A stretch of DNA of 56,641 nt, taken from Alistipes senegalensis (GTDB taxonomy: Bacteria > Bacteroidota > Bacteroidia > Bacteroidales > Rikenellaceae). Below the pieces are notes generated by a model, which had not been told where the DNA came from, made no database searches, and saw nothing but the letters and a program-made list of their open reading frames with translations. Positions 1 to 56,641 of the stretch are shown here, one piece after another. Positions within the stretch are counted from its first letter, which is position 1. Every line of letters begins with the position of its first letter. The position numbers were made by a program, and so were the translations under genes. The DNA lies in NCBI GenBank assembly GCA_023665825.1, contig JAMPDE010000002.1:30883-87523 (forward strand). Direction: 5' to 3'.

Positions 1-214
1 CGATTTTCAACCCGCCGAGATCGTAGGAAATCGGGTGGATGTTCACCTGTCCCTCAATGTTTTCCGTCAGGGCATGGTCATAGACCAGCCCCCACGGGTT
101 ACTATTGTGGCTTTTGACTTCCGCATTCGTGAACGGAACCTGTCCGTCGGTCTGCGCCATGCCTGCGGCGGACACGGCAAGTGTACAAAGTGTCATGATA
201 AATGCTTTTTTCAT
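1..214 (-). CDS. Exported alpha/beta hydrolase, N-terminal fragment (cut by window edge)
   Basis: This is the start of a minus-strand gene that runs off the window. The ATG at 214 opens a signal peptide (MKKAFIMTLCTLAVSAAGMA, cleavage near AQ). About 50 mature residues follow, including NPWGLVYDHALTENIEGQVN and ISYDLGGLKI. This opening, with an 'L-x-G-L-K-I' strand before the missing core, is what I recall for Bacteroidales secreted alpha/beta hydrolases of the YcjY/dienelactone-hydrolase type. The catalytic triad lies outside the window, so the family call is a recollection, not a motif match. It starts 20 bases after the cupin gene and is probably the third gene of the 1467-to-1 operon. Confidence 0.55.
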   Translation of the reverse strand, partial: MKKAFIMTLCTLAVSAAGMAQTDGQVPFTNAEVKSHNSNPWGLVYDHALTENIEGQVNIHPISYDLGGLKI

Positions 215-233
215 GGTATTATACTTTTTATGT

Positions 234-737
234 TTATTCGATATGATTGCCGTACTCTTCGTCGGTCACGGGGGCGTACCATTCGGCTCCGCCCTTGCTC
301 GTCTGCGTTCCGATGGCGATATGCGAGAACTCGCTGTCGGGTGCCGCTCCGTGCCAGTGGATTACGTTGGGAGCGATTTTCACCACGTCGCCCGGGCGGA
401 GAATACGAATCGCCTTTCCCTGCTCCTGATAGAGTCCCTTGCCCGTGGTGCAAAGTAGAATTTGTCCGCCGGGATGCGAGTGCCAACTGTTGCGCACACC
501 GGGTGCGAAAGTCACGTTGCCCACCGTGCAGTCCATCGAATCGGCGGCCGTGACGAACGTTTGTAGCCAGGCGTCGCCCGTGAAGTTCGGATTGTTTTGC
601 AGCAGTGCCCCTTTGGCGAATACGTCCGTAACAGTGATTGCCTCCGTCGTATTCCGGTCGTTCTTTTTGTCGTGCGATGCGTTGCCGCACGAAGCCGTCA
701 TGATAGCCATGATTGAAAAGATGATAAACTTGTTCAT
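234..737 (-). CDS. Cupin-domain lipoprotein (ChrR/mandelonitrile-lyase-like cupin)
   Basis: The 167-residue product starts with a lipoprotein signal: a hydrophobic stretch, then the lipobox TASC with Cys17 as the lipidated residue. The rest is one cupin barrel. Cupin motif 1 is WHSHPGGQ (His86, His88, with Gln in place of the usual Glu). Motif 2 is APNVIHWHG (His127, His129). These histidines should bind one metal ion. Small cupins of this kind usually sit beside carboxymuconolactone decarboxylase-like and flavodoxin genes, as here, and the substrate is unknown. The gene lies 25 bases after the decarboxylase-like gene and 20 bases before the hydrolase, so the three are probably co-transcribed under the AraC regulator next door. 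Confidence 0.85.
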   Translation of the reverse strand: MNKFIIFSIMAIMTASCGNASHDKKNDRNTTEAITVTDVFAKGALLQNNPNFTGDAWLQTFVTAADSMDCTVGNVTFAPGVRNSWHSHPGGQILLCTTGKGLYQEQGKAIRILRPGDVVKIAPNVIHWHGAAPDSEFSHIAIGTQTSKGGAEWYAPVTDEEYGNHIE

Positions 738-762
738 AGAATTATCTTATTGAATTCAAAAA

Positions 763-1467
763 TCATTTGTAAATCTCGTCGAGTACCCGATCGACGGTTC
801 GGCCCTCTTCGTCGCCGATTTTGCGGGCGACGAGCGACCCGAAGTCGCGGAGCTGCTCCTCCGTGAAGCCGATGTTGCGGCAGATGGAGAGGTGCGAGCG
901 CAACTGTCCCGCCAGGTTCATGCCCGCCAACGCGCCTACGGTGGCCAGTTCGCGGTAGGCATGGCTGAGGTTGTCGCGGGCGAAAATGTCGCCGAACAGG
1001 TGGGAGCGCAGGTATTCGTCGATCACGGGGCAGAACTCGTACACCTTGCCCGTCACGGGACGGCCGACCAGCACAGTGCGTACCCGTTCGCCCTCTTCGG
1101 ACATATTCGTTCCTTCGCTAATCGGCGAAGCCTCCCGACCGATGGCGTCCTGCTTGCCTGCCGCCTTGCGCCGCTCGACCGTGGCCATGAAGACGTTGAG
1201 TGCATTCAGCGAGCGCGGAAAACCGCAGTAGGCGTACATCTGCACCAGCACCTCCTTGATTTCGTTGACGGTCAGACCGGCATCGAGTCCGGCTTCGCAT
1301 TCGGCGTCCAAACGCGCCATGTCGCCCCGTGCCGTGAAGGCGGCGATTGCGGCTGCGGACTGTTCTTTGGCATCCAGTCCGCTGGGGGATTGTGCCGACA
1401 CGGAAAGTGCCGTAACGGCACCCATGATCCAAAGGGTAGTGCGTCCGATGATTTTCGTATGCTTCAT
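763..1467 (-). CDS. Carboxymuconolactone decarboxylase (CMD) family protein, exported
   Basis: The 234-residue protein has a signal peptide (residues 1 to about 25, ending VSA-Q) and two CMD-type helical halves. The first half contains EIKEVLVQMYAYCGFPRSLNAL, a typical CMD core. The second contains ELATVGALAGMNLAGQLRSHL. Only a single Cys is present in the core and no CxxC pair, so AhpD-type peroxidase or disulfide chemistry is unlikely. The closest role is a gamma-carboxymuconolactone-decarboxylase-like enzyme of unknown substrate. It is the first gene of a minus-strand operon with the cupin and hydrolase. Its promoter (-7 box at 1516-1523) has an AraC-type operator directly upstream. Confidence 0.85.
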   Translation of the reverse strand: MKHTKIIGRTTLWIMGAVTALSVSAQSPSGLDAKEQSAAAIAAFTARGDMARLDAECEAGLDAGLTVNEIKEVLVQMYAYCGFPRSLNALNVFMATVERRKAAGKQDAIGREASPISEGTNMSEEGERVRTVLVGRPVTGKVYEFCPVIDEYLRSHLFGDIFARDNLSHAYRELATVGALAGMNLAGQLRSHLSICRNIGFTEEQLRDFGSLVARKIGDEEGRTVDRVLDEIYK

Positions 1468-1515
1468 AATGATTCTTTATTTTAATGGTTCTACATTTCG
1501 TCTTTTTCGACGCTG

Positions 1516-1546
1516 CAAAATTACGACCCCGCTATCGAACCAACGG
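1516..1546 (-). promoter_or_regulatory. Promoter of the CMD-cupin-hydrolase operon
   Basis: The minus strand reads TAATTTTG at 1523-1516, matching the Bacteroidota -7 box TAnnTTTG. A GTTG tetramer at 1546-1543 sits 19 bases upstream, close to the -33 TTTG. The operator copy at 1552-1583 abuts the -33 position, as expected for an activator-dependent promoter. Confidence 0.6.
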
Positions 1547-1551
1547 CACAT

Positions 1552-1583
1552 GAATTACGGATGGCATAACCGTTTTTACGGAT
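1552..1583. promoter_or_regulatory. Operator O1: two 11-bp direct half-sites, 21-bp period
   Basis: GAATTACGGAT at 1552-1562 is repeated as TTTTTACGGAT at 1573-1583, separated by 10 bases. The same layout recurs at 1614-1645 and 4268-4299. Direct repeats two helical turns apart are typical of AraC/XylS-family sites. The site begins 28 bases upstream of the -7 box of the CMD operon. Confidence 0.7.
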
Positions 1584-1613
1584 TCTTTTCTCTGTATATC
1601 ATCGCCATAACAC

Positions 1614-1645
1614 GAATTACGGATCGGACAACCCTTATTACGGAA
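1614..1645. promoter_or_regulatory. Operator O2: second composite direct-repeat site
   Basis: GAATTACGGAT at 1614-1624 and TTATTACGGAA at 1635-1645, again with a 21-bp period. It lies 38 bases upstream of the -7 box of the AraC gene, so it may serve autoregulation, or act together with O1 (62 bp away) on the divergent operon. Confidence 0.65.
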
Positions 1646-1683
1646 ACCGTCGGGCACATGGTCTGCATCTCGTCTTTTATCCC

Positions 1684-1691
1684 TATCTTTG
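1684..1691 (+). promoter_or_regulatory. -7 box of the AraC-family gene
   Basis: TATCTTTG matches TAnnTTTG and would start a transcript about 20 bases before the ATG at 1718. No convincing -33 tetramer is seen, which fits dependence on an activator. Confidence 0.5.
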
Positions 1692-1717
1692 ACGTCGGTA
1701 ACAACAAACGAAACAAT

Positions 1718-2617
1718 ATGGAAAATATCATCCGCTTAGAAAGCGTACAGGACTATAATAGGTTGCTGGGAGCCGAGACGCTGCATCCGCTGGTCAGCGT
1801 CACCGACCTCTCGACGCTCCGATCGATCCGGCACTGCCGCAAGAACTTCGGATTCTATTGCATATTTTTCAAGGAGCTGGAGTGCGGAACGATCCAGTAC
1901 GGCCGCAGCAAATACGACTATCAGGAGGGCACGATGCTCTTCATCTCGCCGGGACAGGTGGCGGGTGTGGACGACGATGGCGAGACGCTCAACCCGAAAG
2001 GGCTGGTGCTGATGTTCCACCCCGATCTGCTCTACGGAACGCCGCTCGCCCGGCGCATGAAGGACTACTCGTTCTTCTCCTACTCGTGCGACGAAGCGTT
2101 GCACATGTCCGAGCGCGAGAAGGCGATCATCCTCAACTGCTTCCATGAAATTCGCGAGGAGCTGGAACACGCCATCGACAAGCATACCAAACAGATCGTC
2201 GCCTCCAACATCGAGACGCTGCTCAACCACTGCGTGCGCTTCTACGAACGTCAGTTCGTCACACGCGAGGTGAGCAATCGCAGCGTGCTCGACCGGTTCG
2301 AGGAAATCCTGCGCGACTATTTCGAGTCGGAGCGTCCGAAAATCGAAGGGTTGCCCTCCGTGCAGTATTGCGCCGACAAGGTGTGTCTGTCGCCCAACTA
2401 CTTCGGCGACCTGATTAAAAAGGAGACCGGCAAGTCGGCGCAGGAATATATCCAGCTCACGGTGATGTCGAAAGCGAAAGAGTTGCTGACGGAAACCGAC
2501 AAGACCGTCAGCGAAATCGCCTACGAATTAGGATTCAACTACCCGCATCATCTGAGCCGTGTATTCAAAAAGGTGGTGGGCATGACACCTCACGAATATC
2601 GGATGCAGGCGAGTTGA
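1718..2617 (+). CDS. AraC-family transcriptional regulator
   Basis: The product is 299 residues. The N-terminal half (about 1-150) is a cupin-like ligand-sensing domain (for example GTMLFISPGQVAGVDDDGE). The C-terminal half (about 185-299) is a double helix-turn-helix of the AraC/XylS type: helix-turn-helix 1 around VQYCADKVCLSPNYFGDLIK and helix-turn-helix 2 around VSEIAYELGFNYPHHLSRVF, ending GMTPHEYR. The open frame continues upstream to 1256, but ATG 1718 is chosen because it follows the -7 box at 1684 and the upstream part antisenses the CMD gene. It is flanked by two oppositely oriented enzyme operons carrying its probable operators. The ligand is unknown. Confidence 0.9.
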   Translation: MENIIRLESVQDYNRLLGAETLHPLVSVTDLSTLRSIRHCRKNFGFYCIFFKELECGTIQYGRSKYDYQEGTMLFISPGQVAGVDDDGETLNPKGLVLMFHPDLLYGTPLARRMKDYSFFSYSCDEALHMSEREKAIILNCFHEIREELEHAIDKHTKQIVASNIETLLNHCVRFYERQFVTREVSNRSVLDRFEEILRDYFESERPKIEGLPSVQYCADKVCLSPNYFGDLIKKETGKSAQEYIQLTVMSKAKELLTETDKTVSEIAYELGFNYPHHLSRVFKKVVGMTPHEYRMQAS

Positions 2618-2644
2618 GCATTGTCCGGATAGGCTGATTACGAG

Positions 2645-2669
2645 AAAGGAGGCGAATTTCGCCTCCTTT
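2645..2669. terminator. Bidirectional terminator between AraC gene and flavodoxin gene
   Basis: AAAGGAGGCGAA and TTCGCCTCCTTT form a near-perfect hairpin with A and T runs on the two sides. It lies between the converging ends of the AraC (+) and flavodoxin (-) genes. Confidence 0.8.
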
Positions 2670-2714
2670 ATTCAATATCTGCGGGTCTTACGGGGTCAAT
2701 CCGACCGCCGCCGA

Positions 2715-3350
2715 TCAGAAGTCTGTTTTCTCGATCCATGCCTGTACTGCCTTGCGGGCTTCGTCCCGTTTGTTCTGGGCCGTAGCGCCGCGCACGGCAA
2801 GGCCTTTGCCCACGGTAGCGCCCCCACAGGTTCGGGTGAGGTTGCGTTCCGTACCCGACAATCCGCTGCCTTCGTGGGTGCAGAACGGCAGGATGGTCTT
2901 GCCTCGCCAGTCGTGTTTTTCGAGGAACGTATAGACCGCCATCGGCATGTCGCCCCACCAGTTGGGGTAGCCGATGAACACGACGTCGTAGTCCTCGACG
3001 GCGATGTCGCCCCGGACAGCCGGACGTGCGTTGCGCTCCTTTTCCTGCTTGGCGACCTCGACGCACTCCTGATAAGTCTCGGGATATGCTTTTTCGGGTA
3101 CGATCTCGAAGAGACGGCCACCCGTCGTCTTGGCGATCATCTCGGCCACGATATGCGTGTTTCCCTCCGTGATATTGCCCACGGCGTAATTCTCACCCGT
3201 GTGCGAGAAAAACACCACCAATACTTTCTTGTCTGTTTTCATTTCGGTATTTTGCATGGAATCGGTTTTCGGTTCGCTGTTTCGGGCGTGCAGGGTCGCC
3301 GGCGAAAAGGCCAGCACCAAAAGCCCGAGCATGGAGAAAATGGTTTTCAT
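2715..3350 (-). CDS. Exported flavodoxin (flavodoxin-4 type)
   Basis: The 211-residue protein starts with a signal peptide (MKTIFSMLGLLVLAFSPATL, cleavage near HAR). The FMN phosphate loop follows at FFSHTGENYAVGN, after the strand KKVLVVFF. Further flavodoxin signatures are DYDVVFIGYPNWWGDMPMAV, where the aromatic residues stack on the isoalloxazine, and ILPFCTHEGSGLSGTERNL. Such exported flavodoxins are common in Bacteroidales beside SDR and CMD genes. Their redox partner is not known. The gene starts 7 bases after the upstream SDR stop, so the two form one operon controlled from the 4232 promoter. Confidence 0.9.
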   Translation of the reverse strand: MKTIFSMLGLLVLAFSPATLHARNSEPKTDSMQNTEMKTDKKVLVVFFSHTGENYAVGNITEGNTHIVAEMIAKTTGGRLFEIVPEKAYPETYQECVEVAKQEKERNARPAVRGDIAVEDYDVVFIGYPNWWGDMPMAVYTFLEKHDWRGKTILPFCTHEGSGLSGTERNLTRTCGGATVGKGLAVRGATAQNKRDEARKAVQAWIEKTDF

Positions 3351-3357
3351 GGTTGTT

Positions 3358-4203
3358 CTATCGGGTTTCAGGGTTCAAAGGTCCATAGAAATAGGAGGCT
3401 GTGGCGCCGCCGTCCACCAAAAAGTCCGCTCCGGTAATGAACGCTCCCTGCGGACGCATCAGCAGTTCGGCTACATTAGCCACTTCATCGGCCGTGCCGG
3501 GACGACCGGCCGGACATTTGGCGAACATGTTCTTGTAGAAGTCGCCCCGCGGGCCGTTGAATTCGTCCAGCGCCAGCGGCGTAACGATGATGCCCGGCGA
3601 GATGGAGTTGATGCGGGCGCTGCGTTCGCCCCACTTCACGGCTTCGGCCATCACACGCTTGACGTTGCAGCGTTTGGCTAACTGGTAGGCGTGCAGCGTG
3701 TCGTGGATGTTCTGCGGTTGCAGCATATCGAGCGACAACAATTCTTCGGTCGGAGCGGTAGCCAGCAGGCGGTCTTCGTCTGCCGTCAGTGCGGGCATGC
3801 GGTGTCCCGACTGGCTGGAAATCGTCACGCCCGTTCCTCCGGGTGCGATGACCTTGCCCACCTCTTCGAGCAGCACGGCCGTGCCGTAGAGATCGACTTT
3901 CAGGATGGTTTCGACGGATGCCTGACTGGGCGAAACACCTGCGGCATTGACCAGCATCGCGATTTCGCCGTATGTTTGTGCTTCGGAGATCATGGCAAGA
4001 ATGGATTCGCGCGACGATAAGTCCATCTCCACGGGCACCGCATCGAATCCCGCCTTATTCATCGTGTCAGCGACAGCTTCGGCATTTTTCACGCTTTTGT
4101 CGCCGATGACTATTTTCATTCCATAGCCCATGCGGCGGGCAATGGCCATACCTATCTGACCGGCTCCGGTCAAAATCATTACTTGTTTTGCTGTATGGAT
4201 CAT
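3358..4203 (-). CDS. Short-chain dehydrogenase/reductase (SDR)
   Basis: The 281-residue protein has the SDR Rossmann start ILTGAGQIGMAIA (TGxxxGxG near residues 12-19), an NAAG strand (VNAAGVSPSQ), the catalytic serine region TISSQSGH and the YxxxK pair in YQLAK. It ends GADFLVDGGATA, typical of SDR C-termini. It should reduce or oxidise a small carbonyl or alcohol with NAD(P)H, but the substrate cannot be told. The frame is open to 4251. The internal ATG at 4203 is preferred because residues upstream are unlike SDRs and the -7 box at 4232-4239 would lie inside the longer version. Confidence 0.9.
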   Translation of the reverse strand: MIHTAKQVMILTGAGQIGMAIARRMGYGMKIVIGDKSVKNAEAVADTMNKAGFDAVPVEMDLSSRESILAMISEAQTYGEIAMLVNAAGVSPSQASVETILKVDLYGTAVLLEEVGKVIAPGGTGVTISSQSGHRMPALTADEDRLLATAPTEELLSLDMLQPQNIHDTLHAYQLAKRCNVKRVMAEAVKWGERSARINSISPGIIVTPLALDEFNGPRGDFYKNMFAKCPAGRPGTADEVANVAELLMRPQGAFITGADFLVDGGATASYFYGPLNPETR

Positions 4204-4231
4204 ATCCGTAGATTTTATCTTGTTCCCGATG

Positions 4232-4239
4232 CAAAAGTA
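4232..4239 (-). promoter_or_regulatory. -7 box of the SDR-flavodoxin operon
   Basis: The minus strand reads TACTTTTG, a TAnnTTTG match, 28 bases downstream of operator O3. This is the same spacing as between O1 and the CMD-operon box. The ATG follows at 4203. Confidence 0.6.
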
Positions 4240-4267
4240 GTGCTTTCTCATCGAGCATAAGATAGAC

Positions 4268-4299
4268 GAATTACGGATTGATCCACCCGAATTACTGAT
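4268..4299. promoter_or_regulatory. Operator O3 upstream of the SDR-flavodoxin operon
   Basis: GAATTACGGAT at 4268-4278 and GAATTACTGAT at 4289-4299, with a 21-bp period. Sequence, orientation and distance to the -7 box match O1, which places the SDR operon in the same AraC regulon. Confidence 0.7.
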
Positions 4300-4618
4300 T
4301 GTTATCCGGCTTCGCTTCGTAAAATCATCGACGTTAAACAGAGAGTGGGTGAATCCATGCGGTCAAGAAGAATGTATTCATCATGCGATCTTTCCGCAAA
4401 AAACACTATATTTGCAACATCATTGAGTTGTTTGACAGCATGAGAATGAAGTGATCCGACTGCTTCGCAACTTACTTATCCGTTGCCCTTTCTCTTGCGA
4501 AATTCTTCTACTTCGCTGGTATTGAAATCAATACTGCCAGTCCATTTCAAAGATACGAATAAGCGAGCGCAATGCCAAATTTATTTGAACCTTGTCCCGG
4601 CGCGATATCTTCGTGAAA
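4300..4618. other. AT-rich gene-free island with degenerate coding remnant
   Basis: No convincing gene is present, and base composition is clearly more AT-rich than the flanks. On the minus strand, reading down from about 4555, a frame without its own start gives KWTGSIDFNTSEVEEFRKRK and stops near 4480. It resembles the tail of a lost protein. Hairpins are present: CTGGTATTGA with TCAATA...CCAG (4516-4540) and GCAAC/GTTGC (4467-4486). A plus-strand -7 box TATATTTG occurs at 4406-4413. The weak plus ORF from 4483 is not supported as a gene. Confidence 0.5.
4548..4579 (-). promoter_or_regulatory. Consensus Bacteroidota promoter inside the AT-rich island
   Basis: The minus strand shows TTTG at 4579-4576, a spacer of exactly 20 bases, then TATCTTTG at 4555-4548. 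This is a full match to the -33/-7 consensus. It points toward the SDR gene 340 bases downstream with no clear gene between, so it may drive a small RNA or be an extra promoter for the SDR operon. Confidence 0.65.
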
Positions 4619-5368
4619 TCAAAGATGCGAAGAAATGCCGGATTTTTCCGAGACTGCCGCCCGTATTTTGCGGAACGGGAGTTTCAGTACGCCGAAAAGG
4701 GCTTCGCCGAAGATGCCGCCCGACATTTTCGACGTACCCTCGCGCCGTTCGGTGAAGACGATCGGTATTTCGCACAGTTTCAGTCCCAGCCGCCACGCCG
4801 TGTATTTCATTTCGATTTGGAAGCCGTAGCCTTTCATCCGTACGGCTTCGAGGTCGATGGTTTCCAGCGTGCGCCGAGAGTAGCAGACGAATCCTGCGGT
4901 GGAGTCGTGAACTGGCAGGCGCGTAACCGCCCGCACGTACAGCGACCCGAAGTAGGAAATCATCCGGCGCGAGAGGGCCCAGTTCACGGTCTTTCCTCCG
5001 GCCACATAGCGCGAACCCACCGCTACGTCGTTCCCTGCGAGCAGGGCGCGGTACAGCCGTTCCAAGTCGTCGGGGTCGTGCGAGAAATCGCAGTCCATTT
5101 CGCAAATCGCCTCGTAGCCGTGCGCCAGCCCCCAGCGGAATCCGGTCAGATAAGCTGTGCCGAGCCCCTGCTTTCCGGCCCGTTCCAACAAATGCAGCCG
5201 CTCGGGGAATGCCGATTGCCGTTTGCGAACGATGTCGGCAGTTCCGTCGGGCGAACCGTCGTCGATTACGAGCAGGTCGAATGCTTCGTCTAACGAGAAG
5301 ACCTTGTCGATCATTGCCGCGATGTTTTCCCGTTCGTTGTAGGTCGGTATGATTACCAGTTTGCGCAT
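4619..5368 (-). CDS. Polyprenol-phosphate mannose synthase-like GT2 glycosyltransferase
   Basis: The 249-residue protein is a single GT-A domain with no membrane segment. It opens KLVIIPTYNERENI, then LVIDDGSPDGTADIV (nucleotide-sugar binding, Asp36-Asp37), the metal-binding DxD at MDCDFSHDP (Asp92, Asp94), VGSRYVAGG, and FVCYSRRTLE followed by GYGFQIEMKYTA. This pattern is that of DPM1-type synthases, which move mannose (or glucose) from GDP- or UDP-sugar to a polyprenyl phosphate at the inner membrane face. The acceptor and donor are inferred from the family. The gene stands alone on the minus strand, divergent from the AsmA gene, with a -7 box at 5389-5396. Confidence 0.85.
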   Translation of the reverse strand: MRKLVIIPTYNERENIAAMIDKVFSLDEAFDLLVIDDGSPDGTADIVRKRQSAFPERLHLLERAGKQGLGTAYLTGFRWGLAHGYEAICEMDCDFSHDPDDLERLYRALLAGNDVAVGSRYVAGGKTVNWALSRRMISYFGSLYVRAVTRLPVHDSTAGFVCYSRRTLETIDLEAVRMKGYGFQIEMKYTAWRLGLKLCEIPIVFTERREGTSKMSGGIFGEALFGVLKLPFRKIRAAVSEKSGISSHL

Positions 5369-5388
5369 GGTGACGTGGTTTTGTCCAA

Positions 5389-5396
5389 CAAATATA
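5389..5396 (-). promoter_or_regulatory. -7 box of the GT2 gene
   Basis: The minus strand reads TATATTTG about 20 bases before the ATG at 5368. No clear -33 tetramer is seen. Confidence 0.4.
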
Positions 5397-5514
5397 ATCT
5401 TTTTCGGACGAGGCGCATCGGATTCGGGTAAAAATAGTACCTTTATGCCGGATTTTGCGAGAAGTCCGGGCGCGTCGGTGCGCCCCGTTCTCGGAAAAGT
5501 AACAAGTTGTGCAA

Positions 5515-8202
5515 ATGAAAAAAATCGTAAAGCTCGCAGCCATCACGGTGGCTGTCGTATTGGTGGTATTGCTCGTCGCTCCGACGTTGTTTCGCGGAAA
5601 GATCGAAAGCATCGTCAAACACGAAGCGAACGAACTGCTTGCGGCACGGCTCGATTTCGAGCGGCTGGACATCAGCCTGTTGCGCCATTTCCCGCACGCT
5701 TCGGTCGACCTCAAAGGGTTGACGCTCGTCGGGTGGGACCGTTTCGAGGGCGACACCATCGTTGCCGCCCGTCGCATTTCGGTGGTCGTGGATTTGCTGT
5801 CGCTTTTCCGTGACAGCGGGTTCGAGGTCACGAAAATCATTTTGGCTCGTCCCGAATTGCACGCCCGCAAACTGGCGGACGGTGCCGTCAACTGGGACGT
5901 CATGAAGCCTGCGGAGGAACCCGAAACGGAGGAACCGGAAGAAATCTCCGAGCCTTCGGCGTTCCGGCTTTCGCTGAAAAATTTCACCATTTCCGATGCG
6001 GTAATCCGCTACGAGGACGATTCCACGCAGATGCGTTTTTCGACCGAGCCGCTCTCCCTGCGGCTGCGGGGCGATCTTTCCGCCGAGCGTACGGGGCTCG
6101 ACTTGCAGTTGTCGGCCAAAGCGTTGCGCTTCGTTTCGGGCGGGATTCCGTTGTTGAGCGGGGCCGATGCTGAACTCGATGCCTCGATCGACGCGGATTT
6201 GGCCAACAACCGTTTCACGTTCTCCGACAACAAGTTCCGGTTGAACGCCATCGAACTGGGGCTCGACGGGTGGGTCGAGCTGGCCGAAAACGCCGTGAAA
6301 ATGGATGTGTCGGCCGGTTGCGGGCAGGTGCAGTTCAAGGATATCCTTTCGTTGATTCCGGCTTTCTATACGCGCGATTTCCGCAACCTGACCGCCGGCG
6401 GTTCGTTGTCGATGGGTTTGTGGGCGCGCGGCGAGCTCTCCGGCCGCAATCTGCCCGCTTTCGAGTTGAAAACCGGCGTGCAGAACGGCAGTTTCCAGTA
6501 TTCGTCGCTGCCCAAAGCCGTGACCGACATCAACATCGCCGCGCGAATCGCCAACCCGGGAGGTACGATGGACAAGACCGAAGTCGACCTTTCGCAGTTC
6601 GGGCTTCGGATGGCGGGCAATGCGCTTTCGGCGACGCTCTATGCGACGAACCTTGCTTCCGATCCTTCGTTCCGTGCTTCGGCCAACGGCAAAGTCGATT
6701 TGGGTGCGGTGAAGGAGGTCTACCCGTTGGAGAAGGATATGTCGTTGAACGGATTGATTACGGCCGACGTGAAAGTCTCTGGCCGCATGTCCGCCATCGA
6801 CAAGAAACAGTACGAAAAACTCGGTGCGTCGGGTACGTTCGTCATCGAGCAGCTGGCACTGAAACTCGCCGGGCTGCCCGACGTGCGGATACGCCGTGCC
6901 GCTGCGACGATTACGCCGTCGGCGATGACGCTCGGCGACTTCGGGGCGACCGTCGGCCGGAGCGATATTTCGGCCAACGGGCAGTTGTCGGGGTATCTCG
7001 GGTATCTGCTGCGCGACGCGACGCTTTCCGGCCGGCTCTACGTCAAATCGGAGCTGCTCGACCTCAATGAAATCATGGCGGCGCTTCCGCAGTCGGACGA
7101 ATCCGAAGCACCGGCGGCGGAACAGCCCGCTGAACCCTCTGCGCCGGTGCAGGCTATCGAAGTTCCCCGTAATTTGAACTTGTCCCTTTCGACCGAATTC
7201 AACAAGATTTTGTTCCAGAAGATGACCATCGCCGGTCTGACGGGTAAAATGGGTGTCGCCAACGGTACGTTGTCGCTCGATGGGTTGAAGATGAAGTTGT
7301 TCGACGGCTCGGTGGCTGCTTCGGGCAGTTATTCGACGGCGGCGAATCCCCAGCGTCCGCAATTGAAACTCGCGGCCGAGATTGCCGGAGCGTCGTTCTC
7401 GAAGACGTTTGAGCAGTTGGAGCTGATCCAGAAACTGGTGCCGATTTTCGCTAAAACGGGCGGTGATTACTCCATGTCGCTCGACTTGGCGACCGCGCTC
7501 GACAACACCATGTCGCCCGACCTGCAATCGTTGAACGCTTCGGGCGAAATCCGCTCGGCGAATATCCATGTGCAGAATATCGGGGCGTTCGATGCGCTGG
7601 CCAAAGCCTTGAACAACGACGCGTTGAAGCGTATCGAGGCGAAAGATGTCGCGATTCGGTTCGCCGTGCGCGACGGCCGTATCACGACCCAGCCGTTCGA
7701 TTTGAAGATGGGCAACATCAAGATGAATCTTTCGGGTTCTACGGGGCTCGACCAGTCGATCGACTACGTGGCGAAAGTGGCTTTGCCGTCGGGGGCGACC
7801 GGCGGCGTGTTGCAGAACGTGAACGTCAATATCGGCGGTACGTTCTCGTCGCCGAAAATCACGCTCGGCGTGAAAGAAGCGGCACAGGAGGCGGTGAAAA
7901 ACGTCGTCGACCAGCAGATTCAGAAACTGACCGGCAGCGCATCGCTTTCGGAGGAGGTGCAGAAACAGGCCGAAAAGCTCCGTGTCGAAGCGGAAAAGGC
8001 AGGCGAAAAACTCGTCGAGGCAGCACAGAAGCAACGGCAGAAACTGATCGATAATGCGGCGGCAAAGGGCACGTTGGCCAAAATCGCTGCCGAGAAAGCG
8101 GGCGACAAATTGGTCGCCGAAGCCGAAAAGCAGGCCGAAAAACTGAAAGCGGAGGCCGAAACGCAGATTGCGAAACTGACGGCTGGCAAGACGCAGGAAT
8201 AA
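5515..8202 (+). CDS. AsmA-family envelope protein
   Basis: The protein has about 895 residues: a short cytoplasmic N-terminus, one membrane anchor (AAITVAVVLVVLLVAPTLF), then a long periplasmic beta-rich body. Typical AsmA features are the opening SIVKHEANELLAARLDFERL, LISPLRHFPHA-like text (ISLLRHFPHASVDLKGL) and the C-terminal AsmA_2-type core (LDLATALDNTMSPDLQSLNA). AsmA proteins are groove-shaped lipid-handling proteins between inner and outer membrane. The last roughly 90 residues form an unusual Ala/Glu/Lys-rich amphipathic coiled coil (AEKLRVEAEKAGEKLVEAA). A GTG six bases upstream is an alternative start. A strong hairpin terminator follows directly. Confidence 0.85.
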   Translation: MKKIVKLAAITVAVVLVVLLVAPTLFRGKIESIVKHEANELLAARLDFERLDISLLRHFPHASVDLKGLTLVGWDRFEGDTIVAARRISVVVDLLSLFRDSGFEVTKIILARPELHARKLADGAVNWDVMKPAEEPETEEPEEISEPSAFRLSLKNFTISDAVIRYEDDSTQMRFSTEPLSLRLRGDLSAERTGLDLQLSAKALRFVSGGIPLLSGADAELDASIDADLANNRFTFSDNKFRLNAIELGLDGWVELAENAVKMDVSAGCGQVQFKDILSLIPAFYTRDFRNLTAGGSLSMGLWARGELSGRNLPAFELKTGVQNGSFQYSSLPKAVTDINIAARIANPGGTMDKTEVDLSQFGLRMAGNALSATLYATNLASDPSFRASANGKVDLGAVKEVYPLEKDMSLNGLITADVKVSGRMSAIDKKQYEKLGASGTFVIEQLALKLAGLPDVRIRRAAATITPSAMTLGDFGATVGRSDISANGQLSGYLGYLLRDATLSGRLYVKSELLDLNEIMAALPQSDESEAPAAEQPAEPSAPVQAIEVPRNLNLSLSTEFNKILFQKMTIAGLTGKMGVANGTLSLDGLKMKLFDGSVAASGSYSTAANPQRPQLKLAAEIAGASFSKTFEQLELIQKLVPIFAKTGGDYSMSLDLATALDNTMSPDLQSLNASGEIRSANIHVQNIGAFDALAKALNNDALKRIEAKDVAIRFAVRDGRITTQPFDLKMGNIKMNLSGSTGLDQSIDYVAKVALPSGATGGVLQNVNVNIGGTFSSPKITLGVKEAAQEAVKNVVDQQIQKLTGSASLSEEVQKQAEKLRVEAEKAGEKLVEAAQKQRQKLIDNAAAKGTLAKIAAEKAGDKLVAEAEKQAEKLKAEAETQIAKLTAGKTQE

Positions 8203-8217
8203 TCCGTACGCAGACAC

Positions 8218-8259
8218 CGAAGCGGGGCGTTATCTACTAACAGATAATGCCCCGCTTCG
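8218..8259. terminator. Strong hairpin terminator after the AsmA gene
   Basis: An 18-base arm starting CGAAGCGGGGCG pairs, with one mismatch (a G.T wobble on one strand), with the arm ending GCCCCGCTTCG around a 6-base loop. It lies between the converging AsmA (+) and 8313-8747 (-) genes and can serve both. Confidence 0.75.
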
Positions 8260-8312
8260 TTTCGGGAGGCTGCCGCAGTCCTTTTCCGCTTCGTTCATCG
8301 ATTGGGGCTGTA

Positions 8313-8747
8313 TTATTTCGGCAGACTGTCGCGCCAGAGGCTGTCGGGGATAGTCAAACCTGCCGAATCAAGTCGGGCGATGGCCTCTTCGACGGCTTGC
8401 CGCCATTGCTCTTCGAGCGGGTCGGGACCGATATGCAGTCGGACGTGTTGCTGCGGGTGGAGGACGATTTCGGATGCCGAATCGCAGCCGGTAATGGTAA
8501 TCCGGCAGCGAAGCTCTTTCCGGGCGATGTCGCATGCGAGTCGGAACCGGTTGTCCGCTATGACGCACGAATCCAGAATCGAATCGTCCGCCGCATTGCG
8601 CAGGTAGGCGCGGGGATGCCCGATGACACGTAGTTGGTCGCTGAATATCCCTTCGACGGTCGCCGTGCGGGTGGTGTCGCGCAGGGCCAAGATGCCGGTC
8701 GCCGCCATCGCGAGCAGAACCAGCAGGAAAATCGTGGAGTTTCTCAT
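8313..8747 (-). CDS. Membrane-anchored small protein, DUF4369-like fold suspected
   Basis: The 144-residue product has one N-terminal membrane segment or uncleaved signal (STIFLLVLLAMAATGILAL) and a small extracytoplasmic domain. The middle part (VEGIFSDQLRVIGHPRAYLR, then DSCVIADNRFRL) resembles the beta-sandwich DUF4369 found at the N-terminus of Bacteroidota thioredoxin-like proteins, where a 'D-S-x-V-x-D-x-x-F' turn is usual. That likeness is weak and no function follows from it. The gene is monocistronic. It has a promoter bracketed by a perfect 13-bp inverted repeat (8752-8787), which suggests dedicated regulation. Confidence 0.6.
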   Translation of the reverse strand: MRNSTIFLLVLLAMAATGILALRDTTRTATVEGIFSDQLRVIGHPRAYLRNAADDSILDSCVIADNRFRLACDIARKELRCRITITGCDSASEIVLHPQQHVRLHIGPDPLEEQWRQAVEEAIARLDSAGLTIPDSLWRDSLPK

Positions 8748-8751
8748 TGCT

Positions 8752-8787
8752 CGAAAATTTTAGTACAAACATAAACTAAAATTTTCG
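8752..8787 (-). promoter_or_regulatory. -7 box inside a perfect 13-bp inverted repeat
   Basis: CGAAAATTTTAGT (8752-8764) and ACTAAAATTTTCG (8775-8787) are perfect inverted arms around a 10-base spacer. On the minus strand the spacer supplies the -7 box TATGTTTG (8773-8766) of the 8313-8747 gene. The arms cover the expected start site, as an operator would. From 8788 to 8874 nothing else is seen. Confidence 0.6.
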
Positions 8788-8874
8788 GAATTGCAAATCT
8801 CCTTATTTTCAAGAGGGTTGCAGCTGTGAAATCCGTCGGTTCCGAAAGGAGCGCATCTGCGCGGGCGGCGTGTC

Positions 8875-9495
8875 TTACAATTTTACTCGGATATAGGCGG
8901 CTCCGCTGCGGCGGGCCGCTTCGAGGCCGATTTCCGAATCCTCGAATATCAGCGTTTCCGCCGGCGTGCAGCCCTCGCGCCGCATCGCTTCCAGAAAACA
9001 GTCCGGTGCCGGTTTGCTTTCCGCGACGTCTTCACCCGTCAGAATGCCGTCCACTTGCCCGTTCGGAGCGTCGCTCGCGGATGTATCCAGACCGCTGGCA
9101 CCCTTTTCCGTCCCGGCAGGCCCGCCGATGCCCAAATGGTGCATCACGTGGTCGATATTGGCCCGGCTGCCCGTCGAAACGATCCATACCCGTCCGCCTT
9201 GTTGTTGGAACCGGCGGCAGAACTCCCACAGCGGCTCGTTGAGGCGTACCGTGTCGAAAAATCGGGGATAGAGTGCGATTTTGCGCAGCCGCAACCGTTC
9301 CCGTTCCGCCGGGTCGGCGATGCCGTAGCGGGTCAGAAATTCGTTGCAGCGCATACCGAAGTAGCGGGTTTCGTACTCCGTTTCGGTCAGCGTATGGCCC
9401 GCTTCGCGCAGGGTCGCGACATAGGCCAGTGTATTGGCCCGCCGCGTGTCGGCCAGCGTTCCGTCGAAGTCGAGCAATAACAGGCGTATTTGCAT
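8875..9495 (-). CDS. HAD-superfamily hydrolase (phosphoglucomutase/phosphatase type)
   Basis: The product is 206 residues. HAD motif I is DFDGT (Asp9 nucleophile, Asp11), motif II is in VWIVSTGSRAN, motif III is the Lys in ESKPAPDCF, and motif IV is IFEDSEIGLEAARRSG. The small alpha-helical cap after motif I makes it a subfamily I enzyme like beta-phosphoglucomutase or phosphoglycolate phosphatase. The substrate is a phosphorylated small metabolite that cannot be named from sequence. It starts 6 bases after the YjbR gene, so the two are co-transcribed. Confidence 0.88.
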   Translation of the reverse strand: MQIRLLLLDFDGTLADTRRANTLAYVATLREAGHTLTETEYETRYFGMRCNEFLTRYGIADPAERERLRLRKIALYPRFFDTVRLNEPLWEFCRRFQQQGGRVWIVSTGSRANIDHVMHHLGIGGPAGTEKGASGLDTSASDAPNGQVDGILTGEDVAESKPAPDCFLEAMRREGCTPAETLIFEDSEIGLEAARRSGAAYIRVKL

Positions 9496-9501
9496 ACCGC
9501 G

Positions 9502-9930
9502 CTACTTTTTCTTCGCCGCCAGTTCGTAGCTGCGGTCGATTAACGGCACGATTTCGTCGAACGGCACGACACCGTCCAGCCGGACGGTGAGCCAACTTTG
9601 CTTGTTCATGTGGTATCCCGGAAAATAGCGGTTGTAATCCAGCAGCCGCGCTTGGGTTTCCGCATCGGCGCGGAGGTCGAGAATCTCCATGCGTTCTTCT
9701 CCGCCCAGCCCCAGTTTGTCCGACCGCACGGTCAGCAGGAGGGCATACCACTTGGCGTTGTCTTTCCGGCGGAAAATGGCATTGTCAGGGAATTTCTCCC
9801 ACAGAAATTCCGGTTCGTCGCCGTATCGTTCCAGCATGTGGCGGATGATCCGGTGGGTTTGTTCTTCGCGGAAAATTTCTTCGTGCGTGATGCCGAAGTC
9901 GTGCAGCCAGCCGTGTTCCTTTTGCTCCAT
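9502..9930 (-). CDS. MmcQ/YjbR-family protein
   Basis: The 142-residue protein matches the YjbR fold (related to double-wing DNA-binding proteins). Signatures are EPEFLWEKFPDNAIFRRKDNAKWYALLLTV in two pieces, GYHMNKQSWLTVRLDG and DEIVPLIDRSYELAAKKK at the end. The cellular role of the family is unsettled. DNA binding is often proposed from the fold only. The N-terminal 40 residues (LHDFGITHEEIFREEQTHRI) are an extra helical part seen in some longer members. It lies between the M23 gene (11 bases upstream) and the HAD gene. Confidence 0.85.
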   Translation of the reverse strand: MEQKEHGWLHDFGITHEEIFREEQTHRIIRHMLERYGDEPEFLWEKFPDNAIFRRKDNAKWYALLLTVRSDKLGLGGEERMEILDLRADAETQARLLDYNRYFPGYHMNKQSWLTVRLDGVVPFDEIVPLIDRSYELAAKKK

Positions 9931-9941
9931 TGCCGCGTTTT

Positions 9942-10892
9942 TTAGTCGAACGATTGCATGCGCGTTTGGGCGATGCGCATGATGCGCTGGTATTGGGCGG
10001 GCGTCAGTTCCATGAAAAAGTAGTGGATCGGATCCACCCGCATGCCGTTGTACCGTACTTCGTAGTGGAGGTGCGGTGCCAGCGACAGTCCCGTGTCGCC
10101 CGACAGCGCGATGATGTCGCCGCGATGCACCGCCTGTCCTTTGCGCACGTTCGACTTGCTCAAATGGTGATAGGCCGTTTCGTATCCGTTTCCGTGATCG
10201 AGGATGACCGTTACGCCCGACGTCGAGTTGCGCATCGTCACGTCGCGCACCGTACCGTCCGCCGTTGCGAAGACGCTCGAACCTTCCGGTATCGTGTAGT
10301 CCACGCCCTGATGCGATTGCAGCGTCTTGTAGAACGGATGATACCGCATGCCGTAGGAGGCTGTCAGCAGCGTCAGCGGCTTGTTGATGACGGGTTGGAT
10401 GGCCGGAATCCGGTCGACGCCGCGCCCTGCTTCACCGAGTAGCGTATGCAATTGGACATAGGTCTCGTTCAGCCGGCCGAGTTTCTCTTCCAGTGCGGTC
10501 GTGTTGTTTTTGAGGTCTTTGCAGAGTTGGCGCGAGGTGCGGGTGACGATGCTTTCGTAGGAGGTCGCCTGCTTGCGCTCGAAATCCGAACCGAGTCCCG
10601 TCGGTTCGGCCTCGAAGAGCGTCCGAAAGACATTTCGGTCGCGGGCCTGCACGTTGTCGACCACGAGCATGAGCGAATCGTAGCGCGTGCTCAACCGTTC
10701 GTATTCGCGGCGCAGGCCGTCGGTCGAGTGCTTGATCGCATATTCGTAGGGCGTGTCGAAGAAGATCGAAAAACCGATATAATAGAGCACGGCCGCCCCC
10801 GTCCAGACGAACAGATGTACGATCGTGCGGATGATGCGTTGCCTGCGGCGTTTGCGGCGGCGGATTCGTTCGATGGTGGTCTTGTGGGGCAT
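9942..10892 (-). CDS. M23-family metallopeptidase (murein endopeptidase type)
   Basis: The 316-residue protein has a basic N-terminus, one membrane anchor (IVHLFVWTGAAVLYYIGFSIFF), a coiled-coil region (about 60-160) and a C-terminal LytM/M23 domain. Zinc ligands are in HQGVD (His and Asp) and HLHYE (last His), with HHL as the general-base strand. Such anchored M23 proteins cut, or regulate cutting of, peptidoglycan cross-links in the periplasm. It begins 1 base after the stop of a paralogous M23 gene, so the two form a tandem pair that is surely co-transcribed and may form a complex. Confidence 0.9.
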   Translation of the reverse strand: MPHKTTIERIRRRKRRRQRIIRTIVHLFVWTGAAVLYYIGFSIFFDTPYEYAIKHSTDGLRREYERLSTRYDSLMLVVDNVQARDRNVFRTLFEAEPTGLGSDFERKQATSYESIVTRTSRQLCKDLKNNTTALEEKLGRLNETYVQLHTLLGEAGRGVDRIPAIQPVINKPLTLLTASYGMRYHPFYKTLQSHQGVDYTIPEGSSVFATADGTVRDVTMRNSTSGVTVILDHGNGYETAYHHLSKSNVRKGQAVHRGDIIALSGDTGLSLAPHLHYEVRYNGMRVDPIHYFFMELTPAQYQRIMRIAQTRMQSFD

Positions 10893-10893
10893 C

Positions 10894-11889
10894 CTATTCG
10901 TATTTGGTTTCGCGGAGTTGTTCCATCAGCGAGTCGTACTCTTCGGGCGTCATGTCGCGGTTGAAATAGTTGATCGGATTCACCGGTCGGCCGCGCAGAA
11001 TCACCTCGTAGTGCAGGTGCGGCGCCGTCGAGCGGCCCGTGCTGCCGACCAGTCCGATCAGTTGTCCGCGTTTGACTTTTTCGCCCTTTGAAACGAGGAC
11101 TTTGTCCAGATGTGCATAGCGGGTCTTGTAGCCGAAGTCGTGATTCACCAGAATCTGTCGTCCGTAGCCGCCGCTGAATCCCGAATAGACAGCCGTTTCG
11201 ACCGTGCCGTCGCCCGTCGCGAATACGGGGGTGCCCCGATCGCATCCGAAATCGACTCCGTTGTGGGGTTGGATGCGTTTCAGAATGGGGTGGAACCGGC
11301 GCGGATTGAATGCGCCGATATGGTTGTTGTGCAGGGCCTTGCGGTTGATAGGCCAGATGGCCGGTACGGCGGTCGAAAGTTGTTCCTTGTTGTGTGCCAG
11401 CGATTGCAGTTCGTCCAGCGAGACCGATTCGAGATAGACTTTGCGGGCCAGTGCGTCCAGTTCGCGCCACGTCCCGATGATGAGCGGTGCGAAGTCGTCA
11501 TCGGCCAGTGCGGCGTATTTCGTATCGGGGTAAGGGTGCCATACCCCTTCGATCGAAAGCGTGTCGGTGCCGAACAGCGAGCGATAGACGTTGTTGTCGC
11601 GTGCGCGGAGGTCTTCGACGGTGCGTTGTGCCGTGCGGATGCGGTCTTGCAGAATGCGGTAGCGAATGATCAGCTCGTGGTTTTCGCGGTCGATGCGGTA
11701 GATTTTCGGCGTGTAGAAAAAGTAGGAGAAAACCGCATTGACGATCGAAATGAGGATGAACCCCAACAGGATTTTGCGCAGCAGCCGGTAGGCGCGCAGC
11801 CGGAGCGACGGGGTTCGTATCCCGTGCGCAGCGGCTTCGTCCTCGCGGGCGAAGGTTTCGACATCCGGTCTGCGGGCAAATCGTTTCAT
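10894..11889 (-). CDS. M23-family metallopeptidase, tandem paralogue
   Basis: The product is 331 residues from ATG 11889. The frame is open to 11946, but that extension overlaps both divergent promoters. A membrane anchor (LLRKILLGFILISIVNAVFSYFF) follows a basic N-terminus. Next come a heptad-rich region and the M23 domain with HNGVD, AHLDKV and HLHYE, all metal and base residues intact. Layout and length parallel the downstream gene, showing an old duplication. It is divergent from alaS, with overlapping promoters at 11916-11943. Confidence 0.9.
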   Translation of the reverse strand: MKRFARRPDVETFAREDEAAAHGIRTPSLRLRAYRLLRKILLGFILISIVNAVFSYFFYTPKIYRIDRENHELIIRYRILQDRIRTAQRTVEDLRARDNNVYRSLFGTDTLSIEGVWHPYPDTKYAALADDDFAPLIIGTWRELDALARKVYLESVSLDELQSLAHNKEQLSTAVPAIWPINRKALHNNHIGAFNPRRFHPILKRIQPHNGVDFGCDRGTPVFATGDGTVETAVYSGFSGGYGRQILVNHDFGYKTRYAHLDKVLVSKGEKVKRGQLIGLVGSTGRSTAPHLHYEVILRGRPVNPINYFNRDMTPEEYDSLMEQLRETKYE

Positions 11890-11915
11890 CGGCGGAAAAA
11901 TTGCTTTCGTTCGTG

Positions 11916-11943
11916 CAAAATTAGCGTATTTTGTGTAATTTTG
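11916..11943. promoter_or_regulatory. Overlapping divergent promoters: M23 operon (-) and alaS (+)
   Basis: The minus strand has TAATTTTG at 11923-11916, with GTTG 20 bases upstream (11947-11944). The plus strand has TAATTTTG at 11936-11943. The two -7 boxes are only 12 bases apart, so the promoters must compete for polymerase. Confidence 0.6.
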
Positions 11944-11985
11944 CAACCCGAAAAGATAACGGAATAAATCGGATAATTGTTATAT

Positions 11986-14610
11986 ATGATGGAATCGAAT
12001 GAAATCCGTCGGGTCTTTCTCGACTTTTTCGAGCGCAAGGGCCACCACATCGTGCCGTCGGCGCCGATGGTCGTCAAGGGCGATCCCACGTTGATGTTCA
12101 CCAACGCGGGCATGAACCAGTTCAAGGATATTTTTCTGGGCAACGCGCCGCGCAAATATCCGCGTGCCGCCGATACGCAGAAATGTCTGCGCGTGTCGGG
12201 CAAGCACAACGACTTGGAGGAGGTCGGTCACGACACCTACCACCACACGATGTTCGAGATGTTGGGCAACTGGTCTTACGGCGATTATTTCAAGAAAGAG
12301 GCCATCGAATGGGCGTGGGAGCTGTTGCACGACGTCTACGGATTGCCCGCCGGGCGGATGTACGCCACTGTTTTCGAGGGCAGCGACGAGGACGGCGTGC
12401 CGTTCGACCAAGAGGCTTACGATTACTGGCGGCGTTTCTTGCCCGAAGACCACATCATTCGCGGCAACAAGCACGACAATTTCTGGGAGATGGGCGAAAC
12501 GGGCCCGTGCGGTCCCTGCTCCGAAATCCACTTCGACCTGCGCGACGACGCCGAAATCGCCGCCAAGCCGGGTCGCGAAATGGTCAATACGGGTCATCCG
12601 CAGGTCATCGAAATCTGGAACCTCGTCTTCATGCAGTTCAACCGCAAGGCCAACGGCTCGTTGGAGGAGCTGCCCGCCCGCAACGTCGACACCGGCATGG
12701 GCTTCGAGCGTTTGTGCATGATTTTGCAAGGCAAGAAATCGAACTACGACACCGACGTTTTCCAGCCCACGATCGGCCGCATCGCCGATATGGCCGGTAA
12801 GCAATACGGCGACGATCCCAAAGCCGATGTCGCCATGCGCGTCATCGCCGACCACTTGCGGGCCATCGCGTTCTCGATTGCCGACGGGCAGCTGCCGTCG
12901 AACGTCAAGGCCGGTTACGTCATCCGCCGCATCCTGCGCCGCGCCGTGCGTTATGGATACACCTATCTCGGTTTTACCGAACCGACGCTCTGCAAACTCG
13001 TCGCCGGACTGGTTGCTCAAATGGGTGCGCAGTTCCCCGAACTGAAAGCCCAGCAGGCGTTGATCGAAAAAGTCATCGAGGAGGAGGAAGCCGCGTTCCT
13101 GCGTACGTTGGCGACGGGCATCAACCTGCTGGACGGCGTCATCGCCGAGACCAAAAAGGCGGGCAAAAACGAAATTCCGGGCGCAAAGGCATTCGAGTTG
13201 TACGATACGTTCGGCTTCCCGATCGACCTTACCGAGCTGATCGCGCACGAACAGGGCGTCGGCGTCGACCTGCCCGCATTCGAGCAGGAGTTGCAGGCGC
13301 AGAAGCAGCGTTCGCGCAACGCGGCCGCCGTCGATACCGACGACTGGGTGGAGCTTTTCCCCCTCAAAGAGAGCGTTTTCACGGGCTACGATACGTTGAC
13401 CGAGCAGGTGCGCATCGCGCGTTACCGCCGTGTCTCGTCCAAAGGCAAGACTTCCTATCAGTTGGTGTTCGACCGCACGCCGTTCTACGGTAATTCGGGC
13501 GGCCAGATCGGCGACATCGGCTGCATCGCGAGCGCGAACGAACGGATTCCGGTCGTAGCGACCGAAAAGGAGAACGGATTGATTATCCACATCGTCGAGA
13601 CGCTTCCCGAAAATCCCGAAGCGCAGTTCACGGCCACCGTCGATGCCGAAAAACGCCAGTCGGCCGCCAACAACCACTCGGCGACCCACTTGATGCACGA
13701 GGCCCTGCGCAAGGTGCTCGGCTCGCACGTCGAGCAAAAGGGCTCGATGGTGACGCCCGAAGTGTTGCGTTTCGACTTTTCGCATTTCCAGAAAGTTACG
13801 CCCGAGCAGCTGCGCGAGGTCGAGCGGGCGGTGAATGCCGCTATCCGCGCCAACTATCCGTTGGAGGAGAACCGCAATGCGACGAAAGAGGAAGCCGCTG
13901 CTTGCGGGGCGATGATGCTGTTCGGCGAGAAATACGGCGACCGCGTGCGCATGGTGCGTTTCGGTACGTCGGTCGAGTTGTGCGGCGGTACGCACACCAG
14001 TGCGACGGGTAACATCGGACTTTTCAAAATCGTGAACGAGAGTGCCGTTTCGGCCGGTGTGCGCCGCATCGAAGCGGTGACCGGCAAACAGGCTGAAGCG
14101 ATCGTCTACGCGGCCGAAGATGCGATGCGCAGTCTGGCGGAGTATCTCAATAATCCGCAGGTGTTGCAGGCCGTGAAGAAAATGCTGGAAAACAACGAAT
14201 CGCTCTCGAAAGAGGTCGAGACGTTGCGCCGCGAGCAGGTGGCCCAGATAGCCGAAAAAATTCTCGCATCGACTCCCGAACGCGACGGGATGCAGCTTTT
14301 CGCCACGCAGTCGAAGCGACGGCCCGAAGTCATCAAGGATTTGGCTTACATGCTGCGGGCGCGTTCGCCGCGTCTGGTCTTCGTCGTCGGTTCCGACAAT
14401 GACGGAAAGCCTTCGTTGACGGTCATGTTGGGCGAGGAGATTACGGCGCACGGTGTGAATGCCGGCGCTGTGGTGCGCGAGGCTGCCAAACTGATGCAGG
14501 GCGGCGGCGGCGGTCAGAATTTTTTCGCTACGGCCGGCGGCAAAAACGTCGAGGGGTTGCAGGCTGCTATCGACAAGGCGGTCGAGCTCATCAAGGCGCA
14601 GCTTCGGTAA
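11986..14610 (+). CDS. alaS: Alanine--tRNA ligase
   Basis: The 874-residue enzyme charges tRNA-Ala. Class II core motifs are at the start ([42 protein letters not shown]). The editing domain carries the zinc-binding set [11 protein letters not shown] and CGGTH. The C-Ala domain ends in the glycine-rich GGGGGQN. The length is normal for the family. Two adjacent ATG codons (11986, 11989) are possible starts, with no clear Shine-Dalgarno site. gpmI follows 23 bases later and may be co-transcribed. Confidence 0.97.
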
Positions 14611-14633
14611 GGAAAAATTAAAAAAGGAAAACG

Positions 14634-16163
14634 ATGAATACGCAAAAAGTTCTTTTGATGATTCTCGACGGGTGGGGCAATGGCCGCCACGACAAGGCCG
14701 ATGTCATTTCGACCGTCCATCCCGATTATATTTCGGCCATGACCGCCCGTTATCCCCATGCCGAGTTGCGCACCGACGGCGAGAACGTTGGTCTGCCCGA
14801 CGGTCAGATGGGCAATTCGGAGGTCGGCCATCTCAATATCGGCGCCGGTCGCGTCGTCTATCAGGATTTGGTGAAAATCAACCGCGCCTGCCGCGACAAT
14901 TCGATTCTGCGGAATCCCGAAGTTGTCAAGGCGTTCGAGTATGCCAAGCAGAAAGGGGTGAACGTCCACTTCATGGGCTTGACCTCCGACGGCGGCGTCC
15001 ATTCGTCGCTCGAACACCTTTTCAAGTTGTGCGACATCGCGGCCGAATACGGCATCGCGAATACCTACGTCCATTGCTTCATGGACGGTCGCGACACCGA
15101 TCCCCGCAGCGGCAAGGGATTTATCGAACAGCTTGAAGAGCATATCGGCGGCGGGAAAGCTACGATCGCTACGGTCGTCGGCCGTTACTACGCAATGGAC
15201 CGTGACAAACGTTGGGAGCGGGTCAAGGTTGCTTACGACGCGTTGGTCGGGGGCGTCGGCGAGCCGGCGACGGATATGGTCGCCGCCGTGCAGAAATCCT
15301 ACGATGCCGACGTGACGGACGAATTTATTAAGCCTATCGTTCGTGTCGATGCTGCCGGACAGCCGGTCGGTCTGATTCGGCCGAACGACGTCGTGATTTT
15401 CTTCAACTACCGCAACGACCGTGCGAAGGAGCTGACCGTCGTGCTGACGCAGGAGGATATGCCCGAGCAGGGGATGCACACGCTGCCGCTCTACTATTGC
15501 TGCATGACGCCCTACGATGCCAAGTTCACGGGCCTGCACATTCTGTTCGACAAGGAGAACGTGCCCGATACGATCGGCGAATGGGTCTCCAAACAGGGCT
15601 TGAAGCAGTTGCGCATCGCCGAGACCGAGAAATACGCCCACGTCACGTTCTTCCTGAACGGCGGCCGTGAGGAGAAGTTCGCCAATGAAGAGCGCATACT
15701 GGTCGCTTCGCCGAAAGTGGCGACCTACGACTTGCAGCCCGAGATGTCCGCGCCCGAAGTGGCCGACAAATTAGTCGCCGCGCTGGACGAGCAGAAGTTC
15801 GACTTCATCTGCCTGAACTTCGCCAACGGCGATATGGTGGGCCATACGGGCGTTTACGACGCTATCGTCACGGCGGTCAAAGCTGTCGACCAGTGCGTCG
15901 AAAAGGTCGTCGAGGCGGCCAAGCGCAACGGCTACGAGGTGGTGCAGATCGCCGATCACGGCAACGCCGACAATGCGGTCAATCCCGACGGTACGCCCAA
16001 CACGGCGCACTCGCTCAATCCCGTGCCTATCGTCGTCGTTTCCGACCGCGTCAAGACTGTGCACGACGGTATCTTGGCCGACGTCGCTCCGACGGTGCTG
16101 GCCTTGATGGGGCTCGAACAGCCCGCCGAGATGACCGGCCATGCGTTGGTCGAACTGAAATAG
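14634..16163 (+). CDS. gpmI: 2,3-bisphosphoglycerate-independent phosphoglycerate mutase
   Basis: The 509-residue enzyme interconverts 3- and 2-phosphoglycerate in glycolysis using two Mn2+ ions. Signatures are [10 protein letters not shown] at the N-terminus, the phosphoserine loop QMGNSEVGH (Ser62), [20 protein letters not shown] and the metal-site segments [10 protein letters not shown] and IADHGNADN. Length and all metal ligands look normal. The gene follows alaS by 23 bases. A terminator at 16185 ends the unit. Confidence 0.97.
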
Positions 16164-16184
16164 TTCGAGTACACGAAATGCAGA

Positions 16185-16211
16185 GCCCGGCCTTATCGGT
16201 CGGGCTTTTTT
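16185..16211 (+). terminator. Rho-independent terminator after gpmI
   Basis: The stem GCCCGGCC/GGTCGGGC is followed by a run of six T. Confidence 0.8.
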
Positions 16212-16229
16212 GTGTCTATGTCGAATGAA

Positions 16230-16256
16230 AAAGGGCTGCCCATTGAGAGCAGCCCC
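16230..16256 (-). terminator. Terminator of the small lipoprotein gene
   Basis: The minus-strand hairpin is GGGCTGC/GCAGCCC (arms at 16233-16239 and 16249-16255) followed by T residues (the A run at 16228-16232 on the plus strand). Confidence 0.7.
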
Positions 16257-16277
16257 GCTGATGGTGCCGGTCGATTT

Positions 16278-16664
16278 TTATTTCTTGGTAAGCGTACCGT
16301 AATAATCGCCGTCCTCGTAAAGGCGGATGCTGTTGCCTTCGACCGTACCGATGAAGCGATAAGTATCCCCTTCGTCATCGGTGAATTTCATGGAGAGATT
16401 GGGCTCCGAGTAGGTGTAGGTGCCGTTTATTACATCGGTACCCTGATCGCCGAATTCCAACCAAGATTCGGTCCACGTAACGTTGCCGTTCTTTTTGAAC
16501 GCGAACGTGTCGTGGAGGTAGCCGCCCGACTCATTGCTTTCATAATACTCCCACGTGGTTCCGACCAAGCCGTTTTCGCTTTTTGCGTCGTCTTTGTCGT
16601 CGTCGGAGCATCCGACGAATGCCAATGCAACTACCGCTGCAAGGGCGAAGAAGAATTTCTTCAT
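16278..16664 (-). CDS. Small lipoprotein, beta-strand rich, lipocalin-like repeat pattern
   Basis: The 128-residue product has a lipoprotein signal with lipidated Cys19 (AFVGCSDDDK). The acid-rich tether just after Cys is usual for Bacteroidota lipoproteins. The mature part (LVGTTWEYYESNESGGYLHD; FAFKKNGNVTWTESW; INGTYTYSEPNLSMKFTD; IRLYEDGDYYGTLTKK) alternates short strands like the small calycin/lipocalin-like domains of Bacteroidales. Function is unknown. Its ATG comes 10 bases after the closing stem of the structured element at 16675-16946, so it may have a long structured leader. Confidence 0.75.
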   Translation of the reverse strand: MKKFFFALAAVVALAFVGCSDDDKDDAKSENGLVGTTWEYYESNESGGYLHDTFAFKKNGNVTWTESWLEFGDQGTDVINGTYTYSEPNLSMKFTDDEGDTYRFIGTVEGNSIRLYEDGDYYGTLTKK

Positions 16665-16674
16665 TGTTTTTTGA

Positions 16675-16946
16675 AAATTTAGTTGAACATTGAGTTATTT
16701 GTGCATTTACATAAATGCCGTTGCCGTCGGATGGCAACCGTTCAACTAAACGCAGAACGTGGATTGTCCTTATTGATAAGAGGTACGACCAAGCACCATC
16801 GCAAACATAAGCACAACCCACGCATATAAGCGGGGGCATTCTTCGTGCCTATTGTCCGTTTGCTGAAAAATTGGTCGTTTTCTTATCAGAACAATAGCCT
16901 AAATGCCATCAGACGCATTGCTATTTGCAATGCAGGGACAAAAGTA
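16675..16946 (-). ncRNA. Candidate structured RNA or long structured leader
   Basis: On the minus strand a -7 box TACTTTTG (16946-16939) is followed by a chain of helices. These are GCATTGC/GCAATGC (16915-16921 with 16927-16933), a long arm GGCATT/AATGCC (16835-16840 with 16902-16907) enclosing CTATTGT/ACAATAG (16849-16855 with 16891-16897), and CCCACGC/GCGGGG with one bulge (16817-16834). A final 11-bp perfect stem TTTAGTTGAAC/GTTCAACTAAA (16678-16688 with 16740-16750) encloses the hairpins GCATTTA/TAAATGC and GTTGCC/GGCAAC. The strand choice rests on the -7 box only. No protein is supported here. From 16947 to 17066 I see nothing else. Confidence 0.6.
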
Positions 16947-17066
16947 GCAAAAAAAATGCAAAGGCCTACGCCGCCGGAAAATTTTTTCTCCCGCCTATCG
17001 CCTGCGCAGGTCGGGTGCGAGCGTTTTGGTGGGGTCTTCCGGTATTGTGCGGAACGATTCTACCCG

Positions 17067-18005
17067 TCAACGGCTTTTCAAAAACGTTTCGATATTCCGT
17101 ACGATGCAGCCGACGAGCGTTTCGACGGCTTCGGCCGGTGCCCACGCATTGTGCGGCGAGAGCAGCAGCCGGTCGGGTTCGCGGACGGCGAGAAGCGGGT
17201 TGCCGACTTCGAGCGGTTCGTGCTCGAAAACGTCGAGGGCTGCTCCGGCGAGCATTCCTGCATTCAGCGCGTCGGCTAAAGCCTTTTCGTCGACGATGCC
17301 GCCGCGCGCGACGTTGATAAGCAAGGCCGACGGTTTCATCAGCGACAGCTCGCGGGCACCGATTAGTCCGCGTGTGCGCGGCGTCAGCGGTGCGTGTATC
17401 GACACGACGTCTGCCGTGCGGAGCAGTTCGTCGAGCGGCAGGGCAGGGTAGGGTTCTTCGCGCGCGACGCCCGACGTCGAGGTGTAGACCACCTTGCAAC
17501 CGAGCGCTTCAGCGACACGGGCTACGGCATGACCGATATTCCCCAGCCCGATGATGCCCCACGTCTTGCCGTGCAGCTGGTGGGTCGGTCGGCCGAAGTG
17601 GAACTGCCGTGCAGCACCCGCGTATCCGGTTTTGACATAGCGGTCGTAGTAGCCGATTTGCCGCATCAGCGCAATGGCCGCTCCGATGGTCGTTTCCGTG
17701 ACGGCATGGGTCGAGTAACCGACGGCGTTTTTCACCGCGATGCCCAGTTTGGCGGCGGCTTCGAGGTCGATGTGGTTCATGCCCGTGCCCGCTACGCAAA
17801 TCATGCGCAGTTGCGGCAGGGCCTGCATCGTCGCGCGGTCGAACGGCACCTTGTTCGTAATCGCGATGTCGGCTTCGCGGCAGCGGTCAAGCACTTCGTC
17901 GCCGACGGTGGTTTCGTAGCCCGTGTAGTCTCCCAGCGCACGGATGGCTGTCAGGTCGGTTCCGCCGAGACTGTATTGGTCTAAAAAGACGATTTTCGGT
18001 TTCAT
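17067..18005 (-). CDS. D-isomer-specific 2-hydroxyacid dehydrogenase
   Basis: The 312-residue NAD-dependent enzyme has the N-terminal catalytic half (ITNKVPFDRATMQALPQLRM), the NAD-binding GIIGLGNIGHAVA, the catalytic Arg in LINVARGGIVDE, Glu in ALDVFEHEPL and His in LLSPHNAWAP. The substrate class (glycerate, glyoxylate or hydroxypyruvate) is the usual guess for this HprA-like size, but is not proven. It lies 12 bases after tcdA on the minus strand, as the last gene of a TatD-TcdA-dehydrogenase unit. Confidence 0.92.
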   Translation of the reverse strand: MKPKIVFLDQYSLGGTDLTAIRALGDYTGYETTVGDEVLDRCREADIAITNKVPFDRATMQALPQLRMICVAGTGMNHIDLEAAAKLGIAVKNAVGYSTHAVTETTIGAAIALMRQIGYYDRYVKTGYAGAARQFHFGRPTHQLHGKTWGIIGLGNIGHAVARVAEALGCKVVYTSTSGVAREEPYPALPLDELLRTADVVSIHAPLTPRTRGLIGARELSLMKPSALLINVARGGIVDEKALADALNAGMLAGAALDVFEHEPLEVGNPLLAVREPDRLLLSPHNAWAPAEAVETLVGCIVRNIETFLKSR

Positions 18006-18017
18006 AGCTCTTGGTGT

Positions 18018-18743
18018 TTATTCCAGTTCTCCGATCAGGTCGCGGATGACCACCGACGCACAGCCGATGCCGAACATGGCGGGCAGATAGGAAATCGTCC
18101 CGACGTTCGATTTCTTGTTCTGCTCCTCGCAGACGTACATCGCTCCTTCGCGGATCGGTTCCGCCGAAAAGACGGCACGAAATCCCGTACGGATTCCGAT
18201 TTTGTGCAGCCGCTTGCGGAGCATGTGGGCCAGCGGACAGTGGTGGGTCTTGGCGATGTCGGCGATCTCCATTCGTGTCGGGTCGGTTTTGGCTCCGGCT
18301 CCCATCGAGCTGACTATCGGAAGCCCGCGTTCCATTGCACCTGCAATCAGCGCGAGTTTCGGCGACAGCGTATCGATAGCGTCGACCACGTAGTCGTAGG
18401 GTGCGGCATCGAGCAGTTCGTAGGTTTTTTCGTCGCGGATGTATTCCGCCACGACCGTCAGTTCCAGTTCGGGGGCGATGTCCCGCAGGCGTTCGGCCAG
18501 CACTTCGGCTTTGGGGCGGCCTATGGTCGAGTGCAGGGCGACCAGCTGCCGGTTGATGTTCGACAGCGACACCGTATCGGCATCGGCGACGGTCATGCGT
18601 CCGAAGCCGGCCCGCGCGAGCATTTCGGCCGCATAGGCTCCGACACCGCCCAGCCCCACGATCAGCACGTGCGCACGGCGCAGTCGTTCGAGTTTTTCCT
18701 CGCCCAGCAGCAGCGAGGTGCGTTCCAGCCACGAAGGTATCAT
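18018..18743 (-). CDS. tcdA: tRNA threonylcarbamoyladenosine dehydratase (ThiF family)
   Basis: The 241-residue E1-like enzyme uses ATP to convert t6A37 of ANN-decoding tRNAs to the cyclic form ct6A. Signatures are the nucleotide-binding VLIVGLGGVGAYAAEML, SNINRQLVAL, DYVVDAIDTLSPKLAL and the C-terminal MFGIGCASVVIRDL. Length and order match TcdA/CsdL. It overlaps the TatD gene by 4 bases (translational coupling). The overlap with tRNA-type and DNase-type genes is common in Bacteroidales. Confidence 0.9.
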   Translation of the reverse strand: MIPSWLERTSLLLGEEKLERLRRAHVLIVGLGGVGAYAAEMLARAGFGRMTVADADTVSLSNINRQLVALHSTIGRPKAEVLAERLRDIAPELELTVVAEYIRDEKTYELLDAAPYDYVVDAIDTLSPKLALIAGAMERGLPIVSSMGAGAKTDPTRMEIADIAKTHHCPLAHMLRKRLHKIGIRTGFRAVFSAEPIREGAMYVCEEQNKKSNVGTISYLPAMFGIGCASVVIRDLIGELE

Positions 18744-19327
18744 CCGAAAATCCGTTTATAATTTGCAAAGGTAGCTTCTTGCAGTCGTTGTTCCGGCATT
18801 CCGAGCACTTCGGCCGACTGCCGATAGATTTCCTCGATGGGGGTCGGGCTGTCGTCGGTTTCCAGAAAAAGCTGCGTCAGCGGGGTTCGGCGCATCGCTT
18901 CGATGGTTTTCGGCGAACGGAACGTCCGCTCGCCGAATGACAGATAATAACCGGCGGCAATCGCTTGCCGTGCCTGCTCGGGCGAGCCGATGAACCCGTG
19001 AAAAATCGCCGCACGCGGCGGACAAGCGTGCAGTTCGCGCATCACCGCCTCGAACGCCCGCACGCAATGCAGCACGACGGGTAAATCGTATTGTCGGGCC
19101 AGTTCCAGCTGGGCGCGGAATGCAGCGTATTGGGCCTCTTGCGGGGCTCCTTTCGCGAAATCGAGCCCCGTTTCGCCGATAGCCTGCACTTCGTCGGCGA
19201 GCGGCAGAAGCGACGACACCGCAATCCGGTCGGCATCATACGGATGCACGCCGGCCGTGCGCAGTTCGATTCCGCGACCCGTCGGCCGGTGGGTATGGAT
19301 ATTTGTATAGGTGCAGCGCGATTCCAT
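18740..19327 (-). CDS. Short TatD-family metal-dependent hydrolase
   Basis: The product is 195 residues from ATG 19327, shorter than the usual 255-265. Metal ligands are visible in NIHTHRP (HxH), the Glu of AIGETGLDF, the His of VVLHCVRA, the His of AIFHGFIGS and the Asp of LETDDSPTP. The missing part is the loop after HTHRP, where the chain jumps to the GVHPYDAD strand. The enzyme may be a 3'-5' DNase or D-aminoacyl-tRNA-type hydrolase. An in-frame ATG at 19336 overlaps the -7 box at 19334-19341, so 19327 is preferred. The mRNA would have almost no leader. Confidence 0.88.
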   Translation of the reverse strand: MESRCTYTNIHTHRPTGRGIELRTAGVHPYDADRIAVSSLLPLADEVQAIGETGLDFAKGAPQEAQYAAFRAQLELARQYDLPVVLHCVRAFEAVMRELHACPPRAAIFHGFIGSPEQARQAIAAGYYLSFGERTFRSPKTIEAMRRTPLTQLFLETDDSPTPIEEIYRQSAEVLGMPEQRLQEATFANYKRIFG

Positions 19328-19333
19328 GTCGTA

Positions 19334-19365
19334 CAAAATTAACCATTTTAATTTATTTTAAGAAA
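19334..19365 (-). promoter_or_regulatory. Promoter of the TatD-tcdA-dehydrogenase operon
   Basis: On the minus strand TTTC (19365-19362), a 20-base spacer, then TAATTTTG (19341-19334). The start codon follows only 6 bases after the box. Confidence 0.6.
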
Positions 19366-19402
19366 TAATATGCCGATCCGCTGTATTCTCGAAAAAAATG
19401 CG

Positions 19403-19440
19403 TACTTTCGCACGCGGTTCGGAGTGTTAGCCCGCTAACA
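19403..19440 (+). promoter_or_regulatory. nqr operon control region: -7-like box and palindrome
   Basis: TACTTTCG at 19403-19410 is one mismatch from TAnnTTTG. It is followed by the palindrome TGTTAGC-CC-GCTAACA (19425-19440), just downstream of the expected start point. A repressor site is likely, and the regulator is unknown. Confidence 0.5.
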
Positions 19441-19494
19441 GCCCGAGTGCCACCGCAATCACTTGCAACAGAATTACAAGCAAACTTAATAAAT

Positions 19495-20850
19495 ATGTCG
19501 AAAATCATCACTCTACGCAAGGGGCTCGACATCAACTTGGAAGGCAAACCCTGTCCGACGCTGGCCGATGCGCCTGCGGCGGCGGAGTATGCGGTTTCGC
19601 CGCTCGATTTCGAGGGGGTGACGCCCAAACTGTTGGTGAAGGAGGGCGACCGCGTGAAGGCCGGTACGCCGTTGTTCTTCAACAAGTACAGCGAGCGCGT
19701 GTTGTTCGTTTCGCCCGTCAGCGGTACGGTGGCCGCCGTCAATCGCGGCGAGAAACGCAAGGTGCTTTCCGTGACCGTCGCGCCCGATGCTCAGCCGAGC
19801 TACGAGGAGTTCGCCAAGCCCGATTTGCAGCAGGCTTCGCGCGACGAATTGATCGAGTTGTTGCTCCGCGCCGGTCTGTGGCCGATGCTCGTGCAGCGTC
19901 CCTACGGCATCATCGCCGATCCGGCCGATACGCCGAAAGCCATCTTCGTTTCGGCGTTCGATTCGGCGCCGCTGGCTCCCGATTACAACTTCGCGTTGCG
20001 CGACGAGCAGGCGAACCTGCAAGCCGGTATCGAGGTTTTGCGGAAACTCTCCGGCGGCAAGGTGCATCTTTCGATGCTCGCCGGTGCCGAAGGCCGCATG
20101 CCCGAGTTGAAGGGCGTCGAGCTGCACACGTTCGCCGGCAAACATCCTGCCGGTAACGTCGGCGTGCAGATCCACCACATCGACCCCGTGAACAAGGGCG
20201 AGATCGTGTGGACGGTGAACATTCAGGATTTGGCCATCATCGGTCGGCTGGTGCTTACGGGCCGCGTCGACATGACCCGCATCATCGCTGTCAGCGGTTC
20301 GGAGGTTGCGAATCCGCAGTATTATCGCGTCATCGCCGGCGCCCGCATGGATTCGCTGCTCGGAAACAACCTCAAATCGCAAAAGGAGGGCGACACGGTG
20401 CGCGTCATCTCGGGCAATGTACTGACCGGCACCAAAGTCGCGGCGGACGGGTTCTTGGGTTACTACGCCAATGCGGTGGCAGTCATTCCCGAAGGCGACA
20501 AATACGAGCTGCTGGGTTGGGCGATGCCCCGATTCAAGAAGTTCTCCGTGTCGCGGGCCTATTTCTCGTGGCTTTGCCCGAAAAAGGCCTACCGGTTGGA
20601 TACCAACATGAACGGCGGCGAACGTCCGTTCGTCGTGACGGGGCTTTACGAGAAGTATCTGCCGATGGACATCTACCCGATGTATCTGTTGAAGGCTTGT
20701 CTGGCCGGCGATATCGAAAAAATGGAGAATCTCGGCATATACGAGGTCGTCGAGGAGGATTTCGCCTTGTGCGAGTTCGTCGATCCGTCGAAAATCGACA
20801 TCCAGCAGATCATCCGCGACGGTATTAACTTAATGATCAAGGAGGCATAA
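19495..20850 (+). CDS. nqrA: Na+-translocating NADH:quinone reductase subunit A
   Basis: The product is 451 residues from ATG 19495 (the frame is open from 19447, but MSKIITLRKGLDINLEGKP is the family start). It is the cytoplasmic peripheral subunit of the six-subunit Na+-NQR. Family text includes GDRVKAGTPLFFNKY, LVQRPYGIIADP, GKHPAGNVGVQIHHIDPV, RVISGNVLTGT and LLKACLAGDIEKMENLGIYE. The complex oxidises NADH, reduces quinone and pumps Na+ out. It is the first gene of nqrABCDEF, and nqrB follows 3 bases later. Confidence 0.97.
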   Translation: MSKIITLRKGLDINLEGKPCPTLADAPAAAEYAVSPLDFEGVTPKLLVKEGDRVKAGTPLFFNKYSERVLFVSPVSGTVAAVNRGEKRKVLSVTVAPDAQPSYEEFAKPDLQQASRDELIELLLRAGLWPMLVQRPYGIIADPADTPKAIFVSAFDSAPLAPDYNFALRDEQANLQAGIEVLRKLSGGKVHLSMLAGAEGRMPELKGVELHTFAGKHPAGNVGVQIHHIDPVNKGEIVWTVNIQDLAIIGRLVLTGRVDMTRIIAVSGSEVANPQYYRVIAGARMDSLLGNNLKSQKEGDTVRVISGNVLTGTKVAADGFLGYYANAVAVIPEGDKYELLGWAMPRFKKFSVSRAYFSWLCPKKAYRLDTNMNGGERPFVVTGLYEKYLPMDIYPMYLLKACLAGDIEKMENLGIYEVVEEDFALCEFVDPSKIDIQQIIRDGINLMIKEA

Positions 20851-20853
20851 ACG

Positions 20854-22011
20854 ATGAGCGCAATCCGTAATTTAGTGGATAAAATCAAGCCGACGTTCGC
20901 CAAGGGCGGCAAGTTGGGCTTTTTGGAGTCGACGTTCGAGGCCTTCGAGACGTTCCTCTTCGTTCCGAACACCACGACGCGGCGCGGAGCCCATATCCGC
21001 GACTGCAACGACATGAAACGCACGATGATCATGGTCGTCGTCGCGTTGATGCCTGCCTTGTTGTTCGGTATGTACAATGTTGGGTATCAGCACTTCCTTT
21101 CGCTGGGCATTACGCCCGAATTCTGGACTTCGTTCTGGTTCGGCTTCCTGAAAGTGTTGCCGATGATCGTCGTTTCGTACGTCGTCGGGCTCGGCATCGA
21201 GTTCGCGTTCGCACAGATGCGCGGTCATGAGGTCAATGAGGGCTTCCTCGTCACGGGTCTGCTCATCCCGATGATCATGCCGGTCGACATTCCGTTGTGG
21301 ATGCTCGGCCTTTCGACCGCATTTGCCGTCATTTTCGGCAAGGAGGTATTCGGCGGTACGGGCATGAACGTCTTCAACCCCGCGTTGGTCGCCCGCGTGT
21401 TCGCATTCTTCGCCTATACGCCCGCCATGTCGGGAGCCAAAGTTTGGATTGCCGGTTTGACCTCCGGCGAGGGTGTCGTCGACGGATTTTCCGGTGCGAC
21501 GCCGCTCGAAAACCTCGTGACGAACGGACACATGGGCTATTCGACGCTCGACGCATTCTTGGGATTCATTCCCGGCAGCGTCGGCGAAACTTCGACGGTC
21601 GCCATTTTGCTCGGTGCTGCCATTCTGCTCTTCACGGGCATCGCTTCGTGGCGCACGATGGTGTCGGTATTCGCCGGCGGTTTGGCGATGGCTTTGGTCT
21701 TCAATATCTTCGGGTCGTCGGCTTATGCGCAGATTCCGGGCTGGTATCATCTGATTATCGGCGGTTTCGCATTCGGTGCCGTATTCATGGCCACCGATCC
21801 CGTTACTTCGGCACAGACCGCTGCGGGACAGTATATCGTCGGCTTTATGATCGGTCTGCTGGCTGTGTTGACCCGCGTCGTCAATCCGGCTTATCCCGAA
21901 GGCATGATGCTCGCCATTCTGTTCATGAATGCGCTGGCCCCGCTGGTCGACTACTACGTCGTCGAGGCCAGCATCAAGCGGAGAAACAAACGTATCACAA
22001 CGGCAAAATAG
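20854..22011 (+). CDS. nqrB: Na+-NQR subunit B
   Basis: The 385-residue multi-span membrane subunit binds FMN covalently on the Thr of the SGAT motif (Thr216 in DGFSGATPLEN). It also takes part in the Na+ path and in quinone binding. Membrane segments include MIMVVVALMPALLFGMYNVG, VLPMIVVSYVVGLGIEFAFA and several in the C-terminal half. Other family text: FNPALVARVFAFFAY and FMATDPVTSAQT. It lies 3 bases after nqrA and 7 before nqrC. Flavinylation needs an ApbE transferase, which is not in this window. Confidence 0.97.
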   Translation: MSAIRNLVDKIKPTFAKGGKLGFLESTFEAFETFLFVPNTTTRRGAHIRDCNDMKRTMIMVVVALMPALLFGMYNVGYQHFLSLGITPEFWTSFWFGFLKVLPMIVVSYVVGLGIEFAFAQMRGHEVNEGFLVTGLLIPMIMPVDIPLWMLGLSTAFAVIFGKEVFGGTGMNVFNPALVARVFAFFAYTPAMSGAKVWIAGLTSGEGVVDGFSGATPLENLVTNGHMGYSTLDAFLGFIPGSVGETSTVAILLGAAILLFTGIASWRTMVSVFAGGLAMALVFNIFGSSAYAQIPGWYHLIIGGFAFGAVFMATDPVTSAQTAAGQYIVGFMIGLLAVLTRVVNPAYPEGMMLAILFMNALAPLVDYYVVEASIKRRNKRITTAK

Positions 22012-22018
22012 GGGAGTT

Positions 22019-22870
22019 ATGGCAATGAAAAAATTCAGATGCAATGTTTGCGGCTATATCCACGAAGGAAATGCCGCTCCCGAAACCTGCCCCGTATGCG
22101 GTGCTCCCGCTTCGGAGTTCACGGAATTGAAATCCGAGCGTAAAAGCTGGTTGCACGACAAGAACAGCAACGCCTATATTTTGGTGTACGCTACGGTGAT
22201 GGTCGTCATCGTGGCCGCTGTGCTGGCGGTGGCTGCACTGTCGTTGAAAAGTCGGCAGGACGCCAATTCGCTCAACGAGAAGAAAGAGGCCATTCTCGCT
22301 TCGCTCGGCGCGGCGGAACAGCCTTACGACGAATACATCTCGGCTTACGCAGTCGATGCACAGGGCGAACGTATCGAATCCGTTTCGGCGGACGATGCCC
22401 TGCAAATGCTTTTCGACCTGAAAAAGGCCGAAGCTGCCGCAACCTATCCTGTCTTCGAGGCGGCGGACGGACGCATCGTCCTGCCCGTCAACGGTACGGG
22501 GCTATGGGGCCCGATTTGGGGTTATGTCGCTTTGGAGAAGGATATGGACACCGTCGTGGGTGCCGTCTTCGACCATAAGGGCGAAACGCCCGGTCTCGGT
22601 GCCGAAATCGCTACCGCGAAGTACCAGCGGCAGTTCGTCGGCAAGACGATTTTCGACGGCGACCGTTTCGTTTCCATCACGCTCCGCAAGGGCGGTGCCC
22701 AAGACCCCGCGCACGAGGTGGACGCCATCACGGGCGGTACGAAAACTTCGGACGGCGTAACGGCCATGTTGCAGAGCAGTCTGGGGCATTACCTCCCGTT
22801 GCTGGAAGCGCGCCGGGCTGGACGTTCCGATGCCGAAACTCCGTCCGACGAGGTCGAACAGAACCATTAA
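22019..22870 (+). CDS. nqrC: Na+-NQR subunit C with extra N-terminal rubredoxin-like domain
   Basis: The product is 283 residues from ATG 22019. Residues 1-38 are a rubredoxin-like zinc-ribbon/iron knuckle not usual in NqrC: CNVCGYIHEG (Cys8, Cys11) and CPVCGAPASEF (Cys24, Cys27). This matches the C-terminal rubredoxin domain of rubrerythrins. A membrane helix follows (about 52-74), then the standard NqrC periplasmic FMN domain with TGGTKTSDGV, where Thr241 is the covalent FMN site (SGAT-like). The start is firm because the first nqrC-like residues come after the four cysteines in one open frame and the ATG lies 7 bases after nqrB. The ribbon should face the cytoplasm. Confidence 0.93.
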   Translation: MAMKKFRCNVCGYIHEGNAAPETCPVCGAPASEFTELKSERKSWLHDKNSNAYILVYATVMVVIVAAVLAVAALSLKSRQDANSLNEKKEAILASLGAAEQPYDEYISAYAVDAQGERIESVSADDALQMLFDLKKAEAAATYPVFEAADGRIVLPVNGTGLWGPIWGYVALEKDMDTVVGAVFDHKGETPGLGAEIATAKYQRQFVGKTIFDGDRFVSITLRKGGAQDPAHEVDAITGGTKTSDGVTAMLQSSLGHYLPLLEARRAGRSDAETPSDEVEQNH

Positions 22871-22885
22871 GCCTTGTATAGCATT

Positions 22886-23515
22886 ATGAGCAACAAATCC
22901 GTAAAATATCTGACCGGCCCGTTCTCGGCGAACAATCCGGTCATCGTGCAGATACTCGGTATCTGTTCGGCGTTGGCCGTCACCGTGCAGCTGAAGCCCG
23001 CCATCGTCATGGCGTTGTCGGTCACGGTCGTCACGGCTTTCGCCAATTTAGTCATGTCGTTGTTGCGCAACGGCGTGCCGTCGCGCATCCGCATCATCAT
23101 CCAGTTGGTCGTCATCGCCGCGCTGGTCATCTTGGTCGACCAAGTGTTGAAGGCCTACGTCTTCGAGATTTCCAAACAGCTTTCGGTCTACGTGGGGCTG
23201 ATTATCACCAATTGCATCGTCATGGGGCGCGTCGAAGCGTTCGCACTGGCCAACAAGCCTTGGCCTGCGCTCCTCGACGGCATCGGCAACGGCTTGGGTT
23301 ACGGTCTGATTCTCGTTATCGTGGCTTTCTTCCGCGAGTTGTTCGGTTCCGGCACCTTGCTCGGTTACCGTATCATCCCCGAAAGCTGGTATATCGGCGA
23401 GGGCGGCTGGTACTCCAACTGCGGTCTGATGCTTTTCCCGCCGATGGCGTTGATTATCGTCGGCTGCATCATCTGGGTGCACCGCTCGCAAAACAAGGAT
23501 TTACAGGAAAAATAA
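22886..23515 (+). CDS. nqrD: Na+-NQR subunit D
   Basis: The 209-residue six-span membrane protein pairs with NqrE and shares an intramembrane 2Fe-2S cluster with it. Family text: LTGPFSANNPVIVQILGICSALAV in the first part, with the cluster Cys of GICSAL, then LIITNCIVMGRVEAFA and FFRELFGSGTLLG. The in-frame ATG at 22874 is less likely than 22886 (MSNKSVKYL). Members NqrD/NqrE are homologous to RnfA/RnfE. The gene lies between nqrC and nqrE in one operon. Confidence 0.96.
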   Translation: MSNKSVKYLTGPFSANNPVIVQILGICSALAVTVQLKPAIVMALSVTVVTAFANLVMSLLRNGVPSRIRIIIQLVVIAALVILVDQVLKAYVFEISKQLSVYVGLIITNCIVMGRVEAFALANKPWPALLDGIGNGLGYGLILVIVAFFRELFGSGTLLGYRIIPESWYIGEGGWYSNCGLMLFPPMALIIVGCIIWVHRSQNKDLQEK

Positions 23516-23531
23516 GGGAGGATAGCATCGT

Positions 23532-24152
23532 ATGGAATCATTGAATATCTTTATCCGGTCGATTTTCATCGACAACATGGTGTTCGCCTTCTTCTTCGGC
23601 ATGTGCTCTTACATCGCCGTGTCGAAGAGCGTCAAAACGGCTCTCGGGCTCGGCGCCGCCGTCACGTTCGTGATGACGATGACCGTGCCGTTGAACTACC
23701 TTTTGTACGAATACGTGCTGAAAGACGGTGCGCTGGCTTGGGCCGGTCTGCCCGACGTCAGCCTCGACTTCCTCACGTTCATCGTCTTCATCGCCACCAT
23801 CGCCGCGTTCGTGCAGTTGGTGGAGATGGCGGTCGAGAAGTTCTCGCCGACATTGTACAGCCAGTTAGGCATCTTCCTGCCGTTGATTGCCGTCAACTGC
23901 GCGATCATGGGCGGTTCGCTCTTCATGCAGCAGCAGGTCGACGGCGGCCAGCTCAATTCGGTGTGGCAGTCCCTCGTTTACGGTCTGGGCTCCGGTCTGG
24001 GCTGGTGGCTCGCGATCGTCATGATGGCCGCCATTCGCGAGAAAACGACCTATTCGCACATCCCGCCTGCCTTGAAAGGGCCCGGTATCGCGTTTATCAT
24101 CACCGGTCTGATGGGCATCGCGTTCATGATTTTCTCGGGAATCAAATTATAG
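23532..24152 (+). CDS. nqrE: Na+-NQR subunit E
   Basis: The 206-residue six-span membrane protein opens with SLNIFIRSIFIDNMVFAFFFGMC in two parts. Its Cys (GMCSYIAVSK) helps hold the NqrD/E 2Fe-2S cluster. FLPLIAVNCAIMGGSLF carries the second cysteine. Length and segments are normal. It starts 16 bases after nqrD and stops 36 bases before nqrF. Confidence 0.96.
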   Translation: MESLNIFIRSIFIDNMVFAFFFGMCSYIAVSKSVKTALGLGAAVTFVMTMTVPLNYLLYEYVLKDGALAWAGLPDVSLDFLTFIVFIATIAAFVQLVEMAVEKFSPTLYSQLGIFLPLIAVNCAIMGGSLFMQQQVDGGQLNSVWQSLVYGLGSGLGWWLAIVMMAAIREKTTYSHIPPALKGPGIAFIITGLMGIAFMIFSGIKL

Positions 24153-24188
24153 TCCTCGAATAGCATTACTAACGGATATTAATAAAAA

Positions 24189-25457
24189 ATGAATATGACA
24201 ATCACGATATGCGTTGCGATCGGCGCTTTTTTGGCGATTACGCTCCTGTTGGTCGTGCTGTTGCTCTACGCCAAGGCGAAACTCACTTCGTCGGGCGAGG
24301 TGACGATCGACATCAACGGCGGTGAGCGCGTCATCACGGCCGAAAGCGGTTCGACCCTGCTCGCGACTTTGGCAAACAACAAGGTGTTCCTTCCGTCGGC
24401 TTGCGGCGGCGGCGGGTCGTGCGGCATGTGCAAGTGCCAAGTGTTGGAGGGCGGCGGCGATATCCTGCCGACCGAGACGGGTTTTATCTCGCGCAAAATG
24501 GCCAAAGACCATTGGCGTCTGGGCTGTCAGGTCAAGGTGAAGGAGAACCTCAAAATCAAGGTTCCCGAAGCCGTCTTGGGCGTCAAGAAGTGGGAGTGCA
24601 CGGTGGTTTCCAACCGTAACATCTCGACGTTCCTCAAAGAGTTCGTCGTGAAGCTGCCCGAAGGCGAGAATCTGAAATTCCGCAGCGGCGGATACATTCA
24701 GGTCGATATTCCCAAGTACGACAGCATCAAGTTCTCCGACATGGATATCGACGAGCGGTTCCGCGCCGATTGGGACAGCATGAAGATGTGGGACTTGGTG
24801 ACGACCAACCCCGAACCGACGTTCCGCGCTTACTCGATGGCCAACCACCCGGCCGAAGGCAACATCATCATGTTGAACATCCGTATCGCTACGCCGCCGT
24901 TCGACCGCGCCGCCGGTGCGTTCATGAAGGTGAATCCGGGTATCTGCTCGTCGTACGTTTTTTCGCGCAAGCCCGGTGACAAGGTGACGATTTCGGGCCC
25001 TTACGGCGAGTTCTTCCTGCCCGACAACCTGCCCGATACGCAGGAGTTGATTTTCATCGGCGGCGGTGCCGGTATGGCGCCCATGCGCAGCCACCTGATG
25101 CACTTGTTCAAGACCGAAAAGACCAAGCGGCCCGTGTCGTTCTGGTACGGTGCCCGGTCGTTGAAAGAGGCGCCTTACGTCGACGAATACCGCGCTATCG
25201 AGAAGGATTTCCCCAATTTCAGTTTCAATCTGGCACTCGACCGTCCTGATCCCGAAGCGGATGCCGTCGGCGAGAAGTATACACCCGGATTCGTGCACAA
25301 CGTGCTGTATGAGAATTATCTGAAAAATCATCAGGCACCCGAAGACTGCATCTATTTGATGTGCGGGCCTCCGATGATGATCGCTTCGGTCGTGAAGATG
25401 CTCGACAGTCTCGGCGTTCCGAGCGAGAATATCCTCTACGACAACTTCGGTTCGTGA
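24189..25457 (+). CDS. nqrF: Na+-NQR subunit F (NADH dehydrogenase, FAD and 2Fe-2S)
   Basis: The 422-residue protein takes electrons from NADH. Domains: membrane helix (residues 2-25), 2Fe-2S ferredoxin domain with CGGGGSCGMCKC (about 70-81), FAD domain with RAYSMANHP, and NADH domain with IFIGGGAGMAPMRSHL and the C-terminal YLMCGPPMM. All cofactor motifs are intact. It ends the nqr operon. A GTGCGG/CCGCAC hairpin lies just after the stop (about 25460-25480), before the converging dusB gene. Confidence 0.97.
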   Translation: MNMTITICVAIGAFLAITLLLVVLLLYAKAKLTSSGEVTIDINGGERVITAESGSTLLATLANNKVFLPSACGGGGSCGMCKCQVLEGGGDILPTETGFISRKMAKDHWRLGCQVKVKENLKIKVPEAVLGVKKWECTVVSNRNISTFLKEFVVKLPEGENLKFRSGGYIQVDIPKYDSIKFSDMDIDERFRADWDSMKMWDLVTTNPEPTFRAYSMANHPAEGNIIMLNIRIATPPFDRAAGAFMKVNPGICSSYVFSRKPGDKVTISGPYGEFFLPDNLPDTQELIFIGGGAGMAPMRSHLMHLFKTEKTKRPVSFWYGARSLKEAPYVDEYRAIEKDFPNFSFNLALDRPDPEADAVGEKYTPGFVHNVLYENYLKNHQAPEDCIYLMCGPPMMIASVVKMLDSLGVPSENILYDNFGS

Positions 25458-25495
25458 TGCGTGCGGTGCTTCCGCACGATTCGGAGCGAACTCGA

Positions 25496-26518
25496 CTAAA
25501 TGTCATGCGTGAGCGGTGCCGGTACGGTGCCGCTCATGTCGTATCCGCCCCAGCGGTCGCCGATGCCGTCGAGCGTCGCGAACAGTTCGTCGATGTCGAG
25601 CGTCGTCACCAGTTTCAGCCGCGTCGCCTTGAAATCGGGCAGTCCCTTGAAGTAGTTGGTCAGATGCCGCCGCATTTCGAGTACCCCGACATAATTGCCC
25701 TTGATTTCCAACGATTTTAGTAAGTGGGCTTTTGCGATATCCACCCGTTCCAAAACCGACGGTTGCGGCAGCACTTCCCCCGTCTTAATGAAATGTTTCG
25801 CTTCGCGGAATATCCAAGGCCGTCCGTAGGTCGCCCGGCCGATCATCACGCCGTCCACGCCGTAGCGGTCGAACATTTCGGCCGCTTTCGGGCCGCTGTC
25901 CACATCGCCGTTGCCGATAATCGGAATGCGGATTTGCGGGTTGTTCTTGATTTTGCCGATCAGCGTCCAGTCCGCCTCGCCGCGATACATCTGCGACCGC
26001 GTGCGGCCGTGTATCGTCAGCGCGGCGATGCCGACGTCCTGCAACCGCAGGGCGATTTCTTCGATGTTTTTCGTGTTTTCGTCCCAGCCCAGCCGCGTTT
26101 TCACCGTGACCGGTTTGTGCACCGCTTCGACGATGCGCCGCGTCATTTCGACCATCAGCGGCACATCGCGCATCATGCCCGAACCCGCCCCGCGTCCGGC
26201 GATTTTCTTCACCGGACACCCGAAATTGATGTCGATGATGTCCGGCCCGGCCGCTTCGACCATGCGGGCCGCTTCGACCATCGGTTCGACGAGGTGCCCG
26301 TAAATCTGAATGCCGACCGGTCGTTCGGCCTCGTCGATTTCCAGTTTTTTGAGCGCTTTCGCCGCGTCGCGAATCAGGCCGTCGGCGGGCACGAATTCCG
26401 TGTAGACCACGTCGGCTCCGAATCGCTTGCACATGTAGCGGAACGAGGGGTCGGTGACGTCCTCCATCGGGGCCAGAAAGAGCGGTTTTTCGCCCAGATC
26501 CAAGTCGGCTATTTTCAT
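25496..26518 (-). CDS. dusB: tRNA-dihydrouridine synthase
   Basis: The product is 340 residues from ATG 26518. The FMN enzyme reduces uridines in tRNA with NADPH. It has LFLAPMEDVTDPSFRYMCK, IDINFGCPVKKIAGRGAGSG with the catalytic Cys, VKTRLGWDE, LTIHGRTRSQMYRG and IIGNGDVDSG plus the phosphate loop VMIGRATYGRPWIF. The DusB-type subclass is chosen by overall similarity, and DusA/C are less likely. The frame is open to 26605, but that part overlaps the argS promoter. It is divergent from argS. Confidence 0.92.
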   Translation of the reverse strand: MKIADLDLGEKPLFLAPMEDVTDPSFRYMCKRFGADVVYTEFVPADGLIRDAAKALKKLEIDEAERPVGIQIYGHLVEPMVEAARMVEAAGPDIIDINFGCPVKKIAGRGAGSGMMRDVPLMVEMTRRIVEAVHKPVTVKTRLGWDENTKNIEEIALRLQDVGIAALTIHGRTRSQMYRGEADWTLIGKIKNNPQIRIPIIGNGDVDSGPKAAEMFDRYGVDGVMIGRATYGRPWIFREAKHFIKTGEVLPQPSVLERVDIAKAHLLKSLEIKGNYVGVLEMRRHLTNYFKGLPDFKATRLKLVTTLDIDELFATLDGIGDRWGGYDMSGTVPAPLTHDI

Positions 26519-26538
26519 GCTGTCGGTGAATAGTGCCG

Positions 26539-26577
26539 CAAAGGTAGTTGTTATTCCGCAATAAAACGTTAATTTTG
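26539..26577. promoter_or_regulatory. Divergent dusB / argS promoters
   Basis: Plus strand: GTTG (26547-26550), 19 bases, TAATTTTG (26570-26577) for argS. Minus strand: TACCTTTG (26546-26539) for dusB. The elements interleave within 40 bases. Confidence 0.6.
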
Positions 26578-26597
26578 CGGGCGAATAACACGAAAAC

Positions 26598-28382
26598 ATG
26601 AACATCGAAACTTTTATTTCGGATGCGGTGCGCCGTTCGGTCGAAGCGCTTTACGGCCCGCTCGGCGACGAGCCGTTGCAGATTCAGAAGACCCGTCGCG
26701 AATTCGAGGGCGATTACACGCTCGTAACCTTTCCGTTGTTGCGCCGCAGCCGGAAGTCCCCCGAAGCCACTGCTGCCGAAATAGGCGAGTACATGCAGGC
26801 CAACGTGCCGGAAATCCGCGCGTTCAACGTCGTCAAGGGGTTTCTTAATTTGGCTTTGAACAGCACTTTTTGGCAAGCGAGGTTCGCCGAAATCGTTGCC
26901 GACGAGCACTTCGGCGAAGCTCCCTCGACGGGCCGCACTGTGATGATAGAATACTCGTCGCCCAATACCAACAAACCGCTCCACTTGGGGCACGTCCGCA
27001 ACAATCTGTTGGGGTACTCCGTCGCGCAGATTCTCCGCGCCAACGGCCACAAGGTCATCAAGGCCAATCTGGTGAACGATCGCGGCATCCACATTTGCAA
27101 GTCGATGCTGGCTTGGCAGCTCTACGGCAACGGCGAAACGCCCGAGACTTCGGGCATGAAGGGCGACCATCTGGTCGGCAAGTACTACGTCGAGTTCGAC
27201 AAGCACTATAAGGCGGAAATCAAGGAGCTGATGGCGCAGGGCCAGTCCGAAGACGACGCCAAGAAAAACGCGCCTATCCTGCTCCGAGCGCAGGAGATGT
27301 TGCGCAAGTGGGAGGCCAAAGACCCCGAAGTCCGTGCGTTGTGGGAACGGATGAACGGTTGGGTCTACGATGGTTTCGATGTGACCTACAAAGCGCTGGG
27401 CGTCGACTTCGACAAGGTTTATTACGAATCCCAAACCTACCTTTTGGGAAAATCGCTTGTCGAGGAGGGGCTCGACAAGGGGGTCTTCTACCGCCGCGAG
27501 GACAATTCGGTGTGGATCGACTTGCGCGACGACGGTCTGGACGAAAAGCTGCTCCTGCGCGGCGACGGTACGTCGGTCTACATGACACAGGATTTGGGCA
27601 CGGCGTTCCGGCGTTTCGAGGACAACCGGCTCGACGATATGATTTATGTTGTCGGCAACGAACAGAACTACCATTTTCAGGTGTTGAAACTGGTGCTCAA
27701 AAAGTTGGGTTATGCCGATTGGAGCGACCACATCACCCACCTTTCCTACGGTATGGTCGAACTGCCCGACGGCAAGATGAAGTCGCGCGAGGGTACGGTC
27801 GTCGATGCCGACGACCTGATTGCCGGCATGGTGGCCACCGCCCGCGAAATGTCCGCCGAATTGGGCAAGCTGGACGGGTGTTCCGAAGCTGAAGCGGATG
27901 CCGTTTCGACGATGGTCGGGCTTGGCGCCTTGAAATACTTCATCTTGAAGGTCGACCCCAAGAAAACGATGCTTTTCAACCCGCGCGAATCCATCGACTT
28001 CAACGGCAACACGGGCCCGTTCATCCAGTACACCCATGCACGGATTCGTTCGATGTTGCGCAAGGCGGCCGAATCGGGCATCGAGTTGCAGGGGGGCGTT
28101 TCAGCGGCGGAGTATCTGCCCGAAGAGATCGACCTCGTGAAAACCTTGTCCGATTATCCCGCGACGGTGGCTGCGGCCGGCGAGAATTTCGCTCCTTCCA
28201 TCATCGGGGCTTACGTTTACGAGCTGGCCAAGCAGTTCAACGGCTATTACCACGACCATTCCATTCTCCGCGAGGAAAACGCCGAGATCCGGCGCATGCG
28301 CTTGCAGCTCGCCGAACAGGTGGCGCGCGTCATCCGGCGCGGCATGGCGCTGCTCGGCATCGACGTGCCCGAACGGATGTAG
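26598..28382 (+). CDS. argS: Arginine--tRNA ligase
   Basis: The 594-residue class I synthetase charges tRNA-Arg. The N-terminal additional domain (about 1-110) is followed by the HIGH region SSPNTNKPLHLGHVRNN, a connective part, the KMSKS equivalent PDGKMKSREGTVVDADDL and the C-terminal anticodon domain with DYPATVAAAGENFAPS and FNGYYHDHSIL. ArgRS often lacks a canonical KMSKS, so GKMKSR is normal. No terminator is clear after it. Positions 28383-28487 hold no gene. Confidence 0.97.
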   Translation: MNIETFISDAVRRSVEALYGPLGDEPLQIQKTRREFEGDYTLVTFPLLRRSRKSPEATAAEIGEYMQANVPEIRAFNVVKGFLNLALNSTFWQARFAEIVADEHFGEAPSTGRTVMIEYSSPNTNKPLHLGHVRNNLLGYSVAQILRANGHKVIKANLVNDRGIHICKSMLAWQLYGNGETPETSGMKGDHLVGKYYVEFDKHYKAEIKELMAQGQSEDDAKKNAPILLRAQEMLRKWEAKDPEVRALWERMNGWVYDGFDVTYKALGVDFDKVYYESQTYLLGKSLVEEGLDKGVFYRREDNSVWIDLRDDGLDEKLLLRGDGTSVYMTQDLGTAFRRFEDNRLDDMIYVVGNEQNYHFQVLKLVLKKLGYADWSDHITHLSYGMVELPDGKMKSREGTVVDADDLIAGMVATAREMSAELGKLDGCSEAEADAVSTMVGLGALKYFILKVDPKKTMLFNPRESIDFNGNTGPFIQYTHARIRSMLRKAAESGIELQGGVSAAEYLPEEIDLVKTLSDYPATVAAAGENFAPSIIGAYVYELAKQFNGYYHDHSILREENAEIRRMRLQLAEQVARVIRRGMALLGIDVPERM

Positions 28383-28487
28383 CCGGGGTAGCGGAAATGC
28401 AGTAGGGAGGCTCGCGCACCGGCCTTTTTCGCGGTGTGGTACGAATGTTGCGACGAGGAGTGCAAAATCAACCAACACTCTTTTAGC

Positions 28488-29534
28488 GTGAAAACATTGG
28501 TATCCACTTTTGCTCTTTCTCTCGCGTTGTGCGCTGTCGTCGGTGCGTCGGCTCAACGCCGGAGCACGGCATCGACGTCTGCGGCCGATTCCGTGTTGTT
28601 GTCGGAAACGACCGACGGCGATTACCTCGTCCGCAGATATAAGGTACGGAATCAGGGCGATGCCGCCTACACGGTGCGCTACCAAATCAATCTGGCGAAA
28701 CTCGCTCCCGCATTGGACGGCAACACGAACCAGCTCGACCGGTTGGGTTCGTTCGTCGGACAGTTGATGCGCGACAGCATGATGCACGTGCAGGCGGTGA
28801 CCATCACCGGTTATTCGTCGCCCGACGGCCCTGTGGCTTTCAACGAGGCGTTGGCCCGCAAACGCGCCCGCGATTTTCTCGATTACGTCGACCGGAAATA
28901 CGACTTTTCGGATCGGTACAGCGTGACGACCCGTTCCGTCGCTGAAGATTGGGAGATGTGCCGTGAGTTGGTCGTCCAGTCGGATATTCCCGACAAACAG
29001 ACCGTGTTGAATATCCTCGACAGCAGCCGCTCCATCGAAGCCAAAGAACAGGCCTTGAAGCAGTTGCCGCCCGTGTGGAGTTACATGAAACGGAACATTC
29101 TGCCGCCGTTGCGCCGCGTCGAACTGACGATCGACTACGGCGAGGGCAGCATCGTCGAGTTACGCACACGGATTGCGCGGCCTGCTCCTGTTCCGGCACC
29201 GAAACCCGCCGAGCAGTGCTGTTACGTGGTGGTGGACGATACGACGACGGGACTTATCGTCGAGTTGCCGATTAAGGGACGCGATTACGATGAGTATGAA
29301 CGCGAACTTCGCCGCGAAGCCAAGCACTCCGAACGGGAGTACTTGCTCCACGAAAAACGATTGGAACGGGCCGGCCGTGCGGAAGTGCGGACGTTGGACC
29401 AGTTTTCCGAAAAAGAGAGCCGCGAAGCGCGTAAGCTGGCTCGCAAGGAAGCCCGCGTCGCCCGCAAGATGGCGAAAGCCGAAGCGAAAGCGGCCAAAAA
29501 GAGCTATAAGGAACTGGAACGCGGGATGCGTTGA
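28488..29534 (+). CDS. Exported OmpA-like domain protein with Lys/Ala-rich coiled-coil tail
   Basis: The product is 348 residues from GTG 28488. The frame continues up to 28434, but VKTLVSTFALSLALCAVVGASAQ is a proper signal peptide, so GTG is preferred. Residues about 90-140 (VQAVTITGYSSPDGPVAFNE, ARKRARDFLDYV) match the OmpA C-terminal peptidoglycan-binding pattern. In Bacteroidales, DUF3868-type proteins use it beside fimbrial genes. No beta-barrel is seen. The last roughly 60 residues are charged and helical (RKLARKEARVARKMAKAEAK). A strong terminator follows at 29592. The role is unknown beyond likely cell-wall attachment. Confidence 0.7.
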   Translation: MKTLVSTFALSLALCAVVGASAQRRSTASTSAADSVLLSETTDGDYLVRRYKVRNQGDAAYTVRYQINLAKLAPALDGNTNQLDRLGSFVGQLMRDSMMHVQAVTITGYSSPDGPVAFNEALARKRARDFLDYVDRKYDFSDRYSVTTRSVAEDWEMCRELVVQSDIPDKQTVLNILDSSRSIEAKEQALKQLPPVWSYMKRNILPPLRRVELTIDYGEGSIVELRTRIARPAPVPAPKPAEQCCYVVVDDTTTGLIVELPIKGRDYDEYERELRREAKHSEREYLLHEKRLERAGRAEVRTLDQFSEKESREARKLARKEARVARKMAKAEAKAAKKSYKELERGMR

Positions 29535-29591
29535 GAATCCCTGCCGGAAATTCTGAACGGTCGGAAATTCCTTGCGGGGAATCCGAAACAA

Positions 29592-29623
29592 GAGGGACGG
29601 ACTGTCGAAACAGTCCGTCCCTC
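29592..29623. terminator. Bidirectional terminator
   Basis: GAGGGACGGACTGT and ACAGTCCGTCCCTC form a perfect 14-bp stem with a CGAA tetraloop. It lies between the OmpA-like gene (+) and the 29651-29938 gene (-). Confidence 0.9.
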
Positions 29624-29650
29624 GTTTGTGTGCGCGTGCACCTTTCGGGC

Positions 29651-29938
29651 TTATTGGGCGCCGTTGATTTTGCTCAACTTCTCGAACAGCGCGCTGAACG
29701 AAGCGACGATTTCCGTGCGCAGCGCGGCGTAGTGCTTGCGCACCAGCGAGCGGTTGTGCGGTTCGGCCGGATTCATCGCTTTGCCGAACAGCGTGTTGCG
29801 CAAGGTTACGGCTTCCTGCATGATGCCGAAAATTTCCTTTTCTTTCGACGGCTGGTAGCAGATTGCCATATCGCAGTCGAATACGATCTCTTCGAGCCGG
29901 TAGTCGATCTCTTTTTTGAGTTCTCTTAAATTTGCCAT
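29651..29938 (-). CDS. Conserved Bacteroidales hypothetical protein (95 residues)
   Basis: The product from ATG 29938 starts MANLRELKKEIDYRLEEIVF and is predicted all-helical, soluble, with no signal. Features are an acidic and Cys-bearing segment (FDCDMAICYQPSKEKE) and a C-terminal helix (ALRTEIVASFSALFEKL). I recall close relatives across Bacteroidales annotated only as hypothetical. The frame continues to 30079, but the extra part covers the intergenic space and is not family-like. The function is unknown. It is divergent from the GH13 gene. Confidence 0.75.
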   Translation of the reverse strand: MANLRELKKEIDYRLEEIVFDCDMAICYQPSKEKEIFGIMQEAVTLRNTLFGKAMNPAEPHNRSLVRKHYAALRTEIVASFSALFEKLSKINGAQ

Positions 29939-30063
29939 ATTCGTTTGGTTGTTAAATATCCATTTGCGGCTCAAATTTAGCGGTTTTTTCGGAGTTTTCC
30001 AAAAAATCGTTTTGCGGAGCTCCCTCCTCGAACGGAAAAGTCCCCGTTTTGAAAAAATTGTGC

Positions 30064-30071
30064 TACATTTG
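30064..30071 (+). promoter_or_regulatory. -7 box of the GH13 gene
   Basis: TACATTTG fits TAnnTTTG, 24 bases before the ATG at 30096. The -33 element is not clear. Confidence 0.45.
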
Positions 30072-30095
30072 AACTCCAAAAAATTCGGAAACTTT

Positions 30096-31379
30096 ATGTT
30101 GCAACATCCCGATTGGAGCCTGCGGGCCGTGATTTACGAAATGAATGTGCGGCAGTTGTCGCCCGAAGGTACTTTGTGCGCGGCGACCGCGCGGCTTGCG
30201 TTCCTGCGCGAAATGGGCATCGACATCGTTTGGCTGATGCCGGTCTATCCCATCGGCATGGAGGGGCGCAAAGGGTCGCTCGGTTCCTATTATTCCATAC
30301 GCGATTATTGCGCCGTCAACCCCGAACTGGGTACGATGGACGACTTCGACCGTTTCGTCGCCACCGCCCATGCTTTGGGTATGAAAGTGATTCTCGACTG
30401 GGTCGCCAACCATACGGCGCGCGATGCCCGGTGGATTTCGGAGAAACCCGCTTCGTGGTACGTGCGCGACGCCGACGGCCTGCCTGCCGTGCCTTGGGAC
30501 TGGACCGATACGGCCAAATTGAATTACGAAAACCGCGAAGTTTGGGATGCCCAAGCCGATGCGATGGCTTTTTGGGTGCGCGAACATGCGGCCGACGGCT
30601 TCCGGTGCGACATGGCGATGTTGGTGCCGGTCGAGTTCTGGAACGAAACCTCCCGCCGCCTGCGGGCTTTGAAGCCCGATTTGTTCATGCTGGCGGAAGC
30701 GGAAGAAACGAACCTTTTCGAGCACGGCGCGTTCAATGCGTGCTATGCTTGGCAGATGGGGCATCTGATGGAGGATGTCGCGCAGCAGCGTGTGCGCGTT
30801 ACGGCCTTGCGCGATTATCTTTACGCCGACCGCGACCGGTATCCCGAAACGGCCATGCGCTTGGCTTTCACCTCCAACCACGACGAAAATTCGTGGTCGG
30901 GCTCCGAGTTCGCCCGCTTCGGCGACGCGCGCGAGGTCATGACGGTCTTTTCGTTCGTCGTGCCGCGCGGCCTGCCGTTGGTTTATACGGGGCAGGAGGT
31001 CGGATACGACCACTCGTTCGCCTTTTTCGACCGTGACCCCCTGCCGATGTACAAGGCCAACGACTTTACGGCTTTCTACCGGCGGTTGGCGGCTTTGCGG
31101 CACGACAATCCGGCACTGGCTTCTGGCGGGCAGGGCGGCGGTCTGCTCGAAATCCGCAACAATGCCGAAGACTGTCTGATGATTCTCGTCCGGCAGAAGG
31201 ACGAAAACTGCGTCGTGGCGATTCTGAATCTTTCGCCTTATGCCATTCATGCCGACTACCGCACCGGAATCTATGCCGGAACTTATACCGACGCGATGAC
31301 GGGGGCTGAATACACGCTGCCCGACCACGTCGAGGAGGATATGCCTGCGTGGAGTTATCGGGTGCTGACCCGAAAATAG
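30096..31379 (+). CDS. GH13 alpha-amylase-family enzyme, cytoplasmic
   Basis: The product is 427 residues from ATG 30096 with no signal peptide, so it acts inside the cell. The catalytic (beta/alpha)8 barrel has GIDIVWLMPVYPI, the region-I pattern LDWVANHTA, the nucleophile Asp in DGFRCDMAML, the acid Glu in FMLAEAEE and the transition-state Asp in FTSNHDENSW. A short C-terminal beta domain follows. An intracellular maltodextrin or trehalose/maltose-type hydrolase is likely, but specificity cannot be told. The frame runs up to 29916, where the extension is not enzyme-like. Confidence 0.92.
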   Translation: MLQHPDWSLRAVIYEMNVRQLSPEGTLCAATARLAFLREMGIDIVWLMPVYPIGMEGRKGSLGSYYSIRDYCAVNPELGTMDDFDRFVATAHALGMKVILDWVANHTARDARWISEKPASWYVRDADGLPAVPWDWTDTAKLNYENREVWDAQADAMAFWVREHAADGFRCDMAMLVPVEFWNETSRRLRALKPDLFMLAEAEETNLFEHGAFNACYAWQMGHLMEDVAQQRVRVTALRDYLYADRDRYPETAMRLAFTSNHDENSWSGSEFARFGDAREVMTVFSFVVPRGLPLVYTGQEVGYDHSFAFFDRDPLPMYKANDFTAFYRRLAALRHDNPALASGGQGGGLLEIRNNAEDCLMILVRQKDENCVVAILNLSPYAIHADYRTGIYAGTYTDAMTGAEYTLPDHVEEDMPAWSYRVLTRK

Positions 31380-31429
31380 CGCCGGTGCATCGAAAGCGAT
31401 GCCGCGCCGAATGCGACGTCGTATCTTAC

Positions 31430-31463
31430 GCAGCGACCCCGATTCAGGGGCCGCTGCTTTTTT
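31430..31463 (+). terminator. Rho-independent terminator after the GH13 gene
   Basis: GCAGCGACCCC pairs with GGGGCCGCTGC around GATTCA and is followed by a T run. The remaining space to 31591 carries only a -7 box TACATTTG at 31548-31555 for the next gene. Confidence 0.8.
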
Positions 31464-31591
31464 ATATCGGTATCCTGCACGTTCCCGAACGGCGTGCCGA
31501 TGAAAAAAAAGATTGTCGAAACGTACTCTTTTGTGTTCGATTTTTCGTACATTTGCGCAGCTGTGAAAGCAGATAATAGCAGGTGTAACGT

Positions 31592-33646
31592 ATGAAAAAT
31601 GAACAGGTCCGGTTTCTGGCCGGTATTTTCGCACGGTTGGCGACGTTGACGCTCGCCGTCGGTTTCGTGTTGCGAATCGTCTTGTTGTTCAACGCCCAGA
31701 CTTCCGATATCGGATTCTCGTTCGGCGAGTGGTTGCAGGTGTTCCTGCTCGGGGCTTTGAACGACTTGTGTATCGCCGTCATCGGTTCGGTGCCTTTGTG
31801 GGCTTTTCTCGTCTCGGTTTCCGATGCCAAGTACCGCCGGCCGTTCGGATACATTGTGTGGATCTTACTCTTGGCCGCATTCTGTAACGTGACTTTCAGC
31901 CGCACGATTTTCGACGAGTACGGCAGCGTCGTGCCGCAGATCGCTTCCGGCATCTTCGGTTTTTGGGCTTTGTCGTTCGCCTTGCGGCTGTTTCTGCCGA
32001 TGCGCTTCCGCCGCACTTGGACGACCGTGTGGCTGGGGATATTCCTCTTCGTCTACGTCGGCGCCATTCTTTGCAACGGCATTTGCGAATACGTCTTTTG
32101 GAGCGAGTTCGGCGTGCGTTACAACTTCATCGCCGTCGATTATCTGGTCTATACCCACGAGGTCATCGGCAACATCGTCGAATCGTATCCTATCGGCATC
32201 CTTACAGCCGGTCTGCTCGCCGTGACGGCCGTCGTCGCTTGGTGGTTGTTCCGATATACGTTGTCCGACCCGTGCCTGCGTTCGGGCCGCTGGAATGCCG
32301 TCGCGTTGTTGTGGGTCGTTCCGGTTGCCGTCGCCGTGTGGCTCGTCGGATTCAACGTGCGCTTCCAGAACAGCACCAATGTCTATGTCAACGAGTTGCA
32401 GGCCAACGGAGCCTACAAGTTCTACGACGCGTTCGTCAAAAACGAACTCGCCTACGAACGTTTTTATCCGACCCTTCCGCAGCACGAGGCCGAAGCGTTC
32501 GTGCACTCGGTCTACGGCAGTTCGGAGGATAACCGGCACGCTGTCGTCGGTTCGGCTGCGGAGATTCGCCGCAATATCGTGCTCATCACGATGGAGAGCA
32601 TGAGCGCGTCGTACATGGAGCGTTTCGGGGATACGCGCGGGTTGACGCCCGTGCTCGATTCGCTTTACCGGTGCGGCCTCGCTTTCGACCGCGTTTATGC
32701 CGTCGGCAACCGCACCGTGCGCGGATTGGAGGCGCTCTCGCTTTCGCTGCCGCCTTGTCCCGGCCAGAGCATCGTCAAACGTCCGAACAACGGAGGCATG
32801 CACTCGGTCGGCGCGCTGCTGCGCGAAAAAGGCTACCGTACGCTCTATTTCTATGGCGGCAACAGCTATTTCGACAACATGGGGGCGTTCTTTTCGGGGA
32901 ACGGTTACGAGGTGATCGACAAATCGGATTATGCGCCCGACGAGATTACTTTTGCCAACATCTGGGGTGTCTGCGACGAGGATGCCTACCGGAAGGCGAT
33001 TCGCGAACTCGGTCGTATCTCCGACAGTGGCGCGCCGTTCTTCGCGCACCTTATGACCGTCAGCAACCACCGGCCGTTCACCTATCCCGAAACGGCAACA
33101 CTTCCCCCCCCCTCGAAAACGCGTGCCGGCGGGGTAGCGTATAGCGATTATGCGTTGGGTCGCTTCTTCGCCGAAGCGGCGCAGCAGGAGTGGTTCGACA
33201 ATACGATTTTTCTGATTTGCGCCGACCATTGCGCTTCGAGCGCGGGCCGTACCGAAATTCCGTTGGAGAAGTACCACATCCCCGCGCTGATTTTCGCGCC
33301 CGGATTCGTCGAGCCGCGCACCGTCGCGCAGACCGTTTCGCAGATCGACCTCGTGCCGACCCTGCTCGCGCTGCTGCACTTCTCCTACGATTCGCATTTC
33401 TATGGGCGCGATGTGCTTGCCGATGATTATGTTCCGCGCGCATTCATCGCCACGTATCAGGATTTGGGCTATTTGGAGGACGACGTGCTGACGTTGCTTT
33501 CGCCTGTCCGTCGGGTGAAGCAGTACCGGCATCTTCCGACGGAGGAGGATCCGTTCCGAACCGTCTTGCAGACCGATACGATTCCCGAATACATCGACCG
33601 CGCCATCGCCTTTTATCAGACCTCCGACCGTTGGAACAGCCGGTAG
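31592..33646 (+). CDS. LTA-synthase/sulfatase-fold membrane phosphotransferase
   Basis: The 684-residue protein has about seven membrane segments in residues 10-260 and then a periplasmic alkaline-phosphatase/sulfatase fold. Metal and nucleophile signatures are VLITMESMSASYM (metal Glu), the candidate nucleophile Thr in VYAVGNRTVRGLEAL, AHLMTVSNHRPF and FLICADHCASSAG. Gram-negative members of this family move phosphoglycerol or phosphoethanolamine onto glycans or lipids, and the product here is unknown. A run of nine C lies inside the gene (33104-33112), coding Pro-Pro-Pro. plsC, another envelope-lipid gene, follows. Confidence 0.88.
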   Translation: MKNEQVRFLAGIFARLATLTLAVGFVLRIVLLFNAQTSDIGFSFGEWLQVFLLGALNDLCIAVIGSVPLWAFLVSVSDAKYRRPFGYIVWILLLAAFCNVTFSRTIFDEYGSVVPQIASGIFGFWALSFALRLFLPMRFRRTWTTVWLGIFLFVYVGAILCNGICEYVFWSEFGVRYNFIAVDYLVYTHEVIGNIVESYPIGILTAGLLAVTAVVAWWLFRYTLSDPCLRSGRWNAVALLWVVPVAVAVWLVGFNVRFQNSTNVYVNELQANGAYKFYDAFVKNELAYERFYPTLPQHEAEAFVHSVYGSSEDNRHAVVGSAAEIRRNIVLITMESMSASYMERFGDTRGLTPVLDSLYRCGLAFDRVYAVGNRTVRGLEALSLSLPPCPGQSIVKRPNNGGMHSVGALLREKGYRTLYFYGGNSYFDNMGAFFSGNGYEVIDKSDYAPDEITFANIWGVCDEDAYRKAIRELGRISDSGAPFFAHLMTVSNHRPFTYPETATLPPPSKTRAGGVAYSDYALGRFFAEAAQQEWFDNTIFLICADHCASSAGRTEIPLEKYHIPALIFAPGFVEPRTVAQTVSQIDLVPTLLALLHFSYDSHFYGRDVLADDYVPRAFIATYQDLGYLEDDVLTLLSPVRRVKQYRHLPTEEDPFRTVLQTDTIPEYIDRAIAFYQTSDRWNSR
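33104..33112 (+). repeat. C9 homopolymer inside the LTA-synthase-like gene
   Basis: Nine consecutive C encode part of LPPPS between the metal-site segments. Slippage by one base would shift the frame and remove the last third of the enzyme. Confidence 0.8.
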
Positions 33647-33718
33647 CCGGAGCTGAGGCGTGGAAATTTTGTTGAAAAATCGCGCCGCAGCGGGGTAGGA
33701 ATCCCGCGAAAAATTTGC

Positions 33719-33726
33719 TAATTTTG
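33719..33726 (+). promoter_or_regulatory. -7 box upstream of plsC
   Basis: TAATTTTG lies 23 bases before the ATG at 33750. It probably starts the plsC-parE-parC-aroK-murI run. Confidence 0.5.
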
Positions 33727-33749
33727 CAAATTGGAAAATTTCGCGGACG

Positions 33750-34481
33750 ATGTTGAGTGCTGTTTATTACCTCGTTTTGGTCATTCTTTGTACGCTGTTC
33801 ATGATTTTGTCGGCGGTGGCGCTGGTGCTTTGCTATCCGTTCGACAAGGGGCGCAGAACGGTGCACGAGTTGTCGCGCGTGCTGGTGCGTATTTTCTTTT
33901 TCATCCCGTTGCGGTGGCGGCAGCGGGTCACTGGACTGGAACATGTCGACCGGAAAAAACGTTACGTCATCGTGCTGAACCACAATACGGTCGTCGACAT
34001 TCCGGCACTTTATTACGTGCCGCTCAATTTCCGGTGGGTTTCCAAACGCGAGGTCTTCAAGGTGCCCTTTTTCGGCCAGTTTCTGGTGTTGCACGGCGAC
34101 ATCTGCATCGATCGCGGCCGCGCCGCCGAAGCGATGGAGCAGCTGTTGCGCAAGGGCAAAAAGTGGATTTCGCGCGGTGCTTCCATCGCGATTTTCCCCG
34201 AAGGCACGCGCTCGAAAGACGGCGAGATACACCGTTTCAAGGCCGGTGCGTTCACGTTGGCGAAAGAGGCCGGCGTGGAGATTCTGCCTGTCGTTTTGAA
34301 CGGCACGCGGACGATCATCCGGCCGAATCTGCTCTTCAACTGGGGCAATCGCATCGACATTCGGGTGTTGCCGCCGGTTTCGGCCGAGCGGGTCGCTTCG
34401 GCCGACCTCCACGAGTTGATGGACGAGGTGCACGACCGCATGTGCGAAGCGCTGGCCGAAATCCGGCAATCGAAAAATTGA
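33750..34481 (+). CDS. plsC: 1-acyl-sn-glycerol-3-phosphate acyltransferase
   Basis: The 243-residue membrane enzyme adds the second acyl chain to make phosphatidic acid. The catalytic HX4D motif is HNTVVD, and the glycerol-phosphate site is FPEGTRS. The N-terminal membrane hairpin is AVYYLVLVILCTLFMILSAV and following residues. Length is typical. It is 59 bases upstream of parE on the same strand. Confidence 0.92.
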   Translation: MLSAVYYLVLVILCTLFMILSAVALVLCYPFDKGRRTVHELSRVLVRIFFFIPLRWRQRVTGLEHVDRKKRYVIVLNHNTVVDIPALYYVPLNFRWVSKREVFKVPFFGQFLVLHGDICIDRGRAAEAMEQLLRKGKKWISRGASIAIFPEGTRSKDGEIHRFKAGAFTLAKEAGVEILPVVLNGTRTIIRPNLLFNWGNRIDIRVLPPVSAERVASADLHELMDEVHDRMCEALAEIRQSKN

Positions 34482-34540
34482 GCGGGGGCTGCTCGCTCGA
34501 TGTTGTCCGGCAGCGGACATTGTGATATATTAGGAAAAAT

Positions 34541-36421
34541 ATGGCAGATTTACTCAATAGCAAACCGAATACGAATTACGGCGACGATTCGATCGTCACC
34601 CTCTCGCCGCGCGACCATATCCGGCTCCGTCCGGGCATGTACATCGGCAAGTTGGGCGACGGCTCGCAGTCGGACGACGGTATCTACGTCCTCATCAAGG
34701 AGGTGGTAGACAACTCGATCGACGAATACATGAACGGCTTCGGCCACGAAATCGACATCACCATTGCCGACAACGTGGTTACCGTCCGCGACTTCGGGCG
34801 CGGCATTCCGTTGAAGATGCTCGGCCCCGCCGTCAGCGTCATGAATACAGGCGGCAAGTACGAGGAGGGCAAGGCATTCAAAAAGACCGTCGGTCTGAAC
34901 GGCGTCGGCGTCAAGGCCGTCAACATGTTGTCGAGCGAGTTCACCGCCCGCTCGGTGCGCGGCGGCGAGGCGCATACGGTCGTCTTCGCACAAGGATTGG
35001 AGCAGAGCGACCGGTGGGAGAGCAACGTGGCCGAAAAGGATGGTACCTTCATTTCGTTCCGTGTCGACGAGGAGGTCTTCGGGCAGTACTCCTACAACAT
35101 GGAGTATGTCGAGCAGTTGGTCAAGAATTATTCCTACCTCAATCGGGGCCTTACGCTGAAGCTCAACGACAACGTGTACGTCTCCAAAAACGGTCTGCTC
35201 GACCTCCTGAACGAGAACATGACCGAAGAGCCGCTCTATCCGCCCATTCACCTTTCGGGCGACGACATCGAAGTCGTCATCGCGCACGGCACGGGTTACG
35301 GCGAGAGTTGTTATTCGTTCGTCAACGGGCAGTACACGTCACAGGGCGGTACGCACCAAGCGGCGTTCCGCGAGGCGATCGCCAAGACGGTCAAGGAGTT
35401 CTACCACAAGGATTACGACCCGTCGGACATCCGCACCTCGTTGATCGCCGCGATTTCGCTGCGCGTCTCGGAGCCGATTTTCGAGTCGCAGACCAAAACC
35501 AAGCTCGGTTCCAAAGAGATGGCCAAAGACGGGCCCACGATCCGTAATTTCGTGGTGGACTTTTTGGGAAAACACCTCGACGACTACCTGCACAAGAGCC
35601 CCGAGACGGCGCAGATTCTCCAGCGCAAAATCGTCGAGAACGAGAAGGAGCGCAAGGCCATTTCGGGCATTCAGAAGAAGGCCCGCGAAACGGCCAAAAA
35701 GGTGTCGCTGAACAACCGCAAACTGCGCGATTGCAAAATCCACCGCACGGACAAGAGCGAATTGGCCGCGCAGTCGATGATTTTCATCACGGAGGGTAAT
35801 TCGGCTTCGGGTTCCATTACGAAGAGCCGCGACGTCAAGACGCAGGCCGTTTTTTCGCTGCGCGGCAAGCCGTTGAACTGCTTCGGGCTGACCAAAAAGG
35901 TGGTCTACCAGAACGAGGAGTTCAACCTCTTGCAGGCTGCGCTGAACATCGAGGAGACGATGGACAACCTGCGCTACGAAAAGGTCATCATCGCGACCGA
36001 TGCCGATGTCGACGGCATGCACATCCGCCTGCTGATGATGACGTTCTTCCTGCAATTCTTCCCCGATGTTATCCGGCAGGGGCATCTCTACGTCTTGCAG
36101 ACGCCGTTGTTCCGCGTGCGCAACAAGAAGGAGACGCACTACTGTTATTCGGAGGAGGAGCGGGTCAAGGCGTTGGCCAAGTGCGGCACGAATGCCGAAA
36201 TTACGCGATTCAAAGGTCTCGGCGAGATTTCGCCCGACGAGTTTCGCGAGTTCATCGGCGAGCGGATGCGGCTGGACAAGGTGCGCATCACGAAAGACGA
36301 CCCGATTCACGACTTGTTGGAGTTCTACATGGGTAAGAATACCTTCGAGCGGCAGGGCTTCATCATCGACAACCTGCGCATCGAGGAAGACCTCGTGGAG
36401 GAGGATCTGAAAGTAAGTTAG
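34541..36421 (+). CDS. parE: DNA topoisomerase IV subunit B
   Basis: The 626-residue ATPase subunit has the GHKL start [26 protein letters not shown], the ATP-lid [11 protein letters not shown] and the TOPRIM signature [12 protein letters not shown] and [14 protein letters not shown]. The end of the chain ([15 protein letters not shown]) is the normal C-terminus. It differs clearly from the gyrB fragment at the window end, which supports ParE. parC starts 4 bases after its stop, so the two subunits are translated from one mRNA. Confidence 0.93.
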
Positions 36422-36425
36422 AAGT

Positions 36426-39221
36426 ATGGATAAAAACGAGATACACGAAGACGAAGAACGCTTCGACGAGGATTTGTCGACGCCCGAAACCGACGCGGAC
36501 GAGTCGTCCGACGAACCGGTCGGCGAGGAGACCCGCCGTCCGGGCAAGTTCGACCGTCTGACGCAGGCTGAAGGCAACGTGCGCAAACTCACGGGGATGT
36601 ACAAGAACTGGTTCTTGGACTATGCCTCCTACGTGATTCTGGAGCGTGCCGTGCCGCACGTCGAGGACGGTTTGAAACCGGTTCAGCGACGCATCCTCCA
36701 TGCCATGAAGTCGGTCGACGACGGGCGTTACAACAAGGTGGCCAATATCGTCGGCCAGACCATGCAGTACCACCCGCACGGCGACGCGTCGATCAAGGAC
36801 GCGCTGGTGCAGTTGGGGCAGAAAGAGCTGTTGATCGACTGTCAGGGCAACTGGGGCAACATCCTCACGGGCGACGAAGCCGCTGCCGGCCGTTACATCG
36901 AGGCGCGGTTGTCGAAATTCGCCTCCGAAGTGGTTTTCAACAAGAAAACGACCGAGTGGATGCGTTCGTACGACGGTCGCAACGAGGAACCCGTCACTTT
37001 GCCTATCAAATTCCCGTTGCTGTTGGCACAGGGGTCGGACGGTATCGCCGTCGGGTTGGCGTCGAAGATTCTGCCCCACAACTTCGTGGAGCTGATCGAC
37101 GCCTGCATCGCCCACCTGCAAGGGCGTCCGTTCCAGCTCTATCCCGACTTCCCGACGGGCGGTCTGGCCGACGTGAGCCGTTACAACGACGGTCTGCGCG
37201 GCGGGGCGGTCAAGGTTCGCGCGCGCATTTCCAAAATCGACAAACGCACGCTCGCCATTACCGAAATTCCGTTCACTACGACGACCGAATCCATCAAGGA
37301 GTCGATTATCAAGGCGAACGAAAAGGGCAAAATCAAGATTCGCCGCGTCGATGACAACACAGCTGACAAGGTGGAAATCGTCATTCAGGTGTCGCCCGAC
37401 GAATCGTCCGACAAGACCATCGACGCCCTCTACGCATTCACCGATTGCGAGGTGTCGATTGCGCCCAACGCCTGCGTCATCTGGGAGGAGAAACCGCACT
37501 TTCTCGGCGTCTCGGAGATTCTGCGCCGTTCGGCCGAACACACCAAATGGCTGTTGGGCCGCGAGCTCGAAATCCGGCTCGACGAACTGAACGCCGCTTG
37601 GCACCGCGCTTCGCTCGAACGCATCTTCATTCAGAACAAGTTGTACCAGCTCTTGGAGGGTTGCACCCGCGAGGAGGGCTACGCTGCGGTCGACAAGGGG
37701 CTGGCTCCTTTCAAAAAATTGTTGCGGCAGCCCGTGACGCTCGACGACGTGAAACACCTGACCGAGTTGCAGTTCATTCGCATCACGCGTTACGACGTCG
37801 AAAAGGCCGACAACGAAATCAAGCAGATCGAGTCCGACATCGAGCAGACCCGCTACGATTTGGAGCATCTGACCGAATACGCCGTCGCCTATTACGAGCG
37901 TATCCGCTCGAAGTACGGCAAGGGGCGCGAACGCCGCACCGAACTGCGCGAGTTCGACAACATCGAGGCGACGAAGGTCGCCGTCACGAATGCCAAGCTC
38001 TACGTCGACCGTGCCGAAGGTTTTTTCGGCATCGGCAAATCGATGAAGGATGCCGAGTTCGTGTGCGATTGCTCGGATATCGACGACGTCATCGTCTTCA
38101 CGCGCGACGGCCGTTACATCATCACCAAAGTTTCAGACAAGGCCTTTTTCGACAAGGGTATCTATTACATCGGCGTCTTCAAGCGCAACGACGAGCGGAC
38201 GATTTACAACGTCCTCTACCGCGACGGCAAGAACGGCCCCATTCTGATGAAGCGCTGCGCTATCAAGGGCATTACGCGCGACAAGGAGTACAACATCACC
38301 AAAGGCACGGCCAAGAGCGAGATTCTCTACATGTCGGTCAATCCCAACGGCGAGGCCGAAGTGCTGAAAGTCTACTTCAAGCCGCGTCCGCGCCTGAAAA
38401 AGGTTATCGTCGACCTCGATTTCTCGGAGCTGGCCATCAAGGGGCGGCAAAGTCAGGGCAACCTCTTCTCGCGTTACGGCATCCACAAAATCGTGCTGAA
38501 AGAGCGCGGCACCTCGACGCTCGGCGGGCAGAACATCTGGTTCGACGAGGATGTCCGGCGGTTGAACACCGACGGTCGCGGCGTGCTGTTGGGCGAGTTC
38601 AAGGGCGACGACAAACTGATCGTGTGGACGTCCAAGAATCAGTATTACACCACCAATTTCGATTTGGCCCAGCACTTCCCCGACGAGACTATCCGCGTGG
38701 GGCGTTACGAGACGGGGCGTGTTTACAGCATCTGTTACTTCGACCGCGAACAGCACTATTATTACATGAAGCGTTTCACGGCCGAGCAGACCGACAAGAT
38801 GCAGTCGTTCCTCGATGAGGAGGGGCAGGACGATTTCGTCTGCCTGACCGACCGTCGCGGTGCGCAGCTCGAAATCACTTACAAGGGGGCGCAGGCTTCG
38901 CGTCCGGCCGATTCGTTGGACGTCGACAGCTTCGTCGGCGTCAAGAGCCACCGCGCGAAGGGCAAGCGTCTGACGACCTACGACGTCGCGACCTTGCGCT
39001 TCATCGAGCCGGAAGAGCCTGAAACGCCGGAACCGCTCGATGAACCGGTATCGGATTCCGACGGCGGTACGGTCGATTCCATCGAATTGCCCGAAGTCCC
39101 CGCCGACGTTGCTGAACGCGGGGCCGAACCCGTGACTGCTGGCGGTGTCGAGTTGGAGATCGAACGGCCGCGCGGCGATGCCGACCAGTTGATCGACCCC
39201 GAGCAGTTGGATTTGTTCTGA
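36426..39221 (+). CDS. parC: DNA topoisomerase IV subunit A
   Basis: The 931-residue protein forms the DNA-cleaving subunit. It has the winged-helix core with LDYASYVILERAVPHVEDGLKPVQRR in two parts, the quinolone region HPHGDASIKDALVQ, and the active-site Tyr in GRYIEARLSKF. A long C-terminal DNA-wrapping domain and an acidic tail (EEPETPEPLDEPVSDSDGG) follow. Ala stands where E. coli ParC has Ser80. The N-terminal 40 residues are acidic and probably disordered. The start 4 bases after parE is well supported. Confidence 0.93.
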   Translation: MDKNEIHEDEERFDEDLSTPETDADESSDEPVGEETRRPGKFDRLTQAEGNVRKLTGMYKNWFLDYASYVILERAVPHVEDGLKPVQRRILHAMKSVDDGRYNKVANIVGQTMQYHPHGDASIKDALVQLGQKELLIDCQGNWGNILTGDEAAAGRYIEARLSKFASEVVFNKKTTEWMRSYDGRNEEPVTLPIKFPLLLAQGSDGIAVGLASKILPHNFVELIDACIAHLQGRPFQLYPDFPTGGLADVSRYNDGLRGGAVKVRARISKIDKRTLAITEIPFTTTTESIKESIIKANEKGKIKIRRVDDNTADKVEIVIQVSPDESSDKTIDALYAFTDCEVSIAPNACVIWEEKPHFLGVSEILRRSAEHTKWLLGRELEIRLDELNAAWHRASLERIFIQNKLYQLLEGCTREEGYAAVDKGLAPFKKLLRQPVTLDDVKHLTELQFIRITRYDVEKADNEIKQIESDIEQTRYDLEHLTEYAVAYYERIRSKYGKGRERRTELREFDNIEATKVAVTNAKLYVDRAEGFFGIGKSMKDAEFVCDCSDIDDVIVFTRDGRYIITKVSDKAFFDKGIYYIGVFKRNDERTIYNVLYRDGKNGPILMKRCAIKGITRDKEYNITKGTAKSEILYMSVNPNGEAEVLKVYFKPRPRLKKVIVDLDFSELAIKGRQSQGNLFSRYGIHKIVLKERGTSTLGGQNIWFDEDVRRLNTDGRGVLLGEFKGDDKLIVWTSKNQYYTTNFDLAQHFPDETIRVGRYETGRVYSICYFDREQHYYYMKRFTAEQTDKMQSFLDEEGQDDFVCLTDRRGAQLEITYKGAQASRPADSLDVDSFVGVKSHRAKGKRLTTYDVATLRFIEPEEPETPEPLDEPVSDSDGGTVDSIELPEVPADVAERGAEPVTAGGVELEIERPRGDADQLIDPEQLDLF

Positions 39222-39230
39222 CGGAACGCG

Positions 39231-39791
39231 ATGAAACCGCTTTTTCTGGTCGGCTACATGGGGTGCGGCAAAAGCACGTTGGGGCGCAAGGCAGCCCGTC
39301 GCGTGGGGTGCCGATTCGCCGATACCGATGCGCTGCTCGAACAGCGTGAGGGGGCTTCCGTCGCCGATGTCTACCAGTTGGCGGGCGAGGAGTATTTCCG
39401 TCGGGCAGAGCGGGCCGTACTCGACGGGTTGATAGATTCGGGCGAGCCTCTCGTGGTCTCCACTGGCGGCGGATTGCCTGTGTGGAGCGACAACATGGCG
39501 CGCATGAACGCCGCCGGAACGACCGTTTACCTGCGGCGTTCGGCCGAGCAGATCGCCCGTCGGTTGAGCCCTTACGGGCGGCAGAAACGCCCCCGCCTGC
39601 GTGGCTTGTCCGACACGGAGCTGGTCGATTTCATGCGGCGCGACATGGCCGAGCGCGACCCCTTTTACGCGCAGGCGCAGCTGACGGTCGATTGCACCGG
39701 AAAATCGGATGCCGAGCTCGTGGAGTTCATCGTCCGGCATTCGGGGCTTGCAAGCATCGAACGGTCGGCGGGCACTCCCGACTTTGAATGA
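39231..39791 (+). CDS. aroK: Shikimate kinase
   Basis: The 186-residue kinase phosphorylates shikimate in the chorismate pathway. It has the P-loop GYMGCGKSTLG, the shikimate-binding DTDALLEQ and FRRAER region, STGGGLPVW and the lid RRLSPYGRQKRPRL. The start is 9 bases after parC. The end region (TGKSDAELVEFI) is normal. murI follows 28 bases later. Confidence 0.93.
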   Translation: MKPLFLVGYMGCGKSTLGRKAARRVGCRFADTDALLEQREGASVADVYQLAGEEYFRRAERAVLDGLIDSGEPLVVSTGGGLPVWSDNMARMNAAGTTVYLRRSAEQIARRLSPYGRQKRPRLRGLSDTELVDFMRRDMAERDPFYAQAQLTVDCTGKSDAELVEFIVRHSGLASIERSAGTPDFE

Positions 39792-39819
39792 CGAATCGCA
39801 GATTTTTGAATCGCAACCA

Positions 39820-40644
39820 ATGAACGCACCGATCGGCATATACGATTCAGGCATGGGCGGTCTGACCGTCTGGCGCGAAGTCCGGCGGGCTTTGCCTGCG
39901 GAATCGCTGGTTTTTCTCGGCGACGGCAAGAATTGTCCTTACGGTTCCCGTACGCCCGATGAAATCCGCTGCTTGGCCGACGCTGCCGTCGCTCGCTTGA
40001 TCGAGAAGGAGGGGTGCAAAATGGTCGTCGTGGCCTGCAATACCGCTACGGCCGCCGCTATCGACTTTCTGCGGGCGAAATATGCGCCCGTGCCGCTCGT
40101 CGGCATGGAGCCTGCCGTGAAACCCGCCTGTCTGGCCACCCGCAGCGGGGTGGTGGGCGTGCTCGCTACCGAACGCAGCCTCGACGGCGACATGTTCCGG
40201 CGCACGGCTGCCCGTTACGGCGAGGGTATCGAGGTCGTAACCGCCGCCGGTCGGGGGTTCGTCGAGTTGGTCGAGGCCGACCGCGAGGAGACGCCCGAAG
40301 CCGAATCCTGCGTGCGCGATGCCGTCGCCGGGATGCTTGCGCGCGGTGCCGACCAAATCGTGCTGGGGTGCACGCATTACCCGTTCCTGTTGCCCGTGCT
40401 TCGGCGTATTCTTGCCGAGCATGCCGACCGGACGGGATGCGACGTCGCGATCGTCGACCCGTCGCCCGCCGTCGCGCGCCGCGTCGTACAGTTGCTCGAC
40501 GCCGGTGGTCTGCGCGCCGACGCCGGCCATCGCCCCGAATACCGTTTCCTGACTTTCGCCGACGAATCCTACCGCCGGCGATTGGTTGCCAAAGCTGCCG
40601 GTTGTTGTAAAAAGACGGAGCAGAGGGGCTTCGTTCCCGAATAA
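39820..40644 (+). CDS. murI: Glutamate racemase
   Basis: The product is 274 residues from ATG 39820 (the frame is open from 39709, overlapping aroK, but MNAPIGIYDSGMGGLTVW is the family start). The enzyme makes D-glutamate for peptidoglycan. The two catalytic Cys are in VVACNTATAAA and LGCTHYPFL. IYDSGMGG and FLGDGKNCPYG are further signatures. It is probably the last gene of the plsC-to-murI run. Confidence 0.94.
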   Translation: MNAPIGIYDSGMGGLTVWREVRRALPAESLVFLGDGKNCPYGSRTPDEIRCLADAAVARLIEKEGCKMVVVACNTATAAAIDFLRAKYAPVPLVGMEPAVKPACLATRSGVVGVLATERSLDGDMFRRTAARYGEGIEVVTAAGRGFVELVEADREETPEAESCVRDAVAGMLARGADQIVLGCTHYPFLLPVLRRILAEHADRTGCDVAIVDPSPAVARRVVQLLDAGGLRADAGHRPEYRFLTFADESYRRRLVAKAAGCCKKTEQRGFVPE

Positions 40645-40649
40645 TCGGT

Positions 40650-40657
40650 TATCTTTG
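40650..40657 (+). promoter_or_regulatory. -7 box of the leucine-rich lipoprotein gene
   Basis: TATCTTTG is an exact TAnnTTTG match, 55 bases before the ATG at 40712. Confidence 0.5.
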
Positions 40658-40711
40658 CACTCGGAATTATATAAAATCAACAGGAAATTCATGCTTGAAA
40701 TGGTGAAACCG

Positions 40712-41974
40712 ATGAAAAAACTATGCTTTTGGATGCTTCTGTCCGTTGTCGCGGCGGCCGGTTGCAGCAAGGACGATTCTGCGTCGTTCACGGTGATTAC
40801 CGATGAATTCAACCCGTTCTTCGCTATGGAGTTGCAGATGCGCGGTTACATTGCCGATGCGAAGCGTGTCTCGTACGAAGAGGTGAGGACGATTACCGAA
40901 CTGGATATTTCGGACGAATGGGACGCGCTTCGGGGAGGCGATGTCGAGCTGGCCACTTTACGGGGCATCGAATACTTCGAGGCGTTGCAGAAGTTGGAGT
41001 GTGCGAACATCCACTTGTCTTCGCTCGATTTGAGCCGGAATACGGCGTTGAAGGAGTTGGATTGTCGCGGCAATCATCTGACTTCGCTGGATCTCACCGC
41101 CAATACGGCTCTGACGGATTTGAATTGTTCCGGCAACCAGTTGACTGCGCTGGATTTGAGCCAAAACACGGCATTGAAGGAGCTGACGTGCTCCAACAAC
41201 CAGCTGACCGAGTTGGACGTGACGCACAATACGGCGTTGACGGACTTGGATTGCTTTTTCAACAAATTGACGGTCTTGGATGTCCGCAACAATCCGTTGT
41301 TGCGGATGTTGGGTTGTCGTGGAAACGAGTTGGAAAAGCTGGATGTCAGCAAAAACCCGTCGCTGATACGTTTGTTGTGCAGCTACAACAAGCTCACCGA
41401 GCTGGATCTGAGTCGCAATACGGTCTTGATCAGTCTGAATTGTTTCAACAACCGGTTGAAAACGTTGGATGTCAGCAAAAATACGTCGTTGGAGAACTTG
41501 GGCTGCTATTACAACGAACTGACCTCGCTGGATGTGAGCACCAATACGAAGCTGACCCGTCTGCTTTGCGAGGGCAACGATTTGACATCGTTGGACGTCG
41601 GCAACAATGCGGCATTGATAGATTTGCATTGCTCCAACAATCAGTTGGCGGCATTGGATGTGAGTTCCAATACGGCGCTGACCAGCTTGTGGTGTTACCA
41701 GAATCATCTGTTCGAGTTGGATCTAACGCATAATACGGTGCTGGCCGAGTTGTCTTGCGTGGATAATCTGTTGACGTCGTTGGACATCAGCAAGAACACG
41801 GCTCTGACGGAGTTGAAGTGTTACAACAATCCCGGCGACGGGAGCGTTTTTCCGGTGACGGCATGGTTCGGGAACGAGGACGTTCCGAATGATTTCACGA
41901 CCGGAAGCTGGGACTACGACGGCCAAACCATTCGGATCGACTATTGCGGGGTCGAACCTGAGCCCGAGCCGTGA
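40712..41974 (+). CDS. Leucine-rich-repeat lipoprotein
   Basis: The product is 420 residues from ATG 40712, with a lipobox (VVAAAGCSKDDS). A short cap is followed by 13 in-register 21-residue repeats of consensus LTxLDLSxNTALTxLxCxxNQ, then a C-terminal cap with acidic/Pro tail (GVEPEPEP). A cysteine stands at the same place in nearly all repeats, as in other bacterial LRR proteins that form an inner Cys ladder. Such surface lipoproteins often bind host or bacterial ligands, though none can be named. Alternative upstream ATGs (40691, 40700) are less likely because of the signal peptide position. Confidence 0.9.
   Translation: MKKLCFWMLLSVVAAAGCSKDDSASFTVITDEFNPFFAMELQMRGYIADAKRVSYEEVRTITELDISDEWDALRGGDVELATLRGIEYFEALQKLECANIHLSSLDLSRNTALKELDCRGNHLTSLDLTANTALTDLNCSGNQLTALDLSQNTALKELTCSNNQLTELDVTHNTALTDLDCFFNKLTVLDVRNNPLLRMLGCRGNELEKLDVSKNPSLIRLLCSYNKLTELDLSRNTVLISLNCFNNRLKTLDVSKNTSLENLGCYYNELTSLDVSTNTKLTRLLCEGNDLTSLDVGNNAALIDLHCSNNQLAALDVSSNTALTSLWCYQNHLFELDLTHNTVLAELSCVDNLLTSLDISKNTALTELKCYNNPGDGSVFPVTAWFGNEDVPNDFTTGSWDYDGQTIRIDYCGVEPEPEP
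41015..41833 (+). repeat. Thirteen tandem 63-bp coding units (LRR array)
   Basis: The repeat units are 63 bases each. They differ in codon choice, so the array is old and not a recent DNA expansion, but recombination between units is still possible. Confidence 0.85.
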
Positions 41975-42006
41975 TATACGTCGATTCGGCCAATGGCGCT
42001 GCCGGT

Positions 42007-42038
42007 AAAAACGCAAGACTCTCGCAGTCTTGCGTTTT
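42007..42038. terminator. Bidirectional terminator after the LRR gene
   Basis: AAAAACGCAAGACT and AGTCTTGCGTTTTT are perfect inverted arms around CTCG-C. Confidence 0.9.
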
Positions 42039-42124
42039 TGTTTCGCAGGCGGTGCTTTGCGGCTTCGGGGCTTTCAAAAGTCGTAAGTTTTCCGTATCTT
42101 CGCAAACGAATCCACGCATCGAAA

Positions 42125-45022
42125 ATGGCATCCGTAAATCATAAACCAGCCTCGCCGAAGGGGCCTCGAATGGAGCAGCGAACCAACAGCGACAGCCTGC
42201 GGTGGGTCGGGGGGATCGTGCTGCTTTTCGTCGCGCTTTTCGCTTTGTCGGCGGTTTTTTTCTCCTATTTTTGTTGGGCCGAAGACCAGAGCGGTCTGCA
42301 AATGTCGGCGCAGGATCGGAGCGCGCTGAACGTCACGTTCGACAATCCGTGCGGCGGGCTCGGCGCATGGATCGGCTATTGGCTGGTCGACCGTGCCTTC
42401 GGATTGTTCGGCATCTTGATTCCCGTCATGCTGATCGTCTTGGGCGTGCGCATCATCCGTCAACGGCCGTTGCTGCTCAACCATTCGGTGTTGTCGCTCG
42501 TCTTCGTGATGATTCTCGGTTCGCTGACGCTGGGATTCTGTTTTCCGAAATTGGCCTTGATCTCTTCGACCGGCATGGGCGGCGAGTTCGGGGTTTCGGT
42601 TTCCGAACTGCTTCACCTTCATATCGGTACCGTCGGGACGATTATTCTGCTCGTGGTCGGTTGGATTCTCACCGGCGTATTCATCAACCGCAACTTTATC
42701 AATACGGTCAATGCGGCCGGAAATGCCGTCGTGGACAAGAGCGAACGGTTCGTCGGCAAAATGGTGCATACCCGCCCTGTCGATTACTCCGCCGATGTCG
42801 AGTTGGATGATTCGGAATTTGCCGACGTGCCGCGTGTATCCCGTCCGGCTTCCGAACCGATGACTTCCCGACCCGTTTCCAAGTCGCATGCTTCCCGGCC
42901 GGTTCCCGTGCGGAGTGCAGAGCCTGCTCAAGCGCATCGTGAGCCCGATTTTTCTTCTGAAATCGGCCGTCCGACCGAAATCGTCCGACCGACGACGGTT
43001 CGCCGCTCGCCCGACCGCGAACGCTATGTCGAGGAACCGAATCCGTTTTTCGACGAGGTGCCGGTCGGGGGAGAACCGGAACCGGTCGTCGAGCCCGCAG
43101 AGCCGCAGGCCGAACCGTCGGACGAACTTTTCCCCGAAGTGCCCCGAACGGCCGATGCTTCGGCCCGCGTGGTCATGGGGCGCGGCGGTTTGGTCGAATT
43201 GGAACGGCCGACACCCCGACCGGCCCGTCCTGCTTCGGCCGCTGCGAACAGCCCGTTCGTCGAGGTGGCGATTTCCGAAGACGGGGAACCGGTCGAACCT
43301 GCGGACGAACAACCGCTTGCGGACGAAATCGCCGAGCCGGACAGCATGTTCGCCGAAGAACCCGTACCGCCGCAGCCCGCCGATGAAATACCCGTCGCGC
43401 AGCCGGCCGCATCGCCCGACGAACCGTCCGAAGGGGTGGTCGTTACGGTCGAGGCAAACGAGGTGCGGTTGGTCGACGAAGGGCAGATTACGACCGAGAG
43501 TTACGACCCGCTGAAAGACCTGATGAACTATCGCAAACCGCCCGTCACGCTGTTGGAGGATTACCAGTCCGATTCGGAGGTGACGGACGAGGAGATTTTC
43601 GAGAACAAAACCCGTATCGAGGAGACGCTCAAATACTTCGGTATTCCGATTCAGCGCATCCGTGCGACGGTCGGCCCGACCGTGACGCTCTACGAAATCG
43701 TGCAGGCGCAGGGGGTCAAAATCGCGAAAATTCAAGGGTTGCAGAACGACATTGCCCAGAGCCTGAAAGCCGAATCGGGCATCCGCATCATCGCGCCCAT
43801 ACCGGGACGCGGCACGATCGGCATCGAGGTGCCCAACCGCCACAAACAGGTCGTTTCGATGTATTCGGCGATTCGGGCACAGCGTTTCCAAGATTCCAAA
43901 GCGATGCTTCCGGTGGTTGTGGGCCGCACCATCCAGAACGAAAATTACGTCTTCGACCTTGCCAAGATGCCCCACCTGCTCGTTGCCGGTGCGACGGGTA
44001 TGGGTAAGTCGGTCGGTCTGAACGCTATCATCACGTCGTTGCTCTACAAGATGCACCCCGCACAGCTGAAGTTCGTGATGATCGACCCCAAGATGGTCGA
44101 GTTCTCGCTCTATGCCAAAATCGAGCGGCATTTCTTGGCCAAAATGGAGTCGGAGGACGAGGCGATCGTAACCGACCCGCGCAAGGCGGTCTATACGCTC
44201 AATGCGCTTTGCACGGAGATGGGCAACCGCTTGGAACTCTGCAAGAAAGCGGGCGTCCGCAACATCGCCGAATACAACGAAAAATTCACTTCGCGGCGGC
44301 TCAACCCGATGAACGGCCACCGTTATCTGCCTTATATCGTGGTCATCATCGACGAGTTCGCCGACCTCATCATGACGGCCAAAGAGGTCGAAATGCCCGT
44401 CACGCGGCTGGCCCAAAAGGCGCGTGCCGTCGGCATTCACCTGATTATCGCCACGCAGCGTCCGTCGGTCGACGTCATCACCGGTAAAATCAAGGCCAAT
44501 TTCCCCGCCCGCATCGCGTTCCGTGTCATGCAGATGATAGACTCCCGTACCATTCTCGACCGTCCGGGTGCCGACCAGTTGATCGGTCGCGGCGACATGT
44601 TGATTTCCAAAGACGGCGAGCTGACCCGCATCCAGTGCGCGTTGGTCGATACGCCCGAAGTGGAGCGCATCGTCGAGTATATTTCCAAACAGCAGGGGTA
44701 CGCTTCGGCTTATGCCTTGCCCGATTATACGCCCGACGCCGGCGAGGGCTCTGCCGGTATGGGCAGCGAGGAGGGCGCCTCCGCTCCGGTGAAGTACGAC
44801 GTGCTTTTTGCCGAAATCGCCCGCGAGGCGGTTTCGTCGGGGTCGATTTCCACTTCGATGATTCAGCGCAACTACGAGGTCGGTTTCAACCGCGCCGGAC
44901 GCATCATGATGCAGTTGGAGCGGGCCGGCATCGTCGGTCACCAGCAGGGGGCCAAGCCGCGTGAAATCCTCTTCCACGATTCGCCCTCGCTCGAAGCGCG
45001 GTTGCAGGAGTTGGGACTATGA
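42125..45022 (+). CDS. ftsK: FtsK/SpoIIIE-family DNA translocase
   Basis: The product is 965 residues from ATG 42125 (the frame is open from 41993, whose extra part covers the terminator). Four N-terminal membrane segments (about 25-190) anchor it at the septum. A long acidic Pro/Glu linker (about 220-480) follows. The motor has Walker A GATGMGKSVGLN and Walker B YIVVIIDEFADLIM. The C-terminal gamma winged helix (SISTSMIQRNYEVGFNRAGR) reads KOPS-type guide sequences. It moves chromosome ends during division and works with XerCD. An R-M island follows, and in relatives lolA usually comes next. Confidence 0.95.
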   Translation: MASVNHKPASPKGPRMEQRTNSDSLRWVGGIVLLFVALFALSAVFFSYFCWAEDQSGLQMSAQDRSALNVTFDNPCGGLGAWIGYWLVDRAFGLFGILIPVMLIVLGVRIIRQRPLLLNHSVLSLVFVMILGSLTLGFCFPKLALISSTGMGGEFGVSVSELLHLHIGTVGTIILLVVGWILTGVFINRNFINTVNAAGNAVVDKSERFVGKMVHTRPVDYSADVELDDSEFADVPRVSRPASEPMTSRPVSKSHASRPVPVRSAEPAQAHREPDFSSEIGRPTEIVRPTTVRRSPDRERYVEEPNPFFDEVPVGGEPEPVVEPAEPQAEPSDELFPEVPRTADASARVVMGRGGLVELERPTPRPARPASAAANSPFVEVAISEDGEPVEPADEQPLADEIAEPDSMFAEEPVPPQPADEIPVAQPAASPDEPSEGVVVTVEANEVRLVDEGQITTESYDPLKDLMNYRKPPVTLLEDYQSDSEVTDEEIFENKTRIEETLKYFGIPIQRIRATVGPTVTLYEIVQAQGVKIAKIQGLQNDIAQSLKAESGIRIIAPIPGRGTIGIEVPNRHKQVVSMYSAIRAQRFQDSKAMLPVVVGRTIQNENYVFDLAKMPHLLVAGATGMGKSVGLNAIITSLLYKMHPAQLKFVMIDPKMVEFSLYAKIERHFLAKMESEDEAIVTDPRKAVYTLNALCTEMGNRLELCKKAGVRNIAEYNEKFTSRRLNPMNGHRYLPYIVVIIDEFADLIMTAKEVEMPVTRLAQKARAVGIHLIIATQRPSVDVITGKIKANFPARIAFRVMQMIDSRTILDRPGADQLIGRGDMLISKDGELTRIQCALVDTPEVERIVEYISKQQGYASAYALPDYTPDAGEGSAGMGSEEGASAPVKYDVLFAEIAREAVSSGSISTSMIQRNYEVGFNRAGRIMMQLERAGIVGHQQGAKPREILFHDSPSLEARLQELGL

Positions 45023-45072
45023 TTTACTGGATAATTCAGGATATATCAATGTTCAATGTAATAAAATCATAA

Positions 45073-46458
45073 ATGATTTTAACCAAAGAATATATCAAGG
45101 AACTCAAACAACAAGGAGATATCGCTATTTCTGCTCTTGTGCGAGAATATAGCAAAAGCAGTGGGGATTTGGTGTTCATACTTGAGAATCTTGGACATAT
45201 ACCGGCTTTGTTCGATGTGAATTGGCTTATACCTTTATTGGAGTACAAAAATGAGAATGTGCGTTTTTGGGCAGTCAAAAATCTGGGTAAGGTCAATTCC
45301 GTAACATACTTGAATCGATTATATCGAATTGTAACCAATGACGAAAGTACGATCGTAAAGAGGGAGGCCGTTTCTTCCATCGGAAGAATGAGAACCGAGA
45401 AATCGATTCCGATACTGATTCGGATATTGGGGAATGAAGATCCTAAGATAGTTTGTCAAGCGATACGCGGGCTTTTGGTTTTCAAGGGACAAGAAGAGGT
45501 GGACGATTCGTTAAAAGATTTGATCAACCACGACAATGAAATGGTGCGTACTGTGGTATATAAAGAGTATTTTGCAAAAAAAAATACGAAATCCACAAAA
45601 ATGGCGCATGCAGAAACATATCCTTTTTTGAAGAATGTGGTTGTCAATGGTGATGTCCGCGATGTTCTTAAATCCGTGCCGGATGAAAGCGTACATTTAA
45701 CGTTTACTTCGCCGCCATATTACAATGCTCGCGACTATTCGATTTATCCGAGTTACGATGCGTATTTGAAATTTTTAGCAGAAGTTTTTCAAGAAACCTA
45801 TCGTGTTACGAAAGAGGGACGTTTTCTTGTCGTAAATACGTCGCCTGTCATTGTGCCTCGTATCAGTCGGGCTCATTCAAGCAAGCGTTATCCTATTCCA
45901 TTCGATTTGCACCATTTTTTGGTACAAATAGGTTGGGAGTTTATCGATGATATCGTATGGGAAAAGCCTGAATATAGTGTAAAAAATCGAATCGGGGGCT
46001 TTCAACAGCATAGAAAACCATTGGCTTATAAACCGAATTCCGTTACTGAGTATCTGATGGTTTATAGAAAGTGCACGGATAAACTTATTGATTGGAATAT
46101 ACATCAATACGATTCGGGAACCGTTGAAGAAAGCAAAGTGCAAGATGGATTTGAAACCACGAATGTTTGGCGTATTTGTCCTAAATCCGACAAGATTCAT
46201 TCTGCGATATTCCCGAGTGATTTATGCAAAAGGGTAGTGGAGTACTATTCTTTCAAGGGCGATTTGGTGTTCGATCCTTTTGCCGGAAGCGGTACACTGG
46301 GAAGAATGGCTAAAAAACTGGGAAGAAAATTTTTCTTGACAGAAAAAGAGCCTAAATATTTTGAATATATGAAGACGTTCCAGTCACCCAAAACGCTATC
46401 TGAAAAAGATGCCACGAAATTTATGACAATCGAACAATTTAGAAAAAGTATTTTATGA
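45073..46458 (+). CDS. DNA methyltransferase (beta class) with N-terminal HEAT repeats
   Basis: The protein has 461 residues. Residues about 1-180 are helical HEAT/PBS-lyase-type repeats (units near 61-90, 91-123 and 124-155, each with a PxxVxxxA-like turn such as ENVRFWAVKNLG and PKIVCQAIRGLL). Then comes a beta-class MTase: motif IV TSPPY (212-216) precedes motif I DPFAGSGT (401-408). The TSPPY form fits N4-cytosine methylation, as in M.CfrBI, but N6-adenine is not excluded. It overlaps the endonuclease gene by 4 bases (ATGA). HEAT fusion to an R-M methyltransferase is unusual, and the repeats may help DNA contact. Confidence 0.9.
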   Translation: MILTKEYIKELKQQGDIAISALVREYSKSSGDLVFILENLGHIPALFDVNWLIPLLEYKNENVRFWAVKNLGKVNSVTYLNRLYRIVTNDESTIVKREAVSSIGRMRTEKSIPILIRILGNEDPKIVCQAIRGLLVFKGQEEVDDSLKDLINHDNEMVRTVVYKEYFAKKNTKSTKMAHAETYPFLKNVVVNGDVRDVLKSVPDESVHLTFTSPPYYNARDYSIYPSYDAYLKFLAEVFQETYRVTKEGRFLVVNTSPVIVPRISRAHSSKRYPIPFDLHHFLVQIGWEFIDDIVWEKPEYSVKNRIGGFQQHRKPLAYKPNSVTEYLMVYRKCTDKLIDWNIHQYDSGTVEESKVQDGFETTNVWRICPKSDKIHSAIFPSDLCKRVVEYYSFKGDLVFDPFAGSGTLGRMAKKLGRKFFLTEKEPKYFEYMKTFQSPKTLSEKDATKFMTIEQFRKSIL

Positions 46459-47366
46459 CACTAACCGACCAAGTTATTAAAAACATAGTCTGTCGAGTTA
46501 TCAAATCGCAGGATTATCGTATTGAAATTGTAAATCTGATTAACGCGAAGTTTTTACAATTTGCGGTTGATTTTTTCAAACAAATCGTTGCCGCCAAACT
46601 CAACTCGGAAGATATTACGATAGACTGGTATAAAAAGGCTTTTATGAATACCGCATTGCCTGCGGATGATATTGCGATAAATGCAGGCCTAAATAAGAAG
46701 ACGATAAGTAATATGTATCGTTCCGCAACACGAAAAAAGGTCATAGAAGCATCGAACGAGCATTTTGAATCTTTATATAGTAACATACAAGCGCTTGTTG
46801 AAGATGAACGCGATATCGATTTGATTTTGACGATTAAATTCAAAGGAGTTAGTGTCGATCTGAATGTGAGTGAAAGTCTTGTCGTAATAAATGCGTTGGC
46901 GGTTAAACGTGCTGCTTTGAGAGGCGGATTGTGGAGTTCCGCAGGCAAACGTGCTGAAAAATATCTGATGCTTACACTTTGTAAAATGTATGGTGTCGCT
47001 GAAGAGTATTATAATGCGGAACATTTTGTGAAGAATAAGGATTTGGATGTCGATAGAGAGATTGATTTTTATTTGAAAAATCGTGGAAACGAATACAGGT
47101 GCGAGGTGAAACTTATGGGACAAGGAAATCCTGAGAGTGCGGATGCCATAATTGCACGAGGTAGCAATGTTTTTGTTGCAGATACCCTTTCACAACAAAA
47201 TAAAAATCAATGCGATCAACTCGATGTTTGCTGGGTTGCTTGTCGTGACGAAAATGGATATGCTCGATTCAAATTAGCATTGGAGAAATTTGGAATTCCC
47301 TATGAAGATTATAATGGCGATCTCGATTCTGATTTGCCGAGAATTCTGAACGAACTTTTTGGGTGA
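46455..47366 (+). CDS. CfrBI-like type II restriction endonuclease
   Basis: The 303-residue protein matches what I recall for the CfrBI family: AINAGLNKKTISNMY (a helix-turn-helix-like segment), IDLILTIKFKGVSVDLNVSE in two parts, and ALRGGLWSSAGKRAEK. A PD-(D/E)xK site is visible as Asp204 (REIDFYL) and Glu217-x-Lys219 (CEVKLMG). CfrBI itself cuts C/CWWGG, so a similar site is expected but not shown. Methyltransferase first and a 4-base overlap let protection come before cutting. No separate controller protein is present. Confidence 0.75.
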   Translation: MTLTDQVIKNIVCRVIKSQDYRIEIVNLINAKFLQFAVDFFKQIVAAKLNSEDITIDWYKKAFMNTALPADDIAINAGLNKKTISNMYRSATRKKVIEASNEHFESLYSNIQALVEDERDIDLILTIKFKGVSVDLNVSESLVVINALAVKRAALRGGLWSSAGKRAEKYLMLTLCKMYGVAEEYYNAEHFVKNKDLDVDREIDFYLKNRGNEYRCEVKLMGQGNPESADAIIARGSNVFVADTLSQQNKNQCDQLDVCWVACRDENGYARFKLALEKFGIPYEDYNGDLDSDLPRILNELFG

Positions 47367-47400
47367 AATGTTTTTTAATTAAAAAGTTCATATCTTTTTC
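47352..47400 (+). terminator. Possible terminator at the end of the endonuclease gene
   Basis: GAACTTTTT (47352-47360) is inverted as AAAAAGTTC (47381-47389), followed by the T-rich stretch ATATCTTTTTC. The loop is long, so the call is weak. Confidence 0.4.
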
Positions 47401-47435
47401 ATTGTTTGATGAAATGATGTAGTCTGAAAATTTGA

Positions 47436-48044
47436 ATGGGTATGCGGATTCTGCATCTTTTGTTTTTCTTGTTTTCGTTGTCTGTCGTTCCGCTCCGCGC
47501 GGCCGATAGCGGTGTCGCATGGTTGGGACGGTTGCAGGCGGCTGTCGATGCGCTCGGAGCGTATGAAGTGCGTTTCGACCTCTCCACGACCGACGGTTAT
47601 GCCGTGCAGGGCGCCTATCGGGTTGAGGACGACAGCTATTGCATTACGATGCCTGCCGTGCGTGTGTTCTGCGACGGCAAGGCGCGTTACGAAGTCAATG
47701 ACGATAAGCGCGAAGTGGTGGTCGATGCAGTCGATACGCGGTCGCACAATCTGTTGGACAATCCCGCACGGGCATTCGATTTCGTCGGTGAACAGTACGA
47801 CGCGCAGGTCGTTGCGGAGCAGGCCGACCGAATCACGCTTCGATTGACGCCGCGCGGCGAGGAGTCGCTCACGACCATTGAATTGACGCTGGATAAGGGT
47901 TCGGCATTGCCCGTGTCGGTCGTTTACGGAGCCGAAGATTTGCGGATAACGATTACGATTCGGTCGTTCGAGAAATCCGCCGCGCCGTTTCCTGTTTTTC
48001 GGGCTTCGGATTATTCCGATTACGAGCTGATAGATTTCAGATAG
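47436..48044 (+). CDS. lolA: LolA-like outer-membrane lipoprotein carrier
   Basis: The 202-residue protein has a signal peptide (HLLFFLFSLSVVPLRAAD). The mature part has the LolA pattern: LQAAVDALGAYEVRFDLSTT, an open-barrel core with YCITMPAVRVFCDGKARYEV and VVVDAVD, and the Ile/Leu-rich end (LRITIRSF-like text in LRITITIRSFEKS). LolA ferries lipoproteins across the periplasm. ATG 47442 is an equally good start. In related genomes this gene directly follows ftsK, and here the R-M island separates them. Confidence 0.82.
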   Translation: MGMRILHLLFFLFSLSVVPLRAADSGVAWLGRLQAAVDALGAYEVRFDLSTTDGYAVQGAYRVEDDSYCITMPAVRVFCDGKARYEVNDDKREVVVDAVDTRSHNLLDNPARAFDFVGEQYDAQVVAEQADRITLRLTPRGEESLTTIELTLDKGSALPVSVVYGAEDLRITITIRSFEKSAAPFPVFRASDYSDYELIDFR

Positions 48045-48080
48045 GACCAATGGTCTGGAATCTTGTAAATTACGAATAAA

Positions 48081-48800
48081 ATGAAAAGGACTTCATTTTT
48101 GCTTTGGGTTTGTTTTGCGGGTCTCTTCCCCGCAGTCGCCCAGCAGCCGTTCATCTGTACCGAGCCGGGCACGACGCTCGAATACGCATGCTACGATAGC
48201 AAAGGCGTGCAGACCGGTTATTCCCGTTCGATGGTCGAGAAGTGCGAACGAAATGCGGACGATTGCTTGGAGGTGTCTATCCGCGAGGAGGAGTTCGACC
48301 TTCAGCACAATCCGGTCGCCGGAAAGAACGGGCCGGAAGCCATGATTGCTCGTACCGTCGTCCGGGCGGACGACATGCTCGTGCCGTATGGCGATTTGTT
48401 GGCCTCTGCCTTGCAGGGTAAGGATTGGTCGCTTGCGATGACCGAGAGCAGCGAGTATGCTTATCCGTTCGCTCTGTCCGTCGGCATGGCGTTGCCCGAT
48501 GTCGCTGCCGTATTCAATGTCGTCCTCGACGGAGAACCGACCAAAATGAATGTCCTTCTGAATATCAGCGACCGCCGCGTCTTGGCCCACGAACGGATTA
48601 CGGTGCCGGCGGGCACGTTCGATGCTTACGGGATTTCGGAAACCGTTTCGATAAAGGTTTCGATATTCCGCGTCGTGGTGAAAAATTTGTCATGGGTCGT
48701 TCCCGGCATCGGTTCCGTCCGTACCGAACAGCAGAACAAGAAAGGTAAAATCGAGAATTATTCGGAGTTGATAGCGATTCGGCGGCCCGTTGCGGATTGA
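48081..48800 (+). CDS. Exported DUF3108-like (TapB-family) protein
   Basis: The 239-residue product has a signal peptide (SFLLWVCFAGLFPAVAQQ). The mature part is mostly beta strands: PGTTLEYACYDSKGVQTGYS, NISDRRVLAHERITVPAGTF and SVRTEQQNKKGKIENYSELI. The 'V-P-A-G-T-F-x-A-Y' turn and closing 'G-S-V-R-T-E' strand are what I recall for Bacteroidales proteins called TapB or DUF3108-like. The role is unknown. It sits 36 bases after lolA, so envelope lipoprotein work is a reasonable guess. Confidence 0.65.
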   Translation: MKRTSFLLWVCFAGLFPAVAQQPFICTEPGTTLEYACYDSKGVQTGYSRSMVEKCERNADDCLEVSIREEEFDLQHNPVAGKNGPEAMIARTVVRADDMLVPYGDLLASALQGKDWSLAMTESSEYAYPFALSVGMALPDVAAVFNVVLDGEPTKMNVLLNISDRRVLAHERITVPAGTFDAYGISETVSIKVSIFRVVVKNLSWVVPGIGSVRTEQQNKKGKIENYSELIAIRRPVAD

Positions 48801-48807
48801 GTGGTAT

Positions 48808-48924
48808 ATGAGACGGATTTCCGTTCTTTGCTACATCGCGGGCGGCCTGCTCGGCGAGTTGCCGGTACGTGCTTGGCTTCGCCGGAAAAAACGACTTGGC
48901 AGCCCGGATGTTTCCGCTGAATAA
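48808..48924 (+). CDS. Possible 38-residue small protein
   Basis: An ATG 7 bases after the TapB-like stop opens a frame for MRRISVLCYIAGGLLGELPV and a basic tail (AWLRRKKRLGSPDVSAE), ending 10 bases before a terminator. The hydrophobic-then-basic pattern suits a small membrane-associated peptide, and the position between a gene and its terminator suggests an mRNA would contain it. The frame is short enough to be chance. Confidence 0.35.
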   Translation: MRRISVLCYIAGGLLGELPVRAWLRRKKRLGSPDVSAE

Positions 48925-48933
48925 CCCGTATTT

Positions 48934-48962
48934 CTCCCGACAGTCGGTCGGGAGATTTTTTT
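48934..48962 (+). terminator. Terminator of the lolA operon
   Basis: CTCCCGAC and GTCGGGAG close a hairpin followed by a run of six or more T. Confidence 0.85.
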
Positions 48963-49048
48963 CGTGCCGTCAGATCGTCCGAAAAAGGGCAAAAACGACC
49001 GCTTGTCGAAAAATGTTGCGTCGAACGATTCGTTTTTCCGTCTGCGAG

Positions 49049-49080
49049 GTTGCTCAAATCGAAAATAAATCGTATTTTTG
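49049..49080 (+). promoter_or_regulatory. gyrA promoter
   Basis: GTTG (49049-49052), a 20-base spacer, then TATTTTTG (49073-49080), 33 bases before the ATG at 49114. Confidence 0.65.
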
Positions 49081-49113
49081 TTCGTTAATAAAGATGTAAA
49101 CCCAAAGTAATAA

Positions 49114-51636
49114 ATGCTTACGGAAGAAGAAAAAAATGCCGGTTTGACGGGGCGGATTATCCCCATCAATATCGAAGAACAGATGAAGACGGCGTACATC
49201 GACTATTCGATGTCGGTCATCGTTTCGCGTGCGTTGCCCGACGTGCGCGACGGCCTGAAACCCGTACACCGCCGTATTCTCTACGATATGAGCGCCGAGC
49301 TCAACCTCTACTCCGACAAACCCACGCGTAAGTCGGCCCGTATCGTCGGCGACGTGCTCGGTAAGTTCCACCCGCACGGCGACTCGTCGGTGTACGACGC
49401 GATGGTGCGTCTGGCGCAGGATTGGGCCATGCGTTATCCGTTGGTCGACGGTCAGGGCAACTTCGGTTCGATGGACGGCGACTCTCCGGCGGCCATGCGT
49501 TACACCGAAGCCCGCATGAAGAAAATCACCGACGAGGTGATGGCCGACATCGACAAGGAGACTATCGACTGGACGTTGAACTTCGACGATACCATTCCCG
49601 AACCGACCGTCCTGCCGACCAAAATTCCGTTGCTCATCGTCAACGGGGCCAGCGGTATCGCCGTTGGTATGGCGACCAACATGGCTCCGCACAATTTGAG
49701 CGAGGTCGTCGACGCTTGTTGCGCCTACGTGGACAACCCCGAAATCACGGGCGAGGAGTTGTTGCAGTACGTCAAGGGTCCCGACTTCCCGACGGGCGGT
49801 ATCATCTACGGCTACGAAGGGGTGAAAGAGGCCATGCTGACCGGTCGCGGCCGTGTCATCATGCGTGCCAAAACCGAAATCGAGCATACGCCGAGCGGCC
49901 GCGAGTGCATCGTCATCACCGAAATTCCCTACATGATCAACAAGGCGGAGATGATCAAGAAGATCGCCGACATGATCAACGACAAAAAAATCGAGGGTAT
50001 TTCCTATATCAACGACGAATCCGACCGCAACGGTCTGCGCATCGTCGTGATTCTGAAACACGATGCCGTCGCAAGTGTCGTGCTGAACAATCTGTTCAAG
50101 AATACGCAGTTGCAGTCGTCGTTCGCCGTCAATAACATCGCGCTGGTCAACGGACGTCCCTATCTGCTGTCGATGCGTGAATTAATAAAACACTTCATCG
50201 ACCACCGCCACGAGGTGATCGTGCGCCGCGCCCGCTTCGACAAGCGCAAGGCCGAAGAACGCTTGCACATCGTGCAGGGTCTGTTGATCGCGCAGGACAA
50301 CATCGACGAAATCGTCCATATCATCCGTTCGTCGCAGACGCCCGATGTCGCGAAACAGACCATGATAGAGCGTTTCTCGTTGAGCGATATTCAGGCTTCG
50401 GCCATCATCGAGATGCGTTTGCGCGCGCTGACCGGGCTGGAACACGGCAAACTGGTCGCCGAACGCGACGAGTTGCTGAAACTGATTGCCCATTTGCAGG
50501 AGATTCTGGAAAACGAATCGCTCCAGATGCAAATCATCAAGGACGAACTGCTCGAAATGAAAGCGAAATACGGCGACGAGCGTCGCACGGAAATCGTCTA
50601 CGCTTCGGAGGAGTTCAACCCCGAAGATTTCTACGCCGACGAGGATGTCGTCATTACCATTTCGCACATGGGTTACATCAAGCGCACGCCGCTGACCGAG
50701 TACCGTACACAGCATCGCGGCGGTGTCGGGGTCAAAGGCAGTGCCACGCGCGACGAGGACTTCATCGAGCACATTTATGTCGCCTCTATGCACAACACGA
50801 TGCTGTTCTTCACGGAGAAAGGGCGCTGCTACTGGCTCAAAGTCTACGAGATTCCCGAAGGTACCCGCGCGTCGAAAGGCCGTGCCATCCAGAATGTCAT
50901 CCAAATCGAGCCCGATGACAAGGTGCGTGCCTATATCAACGTCAAGCGTCTGAACGACGAGGAGTACGTGAACAGCAACTACATCATCATGTGCACCAAA
51001 GACGGTACGATCAAGAAGACCAAGCTCGAAGCCTATTCGCGTCCGCGTCAGAACGGCGTGAATGCCATTGTCATCCGCGAGGGCGACCAGCTGATAGAGG
51101 CCAAACTCACCAGCGGGCAGGCCGAAGTGCTGATTGCGGCCAAAGCGGGCAAGGCCATTCGTTTCAACGAGTCGACCGTGCGGCCTATCGGTCGTGTCGG
51201 TGCCGGTGTGCGCGGTATTTCTATCGAGGACGACGACGAAGTGGTAGGCATGATTTGTGTCGAACCCGATTCCAAGCAGGACGTGCTGGTATTGAGTGAA
51301 AACGGTTACGGCAAACGCACCGATTTGGACGAATACCGCATTACGAATCGCGGCGGTAAGGGCGTCAAGACCATCAACGTTACCGAAAAGACCGGCAAGC
51401 TGATTTCCATACAGGCCGTTACGGACGACAACGACTTGATGATTATCAACCGTTCGGGCTTGACTATTCGCACCGCCGTGTCGCAGATTCGCGTGGCCGG
51501 TCGTGCGACGCAGGGCGTGCGCATCATCAACCTGCGCGAGGGCGACGCCATCGCGTCCGTCATGGCCGTGCCGCACGTCGAGGAGGAAGAAGATGGTTCC
51601 GCGACCGTTGAAAATACAGAAAACAACCAACAATAA
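49114..51636 (+). CDS. gyrA: DNA gyrase subunit A
   Basis: The 840-residue cleaving subunit introduces negative supercoils with GyrB. Features are [20 protein letters not shown], the quinolone region [19 protein letters not shown], the active-site Tyr in [11 protein letters not shown], the gyrase-box area ([15 protein letters not shown]) and a C-terminal beta-pinwheel with repeats such as [12 protein letters not shown]. The Ser and Asp at positions equal to E. coli 83 and 87 are the sensitive forms. The TPR gene follows 7 bases later. Confidence 0.95.
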
Positions 51637-51643
51637 CCGGATT

Positions 51644-52990
51644 ATGAAAAAGATGATTTTGTCGGCCTTTGCGGCGCTGCTGCTCGCAGTTCCCGCCATT
51701 CAGGCCCAGAAAGTGAACAAAGCCGCGATTCTTGCCAAAATCGAGAAGAGCGACGCCGACATCGCCGACGCGAAAAAGACGGCCAAAGCGGCTACTTGGA
51801 TCGCTCGCGGCAAGACGTTCCATGAAGCGGCTGTCGAACCGACCAAAAACCTGTTCGCCAACATGGAGGCGGCCATGATGACGCTGGCAATCGGCAATCC
51901 GAAGTCGAAAGGCACGGAGACGATCGGCAACGTAACCTATGAAACGTGGGTTTATCCCTATTTCACGGCTTATTTCCAGAACGACAAATTGTTCGCTTGG
52001 AAAGAGACCTCGCGGGTTTATAAGAACAGCGTCGACAAGGCGTTCGAGGCTTACTCGAAGGCTTACGAGCTCGACCCGAAATCCGCATCGAAGGTGAAGG
52101 AGGGTTTGACGCAGCTGATCAACTACTGCAAACAGCTCGGCGACGTCAATTATGCTACCCACAATTTCGCCGAAGCCGGCAAGGCTTTCGCGCAGGCTTA
52201 CGACATGGAGCTGCATCCTGCCTACAACAATCCCGAACCGATTCTGCTTTACAGCGCAGGTGTTTCGATGACGATCGACGGTTCCGAGCATCCGGCCTCT
52301 TTCAAGCAGGGTGCCGATTATCTGCAACGTGCGCTCGATGCCGGTTTCAGCGACGAGGAGGGCCGTATCTATTACTACCTTTTCCACTGCTACTACGGTC
52401 AACGCGAGGAGAATCCCGACATGTTGATCAAGGGTAAGGATGCTTTGCTGGCCGGTATTGCGAAATACCCGAAGAACGATTTGATTCTGCAAGGCTTGAT
52501 GCAGCTTTACACGAGCGAAAAGGGCGTGGGCGACCCCGCCGACTTGGTGTCGTTGATCGACAACGCCATTGCCGACGATCCGACCAACATCGACTTGTGG
52601 TTCGGTCGCGGCCGTATCTTCTATGCCTTGAAGAACTTCGACGAGAGCATCGCTTCGTTCCAAAAAGTAACCGAAATCAAGCCCGATTATTTCGAGGGCC
52701 AGTTCTATTTGGGCTTGTTCTACATCTTCAAGGGCGACGACGCGAACCAGAAATTCAACGAGAAGATGCCGACCAATATGGCTGAATACGACGCTGCTTT
52801 GAAAGCTGTCAATGCCATTTATATGGATGCGGTCGGGCCGCTCGAAAAAGCACTCGAATTGAAGCCCAACGACCCCGATACGGTCGAGAATCTGAAAAAA
52901 CTAACTTTCCGTCTGCGCGACGAAGAGGGCATGATGGAAAAACACAACAAGTACAACGAACTCTTCAAACAGTTGCAGAGCAACCAATAA
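51644..52990 (+). CDS. Exported tetratricopeptide-repeat protein
   Basis: The product is 448 residues from ATG 51644 (the frame is open from 51503 inside gyrA). It has a signal peptide (MILSAFAALLLAVPAIQAQ). TPR-like helix pairs follow, for example AFEAYSKAYELDPKSASK, NIDLWFGRGRIFYALKNF plus DESIASFQKVTEIKPDYFEG, and AVGPLEKALELKPNDPDTVE. TPR proteins act as periplasmic scaffolds, and no partner is seen. Translational coupling with gyrA is possible, 7 bases apart, as is seen in relatives. A terminator follows. Confidence 0.88.
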   Translation: MKKMILSAFAALLLAVPAIQAQKVNKAAILAKIEKSDADIADAKKTAKAATWIARGKTFHEAAVEPTKNLFANMEAAMMTLAIGNPKSKGTETIGNVTYETWVYPYFTAYFQNDKLFAWKETSRVYKNSVDKAFEAYSKAYELDPKSASKVKEGLTQLINYCKQLGDVNYATHNFAEAGKAFAQAYDMELHPAYNNPEPILLYSAGVSMTIDGSEHPASFKQGADYLQRALDAGFSDEEGRIYYYLFHCYYGQREENPDMLIKGKDALLAGIAKYPKNDLILQGLMQLYTSEKGVGDPADLVSLIDNAIADDPTNIDLWFGRGRIFYALKNFDESIASFQKVTEIKPDYFEGQFYLGLFYIFKGDDANQKFNEKMPTNMAEYDAALKAVNAIYMDAVGPLEKALELKPNDPDTVENLKKLTFRLRDEEGMMEKHNKYNELFKQLQSNQ

Positions 52991-53007
52991 TCGTTGTACT
53001 CGAAAAG

Positions 53008-53046
53008 CAAAAGGCAATCCCGTCGGGATTGCCTTTTGCTTTTTTA
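53008..53046. terminator. Bidirectional terminator (TPR gene / uvrB)
   Basis: AAAAGGCAATCCC and GGGATTGCCTTTT are perfect arms, followed by TTTTTT on the plus strand. Confidence 0.9.
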
Positions 53047-53055
53047 TCCGAAATA

Positions 53056-55101
53056 TCAGCGGCCGCTCTCTTTCTTGATTTTCTGCAATTCGTACATGCG
53101 GTCGCGATAGCGTGCTGCGGCCAGAAAATCCAATGCTTTCGCCGCCCGTTCCATTTCTTCGCGGGCCCGCCGGATGAGTTCGTCTACATTTTCGCTCGCT
53201 TCGTAGGTCTTCGCCACGTCCGCCGCCAACGGATAGCGTTGTTCCTGCCCCAGCGGATAGACGACCGATGCGGCGGATTCGCCCGTCGTGCGGTTCGCCA
53301 GCAGTGTGCTCTGTCCTGTGCCGCTCTTTTGCGCCCGGCGCGGCAGCATTTCGTGTTCCATGTTGTAGCGCACCTGCTTTTCGCGGCGGCGGTTGCTCTG
53401 TTCGATGGCATAGCGCATCGACTCGGTGCAGCTGTCGGCATAAAGAATGACATTGCCCTGCGAATGGCGCGCCGCACGGCCTGCTATCTGCGTGATAGAG
53501 CGAACGTTTCGTAAAAATCCCTCCTTGTCTGCATCGAGAATGGCCACCAGCGCCACTTCCGGCAGGTCGAGGCCTTCGCGCAGCAGATTCACGCCGACCA
53601 ACACGTCGAACATTCCGGCCCGCAGGTCTTCCAGTATCTGGATGCGTTCGAGCGTGTCCACATCCGAGTGGATGTAGCGGTTGCGCACGCCCACACGGTC
53701 GAAATACTTCGACAGCTCTTCGGCCATACGTTTGGTAATGGTCGTCACCAGTATCTTGTCGTCGTTCTTTACCCGTTTGTCGATTTCTTCGATCAGGTCG
53801 TCGATTTGGTTCAGCGTCACGCGCACTTCCAACGGTGGGTCGACCAGCCCCGTAGGGCGGATGAGTTGTTCGACGACCACGCCTTCGCTTTTCATCAGCT
53901 CCCAATCGGCCGGTGTCGCGCTTACATAGATCGAGGGGCCTTGCAATTGCTCGAACTCCGCGAAAGTCAGCGGACGGTTGTCTTTTGCCGCCGGCAGCCG
54001 GAACCCGTATTCGACCAGATTTTCCTTGCGGGCGCGGTCGCCGCCGTACATGGCGTGCACTTGGGGCAGTGTTACGTGGCTTTCATCGACGACCAGCATG
54101 TAGTCTTTCGGAAAATAGTCGAGCAGACAGAACGGGCGGGTGCCTGCCGCACGTCCGTCGAAATAGCGCGAGTAATTCTCGATGCCGGGACAATAACCCA
54201 GTTCCTTGATCATTTCGAGGTCGTATTCCACCCGCTGCTTGATGCGCTGCGCCTCCGCCATGCGGCCTTCGCGCTCGAAAAATTCGATTTGTTTGCCGAG
54301 ATCGAGATAGATTTGTTGTACGGCGCAGTCGATGCGGGCTTTCGTCGTGACGAAAAGGCTCGTGGGGTAGAGCGTCAACTCGTCCAGCGAGTGGATGCGC
54401 TGGCCCGTCGCCGGGTCGATGGTCTGAATGGCTTCGACTTCGTTGTCGAAAAACATCACCCGGAAGCATTGGTTCCCGAACTCGCCGAACGCCGCCATGA
54501 TGTCGACCGTATCGCCGTTCACCCGAAACGTCGCCGGTTCCAGTTCGCGTTCCGTACGCGTGTAGAGGGCTTCGACGAGCTGGTAGAGAAAATGTTTGTA
54601 GCTGACGACTTGCCCGACCTTGATTCGGATGGCCGTAGCGTGGAAATCCGCCGGATTGCCCGCACCGTAAAGACACGAAACGCTCGATACGACAATCACG
54701 TCGCGTCGTCCCGACAGCAGGGTCGCTACGGCGCTCAACCGCATGCGTTCGATTTCGTCGTTGATCGAGAGGTCTTTTTCGATGTAGGTGTCGGTGGACG
54801 GGAGATAGGCTTCGGGCTGGTAGTAATCGTAGTAGGAGACGAAGTATTCGATGGCGTTTTCAGGAAAAAAGTTCTGGAATTCGCCGTAGAGTTGGGCCGC
54901 GAGGGTCTTGTTGTGGCTCAACACGAGGGTCGGACGGTTCAGTTGCGCGATGACGTTCGCCACCGTGAACGTTTTGCCCGAACCGGTTACGCCCAGCAGC
55001 GTATTGTGCTTCGAGCCGTGACGGATCGCTCCGACCAGTTGTTCGATAGCTTCCGGCTGGTCGCCCATCGGGGCATAGTCCGATACGAGTTTGAAATCCA
55101 T
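53056..55101 (-). CDS. uvrB: UvrABC excinuclease subunit B
   Basis: The product is 681 residues from ATG 55101. The damage-verifying helicase-like subunit has Walker A VTGSGKTFTVAN, the beta-hairpin YYDYYQPEAYLP, SSVSCLYGAG, DESHVTLPQ (Walker B), the motif V-VI set LLREGLDLPEVALV and QIAGRAAR, and a C-terminal UVR helix pair (AKALDFLAAARYRD). The frame runs to 55236, but the extra N-terminus is not UvrB-like. The -7 box sits 4 bases upstream of the start. Confidence 0.95.
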   Translation of the reverse strand: MDFKLVSDYAPMGDQPEAIEQLVGAIRHGSKHNTLLGVTGSGKTFTVANVIAQLNRPTLVLSHNKTLAAQLYGEFQNFFPENAIEYFVSYYDYYQPEAYLPSTDTYIEKDLSINDEIERMRLSAVATLLSGRRDVIVVSSVSCLYGAGNPADFHATAIRIKVGQVVSYKHFLYQLVEALYTRTERELEPATFRVNGDTVDIMAAFGEFGNQCFRVMFFDNEVEAIQTIDPATGQRIHSLDELTLYPTSLFVTTKARIDCAVQQIYLDLGKQIEFFEREGRMAEAQRIKQRVEYDLEMIKELGYCPGIENYSRYFDGRAAGTRPFCLLDYFPKDYMLVVDESHVTLPQVHAMYGGDRARKENLVEYGFRLPAAKDNRPLTFAEFEQLQGPSIYVSATPADWELMKSEGVVVEQLIRPTGLVDPPLEVRVTLNQIDDLIEEIDKRVKNDDKILVTTITKRMAEELSKYFDRVGVRNRYIHSDVDTLERIQILEDLRAGMFDVLVGVNLLREGLDLPEVALVAILDADKEGFLRNVRSITQIAGRAARHSQGNVILYADSCTESMRYAIEQSNRRREKQVRYNMEHEMLPRRAQKSGTGQSTLLANRTTGESAASVVYPLGQEQRYPLAADVAKTYEASENVDELIRRAREEMERAAKALDFLAAARYRDRMYELQKIKKESGR

Positions 55102-55105
55102 GCGA

Positions 55106-55113
55106 CAAAGATA
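55106..55113 (-). promoter_or_regulatory. -7 box of uvrB
   Basis: The minus strand reads TATCTTTG, only 4 bases before the ATG at 55101. No -33 match is clear. From 55114 to 55279 no other gene is seen. Confidence 0.5.
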
Positions 55114-55279
55114 ATAACGTTTTCGATAACCCGAGACCAAAGCCGAACTTGTTCGGGCTTTGGCGAGGCGAGAAAAGGTGCATGAAAATGAATGAATTTC
55201 GACCCCGACAATTTTCGCGCCACTCTCTGGCGGCACTCGCTTTTTCGGCGTTGCGGTTCTCGGACGGCTGACCGATGAA

Positions 55280-55903
55280 TCAGTCTTTGTGTTCGATGAG
55301 CGAACGGATGTTCTGAATCAGCATTTCGACCGCCACCGAGTTGAATCCGCCTTCGGGAATGATGACGTCCGCATACTTTTTCGACGGTTCGACGAACTCT
55401 TCGTGCATCGGTTTCACGGTCGTCGTGTATTGCGTGATAACCGATTGCATCGTGCGGCCGCGATCGCAGACGTCGCGCAAGATGCGGCGTGCCAGCCGGA
55501 TGTCGGCATCGGTATCGACATAGACCTTGATGTCCATCATGTCGCGCAGCTCCTTGTTCTCGAAAATCAGAATACCGTCCACGATGATGACTTTCGAGGG
55601 TTTCACGCAGACCGTTTCGTCCATGCGCGTGTGTTCGACGAACGAATAGACCGGATGTTCGATGGGCACGCTCTCTTTCAATGCCTTGATGTGCTCGACC
55701 AGCATCTGCGTGTCGAATGCTTGCGGATGGTCGTAATTCAGCTTCGTGCGTTCTTCGTAGGTCAGTTCGGGGTGGGCCTTGTAGTAATAGTCGTGGCACA
55801 GTGTCACGACGTCTTCCTGCTTGAATGCCTCCTGCAAACGCTTTACGAGGGTCGATTTCCCGGAGCCCGTACCGCCGGCTACTCCGATGACGGTTACTTT
55901 CAT
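55280..55903 (-). CDS. udk: Uridine kinase
   Basis: The product is 207 residues from ATG 55903. It phosphorylates uridine and cytidine in pyrimidine salvage. The P-loop is GVAGGTGSGKSTLVKRL, then HDYYYKAHPELTYEER, NYDHPQAFD, IIVDGILIFE and RLARRILRDVCDRGR. The frame extends to 56023, but that part overlaps a terminator hairpin and gyrB. It is probably separated from gyrB by the hairpin at 55919. Confidence 0.93.
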   Translation of the reverse strand: MKVTVIGVAGGTGSGKSTLVKRLQEAFKQEDVVTLCHDYYYKAHPELTYEERTKLNYDHPQAFDTQMLVEHIKALKESVPIEHPVYSFVEHTRMDETVCVKPSKVIIVDGILIFENKELRDMMDIKVYVDTDADIRLARRILRDVCDRGRTMQSVITQYTTTVKPMHEEFVEPSKKYADVIIPEGGFNSVAVEMLIQNIRSLIEHKD

Positions 55904-55918
55904 GTTATTCCGTTTGGC

Positions 55919-55953
55919 AAAGACGAATTGCCCCGCAGGGGCAATTCGTCTTT
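55919..55953 (-). terminator. Terminator between gyrB and udk
   Basis: AAGACGAATTGCCCC and GGGGCAATTCGTCTT are perfect arms with a GCA loop. The sequence lies 16 bases upstream of the udk ATG. Confidence 0.85.
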
Positions 55954-55958
55954 CGGTT

Positions 55959-56641
55959 TTATGCGTCGATATTGGCGTAGTGCGCGTTCTGTTCGATGAA
56001 TTCGCGGCGGGGCGGTACGTCATCGCCCATCAGCATCGAGAAGATGCGGTCGGCTTCGGCTGCGTTCTCGATCGTCACGTGGCGCAGGATACGGGTTTCG
56101 GGATTCATGGTCGTCTCCCACAGCTGGTGGGCGTTCATCTCGCCGAGACCTTTGTAGCGTTGCACGTGTGCGCCCTTGCCGAACGCTTCGGTTACTTCGT
56201 CGCGTTCCTTTTCCGTCCAGCAGTAACGTTCCTGCTTGCCCTTTTTCACCAAATAGAGCGGCGGGGTAGCAATGTAGACATGGCCGTTCTCGATGAGTTC
56301 CTTCATCTTGCGGAAGAAGAACGTCAGCATCAGCGTCGCGATGTGGCTGCCGTCGACATCGGCATCGGTCATGATGATGATTTTGTCGTAGCGCAGTTTT
56401 TCGAGGTTGAGCGCTTTGCTGTCCTCCTCCGTGCCGATGGTGACGCCCAGCGCGATGAACATGTTCTTGATTTCCTCGTTCTCCCACATCTTGTGCTCTT
56501 GGGCTTTTTCGATGTTCAGGATTTTACCGCGCAACGGCATGATCGCTTGGAAGTTGCGGTCGCGGCCCGATTTGGCCGTGCCGCCTGCCGAGTCACCCTC
56601 GACGAAGAAAATTTCGGCCGTCGAGCGGTCGCGGCTCGAGC
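55959..56641 (-). CDS. gyrB: DNA gyrase subunit B, C-terminal part (cut by window edge)
   Basis: About 227 residues are visible to the stop at 55959. The TOPRIM domain has IFFVEGDSAGGTAKSGRDR and IIIMTDADVDGSHIATLM, then RYKGLGEMNAHQLWETTMNP. The chain ends VPPRREFIEQNAHYANIDA, the usual GyrB close. Together with the EGDSAGGTA text (ParE here has EGNSASGSI), this identifies GyrB. The ATPase part lies beyond 56641. It is followed by udk after a hairpin. Confidence 0.95.
   Translation of the reverse strand, partial: SSRDRSTAEIFFVEGDSAGGTAKSGRDRNFQAIMPLRGKILNIEKAQEHKMWENEEIKNMFIALGVTIGTEEDSKALNLEKLRYDKIIIMTDADVDGSHIATLMLTFFFRKMKELIENGHVYIATPPLYLVKKGKQERYCWTEKERDEVTEAFGKGAHVQRYKGLGEMNAHQLWETTMNPETRILRHVTIENAAEADRIFSMLMGDDVPPRREFIEQNAHYANIDA

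Follow-up and report, generated by a model that had tools for sequence, protein, structure and literature searches.

The electron path through NQR is among the better mapped of the ion-pumping chains, and in the text available to us its cofactors are described as one fixed set. In the Vibrio cholerae enzyme, according to the accessible portions of two papers, NqrC crosses the membrane once, through an N-terminal helix, and carries its FMN domain on the periplasmic side; the ferredoxin domain of NqrF is mobile and lies on the cytoplasmic side; and the helix positions of both NqrC and NqrF differ between states (PMC10643135, PMC12174285). The locus described here shares with the V. cholerae enzyme and the Prevotella bryantii Na+-NQR the transmembrane helix and FMN domain of NqrC and a set of six nqr genes. 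It differs in what precedes the helix: V. cholerae NqrC starts there, whereas our NqrC has a 38-residue rubredoxin-like domain and a linker in front of it. Consistent with this, V. cholerae NqrC chains from structures of the complex align with our model only from residue 44-50 on, 7xk3_C and 8ad0_C from residue 49-50.

The window, by which we mean the whole 56,641-nucleotide stretch of Alistipes senegalensis DNA that was analysed, contains a complete nqrABCDEF operon, in that order and on the forward strand. Each of the six genes scored above at least one NCBIfam cut-off: nqrA (19495..20850; NF003761, 634 bits; TIGR01936, 489 bits), nqrB (20854..22011; NF003756, 501 bits; TIGR01937, 459 bits; FMN-site motif SGAT at residue 213), nqrC (22019..22870; TIGR01938, 173.8 bits against a cut-off of 144), nqrD (22886..23515; NF006777, 323 bits; TIGR01939, 316 bits, in a scan that began at the second codon), nqrE (23532..24152; TIGR01940, 289 bits) and nqrF (24189..25457; TIGR01941, 600 bits), which encodes a ferredoxin-like [2Fe-2S] domain and an FAD/NADH domain. 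The nearest named locus comes from an uncultured Alistipes; its nqrC product is 92% identical.

A rubrerythrin-type rubredoxin domain on a complete NqrC

The nqrC product (283 amino acids) matches PF21349 (RUBY_RBDX, the rubrerythrin rubredoxin-like domain) at residues 6-34, with E=3.6e-15 and 55.5 bits against a cut-off of 26.5. The domain spans residues 1-38 (22019..22132) and has two CxxC knuckles, formed by Cys 8, 11, 24 and 27 (codons beginning at 22040, 22049, 22088 and 22097). The classical rubredoxin family PF00301 stayed below its cut-off of 23, both with the full NqrC (11.8 bits) and with a 51-residue piece (17.6 bits). Among the ten families that the nqrC product matched with E no higher than 1, the diiron domain PF02915 was absent; the reverse rubrerythrin of the same genome, unlike the nqrC product, does match it. 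Residues 1-42, modelled alone with AF2 (pLDDT 88.9), are predicted to adopt a rubredoxin fold that matches both rubrerythrin and rubredoxin. The best matches in sequence and in structure are rubredoxin domains of rubrerythrins, and rubredoxins superpose at 0.7-1.8 Å. The extension is probably a metal-binding domain, and one FeCys4 site is expected.

A flexible linker follows (residues 39-50, 22133..22168; pLDDT below 50 at residues 40-47), and then the N-terminal membrane helix of NqrC (22169..22258), assigned from homology to V. cholerae and from the hydrophobic first part of an AF2 helix at residues 51-95. The periplasmic FMN-binding domain lies at 22499..22783 (PF04205, FMN_bind, residues 161-255; 60.1 bits against a cut-off of 22). 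Within it, Thr241 (22739-22741) of the TGGT/SGAT-type motif DAITGGTKTS is the predicted flavin attachment site and probably bears the FMN; it was invariant in the five sequences compared. The gene encodes a true fusion of a rubrerythrin-type rubredoxin domain, a flexible linker and a complete NqrC. The original prediction, made from the letters alone, had placed a four-cysteine, rubrerythrin-like rubredoxin domain before an otherwise normal NqrC, and both its coordinates and its cysteines were correct.

Conservation, distribution and history of the fused gene

We read 64 operons, 27 with the domain and 37 without. All four cysteines, the CGY of the first knuckle and the CP of the second are kept in 27/27 fused genes; the domain ends in APASxF in most of them, and the linker varies from 10 to 23 residues. 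A 28th fused locus (L211, in genome G498) keeps the four cysteines and lacks APASxF. In pairwise comparisons among 21 genes from the family, the domain had a pN/pS of 0.20 and the opening 34 codons of the membrane part had one of 0.32 (simple counts, uncorrected for saturation or shared ancestry). As judged from sequence, the domain is under purifying selection.

These observations bear on the translation start. It had been recognised at the outset that a start beyond the cysteines would leave the upstream codons untranslated and make the domain an artefact of annotation. Between the last cysteine and the membrane helix, two TTG codons (residues 37 and 45) are the only start-like ones, and the former has GGAG upstream. 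Against these stand an ATG at the annotated start, preceded by a ribosome-binding-like GGGGAG (22011..22016, read directly from the sequence), and protein-level conservation of the domain over four families; in addition, the numbering of the structure 3LWX, discussed below, is consistent with a protein that includes the domain. Because the four cysteines are kept in every one of the 27 genes and the domain appears to be under purifying selection, we rejected a late start, and an artefact of this kind is scarcely credible. Separately, a minor domain-less product from the TTG at residue 37 (22127-22129; GGAG at 22114-22117) is conceivable.

The fusion has a patchy distribution. In the window genome's own family, 114 of 120 genomes gave a match; five of these (G030 among them) were matches to the rubredoxin domain only and were excluded, leaving about 109 genomes with nqrC, a few as fragments without the N-terminus. 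The fused form was found in 20 of the ~109: in 13 of the 32 genomes of the own genus and in seven from four other genera (g3, g9, g16 and g20). All 20 fused loci were read in sequence; of the ~89 others, 37 were read in sequence and the rest were assigned by alignment range. A census of 393 Bacteroidales genomes, using a profile of the domain plus membrane helix and scoring at most 13 candidates per genome, gave eight fused loci, all with E of 6.2e-29 or lower; after these came a match (E 9.5e-19) that covered the rubredoxin part alone. With the five own-family members set aside, 7/388 other Bacteroidales were fused, in families f106 (2), f19 (3) and f42 (2). Across 395 Bacteroidota genomes there were 54 matches at E up to 1e-25, and by alignment range the extension was present in 0/49 of those outside the order. 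The fusion thus occurs in four of the Bacteroidales families sampled and is not unique to the window genome. With the spread of the extension among NqrC homologues mapped in this way, the objection that the domain might simply be common falls away.

Presence of the domain has switched repeatedly. It changes 10 times on an NqrC tree built with the domain left out (at least 7 on starred branches), 8 times on an operon tree built from the other five subunits, NqrA, B, D, E and F, of 62 operons (starred branches require every one of the 8) and 11 times on a wider NqrC tree of 77 rows (at least 9 starred), i.e. there were at least 7 or 8 switches on supported branches. Neither gains nor losses are clearly cheaper: two trees require 15 or 17 events if losses alone are allowed, and 13 or 12 if gains alone are. 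In the operon tree, the four-carrier group to which the window belongs has as its sister a domain-less group with an A. senegalensis MAG among its members, both lying among carriers; we read the domain-less group as a loss, on a sister relation that is missing from the NqrC trees. Linker-like tails left in some unfused relatives (L095-L100, L105 and L174; e.g. MSKKKFLGGK in L095 against APAKKGFLGGK in the fused L070) speak for loss, whilst the internal Met of the fused L067 and L121, which is found at the start of unfused relatives, would fit gain as well. The placement of L070 and L072 conflicts: they fall among other g20 members by NqrC and beside out-of-family operons by the other subunits. 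Because the trees disagree here, exchange between lineages is possible.

By sequence, the nearest relative of the NqrC domain is the N-terminal domain of "reverse" rubrerythrin. Mean identity among NqrC domains is 0.65 between families, against 0.55 to reverse rubrerythrins and 0.38 to rubrerythrins for the NqrC domains of the own family. Because the NqrC domains are more alike between families than they are to either, an old NqrC-type domain appears favoured over repeated capture, on a comparison of only 37 columns in which L120 and L122 are nearest to reverse rubrerythrins. In a domain tree of 73 rows over those 37 columns, with few resolved forks, reverse rubrerythrins form one group (89/90) and rubrerythrins another (100/100), and the NqrC domains sit between them; a scenario in which each genome recently captured the domain from its own reverse rubrerythrin is accordingly not favoured. 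More than one origin is possible, since L120 and L122 (both f19) group with reverse rubrerythrin (starred fork, 96/82) and the tree places five NqrC rows, weakly, next to rubrerythrin.

A possible electron outlet and its alternatives

Homology with the V. cholerae enzyme, as described in the accessible text, supports the predicted cytoplasmic location of the NqrC N-terminus (PMC12174285, PMC10643135). The domain should then hang in the cytoplasm from the membrane helix of NqrC, on the side from which the NqrF ferredoxin domain delivers to NqrD/E. It should also be within reach of NqrF, because the ferredoxin domain is mobile and the NqrC N-terminus cytoplasmic.

Our tentative best guess is that the domain lets electrons leave NqrF on the cytoplasmic side for O2 and peroxide reductases of the rubredoxin/rubrerythrin type, bypassing the pump. 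Electrons would pass from the FAD or [2Fe-2S] of NqrF to the domain, ahead of the Na+-coupled steps, and from there to rubredoxin and, by way of it, to a flavodiiron oxygen reductase; rubrerythrin and reverse rubrerythrin, each through its rubredoxin domain, may be alternative acceptors. NQR would thereby act also as a membrane-docked NADH:rubredoxin reductase, with an optional non-pumping branch that would drain electrons to O2 and to H2O2 removal in strict anaerobes. Such a branch would be dispensable, which fits repeated loss or exchange of the domain.

Candidate acceptors are present in the window genome: a reverse rubrerythrin (L002; PF21349 and PF02915), a rubrerythrin-like protein with a C-terminal domain (G000:C11:1331997; L187), a rubredoxin (G000:C22:270914) and a flavodiiron protein (G000:C11:307751). 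Apart from NqrC, 23/23 carriers examined had one or more additional RUBY_RBDX matches. Reverse rubrerythrins of Clostridioides difficile are reported, in the text available, to reduce O2 and H2O2 in vitro with NADH as the donor, via NROR and an E. coli rubredoxin domain (PMC7482061). The accessible part of another paper gives a potential of -56 mV for the rubredoxin-like centre of a flavodiiron fusion protein, and of +213 to +281 mV for such centres in rubrerythrin or nigerythrin (PMC9364112); on these values, transfer from NADH to the domain would be downhill and return into the early pump unlikely. NROR, according to the available text, supplies only part of the electrons that reach rubredoxin in Bacteroides thetaiotaomicron, and another source supplies the remainder (PMC5210497). 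The acceptors in the own genome, this non-NROR source and the potentials together make the outlet reading attractive. In its fuller form, which we put forward with more reserve, NQR of these gut Bacteroidales may be branched: it would pump Na+ while passing electrons to menaquinone and, through the added FeCys4 centre on NqrC, also divert NADH electrons on the cytoplasmic side to rubredoxin, rubrerythrin or flavodiiron protein. It would then be a membrane-bound NADH:rubredoxin (peroxide and oxygen) reductase and a candidate for the non-NROR source in such anaerobes, with the domain as a plug-in module that is gained and lost.

Gene content was compared between carriers and non-carriers. Once the tree was corrected for, a test with limited power gave no sign that rubredoxin, flavodiiron protein or cytochrome bd tend to accompany the fusion. 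Within the own genus, a second PF00301 match was present in 7/13 carriers against 0/16 non-carriers (p=0.001, uncorrected; three non-carriers, G095, G106 and G118, were omitted). The C-terminal domain of NROR, PF18267, was found in 0/54 genomes, and the Bacteroides control likewise gave no match, even though an NROR has been reported in B. thetaiotaomicron. We also looked for coevolution with the other Nqr subunits: of 41 sites differing in at least 5/7 contrasts, none had disjoint residue sets.

Some further arrangements were seen in these genomes. In some Alistipes relatives, an Fe/Mn superoxide dismutase and a C-terminal classical rubredoxin form one chain (L219:1053-1832, plus strand; PF00081, PF02777, PF00301); a second such fusion was judged by eye (L220:650-1387, plus strand), and open frames of similar size occur in G046, G054, G087 and G091 (judged by frame length alone). 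In the window genome, on the minus strand, a 54-amino-acid rubredoxin gene lies directly upstream of a superoxide dismutase-like gene (L215, G000:C22:269500-272500; by eye). In a carrier outside the family, a 67-amino-acid stand-alone rubrerythrin-type rubredoxin frame adjoins a reverse rubrerythrin gene (L186, G160:C7:71000-74000). Cytochrome bd subunit I was present in 31/54 genomes searched and was not found in the window genome (G000, 88% complete) or in the closely related carriers G115 and G093. Within the own genus, carriers tend towards larger genomes than non-carriers (means of 2.59 and 2.07 Mb, from 12 and 16 genomes; p=0.04, uncorrected for the tree, from rounded sizes with the own genome and three non-carriers outside the set).

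Several other roles would be compatible with parts of this evidence. The domain could be a local electron sink or redox switch, holding electrons from the exposed NqrF flavin or ferredoxin domain and so limiting flavin autoxidation on entry of O2, or gating the pump through its redox state; a soluble partner would then be unnecessary. The cytoplasmic location near NqrF would suit this as well as it suits an outlet (PMC10643135, PMC12174285; accessible text), the missing co-occurrence with a partner gene, in a test of limited power, would fit a self-contained role, and withdrawal of electrons by the off-path cluster N1a of complex I has, in the available text, been put forward as a means of suppressing ROS (PMC5210497). 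We find such a role doubtful: a single one-electron site would be a small buffer, and the long flexible tether would be better for docking to several partners than for a fixed sink. That the four cysteines bind Zn, giving a structural ribbon that docks or assembles NQR and takes no part in redox chemistry, is unlikely. Such a ribbon is difficult to square with rubrerythrin rubredoxin domains being the best matches and rubredoxins superposing so well, or with the invariant CGY and CP knuckles; moreover, close relatives keep the operon and lack the domain, so that it is unnecessary for assembly there.

The fusion could also have arisen by chance: a neutral fusion that folds and has no important role would be lost repeatedly, in keeping with the operon tree, where the domain was gained or lost 8 times or more, the linker-like tails in some domain-less relatives and the lack of a co-occurring gene. 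Such neutrality is hard to reconcile with the pN/pS of 0.20 and with four cysteines kept in all 27 carriers, distant families included, and we consider it quite improbable. Least probable of the functional roles, and very much so, is electron entry, in which a reduced soluble carrier would dock and feed NQR, reducing quinone from a source other than NADH. The location would permit contact with NqrF or NqrD/E. The potentials of rubredoxin-like centres also lie above those of the early NQR centres. The values reported in the text available (-56 mV and +213 to +281 mV; PMC9364112) are well above NADH, so that flow would be uphill. The electron outlet towards O2 and peroxide reductases is the reading that we prefer.

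Relation to known systems

A probable carrier has already entered the structural literature. PDB 3LWX is NqrC of Parabacteroides distasonis ATCC 8503, and the solved structure is confined to the soluble FMN domain; residue numbers in the 199-residue chain run from 0 to 270. The core of the chain shares 89% identity with the fused L121 (270 amino acids; SLRSF starts at position 74) and 77% with the unfused L213 (227 amino acids). Since the numbering and the 89% identity to L121 fit, 3LWX would be the soluble part of a fused protein: the full-length P. distasonis NqrC probably carries the domain, cut off for crystallisation, and very probably has the architecture of the window NqrC.

The original prediction knew of no NQR with a rubredoxin part, and this held within the open-licence literature that we searched (on NQR, NqrC, rubredoxin and Alistipes/Parabacteroides), where, in the text available, no description of an NqrC-rubredoxin fusion was found. 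In the accessible portions, the word 'rubredoxin' is absent from two papers discussing 3LWX (PMC4348036, PMC4767422) and from a paper modelling the P. bryantii NQR (PMC10739449), as are 'rubredoxin', 'fusion' and 'extension' from a 2025 RNF/NQR review (PMC12174285).

Overall, the fused NqrC is a real, conserved variant of a well-known enzyme, for which a role as an electron branch is plausible. If true, the enzyme would have a new point at which oxygen/peroxide defence branches off from energy conservation in gut commensals. Close relatives that differ in whether they have the domain are available, and a partial NqrC crystal structure is at hand for the probable carrier, P. distasonis ATCC 8503.

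Two known families offer the closest parallels to the extension itself. Reverse rubrerythrin likewise has its rubredoxin domain at the N-terminus, but there it is joined to a diiron domain, of which NqrC has none. The class F flavodiiron proteins, as described in the available text, combine flavodiiron, rubredoxin and NROR parts in one chain, and in this natural fusion a rubredoxin domain of the rubrerythrin-like type lies on an electron path that NADH feeds (PMC9364112). They are soluble oxidases, whereas the NqrC domain, with no O2-reducing partner in its chain, is attached to an ion-pumping membrane complex.
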